A stretch of 34,236 bases of DNA from positions 1 through 34,236 of the forward strand of contig JABDLF010000078.1 of the NCBI GenBank assembly GCA_013003115.1. The letters are read 5' to 3'. The number at the start of each line of letters is the position of its first letter. The first letter of the stretch is position 1. Made by a program: the position numbers and the translations under genes. This DNA comes from Gammaproteobacteria bacterium. Lineage in GTDB: Bacteria; Pseudomonadota; Gammaproteobacteria; Steroidobacterales; JABDLF01. Below, in pieces: positions 1 to 34,236 of this stretch. Under the pieces are notes generated by a model. That model saw only the letters and a list, made by a program, of their open reading frames with translations. It was not told where the DNA came from and made no database searches.

Positions 1-163
1 CATGGGCCTCCGGTCATGCCGCGGGCGAGGTCGCGTGAGAAACCATGCCGGTTTGGTGGCAGAGAATCTCTGGCGTAGACTCACGGTCGAATGAAGATGA
101 CCGTTTTCAAGTTGATGCTTTTATCCCGCCTGCCTGCAGTCGTTATAAACAGGAACGGCTGCA

Positions 164-613
164 ATTAAGATCTGGGTCGACGCCGATGCCTGTCCCGTTG
201 TGGCCAGAGAGATACTCTTCAGAGCCGCCGTTCGCACCGGTGTCGCGGTTACCTTGGTAGCAAATCAGCCTATGAAGACGCCGGCTGCGCGCAATATCGA
301 TGCACTGCAGGTTGGTGGCGGTTTTGACGTCGCCGACGCAGAAATAGTGAAACGCCTCGCGCCCGGGGACCTCGTAATCACCAGTGATATTCCGCTGGCT
401 GCCGAGGTGATTGAGAAAGGCGGCCATGCGCTAAGCCCCCGCGGCGAGATGCATACTGCCGAGAACATCGGCGCCAAACTGAACATGCGGGACTTCATGG
501 ACACGATGCGCGCGAGCGGCGTCGAAACGGGCGGCGGGCCGAGCGCGTTCAGCCAGCGCGACAAGCAGGCCTTCGCCAACAGTCTTGATCGGTTTTTGAC
601 GCAGCACACCTGA
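164..613 (+). CDS. yaiI: YaiI/YqxD family protein (DUF188), apparent ATT start
   Basis: The family is conserved and uncharacterised, related to the PIN/NYN-like fold; the biochemical role is unknown. The reading frame gives [20 protein letters not shown] at the N-terminus, then [48 protein letters not shown] and SQRDKQAFA, all family hallmarks, at the usual length of about 150 residues. The conserved IWVDADACP block lies upstream of the first GTG in frame (200). Between the in-frame TAA at 146-148 and that GTG there is no ATG, GTG or TTG. The only start that keeps the conserved N-terminus is ATT at 164, with AGGA at 151-154, nine bases upstream. An ATT start is rare, so a base error or mutation of ATG is the alternative. 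Family certain, start inferred. Confidence 0.88.
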
Positions 614-722
614 GTTCTTTGAGCCCGCAAAAAAATCGCGCACGATCACATTGCCTGCTTTGGCTGGATTGCCCTCATCCCGTCCCGCATAATTTGCCGG
701 TGTGTTAAGCAAGGGTACGTCT

Positions 723-2567
723 GTGCAACTTTATGAAGAACTAAAACGCCGCAACGTATTTCGTGTAGCAGCGGCTTATATCGTCTCGGCGTGGCTGATC
801 ATTCAGGTGGCAGAGACGATCCTGCCGTTGTTCGGCCTCGGGGATGCCGTTGTACGCGGCATCGTCATCGTGCTTGCCATCGGTTTTATACCTGCGCTGG
901 TTCTCTCGTGGGCCTTCGAGCTGACCCCTGACGGTCTCAAGCGCGACAAAGACGTGGATACGAAACAATCAGCGAAGTGGCAATCAGGCAAGAAGCTTGA
1001 CCGCGTCATCGTCGTCATTCTCGCTTTTGCGCTGGCTTACTTCTCCTTCGACAAATTTCTGCTTGATCCTGCGCGGGACGCGGAACAATTTGAGACAGCG
1101 CGGCGCGAAGGGCGTATAGAAGCCCTCATTACCAATTTCGGCAATCGTTCCATTGCGGTGCTGCCTTTTGCAGACATGTCACCGCAGAATGACCAGGGCT
1201 ATTTTTCGGACGGCATAGCGGAGGAACTCCTCAATCTGCTGGCGAGTATTCCGGAAGTTCGTGTAACGTCTCGCTCGTCAGCTTTTTCTTTCAAGGGACA
1301 GAATCTCAGCGTTCCGGAGATTGCCAGGCGCCTGAGCGTGACATATGTACTCGACGGCTCGGTACGAAAATTCGGCGATCAGATCCGAATTTCTGCACAG
1401 CTTATCGACGCGGAATCTGACACCCAGCTGTGGTCAAAGAACTTCGATCGCAAACTGGATAATATCTTTCAGATTCAGGATGAGATTGCCAGCGATGTTA
1501 TTCAGCAGATCAAGGGCACGCTGCAGATCGCCGCGCCGAAGCAACGACAGACTAATGCTGCGGCTTATGCGCTGTATCTGCAGGCGAGACACCAGCGGCG
1601 CCTGGGCACAGCAGAAGGGTACAAGGAATCGGTAAGGCTCTATCGAGAGGCGATCGCCATCGACCCGAGCTATCCCCCGGCCTGGGATGAACTTGCGGCT
1701 TCCTACCAGAGCCAGGCCGTTACCGGTCTGGCACCGTCGGAAGAGGCATTCGCGCTGGCACGCGAAGCCGCGCTTAAAGCGATTGAAATAGACCCGGATT
1801 ATGCACCCGCCTACAACAGCCTCGGCTACCTTGCACAGTATTACGAACCTGATCTCGCCCGGGCCGCTCGACATTATCGGCGAGCCCTTGAGCTCGCCCC
1901 GAACGACGCCGGCATCATCGGCAGCGCCGGGATTCTTCTGCATACTCTGGGCCGGACAAAGGAAAGCATCCCTCCCATTGAATTCAGCGCATCGTCGGAT
2001 CCGCTTTCGGCGGGCTGGAAGTACATGTTGGGGCTTGCCTACCTGTCCGACGGACAAACGTCAGAAGCCGTCAGCTTATTTGAGGCAGTGCTAGCTTTGA
2101 GCCCGGAGTTCTCGCTTGCATATCACAACCTCGGCATCGCACTGTTGCTTGATGGACGACCCGACGAGGCGGTGGCGGCACTGCAGAAAGAAAAACGCGA
2201 AAATTGGCGGTTGATCGGCCTGGCGATGGCGCTATTTGCACTCGCGCCGCCAAACGATCAATCGCTGGCAGAGGTAGAGGGGGTTGACGCCGCTGAGCTC
2301 GCGCTCAACGAACTTGTCGAAAAGTACGGCGACAGCTCCGCCTACAACATCGCCTATGTCTATGCCTATCGAAACCAACCGGATGAGGCATTTGCCTGGC
2401 TCAAGACGGCAGTCGAAACCGGTGACCCCGGTGTTGGCGAAGTCATCTCACAGCCACTTTTCAACAACCTTCACAACGATCCGCGCTGGATACCGTTTCT
2501 CGCAATGATAGGAAAGGCTCCGGAGCAGCTCGCCGGTATCAGGTTGGACGTTGTATTGCCAGATTAA
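723..2567 (+). CDS. Membrane-anchored TolB/FlgO-like domain protein with TPR repeats
   Basis: About 614 residues. The N-terminus has the ELKRRNVFRVAAAYIVSAW signature seen in a large family of gammaproteobacterial TPR proteins. Hydrophobic segments lie at about residues 13-34, 43-64 and 93-110. Residues about 141-265 (RSIAVLPFADMS, YFSDGIAEELLN, YVLDGSVRKFGDQIRISAQLIDAESDTQLW) form the TolB N-terminal/FlgO-like domain often found between such anchors and TPRs. From about residue 280 onward there are repeated TPR helices (for example AYNSLGYLAQYY and AYHNLGIALLLDGRPDEAV). It probably works as a membrane-bound protein-interaction scaffold; no catalytic motif is visible. The GTG at 723 is preferred because AAGGG at 711-715 sits seven bases upstream; a GTG at 702 in the same frame has no ribosome-binding site. 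Specific function unknown. Confidence 0.9.
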   Translation: MQLYEELKRRNVFRVAAAYIVSAWLIIQVAETILPLFGLGDAVVRGIVIVLAIGFIPALVLSWAFELTPDGLKRDKDVDTKQSAKWQSGKKLDRVIVVILAFALAYFSFDKFLLDPARDAEQFETARREGRIEALITNFGNRSIAVLPFADMSPQNDQGYFSDGIAEELLNLLASIPEVRVTSRSSAFSFKGQNLSVPEIARRLSVTYVLDGSVRKFGDQIRISAQLIDAESDTQLWSKNFDRKLDNIFQIQDEIASDVIQQIKGTLQIAAPKQRQTNAAAYALYLQARHQRRLGTAEGYKESVRLYREAIAIDPSYPPAWDELAASYQSQAVTGLAPSEEAFALAREAALKAIEIDPDYAPAYNSLGYLAQYYEPDLARAARHYRRALELAPNDAGIIGSAGILLHTLGRTKESIPPIEFSASSDPLSAGWKYMLGLAYLSDGQTSEAVSLFEAVLALSPEFSLAYHNLGIALLLDGRPDEAVAALQKEKRENWRLIGLAMALFALAPPNDQSLAEVEGVDAAELALNELVEKYGDSSAYNIAYVYAYRNQPDEAFAWLKTAVETGDPGVGEVISQPLFNNLHNDPRWIPFLAMIGKAPEQLAGIRLDVVLPD

Positions 2568-2608
2568 GACTGCGACAGCCGCCGCAGCTAAGTGAAACAG
2601 CGAGCGGC

Positions 2609-3385
2609 CTAATTGCTGCCGGTATTCGCCGCTTTAATATTCCCGAGCGCAAAGCCCGCCAGCAGCGAAATCACGGCCATGGCCCAGACAATGATGGCAC
2701 CGGTCGGCAAGTCCAGCACCGCGGACGCGATGATCCCTGCAAAGTAAGAAACACCGCCTATCAGGTACCCCAGCCAAAGTCGCTTACGACCTGAAAGCCC
2801 CGCCGTAGCGAGCGCGGGAATTATGAGGCTTGCGAACACAAGGTAGATGCCCACGATTTGCACCGACGCCGTAACAACAAAAGCAAAACTCACGTAGAAG
2901 ACCCAGGAACCCAGGCGCTCACGAAGCAGGAACCAGATTGCGAGAATAATCGCGTAGAGCACAGCGACCGGCACCAGATCGGGCCAGGTTGACCAGAGAA
3001 TCTGGCCGACCAGCAGTTCCTTTAAGTGCTCGCTGCCGTGAGGATTGCCCGCGAGCAGCAAAATCCCGCCGGTGGCCGCAAGAATAAACAGGATGCCGAT
3101 CAACGGTTCCTGAATTTTCGGCCAGTGCCTCTCACTCCAGGCGAGCCCCAGCGATGCGATCAGTGCCGCACTAACGGCGGCGATCTGCACCTCGATGCCG
3201 CCGGGGTTCCAGTCCATGCTGTGCGCCGCGATTACGCCGAGACCGGCGATCTGAGCAATGGCCAGATCGATGAAGATGATTCCACGTTCCAGCACCACCG
3301 CGCCGAGGGGCACGTGGGTGCTGAGAATGATCAGACCTGCCACAAAGGCAGGGCCGACGATGCTCCAGTCGATGATTTCGCTCAT
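2609..3385 (-). CDS. znuB: Metal (zinc/manganese-type) ABC transporter permease, ZnuB-like
   Basis: A 258-residue polytopic inner-membrane protein of the ABC-3 permease family, which moves divalent metal delivered by a periplasmic binding protein. Seven to eight hydrophobic stretches are visible. The segments GAVVLERGIIFIDLAIAQIAGLG near the start and VQIVGIYLVFASLIIPALAT near residue 175 are typical of ZnuB/MntB permeases. The ATG overlaps the stop of the binding-protein gene by four bases, so the two are translationally coupled. The gene is the last of the operon and no ATPase gene follows. Metal specificity (Zn or Mn) cannot be fixed from the permease alone; zinc is inferred from the family. 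Confidence 0.92.
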   Translation of the reverse strand: MSEIIDWSIVGPAFVAGLIILSTHVPLGAVVLERGIIFIDLAIAQIAGLGVIAAHSMDWNPGGIEVQIAAVSAALIASLGLAWSERHWPKIQEPLIGILFILAATGGILLLAGNPHGSEHLKELLVGQILWSTWPDLVPVAVLYAIILAIWFLLRERLGSWVFYVSFAFVVTASVQIVGIYLVFASLIIPALATAGLSGRKRLWLGYLIGGVSYFAGIIASAVLDLPTGAIIVWAMAVISLLAGFALGNIKAANTGSN

Positions 3386-4281
3386 TCGGCTCTGGCTCCG
3401 AGCAGGCGGTCGATGATGTCATCGAAGAGCCCGAAGAAGTCTTCTGCCCTGTCCGTGCCCCCCACGCTCAGCGGCAACATAACAGCAGGGATGCCACTGC
3501 GCTCCGACAGCCACTCCGACGCCCTCGCATCCTGGTAGGGGGCGCGAATGATGAAGTCCGCACCACCATTTTTGAACTGTGCAACAAGGCCGCTGAGATG
3601 CGCAGGCGTCGGCGGCAGGCCGGCGACGGGCTCGAGGTGCGCGACAACTTCGATGCCGAGCCAGTCTGCGAGATAGGTCCACGACTTGTGATGGATGATC
3701 GCGCGCGTCCCCTTAAGCGGTGCCGCCTTGCGCTCCCATTCGAGCATGGACTTCCGCCAGCGCTCGTCGAAGCGGGAAAAATTCGCGGTATAAGTTGCTG
3801 CGTTTTCAGGGTCAAGCAGCATCATGCGCTCGCTCAGCACTTTTGCGATATCGAGCACGTTGTGGGGGTTGACCTGAACATGGGGGTTGCCTTCGGGATG
3901 AATATCACCCCTGGCGCGATCGAGGTCGCCGGTCGCCTCCAGTCTTTCCACCACGCTGCTTGCCTCGAAGTAACCGCTGCTGCCGGGAAGCACGTCGCGG
4001 TTGTTCGCCTTCTGCATGAGCATTGGCAGCCAGCCGATCTCCAGCTGTGCGCCATTGCAAACGATGAGGTCCGCCCTGCGCACCTTCGCGATCAGGCTTG
4101 GCCGCGCCTGGATGTAATGCGGATCCTGAAAAGCGGTCGTCGCACTGCTGGTTTTGACATGCTCCCCACCAATGGTTTGCGCGAGGGACGCCCAGTCCGA
4201 TTCGCAGGCGAAGATTCTGAGATCCGCGCTGCTGGTTGCAGACAGCAGCAGTAACAGCGCAGTGGCAAAAATCCTGTTCAT
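3382..4281 (-). CDS. znuA: Metal ABC transporter periplasmic binding protein, ZnuA-like
   Basis: A 299-residue cluster A-I metal-binding protein with a signal peptide (MNRIFATALLLLLSATSSA, about 19 residues). Candidate metal-ligand positions are H55 in DPHY, the histidines of GNPHVQVNPHN near residue 135, the HH of IIHHKSW near residue 195 and an acidic region near the C-terminus. The long histidine-rich loop of enterobacterial ZnuA is missing; only a short HPEGNPH stretch is present. That is compatible with zinc but does not exclude manganese. It lies between a putative outer-membrane protein (13-base gap) and the permease (4-base overlap), so the operon covers the outer membrane, periplasm and inner membrane but not the ATPase. 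Confidence 0.92.
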   Translation of the reverse strand: MNRIFATALLLLLSATSSADLRIFACESDWASLAQTIGGEHVKTSSATTAFQDPHYIQARPSLIAKVRRADLIVCNGAQLEIGWLPMLMQKANNRDVLPGSSGYFEASSVVERLEATGDLDRARGDIHPEGNPHVQVNPHNVLDIAKVLSERMMLLDPENAATYTANFSRFDERWRKSMLEWERKAAPLKGTRAIIHHKSWTYLADWLGIEVVAHLEPVAGLPPTPAHLSGLVAQFKNGGADFIIRAPYQDARASEWLSERSGIPAVMLPLSVGGTDRAEDFFGLFDDIIDRLLGARAE

Positions 4282-4294
4282 TCCACGTTAGCCC

Positions 4295-5644
4295 CTAAAA
4301 GGAATGCGCTCCGTGCGCACCGATGCTGAATATGTACTGAAGACCGAACTCGTTGTCGTCGAGGATACCCGCTTCGTCTCGCGTGTACTGAAAGCGCAGG
4401 CGGCTGAACTCGCTGTTGGACCAGTCGGTCATCAAACTGTATCGCATCGGATCATCGTCCGGGACAGCGAGCAAGGTGCCGTCGAACGCGGAGCCGGGAC
4501 TGTTTGCAGACAAACCGTCGATACGCGCACCAAATCGCCAGCGCGGAAAGGGCTGGTACACACCCTGCAAATACCAGCCGCGCTGGCGAGTGTCATAAGC
4601 AAGTACTGATCCGCCCGGCAGCGTATAGCTGCCGTCTTCACGACGCCACATGTATTCTGATTGAATCACCAGGTTTTTCTGCTTCCAGTTGCCATTTGGC
4701 GCCCATTTCCACACGAATTGCGCGGTCATCACGGCAGAATCGCCGGTGAACAGCAGTGGATCGTCTTCATCGCCGGACGGCCTGTCGATGGCCGACGCGT
4801 CGAGATATGAAACCCCCGCGAGCCAGCTGTTGTCGGTGCCCACGTCGCCACCGACATTCACGAAAAGACTCTGCGCGCCAAACCCGGAATTATCCGAGCC
4901 CTCTGAGGGATACCGACCTCCGTTAAGCAGTTCCGTTCCAAACTCCATGTACAGATCGGTGGGTGCGACCCAGCGCACTTGCAGCCCGTCGTCGAGATAC
5001 TGATCACCAAGGAACGCCTGGTAGGGCAGCGGCTGATCAGCAAAATCCCAGCTGTGCTGGTGCTTGGCGTTGAGATAGCCAATGCCCGAGAAAAACCGCC
5101 CAAGACGCAGTGACAGTCCCGCTGGCATGGCGGTGGTTTCTATCCACGCTTCTTCAACCTCGATCTTTGGCTCGCCGTCTTCAATCACAATGGGCGCGGT
5201 GAGCCAGGCGGTGAACTTGTCATCGACATTCGCGCTGATGTCGATCTCAGTCTCGCCGATGGACATGCCCTCGCTGATAGGACCGGCCTCGCCGCCGATG
5301 GGGAATCCCGGAATGTAAAAGGAATCGGGATCGTCGCCGTGGCGCCAGGCGTTACCCTGGAAGATCACGCCGATGGCCGGATTGAAGGCGGCGTTTCCGG
5401 ATGCCGCCGCCGCGGTTCTTGTGGCGCCCATCGACGCGGGCTGCGGAGCGGCCCTTGCCTGTTTCGCGTTCTGCTCAGCGACTGTCAGGCGACGCTCGAG
5501 CTCGGCAATACGGCCCTCATAGTCAGAGCGTAGTTCTTCGATTGCGGCGCGCAATGCGTCGAGATCAGCATCCGCAGAAAACGCGTTGACCGAAACACAA
5601 AGCGCCAGCGCGGCGACAATAATCTTGAAATAGCCCGATTGCAT
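4295..5644 (-). CDS. Putative outer-membrane beta-barrel protein linked to metal uptake
   Basis: 449 residues. A signal peptide (about 1-23) is followed by a predicted coiled coil (about 26-67, DADLDALRAAIEELRSDYEG onward with regular heptads), a low-complexity Ala/Gln/Pro linker, and a C-terminal domain rich in alternating aromatic and polar strands that ends in an aromatic residue (HSF), as barrel proteins do. A coiled coil before a barrel recalls porins of the OprP/OprO type. Relatives that keep the AGRFFSGIGYLNxxHxHxWDF-like block are, to my knowledge, found next to znuA-like genes and often loosely labelled TonB-dependent receptors, but no plug domain or TonB box is visible here. It is the first gene of the zinc operon, so passage of metal across the outer membrane is a reasonable inference, not shown. 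Confidence 0.75.
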   Translation of the reverse strand: MQSGYFKIIVAALALCVSVNAFSADADLDALRAAIEELRSDYEGRIAELERRLTVAEQNAKQARAAPQPASMGATRTAAAASGNAAFNPAIGVIFQGNAWRHGDDPDSFYIPGFPIGGEAGPISEGMSIGETEIDISANVDDKFTAWLTAPIVIEDGEPKIEVEEAWIETTAMPAGLSLRLGRFFSGIGYLNAKHQHSWDFADQPLPYQAFLGDQYLDDGLQVRWVAPTDLYMEFGTELLNGGRYPSEGSDNSGFGAQSLFVNVGGDVGTDNSWLAGVSYLDASAIDRPSGDEDDPLLFTGDSAVMTAQFVWKWAPNGNWKQKNLVIQSEYMWRREDGSYTLPGGSVLAYDTRQRGWYLQGVYQPFPRWRFGARIDGLSANSPGSAFDGTLLAVPDDDPMRYSLMTDWSNSEFSRLRFQYTRDEAGILDDNEFGLQYIFSIGAHGAHSF

Positions 5645-5681
5645 TTCGTTACCTCCAGTGATTCAAAGTAAGGGCTGTACA

Positions 5682-5694
5682 CGTATCTGATACG
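5682..5694. promoter_or_regulatory. Candidate operator palindrome upstream of the metal operon
   Basis: CGTATC-T-GATACG is a perfect 6+1+6 inverted repeat, 38 bases before the start of the outer-membrane protein gene. Its place and symmetry suit a repressor site, and a Fur-family regulator such as Zur would be expected for such an operon. It does not match the enterobacterial Zur box closely. The rest of the 179-base gap holds no other feature that I can name. Confidence 0.35.
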
Positions 5695-5823
5695 CGGCCT
5701 CTGCGAACCGCATATTGTTTATCACTTGCTCCTTTTTACAACAAGCACGAGCCGCTCGAGCAACATGAAAACGCGGAATTACGCGGGTACGTCAGAATTG
5801 AGCGCTATTGTATTGTGCAGGCT

Positions 5824-6876
5824 TTACTGCGCACTAAAGCCGACGGAATCGGGTAGCGCCGCGCTCATCATCTTGCGCAACGGCTGCATTGATTTAGGGT
5901 CCAGCAGGTTAAGCGCGGGCAGCCCTGTAAGCTTCTTGACCAGGGCAACCCCCGCCGTCGTGTTAGTCGCCGGCCCGGTAATGACGTGGGGATGCAATCC
6001 AAAAGCCGTTTGCACCCCTAAAACCGAATAGGGATCCGACGCACACAGCAGCACGAAGACAAGGTGATTCCTCAACGCATGGATGGCGACCGCGCCATTG
6101 TAGGGCTCCATGGGCGACGCACCTGCCTCAGCCACGACAACGTCCGGTTTTGCAGCTGCCATGCACGAAATCATATGGCGCATGGCCTCTTCGAAACGCT
6201 TCTGCGGCACCACCGTTGAAGGCAGTCCGGCGTCGACGAAATCGAATATTGCTGCGGCGCCCGAGTCGCGAAAAGAAAGCATGTCGCGGTAACGTGCCGC
6301 TCCCGTGAACTTGGCGCCCACCACGCGCAGGCCCGCGTTGCTTAACTCGTGGACAACAACTTTGCCGGCTGTGGTTTTGCCCGCCGACATGGAGGTGCCG
6401 ACCATCAATATAACGGGGGTGTCCAGAGCCAGGTCCTCAACAGGCGCGATGAAGTCTCTCATTGCCAGCGTCTTGCCGCCGCGCTGAACGTGCCCCTCAT
6501 ACTGCATAGTCATGAGCGGTGGCAGGAGCAGCGAGGTTGACGTGGCCTTGCCAAACAGGCCGGCACTGGTCAGCGCATGCAGCTTTCCATCGTCGGCAAT
6601 GTCTTCCCAGCTGCCTACGCCCTCGAGGGTCGCGGCGCGCTTGCCCAACGCGCCGATGACCAGATCGCCCTCCATCATGTCGACCATCCGGCCGCTGGGT
6701 ATTTCGATTTTGTACAGGGAGTTGGGTTGACCGGTCACCCTTGCCGCGACGTAGTCCCCGTGACCCCAGTCGCCGCGCTCGATTGCCGATACGTCGAAGT
6801 CGACATCGTAGAGATCGGTAATCCGCGTGCTTGAGCTCAGAAAACAACCGTTGTTTCTGTCTTTGCCGCTAATCAT
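5824..6876 (-). CDS. DUF1611 family P-loop protein
   Basis: 350 residues. The C-terminal half is the DUF1611 P-loop domain: GTSMSAGKTT at residues 160-169 has the G-x5-GKT spacing of dethiobiotin synthetase-like P-loops. It is followed by GLRVVGAKFTGAARYRD, the DAGLPSTV block and VVAEAGASPMEPYNGAVAI. The N-terminal 140 residues form a beta-rich domain with no recognisable motif. Some DUF1611 proteins (DgcN) have been reported to act in bacterial D-glutamate catabolism as N-acetyltransferases; whether this divergent copy does so is unknown. It overlaps the upstream M20 peptidase gene by four bases (ATGA), so the two products probably act on the same compound. Confidence 0.82.
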   Translation of the reverse strand: MISGKDRNNGCFLSSSTRITDLYDVDFDVSAIERGDWGHGDYVAARVTGQPNSLYKIEIPSGRMVDMMEGDLVIGALGKRAATLEGVGSWEDIADDGKLHALTSAGLFGKATSTSLLLPPLMTMQYEGHVQRGGKTLAMRDFIAPVEDLALDTPVILMVGTSMSAGKTTAGKVVVHELSNAGLRVVGAKFTGAARYRDMLSFRDSGAAAIFDFVDAGLPSTVVPQKRFEEAMRHMISCMAAAKPDVVVAEAGASPMEPYNGAVAIHALRNHLVFVLLCASDPYSVLGVQTAFGLHPHVITGPATNTTAGVALVKKLTGLPALNLLDPKSMQPLRKMMSAALPDSVGFSAQ

Positions 6877-8045
6877 GGCTGCACCTCATCAAGGCCAGGT
6901 GACATTATCAGCAGGGCCAGCAAGATGGTGCGCTTGATCGTGTCATCAAGCAGCAGGTGCTCGTGACGCGCGTGCGCGCCGTCACCCACGGCGCCCAGAC
7001 CATCCAGCGTGGCCGTGTATTGACTGGTCGTTGAGCCATCTGATCCGCCTCCGGCGAGGCCCTGCGTCAGTTCGAAACCAAGGTCGCGCGCATATTCTTG
7101 CGCCCGCTCGTAAAGCCTTGTGTTCGCGGGCGTCGGTTCTAAAGGCGGGCGCCCGATAAATCCATCGATGTCGAGAGAAACACCCGGTGTCGCAGGCTCG
7201 ATGGCACGAATCTTTGCATCAATGCTCTCCGCATCGACGTTGGTTGCCACGCGCACATCGATGACCGCCTTGCTTTCAGCTGCGACCACATTGGGGCGAA
7301 TACCACCGTCGATGGTGCCGACGTTTACCGTGATACCTCGGGCAGGATCGTTCAACTTGAAGAGTTCCTGAATGACGTGTGACAGCTCAAGAATAGCGCT
7401 GGCGCCACCTTCAGGATCGAGCCCGGCATGCGCCGCCTTGCCTCTCACTAGCACGGTGTAGCGGCCAACGCCTTTGCGCGCCGTCTTGATCGAACCGTCG
7501 ATGCCCAGCGCCGGTTCCATCACGAACACGCGCTCTACGCGCTTTGCAAGCATTCGAATGTACTTGCCCGATTCATGGCTGCCTATCTCCTCATCCGAAT
7601 TTAAGAATATGACCGGCGTAACCTCGGGCTTGAGACCAAGATCGCGCAGAGCGCGTAGAGCAAAAATAATCTGCACAATGCCGCCCTTCATGTCGAAGAC
7701 GCCAGGGCCTCTGATCACGTTTCCGTCGACTTCGAAAGGCATGCTCTCAATCGTCCCTGTCGGCCAGACCGTATCGAAATGACCGAGAAGCAGCTGCCAT
7801 CTTGCATCCCCGTTTCGCTTTCTCGGGCGCGCGAAAAGGCTACCGCCACTCGTTTGTCCGCGACCTGTACGAACCCGCATACCCAGCGCACTAAACTCTT
7901 CGGCGAGGATTTCCTTGACCGGCATCTGCGACGCCGCGCTTGATGATGGCGACTCGGCGCGCACAAGCGCCTCCAGCAGCTCGGTCATCTCGCCGCTCTT
8001 ATCTGCAAAATACTCAGAAACAAGTTCCCGATAAGTGCTCGTCAC
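6873..8045 (-). CDS. M20 family zinc metallopeptidase (carboxypeptidase G2/ArgE-like)
   Basis: 390 residues. It carries the M20 landmarks in order: LLGHFDTVWP (first metal ligand and catalytic Asp), GPGVFDMKGG (bridging Asp), NSDEEIGSHES (catalytic Glu and metal ligand), KAAHAGLDPEGGASAI (dimerisation-domain His), and near the end GGGSDGS and GDGAHARHEHL (last metal-ligand His). Such enzymes remove an acyl or glutamyl-type group from amino acids or small peptides; the closest subgroup looks like glutamate carboxypeptidase. There is no signal peptide, so it is cytoplasmic. It starts at GTG seven bases after the flavin reductase-like gene and overlaps the DUF1611 gene, in one three-gene operon. 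Substrate unknown. Confidence 0.92.
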   Translation of the reverse strand: MTSTYRELVSEYFADKSGEMTELLEALVRAESPSSSAASQMPVKEILAEEFSALGMRVRTGRGQTSGGSLFARPRKRNGDARWQLLLGHFDTVWPTGTIESMPFEVDGNVIRGPGVFDMKGGIVQIIFALRALRDLGLKPEVTPVIFLNSDEEIGSHESGKYIRMLAKRVERVFVMEPALGIDGSIKTARKGVGRYTVLVRGKAAHAGLDPEGGASAILELSHVIQELFKLNDPARGITVNVGTIDGGIRPNVVAAESKAVIDVRVATNVDAESIDAKIRAIEPATPGVSLDIDGFIGRPPLEPTPANTRLYERAQEYARDLGFELTQGLAGGGSDGSTTSQYTATLDGLGAVGDGAHARHEHLLLDDTIKRTILLALLIMSPGLDEVQP

Positions 8046-8052
8046 TCGCAGC

Positions 8053-8661
8053 TCACTTTTTCATGCCTTCTGGCAGAGGAAATCCATGGGTCTTTTCTAT
8101 GTGTGCAAACCGCGCGGGGTGGAGGTACGCCAGCAGCGGTGCGCTGCTGATCAGGTCCTCGTCTGCATGATCCGAGGTGCGCAGCGCATCCTTGTGTACA
8201 TGTGCCGCCTTAACCGAGCCTGTTATCAGGCTGTTGTCGCCAAAGCCATCGATGATCTTGAATGTCTCGCATTCCAGATAAATGTAGCCCTCGGCGATGA
8301 AGTCACCGTCAACCTCTTTGGCCCTAAGAGTGTCAAAGGTCTGCAGCACCGGTTTCGTGTCTTCATCGCAGCGTGGTGTCGCTGCAAGGCTCGCAAACAG
8401 AACCTGTGACGGCCGGGGATACGTGACCGTAAACTCGCCCGTGCGCTGAATATTCGTGTAGGTCGAATGCCTCGGGGTACAGACAAACCCGAAGTAATTT
8501 TTCCAGCCCATCGGCATCGCCATGTGCTTGGGCGCGAAATCTGTTTGACCGTCCGGTTCTTTGCTGCCCACCAGGACCAGGGGAGCAAGCATGAAGAACC
8601 GCTCCCATATCGGGTCTTTGACCTCCAGCCTGACTGTGTCTGAATTGAGTGAGTTGCTCAT
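8053..8661 (-). CDS. Flavin reductase-like split-barrel FMN-binding protein
   Basis: 202 residues of the flavin reductase-like split-barrel family. Family-like features are the early PLVLVGSKEPDGQTDFAPKHMAMPMGW stretch (start of the flavin-binding barrel), YFGFVCTPRHSTYTNIQRTGEFTVTYP, and a later LECETFKI strand. Members reduce or bind FMN and often serve oxygenases or act alone as oxidoreductases; the substrate is not predictable. It is the first gene of an operon with the M20 peptidase and the DUF1611 protein. The ATG at 8661 agrees with the usual length. Confidence 0.8.
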   Translation of the reverse strand: MSNSLNSDTVRLEVKDPIWERFFMLAPLVLVGSKEPDGQTDFAPKHMAMPMGWKNYFGFVCTPRHSTYTNIQRTGEFTVTYPRPSQVLFASLAATPRCDEDTKPVLQTFDTLRAKEVDGDFIAEGYIYLECETFKIIDGFGDNSLITGSVKAAHVHKDALRTSDHADEDLISSAPLLAYLHPARFAHIEKTHGFPLPEGMKK

Positions 8662-8856
8662 CTGGACTCCGCTAAGGTGTTATTTCTTTAAGACTAGGCA
8701 CTCGGCGACGCCCGTGCAATCAGAGTATTTACCTATCTTTTCGCCCCCTCATTTATGATGGCGACGATGAAATGCAAAGCAAAAAGAGCGGGGACAGCTT
8801 GAATCAAGGCGTGTGATGTACGACGCTCATACCTGATCTCCCGAAGAGGAATTGCC

Positions 8857-9084
8857 ATGCTTCTCAGAGTCAGCGCCATTTTATTGTTCACCGTGTTAAA
8901 CCTGCAGGCTTTCGCGGACGCAGAATTGACCACGGTGTTTCGCAACGTGCGCGTGCTGCCCATGACGGGTACAGGGGCACTCGAGAACGCAACGGTAACA
9001 GTTACCTGTGCGAATATTGTCAGCGTAGTGGAAGGCGCGGGCGACACCCCGGGGGTCGCGAATAGCCAAAGCGGAAGCGGCTAA
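8857..9084 (+). pseudogene. N-terminal stub of a secreted amidohydrolase
   Basis: The 75-codon frame has a good ribosome-binding site (GAGGAA before the ATG) and a signal peptide (MLLRVSAILLFTVLNLQAFADA). It then has TTVFRNVRVLPMTGTGALENATVTVTCANIVSVVEGAGDTP, which is the start of an imidazolonepropionase-like amidohydrolase (first beta domain). The match stops there. The remaining codons (GVANSQSGSG) are unrelated and a stop follows, so the metal-binding TIM barrel of some 350 residues is absent. The 114 bases after it hold no further match. It is best read as a decayed or truncated gene; a genuine short secreted protein is less likely. Confidence 0.6.
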
Positions 9085-9222
9085 AGAAGAGTAGTGGCAA
9101 TGCTGCTAGGGGCCTGCGGCAAGAATGCTTTGACCAGGCCCGGATTCCTTCGGCAATCACGTATTCATCCTCATTTACCGATAAACGACAATTGAGAGTT
9201 GGCCAGCGACGAGACTTGTCTT

Positions 9223-10167
9223 ATGAAGCATGCATCAGATTCCGATCAAATCTCCTCTCAGACCGAGACAAGCGATCACGCCGAAAAAGACGAGCTGTTC
9301 GAAGATTCCTCTCTCGACAGTCCGCTTCCCCTGAACCAGATTCGGCACGACCCGGAGCAGATCCGCGACCTGTTTCGTGAAGGCAAGTACCCTTACAAAA
9401 CAAAGATCAAAAAGGCTGCTTACGAACTGCACAAAAAGGAGCTGCAGGTGGAGCTGCTGAAGGTGCAGAACTGGGTAAAGATGACCGGGCAGCGCATCAT
9501 TGTTCTGATGGAGGGGCGTGATGCAGCAGGGAAAGGCGGCACGATCAAGCGCTTCATGGAACACCTTAACCCGCGCGCTGCACGCACCGTCGCCCTTGAA
9601 AAGCCGACGACCCACGAGCAGGGCCAGTGGTATTTTCAGCGCTACATAAAGCACCTGCCCACGGCAGGCGAAATGGTTTTCTTTGATCGCTCCTGGTACA
9701 ACCGCGCCGGCGTCGAGCGGGTAATGGGTTTCTGCACGTCCCTCGAGTATCTTGAGTTTATGCGTCAGGTGCCTGATCTCGAGCGCATGCTGGTGCGTTC
9801 CGGCATCAGGCTTTTCAAATACTGGTTTTCAGTAACTCAGGAAGAACAGCATCGACGCTTCACCGCGCGCGAGGGCGATCCTTTGAAACAGTGGAAGCTG
9901 AGCCCGATTGACAAGGAGTCGCGCGACAAGTGGATCGAATATACCCAGGCAAAAGAGTCCATGTTCTTCTACACCGATACGGCCGATGCGCCCTGGACGA
10001 TCATCAAGTCTGACGACAAAAAACGCGCGCGCTTGAACTGCATGCAACATTTCCTCTCGTGCCTGAACTATCCCGACAAGAACGAGCACGTCGTTAAGGG
10101 CCCCGACCCGCTGATAGTCGGCGTTACCTCTCAGGTTATTGAAAAAGACCGGCATCTGTGGGACTGA
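9223..10167 (+). CDS. ppk2: Polyphosphate kinase 2
   Basis: 314 residues from the ATG. PPK2 enzymes transfer phosphate between polyphosphate and nucleotides. Walker A is GRDAAGKGG at about residues 98-106, and the Walker B/active-site block is VFFDRSWYNRAGVERVMGF with D155. The lid-region sequence FTAREGDPLKQWKLSPID and the DDKKRARLN stretch follow. There is a single PPK2 domain and a charged, probably disordered N-terminal tail of about 35 residues, which fits class I enzymes; nucleotide preference (GDP or ADP) cannot be read from the sequence. A TTG at 9199 in the same frame would add eight residues but has no better ribosome-binding site. The gene stands alone. Confidence 0.93.
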   Translation: MKHASDSDQISSQTETSDHAEKDELFEDSSLDSPLPLNQIRHDPEQIRDLFREGKYPYKTKIKKAAYELHKKELQVELLKVQNWVKMTGQRIIVLMEGRDAAGKGGTIKRFMEHLNPRAARTVALEKPTTHEQGQWYFQRYIKHLPTAGEMVFFDRSWYNRAGVERVMGFCTSLEYLEFMRQVPDLERMLVRSGIRLFKYWFSVTQEEQHRRFTAREGDPLKQWKLSPIDKESRDKWIEYTQAKESMFFYTDTADAPWTIIKSDDKKRARLNCMQHFLSCLNYPDKNEHVVKGPDPLIVGVTSQVIEKDRHLWD

Positions 10168-10178
10168 CGACCGGGTCA

Positions 10179-10228
10179 GAACGGCTTGCGCAGACGTAGA
10201 GCAAGCAGCCGACGCTGACTCGCCGTTC
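10179..10228 (+). repeat. Copy 1 of a 50-bp dispersed intergenic repeat
   Basis: The unit is bounded by GAACGGC (10179-10185) and its reverse complement GCCGTTC (10222-10228), so it can fold on itself. An inner pair GCTTGC/GCAAGC (10184-10189 and 10201-10206) allows a second stem. It lies 11 bases after the ppk2 stop. It matches 13546-13595 at 44 of 50 positions by eye. The rest of the 373-base gap up to pntA holds no gene; it ends in the leader hairpin of pntA. Confidence 0.7.
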
Positions 10229-10494
10229 GATCCAGAGCTTTTGGATAGCCCGGGCAATAGGGGCGATCAATACTCTAACTTATTGTTATTGAGACATTTG
10301 TGCTTAGTCGATAGCCATCGACCAACTGGATAATTGACCTGAAGCCATTTCCGTTCGCGATACGGTTCCACGTTACGAGCGGGCCCCTCGGATTTGTCAC
10401 ATTGATACTCCGTTGCCCGCCGGCCGGATAGCATCGCCTGCGCGGATATATCATCGCCCCCATGCCCTGCTAGAATAGGGCCAGGGAAGCGGCA

Positions 10495-10513
10495 GGCCCG
10501 GGCAATCCGGGCC
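10495..10513 (+). other. Hairpin in the pntA leader
   Basis: GGCCCGG-GCAAT-CCGGGCC is a perfect seven-base-pair stem with a five-base loop, ending 27 bases before the pntA ATG. It has no T-tract, so it is not a standard terminator. It may stabilise or tune the messenger. A ribosome-binding site (GCGGAG) lies between it and the start. Confidence 0.4.
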
Positions 10514-10540
10514 GATAAGTAAATTAAGCGGAGTCTTCAT

Positions 10541-12073
10541 ATGAGAATCGGTGTCCCCCGGGAGATTTTTCCGGGAGAAAAGCGCGTGGCCACAAGCCCG
10601 GATGTCGCGAAGCAACTTATCAAGCTGGGATACGAAGTCTCGGTGGAGTCCGATGCCGGCGCCGCGGCCAGTTTCTCGGATTCGGCCTTCACGAAAGCCG
10701 GATGCACAATGATCGGCTCGGCAGCCGATCTGTGGGCAAACTCCGACATCGTGATCAAGGTGCGCGGCCCCGATGAGGGTGAAGTAAAGCTATTGCGCGC
10801 TGGCCAGGTGCTGATCAGCTTTCTGTGGCCGGCACAAAACCCTGACCTGCTCAAGACCCTGACAGAGCGTGGTGTGACCGCGCTGGCCATGGACAGTGTG
10901 CCGCGCATATCCCGCGCACAGAAAATGGACGCGCTGAGTTCGATGGCCAACATCGCAGGCTACCGCGCGGTGGTGGAAGCGGCGCAGCACTTCGAACGTT
11001 TTTTTACCGGGCAGATCACTGCCGCGGGCAAGGTGCCCCCTGCCAGGGTTCTCGTAATCGGCGCCGGGGTTGCCGGCCTGGCCGCCATTGGAGCGGCGAA
11101 GAGCATGGGGGCCATTGTGCGCTCTTTCGACACCCGGCCCGAGGTGAAAGAACAAATCGAAAGCATGGACGCCGAGTTTCTGATGCTGGATTTCGACGAC
11201 GAGGACGGCTCGGGTGAAGGCGGCTATGCCAAGGTGATGAGCGAAGAGTTCATCAAGGCAGAGATGGCGCTGTTTGCCGAGCAGGCCAGAGAGATCGACA
11301 TCATCATCACCACCGCACTGATTCCCGGGAAGCCGGCACCGCGACTGATCACCAAGGATATGGTCGAGTCCATGCAGGACGGCAGCGTGATCGTGGATCT
11401 TGCGGCTGAACAGGGTGGTAACTGCGAACTCACGCGTGCCGGAGAAGTTATCAGGCACGGCAAGGTGACGATCATCGGTTACACCGATATGCCCAGCCGC
11501 CTCGCCACCCAGGCCAGCCAGATGTATGGCACCAACCTGCGCCATCTGCTAAGTGACATGACACCGCAAAAAGACGGCCAGATCGTGGTCGACATGGAAG
11601 ACGAGGTCATCCGCGGCGCGACGATTTGCAAGGACGGCGAGACGACCTGGCCACCACCTGCGCCCAAGGTGTCGATGGCGCCCGTCAAACCCAAGGTTGC
11701 CCCGCCTCCGGTTCCGGAAGAGAAGAAGAAGTCAGTAGCCGGGCCCATCATCGCCATGCTGGCAGGCGGTGTGGCGTTGCTGGGTCTCGGCGCGGTAGCG
11801 CCACCTTCCTTCATGGCGCACTTCACGGTGTTCGTGCTCGCCTGTTTCATCGGTTACATGGTGATCTGGAACGTGACCCCGGCCCTGCACACACCACTGA
11901 TGAGCGTGACCAACGCGATTTCCAGCATTATTGTCATCGGCGCGCTGTTGCAGATCAGCTCGGATAATCAGCTGATCAAGTGGATCGCGGCGGGTACGGT
12001 CTTGATCACCAGCATCAATATCGCAGGCGGCTTCGCGGTCACGCGTCGCATGCTCGAAATGTTCAGGAAGTAA
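10541..12073 (+). CDS. pntA: NAD(P) transhydrogenase subunit alpha
   Basis: 510 residues, the same length as E. coli PntA. With PntB it couples proton flow to hydride transfer from NADH to NADP+. The N-terminal domain I ([21 protein letters not shown], then the NAD-binding Rossmann motif [20 protein letters not shown] at about residues 171-190 and the PRLITKDMV block) is followed by a Pro/Lys-rich hinge ([15 protein letters not shown]) and about four membrane helices (from [18 protein letters not shown]). Domain I and the first membrane part are fused in one protein, as in enterobacteria, not split as PntAA/PntAB. The start has a GCGGAG ribosome-binding site, and pntB follows after six bases. 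Confidence 0.97.
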
Positions 12074-12079
12074 GCCACC

Positions 12080-13477
12080 ATGATTAATGCCGGAATCATT
12101 ACCGTGTCGTACATCATTGCGACCATCCTTTTCATCCTTGCTCTGGGCGGACTCTCCAACCAGGAAACCGCAAGGCGCGGCAATTGGTATGGCATATCAG
12201 GTATGGCAATCGCGCTGATCGCGACGGTGCTCGGCGTGGTGACGCAGCACTACGTGATCCTGATGACTGCCCTGGTGATCGGGGGCGCCATCGGGCTGAT
12301 GGCGGCGCAGCGCGTACAGATGACGCAGATGCCCGAGCTGGTTGCCATCCTGCACAGCCTGGTAGGGCTGGCAGCAGTGGCCGTGGGTTTCGCTAACTTC
12401 CTCGACGCCGAGTCACACTTTGAGGGCGTAGAGAAAACCATCCATGATATCGAAACCTACCTGGGTATCCTCATCGGTGCCGTCACCTTCTCCGGTTCGG
12501 TCATCGCCTTCGGCAAACTCTCGGGGCGCATCGGCGGCGCGCCGATGCTGTTACCGGCGCGGCACTGGTTAAACCTGGTCATGCTGCTGATGGTGATCTG
12601 GTTCGGTCGCGAGTTCGTGCTGCAGTCAGCGGCAGGCGGGGGCATCGAGCCTCTCATCGTTATGACGGTGATCTCGCTCCTTTTCGGTATCCACATGGTC
12701 ATGGCGATTGGCGGTGCAGACATGCCCGTGGTGGTCTCCATGCTCAACAGCTATTCGGGCTGGGCGGCGGCCGCGACCGGCTTCATGCTAAGCAACGACC
12801 TGCTGATCGTCACCGGCGCGCTGGTGGGTTCCAGCGGCGCCATCCTGAGTTACATCATGTGCCGGGCCATGAATCGCAAGTTCCTGCACGTAATTGCCGG
12901 GGGCTTTGGCACCGGCGGCGGCACGACTGCAGCGGCCGCCAGTGGCGAGCAGGGTGAGGTCGACCCCATCGAGTCGGAAGAAACCGCTGAGCTTTTGAAG
13001 GGCGCCAAAGAGGTGATGATCATTCCGGGCTACGGAATGGCGGTTGCCCAGGCGCAGCACATCGTTTACGAAATCACCCAGGCGTTGCGGAACAAAGGCG
13101 TCAATGTCCGTTTCGGCATTCACCCGGTGGCGGGTCGCATGCCGGGTCATATGAACGTGCTGCTGGCCGAAGCCAAGGTGCCGTACGACATCGTGTTCGA
13201 AATGGACGAGGTCAACGAGGACTTCCCGGACGTCGATGTTTCGCTGGTGATCGGCGCCAACGACATTGTTAACCCCTCTGCACTCGAAGACCTGGATGGG
13301 CCCATCGGCGGCATGCCGGTCCTCGAATGCTGGAAAGGCAAGGTAACCATCGTGATGAAACGAAGCATGGCCACTGGCTATGCAGGCGTGCAGAATCCGC
13401 TGTTCTTCAAGGAGAACACCCGCATGCTATTCGGCGATGCCCGGGAAAGTCTCGACCGCGTGTTTAAAGCCATCTAG
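12080..13477 (+). CDS. pntB: NAD(P) transhydrogenase subunit beta
   Basis: 465 residues. The first half is the membrane domain II with about eight to nine hydrophobic helices ([29 protein letters not shown] onward). The second half is the NADP-binding domain III, with [66 protein letters not shown] and [17 protein letters not shown], all conserved in PntB. It is co-transcribed with pntA (six-base gap). It makes NADPH for biosynthesis and redox defence. Confidence 0.97.
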
Positions 13478-13545
13478 GGGACGCAAATGGCGCCAGGCTT
13501 TCGTCCAATGCCCGGTCTGCAGGCCGCGGTGAGGAGGTGGCGCGG

Positions 13546-13595
13546 GAACGGCATGCGCAGACTTGGCGCAAACAGCCGACGCTGACTCGCCGTTA
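13546..13595 (+). repeat. Copy 2 of the 50-bp dispersed intergenic repeat
   Basis: The ends AACGGC (13547-13552) and GCCGTT (13589-13594) are inverted. The unit is 44/50 identical to 10179-10228, including the shared stretch CAGCCGACGCTGACTCGCCG. It lies 68 bases after the pntB stop, so like copy 1 it sits at the 3' end of a gene. Confidence 0.7.
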
Positions 13596-13649
13596 GTTCG
13601 TTATTGTCCATGTGGCGCAAGGACCAGGTAAAAGATAAGGCTGGAGCGG

Positions 13650-13699
13650 GAACGGCGTGCGCCCCCCACTGGCAATTCGCTAATCCCAACTCGCCGTTA
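13650..13699 (+). repeat. Copy 3 (diverged) of the 50-bp repeat
   Basis: It has the same 50-base length and the same inverted ends AACGGC (13651-13656) and GCCGTT (13693-13698), but the interior differs from copies 1 and 2. Conservation of ends and length with a changed centre suggests that the stem is what is kept. Confidence 0.55.
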
Positions 13700-13745
13700 G
13701 TTCGCTTAAGTTATTTCTGAGCACAAGCCGAATAAGCGAAAAGGC

Positions 13746-13770
13746 TGGAGCGGGTGAGGGGAATCGAACC
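13746..13770 (-). repeat. 25-bp duplicate of the tRNA-Gly 3' end (possible att scar)
   Basis: This stretch is identical to 13885-13909, which covers the CCA, the acceptor 3' strand and most of the T arm of the tRNA. The two copies are 139 bases apart. Such copies arise either by site-specific integration at the tRNA followed by loss of the element, or by tandem duplication as in rtT repeats. No integrase remains nearby. Confidence 0.75.
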
Positions 13771-13884
13771 AACCGCGTGCGATGCCCCCGCTTTGATCTA
13801 CCGTCGTCTCCTTCGCGGTTAGCTGGAAACCATCAAACAAATTGAAAACCGACCTGACGCCGATTCCGGGCACGATTTTATGAT

Positions 13885-13958
13885 TGGAGCGGGTGAGGGG
13901 AATCGAACCCCCGTCTTCAGCTTGGGAAGCTGAGGCCCTACCATTAGACGACACCCGC
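13885..13958 (-). tRNA. glyU: tRNA-Gly(CCC)
   Basis: The minus strand folds as a cloverleaf. The acceptor is GCGGGTG paired with CACCCGC, the discriminator is T, and CCA is encoded. The D loop has TAATGGTAG, the anticodon stem is TCAGC/GCTGA around the loop TTCCCAA (anticodon CCC at 13924-13926, reading GGG), and the T arm is GGGGTTCGATTCCCC. Length is 74 with CCA. The gene symbol follows E. coli usage for the CCC isoacceptor. Confidence 0.95.
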
Positions 13959-14105
13959 TAATCCTACTCGACGATAGTGTACTCATGGTGCCGACTGAAC
14001 CCAATAGTCTTTCGACACTGGTTGCGGTTACAGATTGAGTCAGGGCGCGCTGGGGGGCTAGTAGGGCTATTGCCGACCAGCATGACCGAATGGACGTATT
14101 CTCCT

Positions 14106-14756
14106 TCAGTGGTGCCTGGCAAACACGTCTTTCTTAATCGACGAAAACCACTCAGAAAGGGAGTTTTTGGAAGCCGCCAAGGGCTCGGCCGGTAAGTCGA
14201 CGGCTGCGTCTCCGGGGTGCCAGCTTTCTGGCAACGCCACCCCTTCGCGATCTGAAGTCTGCGCTGCTTGCAAGACTCGCAGAATTTCGTCCAACGAGCG
14301 TCCTACCCATATCGGATAGTGTTGCAGCATGCGCAGTCTGCCCTCGTCATCGATAATAAAGGTCGAACGCACGGTGCAAGTTGTGCTGCTGTCCGGATGG
14401 ATCATTCCGTACTTGTTTGCAATCTTCCGGCCCTGGTCATCGATTATGGGAAAGGGCACTTTGATCCCACAGCTTTTTCGGATCGCATCCAACCATGCGA
14501 CATGTGTGTACTGGCTATCTACAGACAGGCCGATAATCTCGCAGTTGAGGGCTCGAAACTGTTGATACAATTCCGCAAGTCGTACTATTTCGCTGGTGCA
14601 TACCGGGGTGAAATCGGCCGGGTGTGAAAAAAGTACGACCCATCTGCCACGATAATCTGAGAGTCGTATAACGCCTGAGATGGTTGCCACCTCAAAATCG
14701 GGGGCCAGTTCATTCAGGTGCAGCTCGTGATAATTCCTCTTTCTTTTGCGCGCCAT
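14106..14756 (-). CDS. 1-Cys peroxiredoxin (Prx6-type, AhpC/TSA family)
   Basis: 216 residues. It should reduce hydrogen peroxide and organic peroxides in the cytoplasm. The active-site block HPADFTPVCTSE contains the peroxidatic cysteine at C53 with the conserved Pro and Thr, and the catalytic arginine is in TVRSTFIID. The C-terminal extension with LPESWHPGDAAV matches the Prx6/1-Cys group. Other cysteines (NCEIIG, SCGIK, TTCT) exist, so a resolving cysteine cannot be excluded. The ATG at 14756 is chosen because AGGAGG lies directly upstream; a longer frame to 14807 has no such site. Single gene beside tRNA-Gly. Confidence 0.92.
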   Translation of the reverse strand: MARKRKRNYHELHLNELAPDFEVATISGVIRLSDYRGRWVVLFSHPADFTPVCTSEIVRLAELYQQFRALNCEIIGLSVDSQYTHVAWLDAIRKSCGIKVPFPIIDDQGRKIANKYGMIHPDSSTTCTVRSTFIIDDEGRLRMLQHYPIWVGRSLDEILRVLQAAQTSDREGVALPESWHPGDAAVDLPAEPLAASKNSLSEWFSSIKKDVFARHH

Positions 14757-14961
14757 TGCCGCCTCCTCACAGCGCTGCGGGCGTTCCCGATCCACGGGAG
14801 CCCGCAAACTCCTGTCACGACTAGTTTTGACCAGAGTATTGATCGACTAGTCTTATTTAAAGCTTGGCTCACGAAACGAGGTTCTGCCACAATTTTTGCC
14901 GCAAATGGGTGGTTTTTCTCGTTGTGGCCCGAGGGTGGGTGTTGCTAACTCGCTAATTAAT

Positions 14962-15012
14962 ATCATAAAAATTTATTGGCGCTTTCCGGGGCCCTTATCG
15001 CCCGAAAGCGCC
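14962..15012 (-). terminator. Rho-independent terminator of the STT3-like gene
   Basis: On the minus strand GGCGCTTTC (15012-15004) pairs with GAAAGCGCC (14986-14978), with a further three G-C pairs inside, and is followed by AATAAATTTTTAT. It lies 60 bases after the stop of the upstream minus-strand gene. The remaining part of the 315-base gap (14757-15071) contains a direct repeat of CGACTAGT near 14818 and 14844 and nothing else that I recognise. Confidence 0.65.
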
Positions 15013-15071
15013 CCCGACGGGGGGTTTTGCAGTGCAATATTCGCTTGTCGCCTGCGCTTTGAATCATCCGT

Positions 15072-16877
15072 TTATGGCAGCGGCTGCACCTTGTAGAGTC
15101 TCGCAACGGGAAAACCTCGCCCCTCACTCACCTCGATGCTGACGTTGTTGATAATCTCATAGCCGTCTGGCAATGGGTCGCCAAAGAAAAGCTCTACCAG
15201 CAGGCGCGGGTTGCGCATCTGAATGCTCTCGACGTTTTCGATTTCAACCAGGCCGCCCTGAATATCGAGGGCGCCCCAGAGAAACGCCAGCAGATAGACC
15301 GGCTCGTTGAGCGTTGCGCGAAAGCTCCGGGGGGACTCGTCAAACTTTGCCGCGACCTGCCCCGCCTTTTCAAAATGCTGCTCGGTCAGCAGAAAATTAT
15401 TGGCGATCACCGGGCAGTCGGAATGAAAGCGCACATAGTGGCCGAGCTGATGCGAAACGATAACCGTGGCCGGGCGCTGCCGGCACTCACGATCGAGGTC
15501 TGCAAACAGTGGGGCCGCCACTTCATAAAAGTGATCGCCGCCTGCATGGTAGCGGGTGAACAGACCCCCGGCGAGGCCTGGCTGCAAGGCAGCGGCCAGG
15601 GTTGCGGCAACGGCCAGCGCCACCAGCGGCCGCGACCAGTTTCGCCTATCGCTGATCCCCTTGAGCAGAACAAGCGGCCCGAGAATCATGAATGCGAGGC
15701 CAAAATAGTTGAGCCTGAACTGCATGAGCAGCAGGCCGAGACCAAACACTGCGAAGACGCCAAAAGCCGACTCGGCGGCGTCCGTCCCTCGAACCAGTCG
15801 CCACAGGAAAGCCAGTAATACGAACGGGGCAAAAAGCAGCAGGCCAGAATAGAAGCCGAGGGTAGCCGTCAGGCCCCAGTCCCCGGCGATCATGGCAAAG
15901 GGACTCGCAACTTCCAGTATTGAATTCGCCTGAAACAGCGCGCCGCTAAGAAACTGGCTGCCAAGCACGATCTGGCTCAACACCGGGAGGGCCAACAGCA
16001 CAACCAGCCCGCACAGTAGCGCGACCTGCTTCCTGCTAACGCCGCGCCAGGAAAGGAAATACAAGATCAAGGCTGACGCAAATGCCGCGTAGAGATGAAA
16101 GCCGGACAGAGTGCCCAGGGAAAACTGTCCATCTCTGAATGGTTCCGACGGCAAGATCACGAGGATGCTGGTAACAAACAACGCGAGCCCGGCAGCGCGC
16201 AGCTGATTGGACATCGGTGCCACGCTTCGGAACCACAGGACACCAACGGCCACAACCAGCGGCAGCTGCAGAATAAACAGCGCATGATGGGCGGCGGGTG
16301 CCAGGCCCAGCGCGATGCCGCATGCGGCAGCGTTCACGACGCTCTGCCTGTCGAACCAACGCACCGTTCGCCAGCTCGCCAGCAGCACGAATGTCAGTTC
16401 CATAAAGTGATGATCAATTCGGCCGACGACATGCAGCATCTGCAGGAGTGGCAGAAGCGCCATGGCCAGGGCAGAAAAAGCCAGCAGCTCGAGGGGCAGC
16501 TTCATCGTCCGGCCCACCGCAAGTAACAGCGCGACGTTTACCGGCACCCAGAAAACGGGGACGTAAACAAGAAACTTCATTTTGTCCAGGCCGGGGTTGA
16601 TCCACAGCGCGGCCTTTAAAGCGATCGCCAGCACATAATCGTAGCCCCAGGACCACGAAATCCAGCTGCCTTCTGGCAGGTGAATCATGCTGTCGAACTG
16701 GTAAAAGCCCCGCTCACCGACGGCATCAAGAATCCGGCGGGCGTGATAAAACGAATCGTTGCCGAATGGTATGAACTGGCCGTTGATCATTGCAGCGTCA
16801 AGCTGCAGCGAAGCGAACGCCATCGCCAGGAAAGACGCGAACGCCCAGATGAACACGACGAGAACTGGTTGTTTCAT
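15072..16877 (-). CDS. STT3/GT-C fold integral membrane glycosyltransferase-like protein
   Basis: About 601 residues with roughly 11-13 membrane helices and a C-terminal soluble domain of about 150 residues. In the first loop, GNDSFYHARRILD and WISWSWGYDYVL resemble the acidic and aromatic segment of oligosaccharyltransferases. VGRIDHHFMEL near residue 155 matches the DHHxxE-type second acidic motif of archaeal AglB/STT3 proteins. The soluble domain has ATVIVSHQLGHYVRFHSDCPVIANNF where true STT3 enzymes have WWDYG followed by a similar strand, so the catalytic peptide-binding motif is changed. It may transfer sugar from a lipid carrier to something other than a sequon. The ATG at 16877 is chosen over 16895; neither has a strong ribosome-binding site. 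Confidence 0.72.
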   Translation of the reverse strand: MKQPVLVVFIWAFASFLAMAFASLQLDAAMINGQFIPFGNDSFYHARRILDAVGERGFYQFDSMIHLPEGSWISWSWGYDYVLAIALKAALWINPGLDKMKFLVYVPVFWVPVNVALLLAVGRTMKLPLELLAFSALAMALLPLLQMLHVVGRIDHHFMELTFVLLASWRTVRWFDRQSVVNAAACGIALGLAPAAHHALFILQLPLVVAVGVLWFRSVAPMSNQLRAAGLALFVTSILVILPSEPFRDGQFSLGTLSGFHLYAAFASALILYFLSWRGVSRKQVALLCGLVVLLALPVLSQIVLGSQFLSGALFQANSILEVASPFAMIAGDWGLTATLGFYSGLLLFAPFVLLAFLWRLVRGTDAAESAFGVFAVFGLGLLLMQFRLNYFGLAFMILGPLVLLKGISDRRNWSRPLVALAVAATLAAALQPGLAGGLFTRYHAGGDHFYEVAAPLFADLDRECRQRPATVIVSHQLGHYVRFHSDCPVIANNFLLTEQHFEKAGQVAAKFDESPRSFRATLNEPVYLLAFLWGALDIQGGLVEIENVESIQMRNPRLLVELFFGDPLPDGYEIINNVSIEVSEGRGFPVARLYKVQPLP

Positions 16878-16946
16878 GTAATGTTCTGCTTCCATTGGCC
16901 AAGGCCGAGTCGAACGCTAACCCGTATTCATCCGGAAACCAAGCAA

Positions 16947-17672
16947 ATGGCCGAAAATCGCAATGCTGATGACAAACCGGCTGCCACGGATGCAGCGCGT
17001 CGCCCCATCCGCAGCTTTGTTCGCCGGGAGGGACGGCTGACACCCTCGCAAAAACGTGCCCTTGTTGAACTATGGCCTCAGTACGGCATTGATTTTGCGC
17101 ATGGGCTGCTTGACCTCGACCAGGAGTTCCATCGCGACGCGCCGGGTCGGCGCGTGCTCGAAATCGGTTTCGGCAACGGCGCTGTGCTCGCGCAGCTCGC
17201 CGTCTCGCGTCCTGGCGATGACTTCCTCGGCATCGAGGTGCATCGACCAGGCGTCGGCCATCTCCTGCAGTTACTGAAGGAAACCGAATGCAATAATGTG
17301 CGGATCATCCGCGACGACGCAGTGGAGGTGTTGAAAGAAATGCTGCCGCCAGAGTCCCTGGACGAGGTCTTGCTTTTCTTTCCGGACCCCTGGCCGAAGA
17401 AGCGTCATCACAAGCGTCGCATCGTGCAGCCCGCGTTTATCGAGCTGGTGGCAAGCAAATTAAAGCCCGGCGGCGTTTTTCATCTCGCAACCGACTGGCA
17501 GAACTACGCTGAGCAGATGCTCGAGCTTATCGACAACGCCAGCGCCTTCGAAAACGTGGCCGGAGCTGGTAAATATTCGGAACGACCGGCATCAAGACCT
17601 GAGACCAAATTCGAACGTCGCGGCCTGCGCCTCGGCCATGAGGTTTGGGACCTGCTTTACCGCAAACGCTGA
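16947..17672 (+). CDS. trmB: tRNA (guanine-N7)-methyltransferase
   Basis: 241 residues (E. coli TrmB has 239). It makes m7G46 in the variable loop of tRNAs using S-adenosylmethionine. Motifs are IRSFVRREGRLTPSQKRALVELWPQYG near the start, the SAM-binding VLEIGFGNGAVLAQLA at about residue 70, FLGIEVHRPGVGHLL, and FFPDPWPKKRHHKRRI with the conserved DPWPKKRHxKRR signature. The C-terminal TKFERRGLRLGHEVWDL is also conserved. The ATG at 16947 starts the family-length protein; a longer frame to 16680 runs antisense into the neighbour and is not needed. Confidence 0.96.
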   Translation: MAENRNADDKPAATDAARRPIRSFVRREGRLTPSQKRALVELWPQYGIDFAHGLLDLDQEFHRDAPGRRVLEIGFGNGAVLAQLAVSRPGDDFLGIEVHRPGVGHLLQLLKETECNNVRIIRDDAVEVLKEMLPPESLDEVLLFFPDPWPKKRHHKRRIVQPAFIELVASKLKPGGVFHLATDWQNYAEQMLELIDNASAFENVAGAGKYSERPASRPETKFERRGLRLGHEVWDLLYRKR

Positions 17673-17675
17673 GGC

Positions 17676-18302
17676 TTACAGTAGAAAACTACCGCGCACG
17701 CCGTCGATGACGTATTGCACAGACAGGGCAACCAGCACGACGCCCAGCAGGCGACTGATTACGTTGGCACCCGTGACCCCTAACAAGCGCATGACGACGG
17801 GCGTTAAAAGCATGAAGGTCAGCGTTAACAGCAGCACCAGCAGCAGCACACCCAGTATCCCGACGTACATGACCGGATCATTATCGGTTTCTCCCACAAG
17901 CAGCAGGACCGTCGCCATTGCACCGGGCCCGGCAATAAGTGGGAACGCGAGTGGAAATACGGAAATGTCTTCCTTGTAGCGCGCCTCTTCCTGCTCGCGC
18001 ACAGTGGTTGAGCGCACACCCGACTGGCGGGCAAAGACCATGTCCAGTGAAATCATGAACAAAAGCAGGCCTCCGGCAATTTTGAACGCGTCTAAACTGA
18101 TGCTCATGGCACCGAGGAACCAGTTTCCGCTCAGCGCAAACACGAAAAGGATGATGGCTGCAAGAAAGGTGGATTTCAGCGCCATTTTGCGACGATAGCG
18201 TACGCTCGCACCACTCGTAAGCGCGCCGAACATGGGCACCAGGGACAATGGCTCCACAACCACAAACAAGACGACAAAAATCTTTATCAGCTGTTCAGTC
18301 AT
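17676..18302 (-). CDS. MarC family integral membrane protein
   Basis: 208 residues with six hydrophobic helices, UPF0056/MarC family. Typical segments are FVVVEPLSLVPMF at the N-terminus, FKIAGGLLLFMISLDMVF in the middle and SVFPLAFPLIAGPGAMATVLLL, the family hallmark PLAxPxxAGPGA. Despite the name, a role in multiple antibiotic resistance is not supported for this family and the function is unknown. It converges on trmB with three bases between the stops. Confidence 0.9.
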   Translation of the reverse strand: MTEQLIKIFVVLFVVVEPLSLVPMFGALTSGASVRYRRKMALKSTFLAAIILFVFALSGNWFLGAMSISLDAFKIAGGLLLFMISLDMVFARQSGVRSTTVREQEEARYKEDISVFPLAFPLIAGPGAMATVLLLVGETDNDPVMYVGILGVLLLVLLLTLTFMLLTPVVMRLLGVTGANVISRLLGVVLVALSVQYVIDGVRGSFLL

Positions 18303-18363
18303 TTACATAAGCCGGCTTGTGCAATGCGCCTTGCGGCCCACCGGTGATTAGAATATACAAGAA

Positions 18364-18386
18364 GGGCAGCGCACGCTGCGCTGCCC
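18364..18386. other. Perfect 9-bp hairpin in a divergent intergenic region
   Basis: GGGCAGCGC (18364-18372) and GCGCTGCCC (18378-18386) form a nine-base-pair stem with a five-base loop, between marC (minus) and the DUF6763-like gene (plus). No T-tract follows on either strand, so it is not a standard terminator. It would lie in the leader of the plus-strand gene if transcription starts upstream. Confidence 0.4.
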
Positions 18387-18436
18387 CCGATAAAGCCGCG
18401 AATCATAGCAGCCCCGGGGAACGCGAGGAACAGCCA

Positions 18437-18727
18437 ATGACCGACATTCTTCCGGTTATAGGTAACTGGTACCGGCGGCTCGGCGCCGACCTTTTTGAGG
18501 TCGTGGCCGTTGACGACGACGACTGCACAATCGAAGTCCAGTACTTCGATGGCACCGTCGCCGAAATCGATCTCGAATCCTGGCACGACATGTACCTGGA
18601 AGAGGCCGAACCACCGGAGGACTGGACAGGGCCGATGGACGTTGATCGTGAGGATGCCGAGCCAGGCGGACACGATGTACCGCAGCGCGACTTTGCAAAC
18701 CCACTGGATTTTTTTGATCACGTCTGA
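18437..18727 (+). CDS. Small acidic protein, DUF6763-like
   Basis: 96 residues, very acidic. ILPVIGNWYRRLGADLFEVVAVDDDDCTIEVQYFDGTVAEIDLESWHDMYLEEAEPPEDWTGPMD matches a small gammaproteobacterial family that I know as DUF6763, with the same IGxWYR, IEVQYFDG and EPPEDW(S/T)GP elements. No function is established. The beta-rich start looks like a small barrel and the C-terminus looks disordered. The ATG at 18437 has GAGGAA ahead of it; a longer frame from 18317 has no support. Confidence 0.8.
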   Translation: MTDILPVIGNWYRRLGADLFEVVAVDDDDCTIEVQYFDGTVAEIDLESWHDMYLEEAEPPEDWTGPMDVDREDAEPGGHDVPQRDFANPLDFFDHV

Positions 18728-18730
18728 GGA

Positions 18731-19126
18731 CTAGGGCAAGCCCTTTTGGTCGCCACGAGCCACGAACACGACCACCCGGCCGTTCTCTACACTTGTTTCG
18801 ATTTTTGTGAGCGCGTCGCCCTCGCAGGGGCCGGCAACGCAAAGTCCCGTGCTTATTTCAAAGTTCGCGCCGTGGGCCGCACACATGATCAACGATCTGT
18901 CTTTGGTCAAAAACCTGTCCGGCCCCCAGTTGAGCATGCGCCCCGCGTGCGGACAAACGTTCAGATAGGCGAACACCTCATCGTTTTTACGCACCAGGAA
19001 ACCGTGCAGAGGCCAGTCGCCCTGCTCGATCACAAAGCCCTTTGAGCCCGGATCCTCAATGTCTGCGAGTGCGCAAACGTCAACGCCCTCGTCAGGGTTT
19101 TGCATCGGCTGCACTCGCGGGGACAC
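18731..19126 (-). CDS. Single-domain Rieske [2Fe-2S] ferredoxin-like protein
   Basis: 131 residues with one Rieske domain. CPHAG (CxH) and MCAAHGANFEISTG (CxxH) supply the two Cys and two His cluster ligands, spaced as in ferredoxin components of oxygenases and NirD-like proteins. The sequence GLCVAGPCEGDALTKI completes the fold. There is no membrane anchor, so it is a soluble electron carrier or sensor with unknown partner. The GTG at 19126 has GGAGG just upstream and overlaps the end of ampG by 35 bases; an ATG at 19105 is the alternative. Last gene of the exoA-ampG run. Confidence 0.87.
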   Translation of the reverse strand: MSPRVQPMQNPDEGVDVCALADIEDPGSKGFVIEQGDWPLHGFLVRKNDEVFAYLNVCPHAGRMLNWGPDRFLTKDRSLIMCAAHGANFEISTGLCVAGPCEGDALTKIETSVENGRVVVFVARGDQKGLP

Positions 19127-20456
19127 GCCCCTCCTTCTTCATCAGATAGAGCACCAGGATTATCGCTGGCGCCCCCAGCGCCGCAGCGTAAAGAAAAAAT
19201 ACTGTATAGCTGGTGGCGTCCACGATGACGCCCGAAAAGCCGGCGAGGAACTTGCCGGGCAAGGTCATCAGCGAACTGAACAGCGCGTACTGCGTCGCCG
19301 TGTAAGCGCGATTGGTAAGGCTTGAGGCATAGGCGACCAGCACTACGCTGGAGATGCCCACCGTCAGGTTGTCGGCGCTGATCACCAGCGCGAGCAGGCG
19401 CAGGTCGGGACCGTACTGGGCCATAAGCACGAATAGCAGGTTGGTCGACGCCACCAGGATTGCCCCTGCCAGCAGTGAACGCATCAGACCTATGCGAACC
19501 ACCATGATGCCGCCAACGGTGGACCCGACGATGATCATGATGAACCCGAAAACCTTGGCGATGCTGGCGATCTCGCTCAGCGAAAAACCAAGGTCGATGT
19601 AAAAGGGGTTCGCCATGACGCCCATGGCGATGTCCGAAAGCTTGTAGAGCCCAACGAGGCTGAGAATAACGAGCGCCTGCAAACCGTGCCGTGAGAAGAA
19701 ATCGACAAACGGCCCGATGATCGCAGCGCTGAACCACGCTTCGAGGCGCTGCAGCACGCCGGGCAGCTTCGCAGTGTCTTCGAAAATCTTCTGCAGCCGC
19801 CGCTCCATGTCCAGCGTCGCTTCACTGACGCCGTGCTCGGGCTCGTCCACAATGAGCGTAGTGATTACGCCCACGGACATGAGCGCGGCCATGACCAGGT
19901 AGGCCGTGGTCCAACCCGCGAAATCAGCGATATAGAGCGCGCCGGCACCGGTCACCAGCAAAGCCAGCCGATAGCCAAATATGTAGGTTGCCGCCATCGC
20001 ACCTTGGCGACGTACATCCACCGCCTCAATACGCCACGCGTCAATTACGACATCCTGCGTCGCAGCCGCGAAGGCAACAAACAGGGCGAGAACCGCGAAG
20101 CGCACCACGTCGTTGATGGGGTCGGTGACCGCCATTGCGGCAATACCTATGGCCAGGCAGACCTGCGCAAGCAGCATCCAGCCACGGCGTTTGCCGAGCG
20201 CTGCCGTTAGAACGGGCAACGACGCGCGATCGATGACAGGCGCCCACAGCACCTTGATTGAAAAAGTAATCCCAACCCAGCTGAAAAACCCGATCGTGCT
20301 GCGCTCCACGCCAATATCCCGCAGCCAGGCCGTCAGGGTTGAGAACACTAGAAGCAGGGGAATGCCGGCCGAAAAGCCAAAAAACGCCATGGCCACGACC
20401 TTCGGGTTTCGATAAACCTCGAGGGACTCGCGCCAACTTGTTTTCGGCTCACTCAC
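19092..20456 (-). CDS. ampG: AmpG-family muropeptide permease (MFS)
   Basis: 454 residues with about 12 or more membrane helices. AmpG imports anhydro-muropeptides released by cell-wall turnover for recycling. Family marks are NPKVVAMAFFGFSAGIPLLLVFSTLTAWLRDIGVERSTIGFFSW near the start, VLWAPVIDR, GKRRGWMLLAQ and AATQDVVIDAWRIE. A large cytoplasmic loop (VDEPEHGVSEATLDMERRLQ) divides the halves. Translation starts at GTG three bases after the exoA stop. Several AmpG-like paralogues exist in this group, so the exact cargo is inferred. Confidence 0.88.
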   Translation of the reverse strand: MSEPKTSWRESLEVYRNPKVVAMAFFGFSAGIPLLLVFSTLTAWLRDIGVERSTIGFFSWVGITFSIKVLWAPVIDRASLPVLTAALGKRRGWMLLAQVCLAIGIAAMAVTDPINDVVRFAVLALFVAFAAATQDVVIDAWRIEAVDVRRQGAMAATYIFGYRLALLVTGAGALYIADFAGWTTAYLVMAALMSVGVITTLIVDEPEHGVSEATLDMERRLQKIFEDTAKLPGVLQRLEAWFSAAIIGPFVDFFSRHGLQALVILSLVGLYKLSDIAMGVMANPFYIDLGFSLSEIASIAKVFGFIMIIVGSTVGGIMVVRIGLMRSLLAGAILVASTNLLFVLMAQYGPDLRLLALVISADNLTVGISSVVLVAYASSLTNRAYTATQYALFSSLMTLPGKFLAGFSGVIVDATSYTVFFLYAAALGAPAIILVLYLMKKEGRVPASAADAKP

Positions 20457-20459
20457 GGC

Positions 20460-21257
20460 TCAGATGTCGCCCGCGTAGTCCATGATGAGTGGCGCGTGGT
20501 CAGAGAAGCGCTCGTCTTTATAGATAGACGTCTGCAGAACAGTTTTCCCGATATCGGGCGTGGCCACCTGGTAGTCGATGCGCCAGCCGACGTTGTTGTC
20601 CCAGGCGCGGCCCCTGTTTGACCACCACGTATATTGATCCGGCTCCTGGTTTACGTGCCTGAAGGTGTCAACATATTTAGCCCGCTCGAAAAGCTCATCC
20701 ATCCACGCGCGCTCCTCGGGGAGAAACCCGGAGTTCTTCTGGTTGGCCCGCCAGTTCTTAAGATCAATGCGCCTGTGGGCGATGTTCCAGTCGCCGCAGA
20801 GTATGTATTCGCGACGACGGCGGCGCAGCCGCTTGAGATACGGCATGAACAAATCGAGAAAGCGAAACTTGGCCGCCTGGCGCTCTTCGCTGGAAGAACC
20901 TGACGGCAAATACAAAGAAGCGACGCTCAGACCACCGAACCGCGCCTCGATATAGCGCCCTTCCCGATCGAACTCCTGCCACCCGTCGTTCCCGCGATCG
21001 GCCCTCGCCAGCCCCATGATCACGCGGTCGGGCTTTTTGCGCGCATAGATGGCAACACCACTGTAGCCCTTCTTCTCAGCGTCATGGTAGTAGCAATGGA
21101 AGCCACTTGGCCGAAACGCCTCGTCGATGAGCTGATGCTCCTGCGCTTTGGTTTCCTGCAAACAAACTACATCCGCCGACTGCTTGTGAAGCCACTCGAA
21201 AAAGCCCTTGCGCGCGGCCGCGCGGATTCCATTCGCGTTAAGACTGATAACCCGCAT
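20460..21257 (-). CDS. xthA: Exodeoxyribonuclease III (AP endonuclease)
   Basis: 265 residues of the ExoIII/APE1 family, acting in base-excision repair. Motifs are [26 protein letters not shown] (metal-binding Glu), [10 protein letters not shown], the catalytic GDWNIAH, DYQVAT and the C-terminal [10 protein letters not shown] (catalytic His). The ATG at 21257 is preceded by GGGGA; an extra five codons to a TTG at 21272 are unlikely. It is divergent from pyrE with a 68-base gap and heads an operon with ampG and the Rieske gene. Confidence 0.95.
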
Positions 21258-21325
21258 TTGTTTCCCCGTCAAAAAGTGCGTGTATCATACCGAACCCGGT
21301 GGATACAGCTCGTGGCGGGGCAAGA

Positions 21326-21967
21326 ATGCAATCTTATCAACGCGACTTTCTCCAGCTTGCGATCAAATGTGGCGTCCTGCGCTTCGGTGAATTCACACTG
21401 AAATCAGGTCGCGTCAGTCCCTACTTCTTCAATGCCGGCAACTTTAATTCGGGCAGTGCGCTGGCCGCCCTGGGCGACTATTACGCGCAGGCAGTCGTCG
21501 ACTCCGGCATCGGTTTCGACATGCTGTTCGGTCCTGCCTACAAGGGCATCCCACTGGCGACAGTAACGGCCACCGCGCTTGCCCGTCACCACCAGATTGA
21601 CGCGCCCATCGCCTTCAACCGCAAGGAAGTAAAGGCACACGGAGAAGGCGGAACCACAATAGGCGCTCCGCTGGAGGGCCGGGTGCTTATCGTAGATGAC
21701 GTGATTACGGCGGGCACAGCGATTCGCGAAGCGGAATCGATCATCCGCAAGGCAGGCGCTGAAATCGCAGGGGTGGTTATTGCCCTTGACCGGTGCGAGC
21801 GCGGCCAGGGCGATGTCTCAGCGGTCGCGGAGGTGGAACGAAGTCTGGGCGCGAAAGTCGCAAGTATCGTGCGCCTGAACGACCTGGTGAACTTTATTGG
21901 ACAAGATGGCATTCTCGGCGAACACCTTGATGCGGTTCGCATTTATCAAAGAAGCTACAGCGTATAG
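21326..21967 (+). CDS. pyrE: Orotate phosphoribosyltransferase
   Basis: 213 residues, the same length as E. coli PyrE. It joins orotate to PRPP to make OMP in pyrimidine synthesis. Conserved blocks are [44 protein letters not shown] (catalytic flexible loop) and the PRPP motif [14 protein letters not shown]. The ATG at 21326 gives MQSYQRDF as in the family; the upstream GTG or ATG codons in frame are unneeded. Confidence 0.97.
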
Positions 21968-22061
21968 TTAAGTGATGAGATGGGCGTTTTATACCCCTCC
22001 CGCGGGACCCCAAATGAGGCTACAGGCTGCCTCGCGGGTCGCTTTATGTAAAAATCGAGGC

Positions 22062-22718
22062 ATGCTGCGAGCACTGATCTTATTGGCAATCGCCGTTTTT
22101 TTTGCTGCACCGCACAGCGCGATGGCCGACGGCAAGATGTACAAGTGGACCGATGAGAACGGCGTGGTTCACTACGGCGACCATGTGCCTGCCAAACATG
22201 TAAAGTCCCGGGCCGAGGTGCTCAACTCCCAGGGCGTCACCGTCAGTGTCATCGAGGCGGAAAAGACATCAGAAGACCTGGCGGAAGAAATACGCCTGCG
22301 CGGCCTCGAACAGGAACGGCTGGCCGCAGAGGCGGCGCGACGCGCTTATGACCGCGCTTTGCTCGACAGCTACGAGTCGGTGGATGACATTCTGGCCACA
22401 CGCAAGCGCCGTCTTGACGCCGTGGACGGGCAGATCGTTTTTACGACCCACCACATCAGCCAGATGAAAAACCGGATCGCGTCCATTGAGGGCGAGATCG
22501 GGCGTGTGACCGGAGGCACCCGCAAGGTGCCCAAGCGCCTGGCAGACGAACTCACCAGAGCAAAGAATTCACTGCAGGAACACATGGAAAACCTCGAAGG
22601 GCACTATCTGGACCAGGCGCGCATCCGCATCAAGTACGCCGAGGATATTGAGCGGTTCAAGGTTTTGCGCGGCTTGACGGAAGAAAAAATCGTCGAAGCG
22701 TCTGCTGCCGACTCCTGA
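22062..22718 (+). CDS. Secreted DUF4124 protein with coiled coil
   Basis: 218 residues. The signal peptide (MLRALILLAIAVFFAAPHSAMA) is followed by a DUF4124 domain (MYKWTDENGVVHYGDHVP), then a long charged helical region with heptad character from about residue 75 to the end. DUF4124 is a small beta-hairpin module of unknown function common on envelope proteins of Proteobacteria. The start chosen directly precedes the signal peptide; the ribosome-binding site is weak. It converges with dut, whose stop lies in a hairpin 16 bases away. Confidence 0.82.
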   Translation: MLRALILLAIAVFFAAPHSAMADGKMYKWTDENGVVHYGDHVPAKHVKSRAEVLNSQGVTVSVIEAEKTSEDLAEEIRLRGLEQERLAAEAARRAYDRALLDSYESVDDILATRKRRLDAVDGQIVFTTHHISQMKNRIASIEGEIGRVTGGTRKVPKRLADELTRAKNSLQEHMENLEGHYLDQARIRIKYAEDIERFKVLRGLTEEKIVEASAADS

Positions 22719-22733
22719 CGCGCGAGAGCTTTA

Positions 22734-22751
22734 GCGTCGCTCAGGCGACGC
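22734..22751 (-). terminator. Short hairpin between DUF4124 gene and dut (weak terminator)
   Basis: GCGTCGC-TCAG-GCGACGC is a perfect seven-base-pair stem at the convergent junction. On the minus strand TAAAGCTC follows, not a real T-tract, so termination would be weak. The dut stop codon lies in the loop. Confidence 0.35.
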
Positions 22752-23196
22752 CGGAGTGACCGAAGCCGCCATCGCCTCGATCGCTGGCTTCGAACTCCTC
22801 GACCACGTCGAACGCCACCTGCCTGACAGGCACAAAGACCATCTGCGCCACGCGATCGCCCGGACTGATCACGTGCGCTTTCTGTGACCTGTTCCAGATC
22901 GAGATAAAAACCTGGCCCTGATAATCGGAATCTATCAAACCCGTCAGGTTGCCAAGCACGATGCCATGCTTGTGACCCAGCCCTGATCGTGGCCAGAGAA
23001 CCGCCGCAAGAGACGGGTCAGCAATATGAATAGCCATCCCACTTGGAACCAGCGCACTTTCCCCGGCACGCAGTTCAAGGGGTTCATCGAGGCATGCGCG
23101 CAGATCGATGCCCGCGGATCCTTCAGTAGCATAAGACGGAAGGGGAAACTCGTTTCCCAGTCGCGCGTCGAGAATTTTCATCTGAATGCGACTCAT
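22741..23196 (-). CDS. dut: dUTP pyrophosphatase
   Basis: 151 residues. It hydrolyses dUTP to dUMP, which keeps uracil out of DNA and feeds dTMP synthesis. The trimeric dUTPase motifs are present in order: [44 protein letters not shown] and the C-terminal [10 protein letters not shown] lid. The ATG overlaps the coaB stop by four bases (ATGA), so it is translationally coupled to coaC-coaB, a common arrangement. Confidence 0.97.
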
Positions 23197-23873
23197 GCGC
23201 GCTCACCTTTCGCGCGCTTGCTTCTGTAGAGCCTCGCGACCGAGCCTATGAGCGCCATGGCCAGCGAGCGCTTGCTCTGTAATGGCAGCGTTTGTTCGCC
23301 CTCATCCCAGATAACAGTCAGCGCATTGTCGTCCTGATCAAACGCCTGATTGTGGCCAACCTGGTTGGCCGCGATCATGTCCAGATTCTTGTGTACAAGC
23401 TTGGCCCTGGCGTTATCGGTCACGTTCTCGGTCTCTGCGGCGAAGCCAACGGTAAAGGGGGGCTCTGGCTGGCCTGCCACCGTTGCCAGGATGTCGGGGT
23501 TGCGGACGAGTTCGATGCTCAGGCCATCTCCCGCCTTCTTGATCTTCCGGGGCGAGACTTCCTTTGCCCGGTAGTCCGCCACGGCCGCCGCCGCGATGAA
23601 AATATCGGTGTCTGGCACGTACTGCAGAACGGCCTTTTGCATATCTTCGGCGCTGTCGACATTAACGCGCCATACGCCCTTTGGTGTTGAGCGATTCACA
23701 GGGCCTGAGATCAGCGTTACCCGCGCGCCCGCGTCCCGCGCCGCACGAGCCACCGCGAATCCCATTTTTCCGGAGCTTCGATTGCTGATATAGCGCACCG
23801 GATCGATTGCCTCCCGCGTCGGCCCTGCCGTTACCAGGACCCGCAGGCCCTCCAGTGGTTCAGCTCTGCTCAA
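23193..23873 (-). CDS. coaB: Phosphopantothenoylcysteine synthetase (CoaB half of a split coaBC)
   Basis: 226 residues. It joins phosphopantothenate and cysteine in CoA synthesis. It shows [65 protein letters not shown] and FAAETENV, the whole CoaB domain. In most bacteria this is fused behind CoaC. Here the frame is +1 to coaC: it opens just after a TGA and the first start is TTG at 23873, overlapping coaC by 14 bases, with GGAG eight bases upstream. Translation by coupling from that TTG is possible. A single-base difference would restore the fusion, so assembly or real frameshift remain options. Confidence 0.92.
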
Positions 23874-24414
23874 TCATCTTCTCCAGACGCTTCACAATTT
23901 CCATCGGTTCGAGCATGCGCCCGGGCCCGACCTCGCCGCAGGCCTGATCCCCCTCAGCGGGACCCAGGAAGTGAACTCCCCTCGATGAGAGCGTTTTGCA
24001 GTTAGCCTGCGTGGCCGGATGCGCCCACATTTGCCTGTTCATGGCCGGCGCAACGATCAGCGGCGCCTCGCTCGCAAGACACAGCGTTGATAACAGGTCG
24101 TTCGCCAGGCCGCAGGCATGCCGGGCCAGGAAATCGGCACTGGCCGGTGCAACCAGCAGACGGTCGGCCCAGCGTGCAAGCTCAATGTGGCTCATGGCAG
24201 CCTCGGCGCGCGGATCCCACATGTCTTCGCGCACCGGCCGTCCCGAAACCGCCTGAAAAGTCATCGCCGTAACAAACTGGCGCGCGTTCGCCGTCATCAC
24301 GACCTGCACGCGCGCGCCTCGTTCGCGCAGGCGGCGCACAAGATCCGGGCTTTTGTAAGCAGCGATGCCGCCACTCACGCCAAGCAGAATTCTCTTTTCT
24401 TCCAATACCGACAT
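23860..24414 (-). CDS. coaC: Phosphopantothenoylcysteine decarboxylase (CoaC half of a split coaBC)
   Basis: 184 residues, flavoprotein of the HFCD family that decarboxylates phosphopantothenoylcysteine. It has [44 protein letters not shown] (active-site His), and [16 protein letters not shown] with the conserved PAMNxxMW, ending in [19 protein letters not shown]. The frame stops six codons after that, just where the linker to CoaB should continue. The ATG at 24414 has AGGGA upstream; a GTG at 24438 is an alternative. Confidence 0.94.
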
Positions 24415-24533
24415 CAATAATCCCTGACCCGGCGCCACAGGCCGGCCCCATCAGAACCTTGCCAGTTTGGGACTTGCTTCTTCGTCGTGCAAGACTCGGC
24501 GATCATCGATGGCTGACACAGGGAAGTGATGTA

Positions 24534-25208
24534 ATGCCAATCAGCGACTGGCCGCCGGGCGAGCGGCCGCAGGACAAATTCGCCCGCCACGGCGCCGACG
24601 CGCTCTCGGATGCCGAACTGCTGGCCATGCTCATTCGGACCGGCGTCAGGGGGCGATCCGCCCTCCGCATCGCTCAGGGGCTGCTGTCACATTTCGGCGG
24701 GCTACGGGCTTTGCTGCACGCCGAACGCACAGATCTTCCGCCATGCTGCGGCGTCGGACCGGCTCGTTTCGCCCAGCTGAAGGCCGTTGTGGAGATCGGC
24801 CGCCGTCAGCTCAGAGAACAAATGACCCGCGGCAACCCCCTCGAAAATCCCCGCGCCACCAGGGATTACCTGCGCGCACGACTGCGTGACGTGCCGCATG
24901 AGCTTTTTTGCTGTCTGCTCATGGACAATCGTCATCGTGTCATCAGCTTTACCGAGCTGTTTCGCGGGACCATAGATGGCGCCAGCGTTCACCCGCGCGA
25001 AGTGCTTAAGCACGCACTCAAGGCGAACGCCGCCGCTGTCATTCTGGCGCACAACCACCCGTCGGGCGTTGCCGAGCCCAGCCGGGCGGACGAACTGATT
25101 ACCCGGCGCCTTCGCGACGCGTTATCGCTGGTCGACATCCGGCTGCTGGACCATTTTGTGGTGGGCGAAACCTGCTGTGTTTCCCTTGCAGAACGGGGAC
25201 TTATATAA
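24534..25208 (+). CDS. radC: RadC family JAB-domain protein
   Basis: 224 residues. An N-terminal helix-hairpin-helix region (GADALSDAELLAMLIRTG, CCGVGPARFAQLKA) precedes a JAB/MPN metalloprotease-like domain with AHNHPSG and SRAD as zinc ligands (HxHx7D signature). The old assignment to DNA repair is not well founded and the activity is unknown. The ATG at 24534 matches the family start (ISDWPPGERPQDK); the longer frame from 24459 is not needed. It precedes rpmB, as in many Gammaproteobacteria. Confidence 0.95.
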   Translation: MPISDWPPGERPQDKFARHGADALSDAELLAMLIRTGVRGRSALRIAQGLLSHFGGLRALLHAERTDLPPCCGVGPARFAQLKAVVEIGRRQLREQMTRGNPLENPRATRDYLRARLRDVPHELFCCLLMDNRHRVISFTELFRGTIDGASVHPREVLKHALKANAAAVILAHNHPSGVAEPSRADELITRRLRDALSLVDIRLLDHFVVGETCCVSLAERGLI

Positions 25209-25241
25209 CCCCGGGACGCCCTGCGCCCGGGGGTCGCGGTC

Positions 25242-25270
25242 TTGCGCCACCCGCACCGGGCTGGTATAAA
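25242..25270 (+). promoter_or_regulatory. Sigma-70-type promoter of rpmB-rpmG
   Basis: TTGCGC (25242-25247) and TATAAA (25265-25270) are separated by exactly 17 bases, with the first gene 83 bases further on. It follows a GC-rich hairpin (CCCCGGG/CCCGGGG, 25209-25232) right after the radC stop, which has no T-tract. Confidence 0.65.
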
Positions 25271-25353
25271 GCACGGCTCTTTGTCGATCGGGTCTGCGTC
25301 CCGGCGGCAGAATCAGGGCGAAAGCCCGGTAACCAAAAGCAACGAGTAGAGAG

Positions 25354-25590
25354 ATGTCCAGAGTCTGCCAGGTAACGGGCAAAGGCCCGGTAAGCGGAAA
25401 CAACGTTTCCCATGCGAACAACAGAACGCGCAGGCGCTTTCTGCCAAATCTGCACACACACAGGTTTTGGCTGGAAAGCGAGAAGCGTTATGTGCGCCTG
25501 AAAATCTCCGCGAAAGGCATGCGGATCATCGACAAGCTCGGCATCGAAAAAGTCGTGAGCGACCTCAGGGCGCGCGGCGAGAAAGTCTGA
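25354..25590 (+). CDS. rpmB: Ribosomal protein bL28
   Basis: 78 residues, the E. coli length. [39 protein letters not shown] is the standard L28 start, and [21 protein letters not shown] completes the fold. Large-subunit component, co-transcribed with rpmG (10-base gap). Confidence 0.98.
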
Positions 25591-25600
25591 GGAGCCTGAA

Positions 25601-25756
25601 ATGCGCGAAAAAATCAGATTGGTATCCAGCGCCGGCACGGGTCATTTTTACACGACCACCAAAAACAAGCGCCTGCATCCCGAGAAAGTTGAGATCAAAA
25701 AATATGATCCACGGGTGCGCAAGCATGTCACCTACAAGGAAGCCAAGATCAAGTAG
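25601..25756 (+). CDS. rpmG: Ribosomal protein bL33
   Basis: 51 residues, slightly shorter than the 55 of E. coli because the first residues (MAKG) are missing. It begins [20 protein letters not shown] and ends VTYKEAKIK as expected. The CxxC zinc-ribbon cysteines are absent, as in the E. coli type (C-) form. It has a GGAG ribosome-binding site overlapping the rpmB stop region. Confidence 0.98.
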
Positions 25757-25779
25757 GGCGAGCCTGCATCTGATCCCAT

Positions 25780-25808
25780 AAAAAAACCCGCCGGCTGGCG
25801 GGTTTTTT
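25780..25808. terminator. Bidirectional rho-independent terminator
   Basis: An A-run, CCCGCC, the loop GGCT, GGCGGG and a T-run form a stem flanked by A and T tracts. It ends rpmB-rpmG transcription on the plus strand and can also end the desaturase gene on the minus strand. Confidence 0.9.
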
Positions 25809-25831
25809 GTGTCGCCAGGTTTCTTTGCTGG

Positions 25832-27040
25832 TCAGGCTGTCGCAGCCGCCGGCTGCATGGAGTAGCTGCGCAGCACGCTGGCCAACTCCTGCAAGGAACG
25901 GATGCCACTCGCTTCGGCGCGCGCACACCAGTCGCGTAGCTGCGCGAGCAAACGATCATTGCTGACATTTGCGCCGTTCCACAGGGCCTGCAGTCTTTCG
26001 CGGAACTCATGCACCGTACGCAGCGCCTGGCTGTCGTCCAGCAGTGCACCAAGTCTCTCCCTGGCAGTATCGTCCAGAAGGCTTTGTTCGCGAATGAGCA
26101 GCTTGCGCGCCCGCGTCAGGGCGCGGCGCCAGCTGGGGTCGCCCTGGGCCGCCTCGGCCTTCAGAACGGGCAGCGTTACCCGGCGCGAATAATCGCGCAG
26201 TACGTGCATACGATTGACGATCACAGCGCGTACGGTTTCGAGGTCGATTGGCTTTGGTTCTTCGGCGAAAACGGGGGTTGGCGCAACGCGCCGCACTTTG
26301 GCCAGCCCGAAGACGGAGAGCACCTTGATGTAAAGCCAGCCAATATCGAACTCCCAGCTGCGCACCGAGAACTTTGATGAACTCGGGAAAGCATGGTGAT
26401 TGTTGTGCAGCTCCTCGCCGCCCAGGAAAACGCCCCAGGGAACAATGTTAGTGGCCGCATCCGGGCACTCGAAATTGCGGTAACCGCTGTGGTGGCCGAC
26501 GCCGTTAATAATGCCCGCTGCAAACAGCGGCATGGAGATCATCTGTACGGCAATAATGATGATGCCGGGAACCCCAAACAAGAACAGGTCGATCAGCACC
26601 ATGAGGGCGATGCCGCCAAAGGTGTATTTGCGATAGACGTTTCGTTCCAGCCAGTCGTTCGGCGTTCCGCGTGAATACTTCGCAAAGGTCTCTTCATTGG
26701 TCGCCTCTGCGCGATAAAGCTCGGCGCCTTCCAGAAGTACCTTTTTCAGGCCGTAAATCTTGGGGCTGTGGGGGTCGTCCTCAGTCTCGCATTTCGCGTG
26801 ATGCTTGCGGTGTACAGCAACCCACTCACCGGTACCCTGCCCGGTGCTCAGCCACAGCCAGAGCCGGAATATATGGCGCAAAACCGGATGCAGGTCGAGC
26901 CCGCGGTGCGCCTGGTCACGGTGCAGGTAGAGCGTTACGCCCATGATGGTGAACTGCACCATCAGCACGGCGGCCACAACGTAGCCCCAGAAGCTGAGAT
27001 TCAGGTAACCACCGTAATAAGTATTGAGTAGTTCGAGCAC
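25832..27040 (-). CDS. Membrane fatty acid (acyl-CoA/phospholipid) desaturase
   Basis: About 402 residues. The di-iron histidine boxes are HRDQAH (residues 40-45), HRKHH (77-81) and HNNHH (near 220), with extra GVGHHSGYRNFE. Hydrophobic helices surround them. It introduces a double bond into saturated acyl chains, probably the delta-9 type as in Pseudomonas DesA/DesB. Beyond the catalytic region it has about 130 extra helical residues (RRVTLPVLKAEAA to the end) ending CARAEASGIRSLQELASVLRSY, which resembles a transposase-like C-terminal segment sometimes annotated in this family. The GTG at 27040 with AGGGGG upstream is preferred; a TTG at 27076 would add 12 residues. Confidence 0.9.
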   Translation of the reverse strand: MLELLNTYYGGYLNLSFWGYVVAAVLMVQFTIMGVTLYLHRDQAHRGLDLHPVLRHIFRLWLWLSTGQGTGEWVAVHRKHHAKCETEDDPHSPKIYGLKKVLLEGAELYRAEATNEETFAKYSRGTPNDWLERNVYRKYTFGGIALMVLIDLFLFGVPGIIIIAVQMISMPLFAAGIINGVGHHSGYRNFECPDAATNIVPWGVFLGGEELHNNHHAFPSSSKFSVRSWEFDIGWLYIKVLSVFGLAKVRRVAPTPVFAEEPKPIDLETVRAVIVNRMHVLRDYSRRVTLPVLKAEAAQGDPSWRRALTRARKLLIREQSLLDDTARERLGALLDDSQALRTVHEFRERLQALWNGANVSNDRLLAQLRDWCARAEASGIRSLQELASVLRSYSMQPAAATA

Positions 27041-27319
27041 GCTGCCCCCTGCCTCGTCATTGAGAATGGATGGCAACTATAACGGAACGGCCCTGCGGCG
27101 CAAAGGAAATGGCGCAGAACCTGAAAACCTGCTTTATTTCAGTGCATTGCATCATTTTTTTCGCGTGAATCCCGCGCCCACGCTGGGGGGACTTGTTGTT
27201 CCACAAGGCCTTGTGAACACTCGCTTTTACACCCCCCGGACCGCTCTCGGCACCGAATCTCGCTGACCTGAACGAGGTTCCGATACAATCGCTGGCCGTT
27301 GGAAAAAGGTGCGCGAGGC

Positions 27320-28135
27320 ATGCCTGAGCTGCCAGAAGTTGAAACCACCCGCGCAGGCATTGCGCCCCAAATCACGGGGCGCCGCGTCAGCAAAGTGATC
27401 GTCCGCGACAGGCGCCTGCGCTGGCCGGTGCCGCCAGCTCTCGCGCGCGAGTTACCGGGGCAGCGCGTGCATGAAGTCACCAGACGCGCCAAGTACCTGC
27501 TGCTGAAAGCGGACACCGGCAGCGTCATCCTGCATCTCGGGATGTCTGGCAGCGTTCGGATTCTCACTCGCAGTCTTGCCCCGCTGCCGCACGATCACAT
27601 TGATATCCGGTTTGGACGAGCCGCCATCCTGCGATTCAACGACCCGCGCAGATTCGGCTGCGTGCTGTGGACGCGGCGCGACCCTTTCAGCCATCCGCTG
27701 CTGGCGGATCTCGGGCCTGAGCCACTGTCTGCAGATTTCGCAGGCGAAAAACTTTACGAGTCGTCGCGCGGCCGCAAAGTGGCGATCAAAAACTTCATCA
27801 TGAATGCCCAGGTGGTCGTCGGCGTTGGCAATATTTATGCCAGCGAAGCGCTGTATCTCGCAGGGATTCATCCGCGACGCCCGGCGGGCCGAATAAGCCT
27901 TGCCCGATTCAACGAACTTGCGGCGCAGGTGCAAAGAGTGCTGCGCGCTGCCATCCGTGCAGGCGGCACTACGTTGCGCGACTTTACTGACAGCGACGGC
28001 CTGCCCGGCTACTTCTCTCAGTCGCTCAAGGTGTACGGCCGCACGGGCCTCCCCTGCAAGAGATGCGGCGAAGCTATACGACAGGAAGTCATAGGTCAGC
28101 GCTCGACGTTTTTTTGCCCGCACTGCCAGCGCTGA
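27320..28135 (+). CDS. mutM: Formamidopyrimidine-DNA glycosylase
   Basis: 271 residues. It excises 8-oxoguanine and formamidopyrimidines. The N-terminal MPELPEVETTRAGI places the catalytic Pro and Glu at the new N-terminus. A conserved lysine lies in RRAKYLLLKA, VGVGNIYASEALYLAGIHPRRPA is the helix-two-turn-helix, and the C-terminal zinc finger is CKRCGEAIRQEVIGQRSTFFCPHC with four Cys. The ATG at 27320 gives exactly the family start. A weak -10 (TACAAT at 27284-27289) lies upstream. Confidence 0.97.
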   Translation: MPELPEVETTRAGIAPQITGRRVSKVIVRDRRLRWPVPPALARELPGQRVHEVTRRAKYLLLKADTGSVILHLGMSGSVRILTRSLAPLPHDHIDIRFGRAAILRFNDPRRFGCVLWTRRDPFSHPLLADLGPEPLSADFAGEKLYESSRGRKVAIKNFIMNAQVVVGVGNIYASEALYLAGIHPRRPAGRISLARFNELAAQVQRVLRAAIRAGGTTLRDFTDSDGLPGYFSQSLKVYGRTGLPCKRCGEAIRQEVIGQRSTFFCPHCQR

Positions 28136-28148
28136 GGCGGCCGACAGG

Positions 28149-29274
<1,126 letters not shown>

Positions 29275-29357
29275 CGAGCGCGGTACAACCGCATTGTCCC
29301 GGGTGCTAGCATACCGCGAGTTTACACCGCACCGGCACAAACCCGGGGATCAACTGA

Positions 29358-30323
29358 TTGAGCAAAAATAAAGAAGCAGCAAGTAAACCGGGTTTCTTCG
29401 GGCGGCTCAGGCAGCGTCTCAACAAAGGCGACTCGTGGCTGACACGCGATATCACGGAACTGATGCCGGCCGGTCGCATCGACGAAGAACTGCTTGAGGA
29501 GCTCGAGACGCGGCTGCTGGTCGCAGACGCCGGCGTCGAGGCCACCAACAGGATCATCGGCAGTCTCAACAGGAAGGTGGCGCGCAAAGAGCTGCAGGAC
29601 GCCGATGCGCTGTTCAAAGCGCTGCATGCATCCATTGTCGAAATTCTGAAGCCCTGCGAATCGCCGCTTCGAATCCCGGAAACCGACGGAACCTTCGTGA
29701 TCCTGATGGTAGGCGTGAACGGCGCCGGCAAGACTACGACTATCGGCAAGCTCGCGAAGCGCTTCAGGGATCAGGGCCTGAGCGTCATGCTCGCAGCGGG
29801 CGATACCTTCAGGGCCGCAGCCGTTGAGCAACTGCAGGCGTGGGGCGTCCGCAACGATGTGCCCGTGGTTGCACAGCAGACTGGCGCAGATCCCGCCGCC
29901 GTGATCTTTGATGCCATGCATTCTGCAAGCGCCCGCAACGTTGACGTGCTACTCGCAGACACGGCGGGCAGGCTGCACACGCAGGACAACCTGATGGAGG
30001 AGCTGAAGAAGATCCGCAGGGTCATTGCCAAGGCGGATGAGGGGGCCCCGCACGAGACCATGCTGGTGCTTGATGCCGGCATCGGTCAAAACGCCCTGGC
30101 GCAGGCAACGCAGTTTAATGATGCCATCGGGCTCACGGGCCTCGTGGTAACCAAGCTCGATGGCACGGCAAAGGGCGGTATTCTTTTAGCCATCGCCAGC
30201 AAACTGGGCATCCCTATTCGCTACGTTGGCGTGGGCGAGTCTGCGGATGACCTCGGCGAGTTCGAGGCCGCAGCCTACGCAAGCGCATTATTGGGCGAGC
30301 AGCCAGTGGTGACCGACGCGTGA
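29358..30323 (+). CDS. ftsY: Signal recognition particle receptor FtsY
   Basis: 321 residues. It docks ribosomes carrying SRP at the membrane. The NG domain is complete: N-terminal helices (GFFGRLRQRLNKGDSWL), G1 VGVNGAGKTTTIGKLA, AAGDTFRAAAVEQL, DTAGR, TKLDGTAKGG and GVGESADDLGEF. The long acidic A domain of E. coli FtsY is missing, as in many bacteria. In the family a motif DATTGQN is usual; here it reads DAGIGQN. The start is a TTG. First gene of ftsYEX. Confidence 0.95.
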   Translation: MSKNKEAASKPGFFGRLRQRLNKGDSWLTRDITELMPAGRIDEELLEELETRLLVADAGVEATNRIIGSLNRKVARKELQDADALFKALHASIVEILKPCESPLRIPETDGTFVILMVGVNGAGKTTTIGKLAKRFRDQGLSVMLAAGDTFRAAAVEQLQAWGVRNDVPVVAQQTGADPAAVIFDAMHSASARNVDVLLADTAGRLHTQDNLMEELKKIRRVIAKADEGAPHETMLVLDAGIGQNALAQATQFNDAIGLTGLVVTKLDGTAKGGILLAIASKLGIPIRYVGVGESADDLGEFEAAAYASALLGEQPVVTDA

Positions 30324-30994
30324 TCATTTTTGAGAATGTCGCCAAGCGCTACCCCGGTGGCCAGGAGGCCCTCGCGGGCATGAATCTGCGGGTCGAGAAA
30401 GGGGAAATGGTGTTCCTCACCGGTCATTCGGGCGCCGGCAAAAGTACGTTGCTCAAGCTTATCGCGCTGATCGAACGCCCGACGCGCGGGCAGGTTTTTG
30501 TCAACCGGCAGAACACCAACGGCGTTTCGCGCGGCCGTATCCCGGGTTTCAGGCGGCAGCTTGGCATGGTGTTTCAGGATCACAAGCTGCTCAGCGATCG
30601 CACGGTTTTTGACAACGTCTCGCTGCCGCTGATCATTGATGGTCTCGGTCGAAAAGAAGTCGGACGGAAAGTACGCGCCGCGCTCGACCAGGTGGGACTC
30701 CTCAGCAAGGAAAAGAAAATGCCGCTTGCGCTTTCAAGTGGCGAGCAGCAGCGCGTTGGCATTGCGCGCGCCGTTGTCAGCAAGCCGGTCGTGCTCATCG
30801 CCGATGAGCCCACTGGCAATCTTGACCCGGAGCTGTCGTCCGAGATCATGAATCTCTTCATGCGGTTTAATGAGGTTGGCGTCACCGTGGTGGTTGCAAG
30901 CCACGACCTGTCTCTCATCGGCACGCTCGGCAAGCGGATCATAAAGCTGGCGGCCGGCCGCATCGATGATGCCGGTAACGGGGTGGCTCGCTGA
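30320..30994 (+). CDS. ftsE: Cell division ATP-binding protein FtsE
   Basis: 224 residues of the ABC ATPase family. With FtsX it controls peptidoglycan hydrolases at the septum. Walker A is GHSGAGKST, the Q loop is in VFQDHKLL, Walker B is VLIADEPTGNLD, and the H loop is VVVASHDL. The signature reads LSSGEQQRVGIARA where LSGGEQQR is usual, a small departure. The GTG start overlaps the ftsY stop by four bases (GTGA). Confidence 0.95.
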   Translation: MIIFENVAKRYPGGQEALAGMNLRVEKGEMVFLTGHSGAGKSTLLKLIALIERPTRGQVFVNRQNTNGVSRGRIPGFRRQLGMVFQDHKLLSDRTVFDNVSLPLIIDGLGRKEVGRKVRAALDQVGLLSKEKKMPLALSSGEQQRVGIARAVVSKPVVLIADEPTGNLDPELSSEIMNLFMRFNEVGVTVVVASHDLSLIGTLGKRIIKLAAGRIDDAGNGVAR

Positions 30995-30995
30995 T

Positions 30996-31967
30996 ATGCG
31001 TGGAAGAAGAAAGTCACTATGGTCAAGAGCCGTCAGCGCAGTGAGCATAAGCCCGAGAGTCTGGGCCAGCAGGCACGCGCAAACGCTTGTGGGATCCCTC
31101 GGACGGCTTTATCAGCAGCCGTTCTCGACGTTCATGACCATTGCCGTCATTGGCATTGCGCTCGCCATGCCTGCTGGTCTGCACCTGTTCGTGGTGAACG
31201 GCACCAACCTCGGCGGCCGCTGGGACAGCGCTGTCGATATCGCGGTTTACCTGAAGTCAGGTACCAGCCTGACGGACACTGAAACGCTGGCGGGAACCTG
31301 GCGCGAGCGCGATGACGTTGATGACGTGGAGGTAATAACGGCAGACCAGGCGCTCAGGGACTTCAAGGCCGGATCAGGTTTTGCCGATGCGTTTGAAGGC
31401 CTCTCTGCAAATCCGCTGCCAAACACCATTGTTGTCCGCCCGGCGGTGGACCGGTTAAGCGCAGATCAGGTGGCGCAGCTCGAACGCGCGCTCGCGGCCG
31501 CGCCCCAGGTTGAGCTGGTGCAGGCTGACACGCAGTGGGTGCAGCGCTTCTTCGCCATCGTCGAGATTGTCGAGCGACTGGTGACCCTGGCGACGCTTGC
31601 CCTTGGTCTTGCCGTGCTGGTCATCATTGGCAACACGATCCGGCTGGACATTTACAGCCGTCGCGAAGAAATCGAAATCGCCAAACTCATCGGGGCCACC
31701 GACGCTTTTATTCGCAGGCCCTTTCTGTACAGCGGTGCCTGGTACGGTCTCGGTGGCGCACTCATCGCGCTGCTCATGATCAGCGCGTTGCTGGTTTTGG
31801 TGCAGGGACCCGTGACCCGTCTCGCAGGCCTGTATGGCAGCAGCTTTGAGGTCGCCGGTCTCGGTGCGGGTATCGCCCTGACGATGCTACTTGCCGGGGG
31901 CGGCCTGGGTTGGCTGGGGTCCTGGATTGCAGCGGCCAGGCACATCCGCAGGCTGGAGCCTTCCTGA
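30996..31967 (+). CDS. ftsX: Cell division protein FtsX
   Basis: 323 residues. A cytoplasmic basic N-terminus (MRGRRKSLWSRA) precedes TM1 (FMTIAVIGIALAMPAGLHLFVV), a periplasmic domain of about 130 residues, and three C-terminal helices (from LVTLATLALGLAVLVIIGNTIRLDIYSRREEIEIAKLIGATDAFIRRPF, the FtsX hallmark). It links FtsE to periplasmic amidase activators. The ATG at 30996 lies one base after the ftsE stop, so the frame from 30966 is too long. Confidence 0.95.
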   Translation: MRGRRKSLWSRAVSAVSISPRVWASRHAQTLVGSLGRLYQQPFSTFMTIAVIGIALAMPAGLHLFVVNGTNLGGRWDSAVDIAVYLKSGTSLTDTETLAGTWRERDDVDDVEVITADQALRDFKAGSGFADAFEGLSANPLPNTIVVRPAVDRLSADQVAQLERALAAAPQVELVQADTQWVQRFFAIVEIVERLVTLATLALGLAVLVIIGNTIRLDIYSRREEIEIAKLIGATDAFIRRPFLYSGAWYGLGGALIALLMISALLVLVQGPVTRLAGLYGSSFEVAGLGAGIALTMLLAGGGLGWLGSWIAAARHIRRLEPS

Positions 31968-32024
31968 GCAACCAAAAACCTCCAAGTATCTGAAAGTATA
32001 ACGTTTTATGCGTTTCCTTCGACC

Positions 32025-32052
32025 GGAACTTATGCTATATTTAGCACTCGAA
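32025..32052 (+). promoter_or_regulatory. Candidate sigma-E promoter of rpoH
   Basis: GGAACTT (32025-32031) and TCGAA (32048-32052) are separated by 16 bases, close to the RpoE consensus GGAACTT-N16-TC(A/T)(A/G)A. In E. coli one rpoH promoter is RpoE-dependent, which makes this plausible. A TATATT at 32036-32041 could also serve a sigma-70 promoter, though no good -35 fits it. Confidence 0.55.
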
Positions 32053-32067
32053 CCTTATGAGTGCTAA
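32041..32067 (+). promoter_or_regulatory. CIRCE operator (HrcA site) upstream of rpoH
   Basis: TTAGCACTC, nine bases, then GAGTGCTAA: a perfect match to the CIRCE consensus TTAGCACTC-N9-GAGTGCTAA. It ends 29 bases before the rpoH ATG and overlaps the -10 of the candidate sigma-E promoter. HrcA binds CIRCE and represses heat-shock genes; here it would control the heat-shock sigma factor itself. No hrcA gene is in the window. Confidence 0.92.
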
Positions 32068-32096
32068 TATTCGTTTTTGCTGGAGGAAAGCCATAT

Positions 32097-32960
32097 ATGA
32101 CCACCGCACTTGCACTGAGAGACCATTCGCTAGCGCTGACCGGCCCGGTCGGGAGCCTGGACGCCTATGTGCAAAATGTTTCCAGCATCCCCGTATTGTC
32201 TCGGGAAGAGGAACAAGAACTCGCCATGCGCTTTAAACAGCATGCCGATCTCGAAGCGGCGCGTCAGCTCGTTATTTCAAACCTGCGGTTTGTCGTTCAT
32301 ATCGCAAAGGGCTACTCCGGCTACGGCCTGCCCGTGGGCGATTTAATTCAGGAAGGCAATATCGGCCTCATGAAGGCGGTGAAGCGTTTCGATCCCTCCG
32401 TGGGCGTCCGCCTCGTTTCTTTTGCCGTGCACTGGATTCGCGCAGAAATCCACGAGTTCGTGCTGCGCAACTGGCGACTCGTGAAGGTTGCAACGACCAA
32501 GGCGCAGCGCAAGCTGTTTTTCAACCTGCGCAAAACACGCAAACACCTGGGATGGATGAGCGAGGACGAGCGCCAGGCGATCGCGAAAGATCTGGGCGTC
32601 GCCAAAAAAGATGTCGTCGAAATGGAAAAGAGGCTGGGCTCACGCGATATGTCCTTTGACCTCGGGCCAGGTGATGATGAAGAGCGGACCTTTGCGCCCG
32701 CCGCCTACCTGGAGTCGCCAGACGCCGATCCGGCCGTGGCATATGAAGAGGAAGACTTCATGGCCGACAGCCAGGCTCAGCTCGCAGCCGGCCTGGAAAC
32801 TCTGGACGAGCGCAGCCGCGATATCCTGACAAGGCGCTGGCTGGCCGACGACAAGGAGACCCTGCAAACGCTGGCAGATGAGTACGGCGTGTCGGCTGAG
32901 CGCATCAGGCAAATAGAGGCCAACGCAATTCGCAAGCTGCGCACCACAATGGCCGCCTGA
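32097..32960 (+). CDS. rpoH: RNA polymerase sigma factor RpoH (sigma-32)
   Basis: 287 residues (E. coli 284). It directs transcription of heat-shock genes. Region 2 is seen in [43 protein letters not shown] and [35 protein letters not shown] (the QRKLFFNLR RpoH box). Region 4 is [47 protein letters not shown]. The ATG at 32097 has GGAGGAAAG upstream; an earlier GTG frame overlaps the CIRCE site and is rejected. It follows ftsX, as in E. coli, but has its own promoter region. Confidence 0.97.
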
Positions 32961-32984
32961 CCCCGCCACACATTTCTATATGGA

Positions 32985-33010
32985 GCCCGGCCTCGTGCCG
33001 GGCTTTTTTT
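32985..33010 (+). terminator. Rho-independent terminator after rpoH
   Basis: GCCCGGC-CTCGT-GCCGGGC is a perfect seven-base-pair stem followed by seven T, 24 bases after the rpoH stop. Confidence 0.93.
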
Positions 33011-33079
33011 GTGCTGCGAATGTAAAACATGATCGACTCGGCGGCACAAAAGCGTCACTGCGGTTGACGCTGGCAGCAC
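33011..33079. other. Nested inverted repeats between rpoH and dodecin genes
   Basis: The outer arms GTGCTGC (33011-33017) and GCAGCAC (33073-33079) enclose an inner perfect stem AGCGTCA-N7-TGACGCT (33051-33071). The region starts right after the rpoH terminator. It could be a repeat element or a small structured RNA; nothing shows which. Confidence 0.35.
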
Positions 33080-33175
33080 GACGAACCTAACATGCCTGTC
33101 CCGGTTCTGCGCATCGAGGCGGCAGTCATGCTGCGGCGCGGGCCCCTGAATAACAGTTAAGCAAAGGAATTCGAT

Positions 33176-33379
33176 ATGTCAGTTGCAAGAGTCAGCGAAA
33201 TTATCTCCTCTTCACCGAAGAGCTTTGACGACGCCATCGATGTTGGCGTTCAGCGGGCAACAAAAACCCTCAGCAACGTGAAGGGCGCCTGGATCGAAAA
33301 CATGAAAGTTGTCATCGAGGACGGCAAAGTCAAGGAATACCGCGTCAACATGAAGGTGACGTTCGTATTGAACGACTGA
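33176..33379 (+). CDS. Dodecin (flavin-binding storage protein)
   Basis: 67 residues. Dodecins form hollow dodecamers that bind flavins, probably to buffer or protect them. The fold signature is complete: SFDDAIDVGVQRATKTLSNVKGAWIENMKVVIEDGKVKEYRVNMKVTFVL, with the flavin-stacking Trp in GAWIE. It is alone between two terminators. Confidence 0.95.
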   Translation: MSVARVSEIISSSPKSFDDAIDVGVQRATKTLSNVKGAWIENMKVVIEDGKVKEYRVNMKVTFVLND

Positions 33380-33390
33380 GGCTTTATGCG

Positions 33391-33427
33391 AAAAAACCCC
33401 ATGTCGTTGCCGGCATGGGGTTTTTTT
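33391..33427. terminator. Bidirectional terminator after dodecin
   Basis: AAAAAACCCCATG (33391-33403) and CATGGGGTTTTTTT (33414-33427) pair across a 10-base loop. The A- and T-runs allow use from both sides, for the dodecin gene and for the DUF3465 gene whose stop lies at its edge. Confidence 0.92.
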
Positions 33428-33902
33428 ATCTGTAGGTTTTGCCTGCGTGGCGAATCCACCCGCCGTCCCGGCGCCCGCCCGGGTCATGATGGGTCCAGTG
33501 CAGCACGCCGCCTTTGTCAGTCCATTCATACTCGCCGCGCATCACAACGCGGTCACCTGCCTTTAGCGGCACGCGCGGCGCAAGATCAATGTTGTGGGCA
33601 ATGAGCAGCGTATGCCCGGGGGCGACCTCAACAATGAAACGTTGATGGCGATCACCTTTGTTGTCGTCCGCGAGCGTCCGCGTCACCACGCCGCCGGCCT
33701 CAAGCCATTCGTCTGAGCGGCGCGCTGCGTAGGCCCGTAAGACCGCTTCGCCACCGATGTCCTGCGAGGCTTCCGCACCGGTCGCAGGCGCCTCATCCCG
33801 GCCAGCAATAAATCCGCCCGCGGCACCCAGGGCGAGCAGCACGAGGGCTGCCACGATATTACGCGGCGACTTCGGCAGCATGGTGGGATTGCGACGACTC
33901 AT
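33426..33902 (-). CDS. DUF3465 family membrane-anchored protein
   Basis: 158 residues with one N-terminal hydrophobic segment (about residues 15-35) and a periplasmic beta-rich domain. TRTLADDNKGDRHQRFIVEVAPGHTLLIAHNIDLAPRVPLKAGDRVVMRGEYEWTDKGGVLHWTHHDPGGRRDGGWI matches DUF3465, a small OB-like domain of unknown function. It follows an OmpA-like gene by 13 bases on the same strand. Confidence 0.9.
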   Translation of the reverse strand: MSRRNPTMLPKSPRNIVAALVLLALGAAGGFIAGRDEAPATGAEASQDIGGEAVLRAYAARRSDEWLEAGGVVTRTLADDNKGDRHQRFIVEVAPGHTLLIAHNIDLAPRVPLKAGDRVVMRGEYEWTDKGGVLHWTHHDPGGRRDGGWIRHAGKTYR

Positions 33903-33915
33903 CGCCCGGACGGCC

Positions 33916-34236
33916 TCAGGCGCCTTCCACTATGGGGACAAGCCTGAGTTCCACTCTGCGGTTCTGCTGACGGCCTTCGGCTGTGTCGTTGCTGGCGATG
34001 GGTTCGAGCTCACCGAAACCCATAGTGATGATACGAACACCATTAATACCGCGTGCATGCAGGTATTCGCCCACCGTGCTCGCACGACGCAGGGACAGGC
34101 TCTGGTTGTACTCCGTTGTGCCGGTGCTGTCGGTATGGCCGGAAACCTCGACGACGGTCTTGTTGTACTCCTTGAGCACCAACGCAACGGAGTCGAGCAC
34201 CCTGAAAAAGCCGGGATAAAGATCCGAGCTGTTGGT
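33916..34236 (-). CDS. OmpA-family C-terminal domain protein (partial)
   Basis: The gene enters from the right edge; only the last 106 residues are in the window, with no stop in the first 12 codons. It is the peptidoglycan-binding OmpA_C domain: VEVSGHTDSTGTTEYNQSLSLRRASTVGEYL and GFGELEPIASNDTAEGRQQNRRVELRLVP, with the conserved Asp and Arg that hold diaminopimelate. The NSSDLYPGFFRVLDSVALVLKEY start is like YiaD-type lipoproteins. N-terminus unknown. Confidence 0.92.
   Translation of the reverse strand, partial: TNSSDLYPGFFRVLDSVALVLKEYNKTVVEVSGHTDSTGTTEYNQSLSLRRASTVGEYLHARGINGVRIITMGFGELEPIASNDTAEGRQQNRRVELRLVPIVEGA

Follow-up and report, generated by a model that had tools for sequence, protein, structure and literature searches.

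We identified an array of three repeat units behind the tRNA-Gly(CCC) gene of an uncultured gammaproteobacterium (order Steroidobacterales, contig JABDLF010000078.1), which we regard as probably made of tRNA-linked repeats (TLRs) of the Escherichia coli TLR/rtT kind with a lineage-specific core, grown by joining, duplication, and decay. Each unit is closed by a copy of the tail of the upstream tRNA, an inverted repeat stands directly before that copy, and the same design recurs at other tRNAs. The whole array occupies positions 13538-13884 on the minus strand of the window, by which we mean the entire 34,236-nucleotide stretch analyzed. It lies downstream of the tRNA gene on the same strand and consists of units of 139, 104, and 104 bp; 3' of it are 60 bp, followed by the end of pntB on the opposite strand. 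The features of the locus are as follows.

13976-13981, minus strand: candidate -10 element TACACT of the tRNA promoter
13885-13958, minus strand: tRNA-Gly(CCC) gene with encoded CCA (ARAGORN; Rfam RF00005, 62.5 bits)
13746-13884, minus strand: unit 1, 139 bp, made of a spacer, an inverted repeat, and a 25-base perfect tRNA tail
13812-13876, minus strand: S block in the unit 1 spacer, with a second copy upstream of pntA (2 copies genome-wide)
13771-13820, minus strand: inverted repeat AACCGCG-36-CGCGGTT, span 50, abutting the unit 1 tail copy
13746-13770, minus strand: unit 1 tail copy, tRNA positions 50-74, GGTTCGATTCCCCTCACCCGCTCCA, 25/25 bases, 139 bp from the original
13642-13745, minus strand: unit 2, 104 bp, terminating in CCCGCTCCA, tail 9/9 bases
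13651-13698, minus strand: inverted repeat AACGGCG-34-CGCCGTT, span 48, abutting the unit 2 tail piece
13538-13641, minus strand: unit 3, 104 bp, terminating in CCCGCGCCA, tail 8/9 bases
13547-13594, minus strand: inverted repeat AACGGC-36-GCCGTT (6-bp arms), span 48, abutting the unit 3 tail piece

An earlier note on this DNA had described a 25-base perfect copy of the tRNA 3' end downstream on the tRNA strand, which we located at 13746-13770, and at least two units offset by exactly 104 bases with shorter tail pieces. The second claim was borne out as well, since units 2 and 3 are homologous from end to end, with a local alignment score of 56 versus a best score of 28 among 300 dinucleotide shuffles. 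Beyond the 25-base tail copy, three repeat families are spaced at exactly 104 bp. Unit 1 is tied to this family through its end, where CGCACGCGGTT plus the tail compares with CGCACGCCGTT plus the tail. Single units folded as RNA no better than shuffles, and no terminator clearly above chance was found before unit 1. We infer the -10 element TACACT by reading the upstream region, because no site upstream of tRNA-Gly(CCC) passed our promoter scan; TGAGTACACTAT is also present at a similar distance upstream of the tRNA-Gly(CCC) gene of one relative (G014).

A compensatory change distinguishes the arms of the inverted repeat in unit 1 from those in unit 2 (AACCGCG/CGCGGTT versus AACGGCG/CGCCGTT). 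An inverted repeat with a span of 48 to 50 and arms of 7 to 8 bases, placed 0 to 2 bases before the tail copy, is found at the Gly, Lys, Met, and Phe loci of this genome, with arms that vary by locus, apart from those of Phe, which recur in one of the three Lys repeats. Such a repeat stands at the tail edge in four of six independent tail loci, against a background of 0.0012 per edge taken over all window positions (P of about 3 × 10−11, post hoc), a value that is optimistic because the span was picked after the data had been seen, although it could still afford a large correction. Neither Ser locus (UGA or GGA) has a 48- to 50-bp inverted repeat at its tail, and inverted repeats of span 49 behind the tRNAs of relatives lay mostly within genes and were judged to be chance. 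Integron attC sites were considered and rejected on reading the arms, which lack the GTTRRRY/RYYYAAC core.

We searched the 700 bases downstream of each of 22 CCA-bearing tRNAs of this genome (Infernal and ARAGORN) for the tRNA's own tail, using the tails of the other tRNAs as the control. An own 8-base tail was present at 6 of the 22, against 0.34 expected (P of about 1.5 × 10−6). The six are Lys(UUU) with two copies, Met(CAU), Ser(GGA), Gly(CCC) with two copies, Ser(UGA), and Asp; the Asp match seems to fall inside the downstream gene and is probably due to chance. Phe(GAA) is a seventh locus: its own tail copy begins with CCCCTGGCCAC, within which the contig breaks off. Direct repeats follow Lys, Met, and Ser(UGA), and one repeat family is common to Ser(UGA) and Ser(GGA). 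At Met, Phe, and Ser(GGA), hairpins resembling intrinsic terminators, as read from the sequence, lie between the tRNA and the array. As a positive control, the de novo tail search recovered the E. coli tyrT/tyrV, argACG, and lys repeats, with tails of 18 to 19 bases.

The genome is 82% complete in 115 contigs, several of which end in or near arrays. Four contigs (L147, L151, L153, and L140) end 212 to 591 bases downstream of tRNAs with tail copies, and only about half of the tRNAs to be expected were recovered from the genome. The assembly may be interrupted at repeats that lie beside tRNAs. Downstream of tRNA-Ser(GGA), on L151, there is also an antisense copy of the tRNA's own T-arm, ATTCGAACCCGCGAT.

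A mirror-image form of the design was found at the 5' ends of tRNAs. tRNA-Ser(GCU) is preceded by two units with a copy of its first 25 to 27 bases, and an inverted repeat spanning 48 bases, CGGCCCGC...GCGGGCCG, stands at the end of the head copy. Head copies of 18 to 19 bases lie upstream of tRNA-Thr(UGU) in this genome and upstream of tRNA-Gly in relatives G045, G029, and G015 (head repeats of the first 18 to 27 tRNA bases: L156, reverse complement 1292-1600; L139; L021; L026; L031). Overall, 6 of 220 loci had a head copy (0.16 expected), of which the one at Ala is a near-full tRNA copy; there were none among 56 E. coli tRNAs. We found no published report of 5'-head repeats of this kind.

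Judged by PntB (84 to 85%), the organism stands close to Woeseiaceae-like gammaproteobacteria. A Blast search with the array in its own genome and 59 relatives, none of them from the same family, returned only the copy upstream of pntA beyond the tRNA itself, and the exact element pattern was absent from the GTDB contigs searched. The neighborhood of tRNA-Gly(CCC) differs in the relatives examined, and tRNA-Gly stood beside pntB in none of about 80 named genomes. Tail counts in relatives covered 198 tRNAs, an uneven sample. Displaced pieces of tRNA-Gly(CCC) did occur in relatives, at the following positions.

L117, 1190-1233: 3' piece, tRNA positions 31-74, about 3.1 kb downstream; one large open reading frame (ORF) between piece and gene, no evident integrase
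L118, 2597-2621: 3' piece, tRNA positions 50-74, about 1.1 kb downstream; one large ORF between piece and gene, no evident integrase
L119, 740-776: 5' piece, tRNA positions 1-37, about 2 kb upstream of the intact gene
L120, 3622-3658: 5' piece, tRNA positions 1-37, about 2 kb upstream of the intact gene

Both 5' pieces run on into an identical ATCGGAGTCGCTG, with one large ORF between the piece and the tRNA, and the region upstream of the piece in L119 closely resembles that of the intact gene. These displaced pieces would fit a reading of the tail copies as att-site scars, in which integrative elements entered the tRNA T-loop and were later lost, leaving tails and short flanks, as would the start of the 25-base copy exactly at the T-loop (position 50), a usual crossover region. 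We nevertheless consider this reading unlikely. The inserts measure merely 104 to 139 bp and are mutually homologous, whereas homologous spacers are not expected from successive independent integrations. Moreover, no integrase lies between the copies, and searches of phage and plasmid sequences returned nothing beyond the tail (about 30 bp of it in phage, no match in plasmids).

Two blocks of the array have further copies in the window; the earlier note had overlooked these, as it had the recurrence of the design behind other tRNAs.

10297-10361, minus strand: copy of the S block (unit 1 spacer), about 66%, upstream of pntA
10179-10232, minus strand: copy of the unit 3 inverted-repeat element, 87%, without a clear tail, upstream of pntA

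Both stand in the same order and orientation as in the array. The Gly-type inverted-repeat element has three copies and the spacer block two copies in the genome, all within the window. Because neither block occurs elsewhere in the genome, pntAB is flanked by a partial duplication of the array. The leader of pntA (10168-10540) thus holds diverged copies of two tRNA-Gly trailer blocks.

A copy away from tRNAs raises the quite doubtful alternative that the 48- to 50-bp inverted repeat is a small mobile or structure-recognized element that enters the T- or D-loop region and leaves truncated tRNA copies as a by-product. Its constant span and its locus-specific arms at broken tRNA edges, both 3' (Gly, Lys, Met, and Phe) and 5' (Ser GCU), speak for such an element, as does the Lys array, where GGTTC and ACCCACCA stand on either side of an inverted repeat, as though it were inside a tail copy. 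Against it, the Gly-type element has only three copies in the genome, its interior is poorly conserved, no recombinase was identified, and the element model gave weak matches in other members of the order that are away from tRNAs and were taken as chance. It is very improbable that the array is what remains of an earlier tandem cluster of tRNA-Gly genes that lost their tRNA bodies: such decay could leave tail-bearing repeat units, but the unit bodies share nothing with the 5' two thirds of the tRNA, each tail is preceded by an inverted repeat rather than tRNA sequence, and identical decay would be needed at six different tRNAs.

For tRNA-linked repeats, our preferred reading, we propose that the tRNA gene would have been broken, or have taken up an insertion, in its T-loop region, so that a new tail copy became joined to the trailer through the inverted repeat, and that spacer, inverted repeat, and tail may then have been tandemly duplicated and decayed. 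We assign the inverted repeat to the joining event, as either its cause or its product, because it sits at the joint of trailer and tail in the 3' form or of head and leader in the 5' form. If transcription reads through from the tRNA promoter, the tails would act as tRNA 3'-end processing signals, and processing would yield trailer RNAs of about 104 and 139 nt with CCA ends. A general RNA role, such as the release of small RNAs from false tRNA tails that the earlier note suggested, is weakened by the terminator-like hairpins that precede the Met, Phe, and Ser(GGA) arrays and by units that fold no better than shuffles.

E. coli has 22 TLRs at ten loci, each ending in the last 18 to 19 bp of the upstream tRNA or 5S RNA (PMC8144298). 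They were first described in 1978, and most are without known function or origin (PMC8144298). The claim of a role for RtT in the stringent response was retracted, and RNA activities are known only for RrA, RrB, and RrF, whose transcription, processing close to the repeat, and binding to Hfq and CsrA have been demonstrated (PMC8144298). We built a covariance model of the TLR core, R3, on nine E. coli TLRs; it had no significant match in this genome or in the window, and an Rfam search of the array returned the tRNA as its sole significant match. The earlier note's view that the sequence differs from rtT agrees with the absence of a match to R3 or Rfam RtT, and its proposal of an rtT-like architecture holds: unit 1 closes in the upstream tRNA's own 3' end, the defining hallmark of these repeats. 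The two-hairpin core (GCAACGGCCCGAAGGGCGAG...GAGTC) does not precede the tail. Beyond the terminator-like hairpin on L151, we noted a stretch similar to the E. coli TLR core, which R3 did not detect.

R3 matched in 7 of 59 genomes of the order and in 21 of 274 of the class. We read 44 loci, 39 from R3 and 5 weak ones from another model, R1, none of the 5 being near a tRNA. A tRNA is present at 26 of the 39 R3 loci, and a tail copy of 12 bases or more at 18; by model matches, E. coli-type TLR cores lie beside tRNA-Ser, -Gln, -Arg, and -Lys (L287-L295 and L301-L330). E. coli-type TLRs therefore exist well outside E. coli. Common descent of the array with them does not follow, because the E. coli core is absent from this genome.

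Several tRNAs of a single genome, from an uncultured lineage distant from E. coli, show the tail-copy design with a core unrelated to that of the E. coli repeats. That the design returns while its sequences change suggests that what is conserved is the tail, or else the breaking of the tRNA gene. We tentatively raise the possibility that TLRs, in the 3'-tail form and the mirror 5'-head form, are traces of an unrecognized process across the Gammaproteobacteria that breaks tRNA genes in the T- or D-loop region and joins the ends with a fixed-length hairpin, of which the 48- to 50-bp inverted repeat would be the lineage version. The origin and function of TLRs become testable through comparison of lineages.

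Like the E. coli TLRs (rtT/RttR after tyrT-tyrV and those of the arg and lys operons), the array lies downstream of a tRNA on the tRNA strand, has units in the range of about 100 to 180 bp, often in tandem, and closes each unit in the 3' end of that tRNA (PMC8144298). The tails of the E. coli repeats have a constant 18 to 19 bp from the T-loop, whereas those of the array have 25, 9, and 8/9 bases, and the conserved two-hairpin core ending in GAGTC before the tail is replaced in the array by the 48- to 50-bp inverted repeat. RrA, RrB, and RrF resemble the array in carrying a TLR-type 3'-end copy of an upstream stable RNA (5S) and stand apart from it by their demonstrated transcription, processing, and protein binding. 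It resembles the att duplications of tRNA-integrating islands in its direct repeat of the tRNA 3' end from the T-loop (25 bp); unlike those islands, it has no element, integrase, or cargo between the copies, which are 104 to 139 bp apart. As in REP/BIME and REPIN sequences, there is a short extragenic inverted repeat in tandem copies; unlike them, the array is one locus family of low copy number, with tRNA-specific arms and a tie to tRNA tails.

Follow-up and report, generated by a model that had tools for sequence, protein, structure and literature searches.

HrcA and sigma-32 are usually presented as parallel heat-shock systems, and the model organism E. coli has no HrcA. In B. subtilis, HrcA is active when GroE is free. 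The E. coli rpoH promoter P3 is driven by sigma-E and carries boxes of the GGAACTT / TCNAA type, and we know of no HrcA operator in the E. coli rpoH promoter. E. coli was not among the control genomes that matched the hrcA profile. A 2003 study by Permina and Gelfand may already give gammaproteobacterial rpoH sites. For Geobacter sulfurreducens, Table 8 of Rodionov 2004 (PMC545781) places a perfect CIRCE at -51 of rpoH and predicts control by HrcA.

We analyzed a stretch of 34,236 nucleotides (the window), which is contig C96 of a 2.17-Mb MAG with a completeness of 82%. The rpoH promoter region of the window resembles E. coli P3 in its sigma-E-type boxes and differs from it, so far as we know the E. 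coli promoter, in having a CIRCE. With rpoH of G. sulfurreducens it shares a perfect CIRCE and the predicted HrcA control of the sigma-32 gene, but the table in PMC545781 gives a prediction in a deltaproteobacterium, and the nine non-gamma sites that we verified (Desulfuromonadia and others) were without a sigma-E box. A CIRCE before rpoH has thus been predicted already (Geobacter, 2004). Among titles and the first parts of abstracts, and in portions of PMC545781 and PMC3989490, a collection that covered few subscription papers, we recognized no report of the CIRCE overlapping a sigma-E promoter and no paper on such a composite or on HrcA control of rpoH in gammaproteobacteria.

The element before rpoH and the regulators in the MAG

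On one strand of the window, ftsY, ftsE, ftsX and rpoH follow one another. The sigma-32 gene rpoH (32097..32960, plus strand) matched the equivalog TIGR02392 with 404.7 bits against a cut-off of 323.1, and its upstream neighbour ftsX (30966..31967, plus strand) matched TIGR00439 above the cut-off. An operator of the HrcA/CIRCE type, TTAGCACTC-N9-GAGTGCTAA, was present in the rpoH promoter region. This predicted HrcA operator, which is kept across the order, occupies 32041..32067 of the plus strand, reads TTAGCACTC-GAACCTTAT-GAGTGCTAA with 0 mismatches, and ends 29 bases upstream of the rpoH ATG at 32097; the first-pass annotation had described a flawless CIRCE at this distance, and both the repeat and its coordinates were found to be right. 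When up to 3 mismatches were allowed, it was still the single match in the window, with a mean of 0.01 in shuffled sequences.

The operator is overlapped by a proposed sigma-E promoter. The candidate -35 element, GGAACTT (32025..32031, plus strand), is a sequence match in which the GAAC spacing is kept across rpoH sites. The candidate -10 element, TCGAA (32048..32052, plus strand), follows after a 16-base spacer and is made of the last 2 bases of the left CIRCE arm (TC) and the first 3 bases of the loop (GAA); the overlap of CIRCE with the promoter match at 32025-32052, noted at first pass, was confirmed. A search for GGAACTT-N15..17-TCNAA on both strands of the 34 kb window gave one match, the one before rpoH, and the rpoH promoter also matches GAAC-N18-TC, the type found before rpoE itself. 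The 43 bp at 32025-32067 are quite probably a composite in which a predicted sigma-E promoter overlaps a predicted HrcA operator. The right CIRCE arm forms TGCTAATAT (32062..32070, plus strand), which may be the extended -10 of another promoter, one of the housekeeping type, and GGAGG (32082..32086, plus strand) would serve as the ribosome-binding site. A terminator-like hairpin 3' of rpoH (32982..33006, plus strand) was found by pattern match. An ordinary sigma-70 consensus promoter before rpoH was considered and dropped, the single match of that scan lying at 33064-33093.

The first-pass annotation had suggested a search for hrcA and groESL elsewhere in the genome, and both were found. The hrcA gene is encoded on C107 (TIGR00331, E 1.3e-100, above the curated cut-off), and groESL with a CIRCE is on C106. 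The MAG has two more CIRCE-like sites, with 1 mismatch each, before groES-groEL on C106 and before hrcA on C107. There are two groES genes in this genome, one with a CIRCE (G000:C106:17022-17297, L002) and one without (G000:C5:55350-55628, L261 and L299). The CIRCE at hrcA had no close counterpart in 29 loci from relatives (L149-L177): unlike in the window genome, none had fewer than 2 mismatches, two loci having 2 and one having 3.

RpoE was not found above the cut-off in the 82%-complete MAG (best match, 79 bits), and neither were RseB and SdhB. When we translated the flanks of rpoE in three relatives, we found an SdhB-like iron-sulphur protein upstream and RseA/RseB-like frames downstream (named by eye). 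Since rseB and sdhB, which lie near rpoE in relatives, are missing as well, it is likely, if not proved, that this stretch is absent from the MAG. A missing stretch is the simplest reading of the absence of RpoE, and a true loss of RpoE in the window species is a possible alternative.

Conservation of the element in the order and beyond

The order sample consisted of 59 genomes, including that of the window, and a strict pattern detected CIRCE before rpoH in 31 of the 59. For the 28 negatives we found rpoH in 27 and could read the upstream region in 26 (G043 gave no rpoH match and G035 was cut). CIRCE was present in 22 of these 26, with at most 1 mismatch in 21 and with a 10-base loop in one (L181); the strict pattern therefore undercounts CIRCE at rpoH in the order. 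The comparison of related rpoH upstream regions, another check proposed at first pass, thus gave CIRCE in 53 of 57 readable genomes, and the four lacking it were every species sampled from a single genus (f12, g12). GAAC was located 14-16 bp before CIRCE in 46 of the 53 order sites, that is, in 25 of the 31 strict-pattern sites and 21 of the 22 rescued ones. Woeseiaceae fall within this order, since G045 and a MAG named as Woeseiaceae encode RpoH proteins with 100% identity. We dropped the idea that the element is unique to the window genome, as nearly every genome sampled from the order has it and it recurs at scattered places in the class. The rpoH element, as predicted from its letters, is a conserved composite and no single-genome curiosity.

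In the class sample, the strict pattern found CIRCE before rpoH in 29 of 369 genomes, 3 of them from the order of the window. A scan of the species collection gave at least 114 stretches with the CIRCE pattern before rpoH, and the taxa among the matches listed included Halieaceae, Alcanivorax, Ketobacter, Methylococcaceae, Halothiobacillus, Granulosicoccus, Rheinheimera, Kangiella and Geobacter. L096 (Chromatocurvus halotolerans) and L098 (Halioglobus japonicus) each carry the box together with CIRCE. We compared 139 non-identical sites, 136 of which were confirmed by tblastn to precede RpoH; we dropped L054 and L129, which gave no RpoH, and L106, which scored 53.5 bits on a cut contig. The 136 sites include close relatives and were chosen by the CIRCE core, so the conservation of the arms among them is by construction. 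By gamma-type we mean the 127 sites outside a hand-made, by-name list of nine non-gamma sites (and L106).

A GAAC box stood at -16, -15 or -14 of CIRCE in 20, 63 and 14 sites, respectively, giving 97 of 136. All 97 boxes belonged to the 127 gamma-type sites, where GAAC at any other position occurred at most 2 times, and in shuffles of the 139 sites it never exceeded 4 at one position. At the nine non-gamma sites, the sigma-E box was found in none. Of the 97 sites with the box, 73 had AA at loop positions 2-3 (TCnAA), against 4 of the 39 without it. The second and third bases past CIRCE read AT at 102 of the 136 rpoH sites, 75 of 97 with the box and 27 of 39 without. Across 89 box-bearing clusters, the information beyond the CIRCE arms lay in the GGAACT block, in three bases of the loop and in the AAT that directly follows CIRCE.

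Eight non-gamma loci, mostly Desulfuromonadia (L071, L090, L094, L107, L120, L130, L141 and L148), had an rpoH CIRCE without the box, often after a TATA-like -10 (by eye). By eye, too, tandem CIRCE-like repeats, or a partial second one, preceded rpoH in L091, L108, L207 and L229, and in L091 and L108 the upstream repeat was itself preceded by a GAAC- or GAAAC-type box. L039, on a contig named Verrucomicrobia, had the gammaproteobacterial composite before rpoH and is perhaps a misnamed or mixed bin.

Association with RpoE and HrcA, and control promoters

Within the order, RpoE was over the cut-off in 45 of 59 genomes and hrcA was found in 51 of 59. RpoE accompanied CIRCE plus box in 42 of 46 genomes; the remaining four were the window MAG, G039, which is 73% complete, G008, where the gene is interrupted, and G018, which has a fragment. 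Seven order genomes had CIRCE without the box, and RpoE was absent from five of them (f13 and G005) and present in G019 and G052. In f13 and G005, where RpoE was not found, CIRCE was kept and the box was absent in 5 of 5. In genus f12, hrcA, RpoE, both rpoH elements and the groES CIRCE were all not found (4 of 4), and since f12 is one clade, its loss counts as one event. The rpoH upstream regions of this genus had a sigma-32-like CTTGAAA-N13-CCC at -65, while position -34 held TGGTAAAAT or, in one of them, TGATAAAAT. From -65 to -26 of rpoH, the f12 loci L196, L197, L199 and L200 appear to be rewired to sigma-32 self-control.

We chose 68 further genomes by handle, some of the same order, 25 without the box and 43 with it (41 distinct genomes). 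RpoE was found in 43 of 43 box-bearing handles versus 19 of 25 box-less ones (Fisher p 0.002). A tree of 114 rows, in which the incomplete cases L010 and L201 had been left unlabelled beforehand, had 79 rows with RpoE and box, 21 with RpoE and no box, 14 with neither and 0 with the box and no RpoE; being box-less was part of the reason for including rows from outside the order, so 21 of 100 RpoE-positive rows without the box is no rate. RpoE is common in genomes without the box. The link between RpoE and box was not significant once relatedness was corrected, since independent pairs were too few (5 on well-supported branches, with a mean of 2.7 concordant and 0 opposite).

For HrcA, the gene was not found in 4 of the 53 CIRCE-bearing order genomes (G003, G012, G052 and G056); G003 is 100% complete and its groES CIRCE is perfect. 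In the class, where the test covered 22 of the 26 strict-pattern positives that do not belong to the order, together with 34 of the 340 negatives, hrcA was found in 20 of 22 genomes with an rpoH CIRCE versus 23 of 34 others, a weak difference (p 0.056).

As a control we examined 31 groES upstream regions, 30 from fetched loci, including the C5 copy of the window genome, plus the C106 copy. CIRCE with at most 3 mismatches was present in 30 of 31, the exception being the C5 copy. At these 30 groES CIRCEs, the GAAC box occurred once, AA in the loop once and AT after CIRCE never. TTGAA or TTGAC lay within 45 bases before the groES CIRCE in 28 of 30, and a strict sigma-32 pattern was matched in 10 of 30. 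The groESL operon of the same order thus has the same operator as rpoH, and presumably the same repressor, but there the operator stands behind a TTGAA/TTGAC box, sigma-32-like in some, whereas the rpoH CIRCE overlaps a sigma-E-type promoter. The upstream regions of rpoE itself in the order had GAAC-N18-TC in 25 of 29 and N19 in 3 of 29 (L234 was skipped); N18 was also the commonest spacing at rpoH, in 88 of the 123 rows with the box, a set in which some genomes appear twice.

Proposed regulation of rpoH and its alternatives

The prediction that HrcA controls rpoH at a sigma-E promoter has good comparative support from the conserved position and spacing of the sites, from the groES control and from the absences of elements together with regulators. 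While GroE is free, HrcA would be active and, sitting on CIRCE, would block both sigma-E and housekeeping RNA polymerase at rpoH, as it would cover the sigma-E -10, the expected start and the extended -10 of the right arm. Once GroE is occupied by unfolded protein, HrcA would become inactive and the rpoH site would open, and sigma-E freed by envelope stress or heat could then fire the open promoter. Sigma-32 would in turn drive groESL, itself under HrcA via its own CIRCE, until new GroE made HrcA active again and both rpoH and groESL were shut. Since groESL carries a CIRCE too, and in some relatives an evident promoter of the sigma-32 type, rpoH and groESL would come jointly under HrcA. We put a probability of roughly 0.78 on this reading, a feed-forward loop in which GroE-dependent HrcA represses rpoH at its sigma-E promoter as well as groESL; in it, we infer HrcA binding, the start sites, induction and the feedback. 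The first-pass annotation had proposed that HrcA represses and RpoE activates rpoH, which gains comparative support from position, spacing, the groES control and joint absences, although the MAG yielded no RpoE above the cut-off. Its placing of the two regulators in series was incomplete because the groESL operon also has a CIRCE, and a feed-forward loop closed by GroE describes the arrangement better.

It is unlikely, in our judgement, that HrcA represses rpoH at a promoter in CIRCE that is only of the housekeeping type, with TGCTAATAT as its extended -10 or with the upstream TGCTATATT, and that GGAACTT and TCGAA are incidental here. Such a promoter would agree with the failure to find RpoE in the MAG, with an AT flank kept at sites with and without the box, with TGGTAAAAT or TGATAAAAT in f12, and with the nine box-less non-gamma sites, several of which have a TATA-like motif before CIRCE (by eye). 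However, the window has a full sigma-E consensus at the correct spacing once in 34 kb, the box accompanies most order CIRCE sites, and rseB and sdhB, neighbours of rpoE in three relatives, are missing from the MAG along with it.

We regard as very improbable that CIRCE is no HrcA operator and acts instead as an RNA hairpin on upstream transcripts, for mRNA stability or, with the T-rich stretch, as an attenuator. A scan did mark 32041-32067 as terminator-like, but this was one of 4 such matches in the region versus 1.4 in shuffles, and CIRCE as a terminator was dropped. Among sites that were not chosen for CIRCE, 21 of 26 keep the letters of its arms to within 1 mismatch, and f12, without hrcA, is also without CIRCE. 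Taken from the expected start onwards, the 5' region folded no better than shuffles (z 0.18) and matched no Rfam family, and an RNA thermosensor there was rejected as well. As the proposed starts are inside or after CIRCE, the hairpin would not be part of those mRNAs. Least credible of all is a repeat that has no function at rpoH and is left over from decay or due to chance, given its 0 mismatches where 0.01 matches are expected even with 3 allowed, and its presence in 53 of 57 readable order genomes.

The feed-forward reading can be tested directly on natural absences, since genomes without RpoE have no box and keep CIRCE and those with neither regulator have neither element. On a broader proposal we are evenly balanced: the overlapping sigma-E promoter and HrcA operator may be an old gammaproteobacterial device at rpoH, a 43-bp gate that reads 'envelope stress or growth, AND GroE overloaded' and, through a feed-forward loop, sets HrcA above sigma-32. 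Where a lineage lost HrcA or RpoE, the device would have been rewired, apparently to sigma-32 self-control in the case of one genus, and the standard enterobacterial wiring would be a reduced form. Should the element act as proposed, two stress systems commonly treated as separate, envelope stress and a chaperone-sensing repressor, would meet at one switch at rpoH in many marine and environmental gammaproteobacteria, and many environmental gammaproteobacteria would set sigma-32 synthesis transcriptionally by their GroE capacity, beyond sigma-32 stability and mRNA melting.
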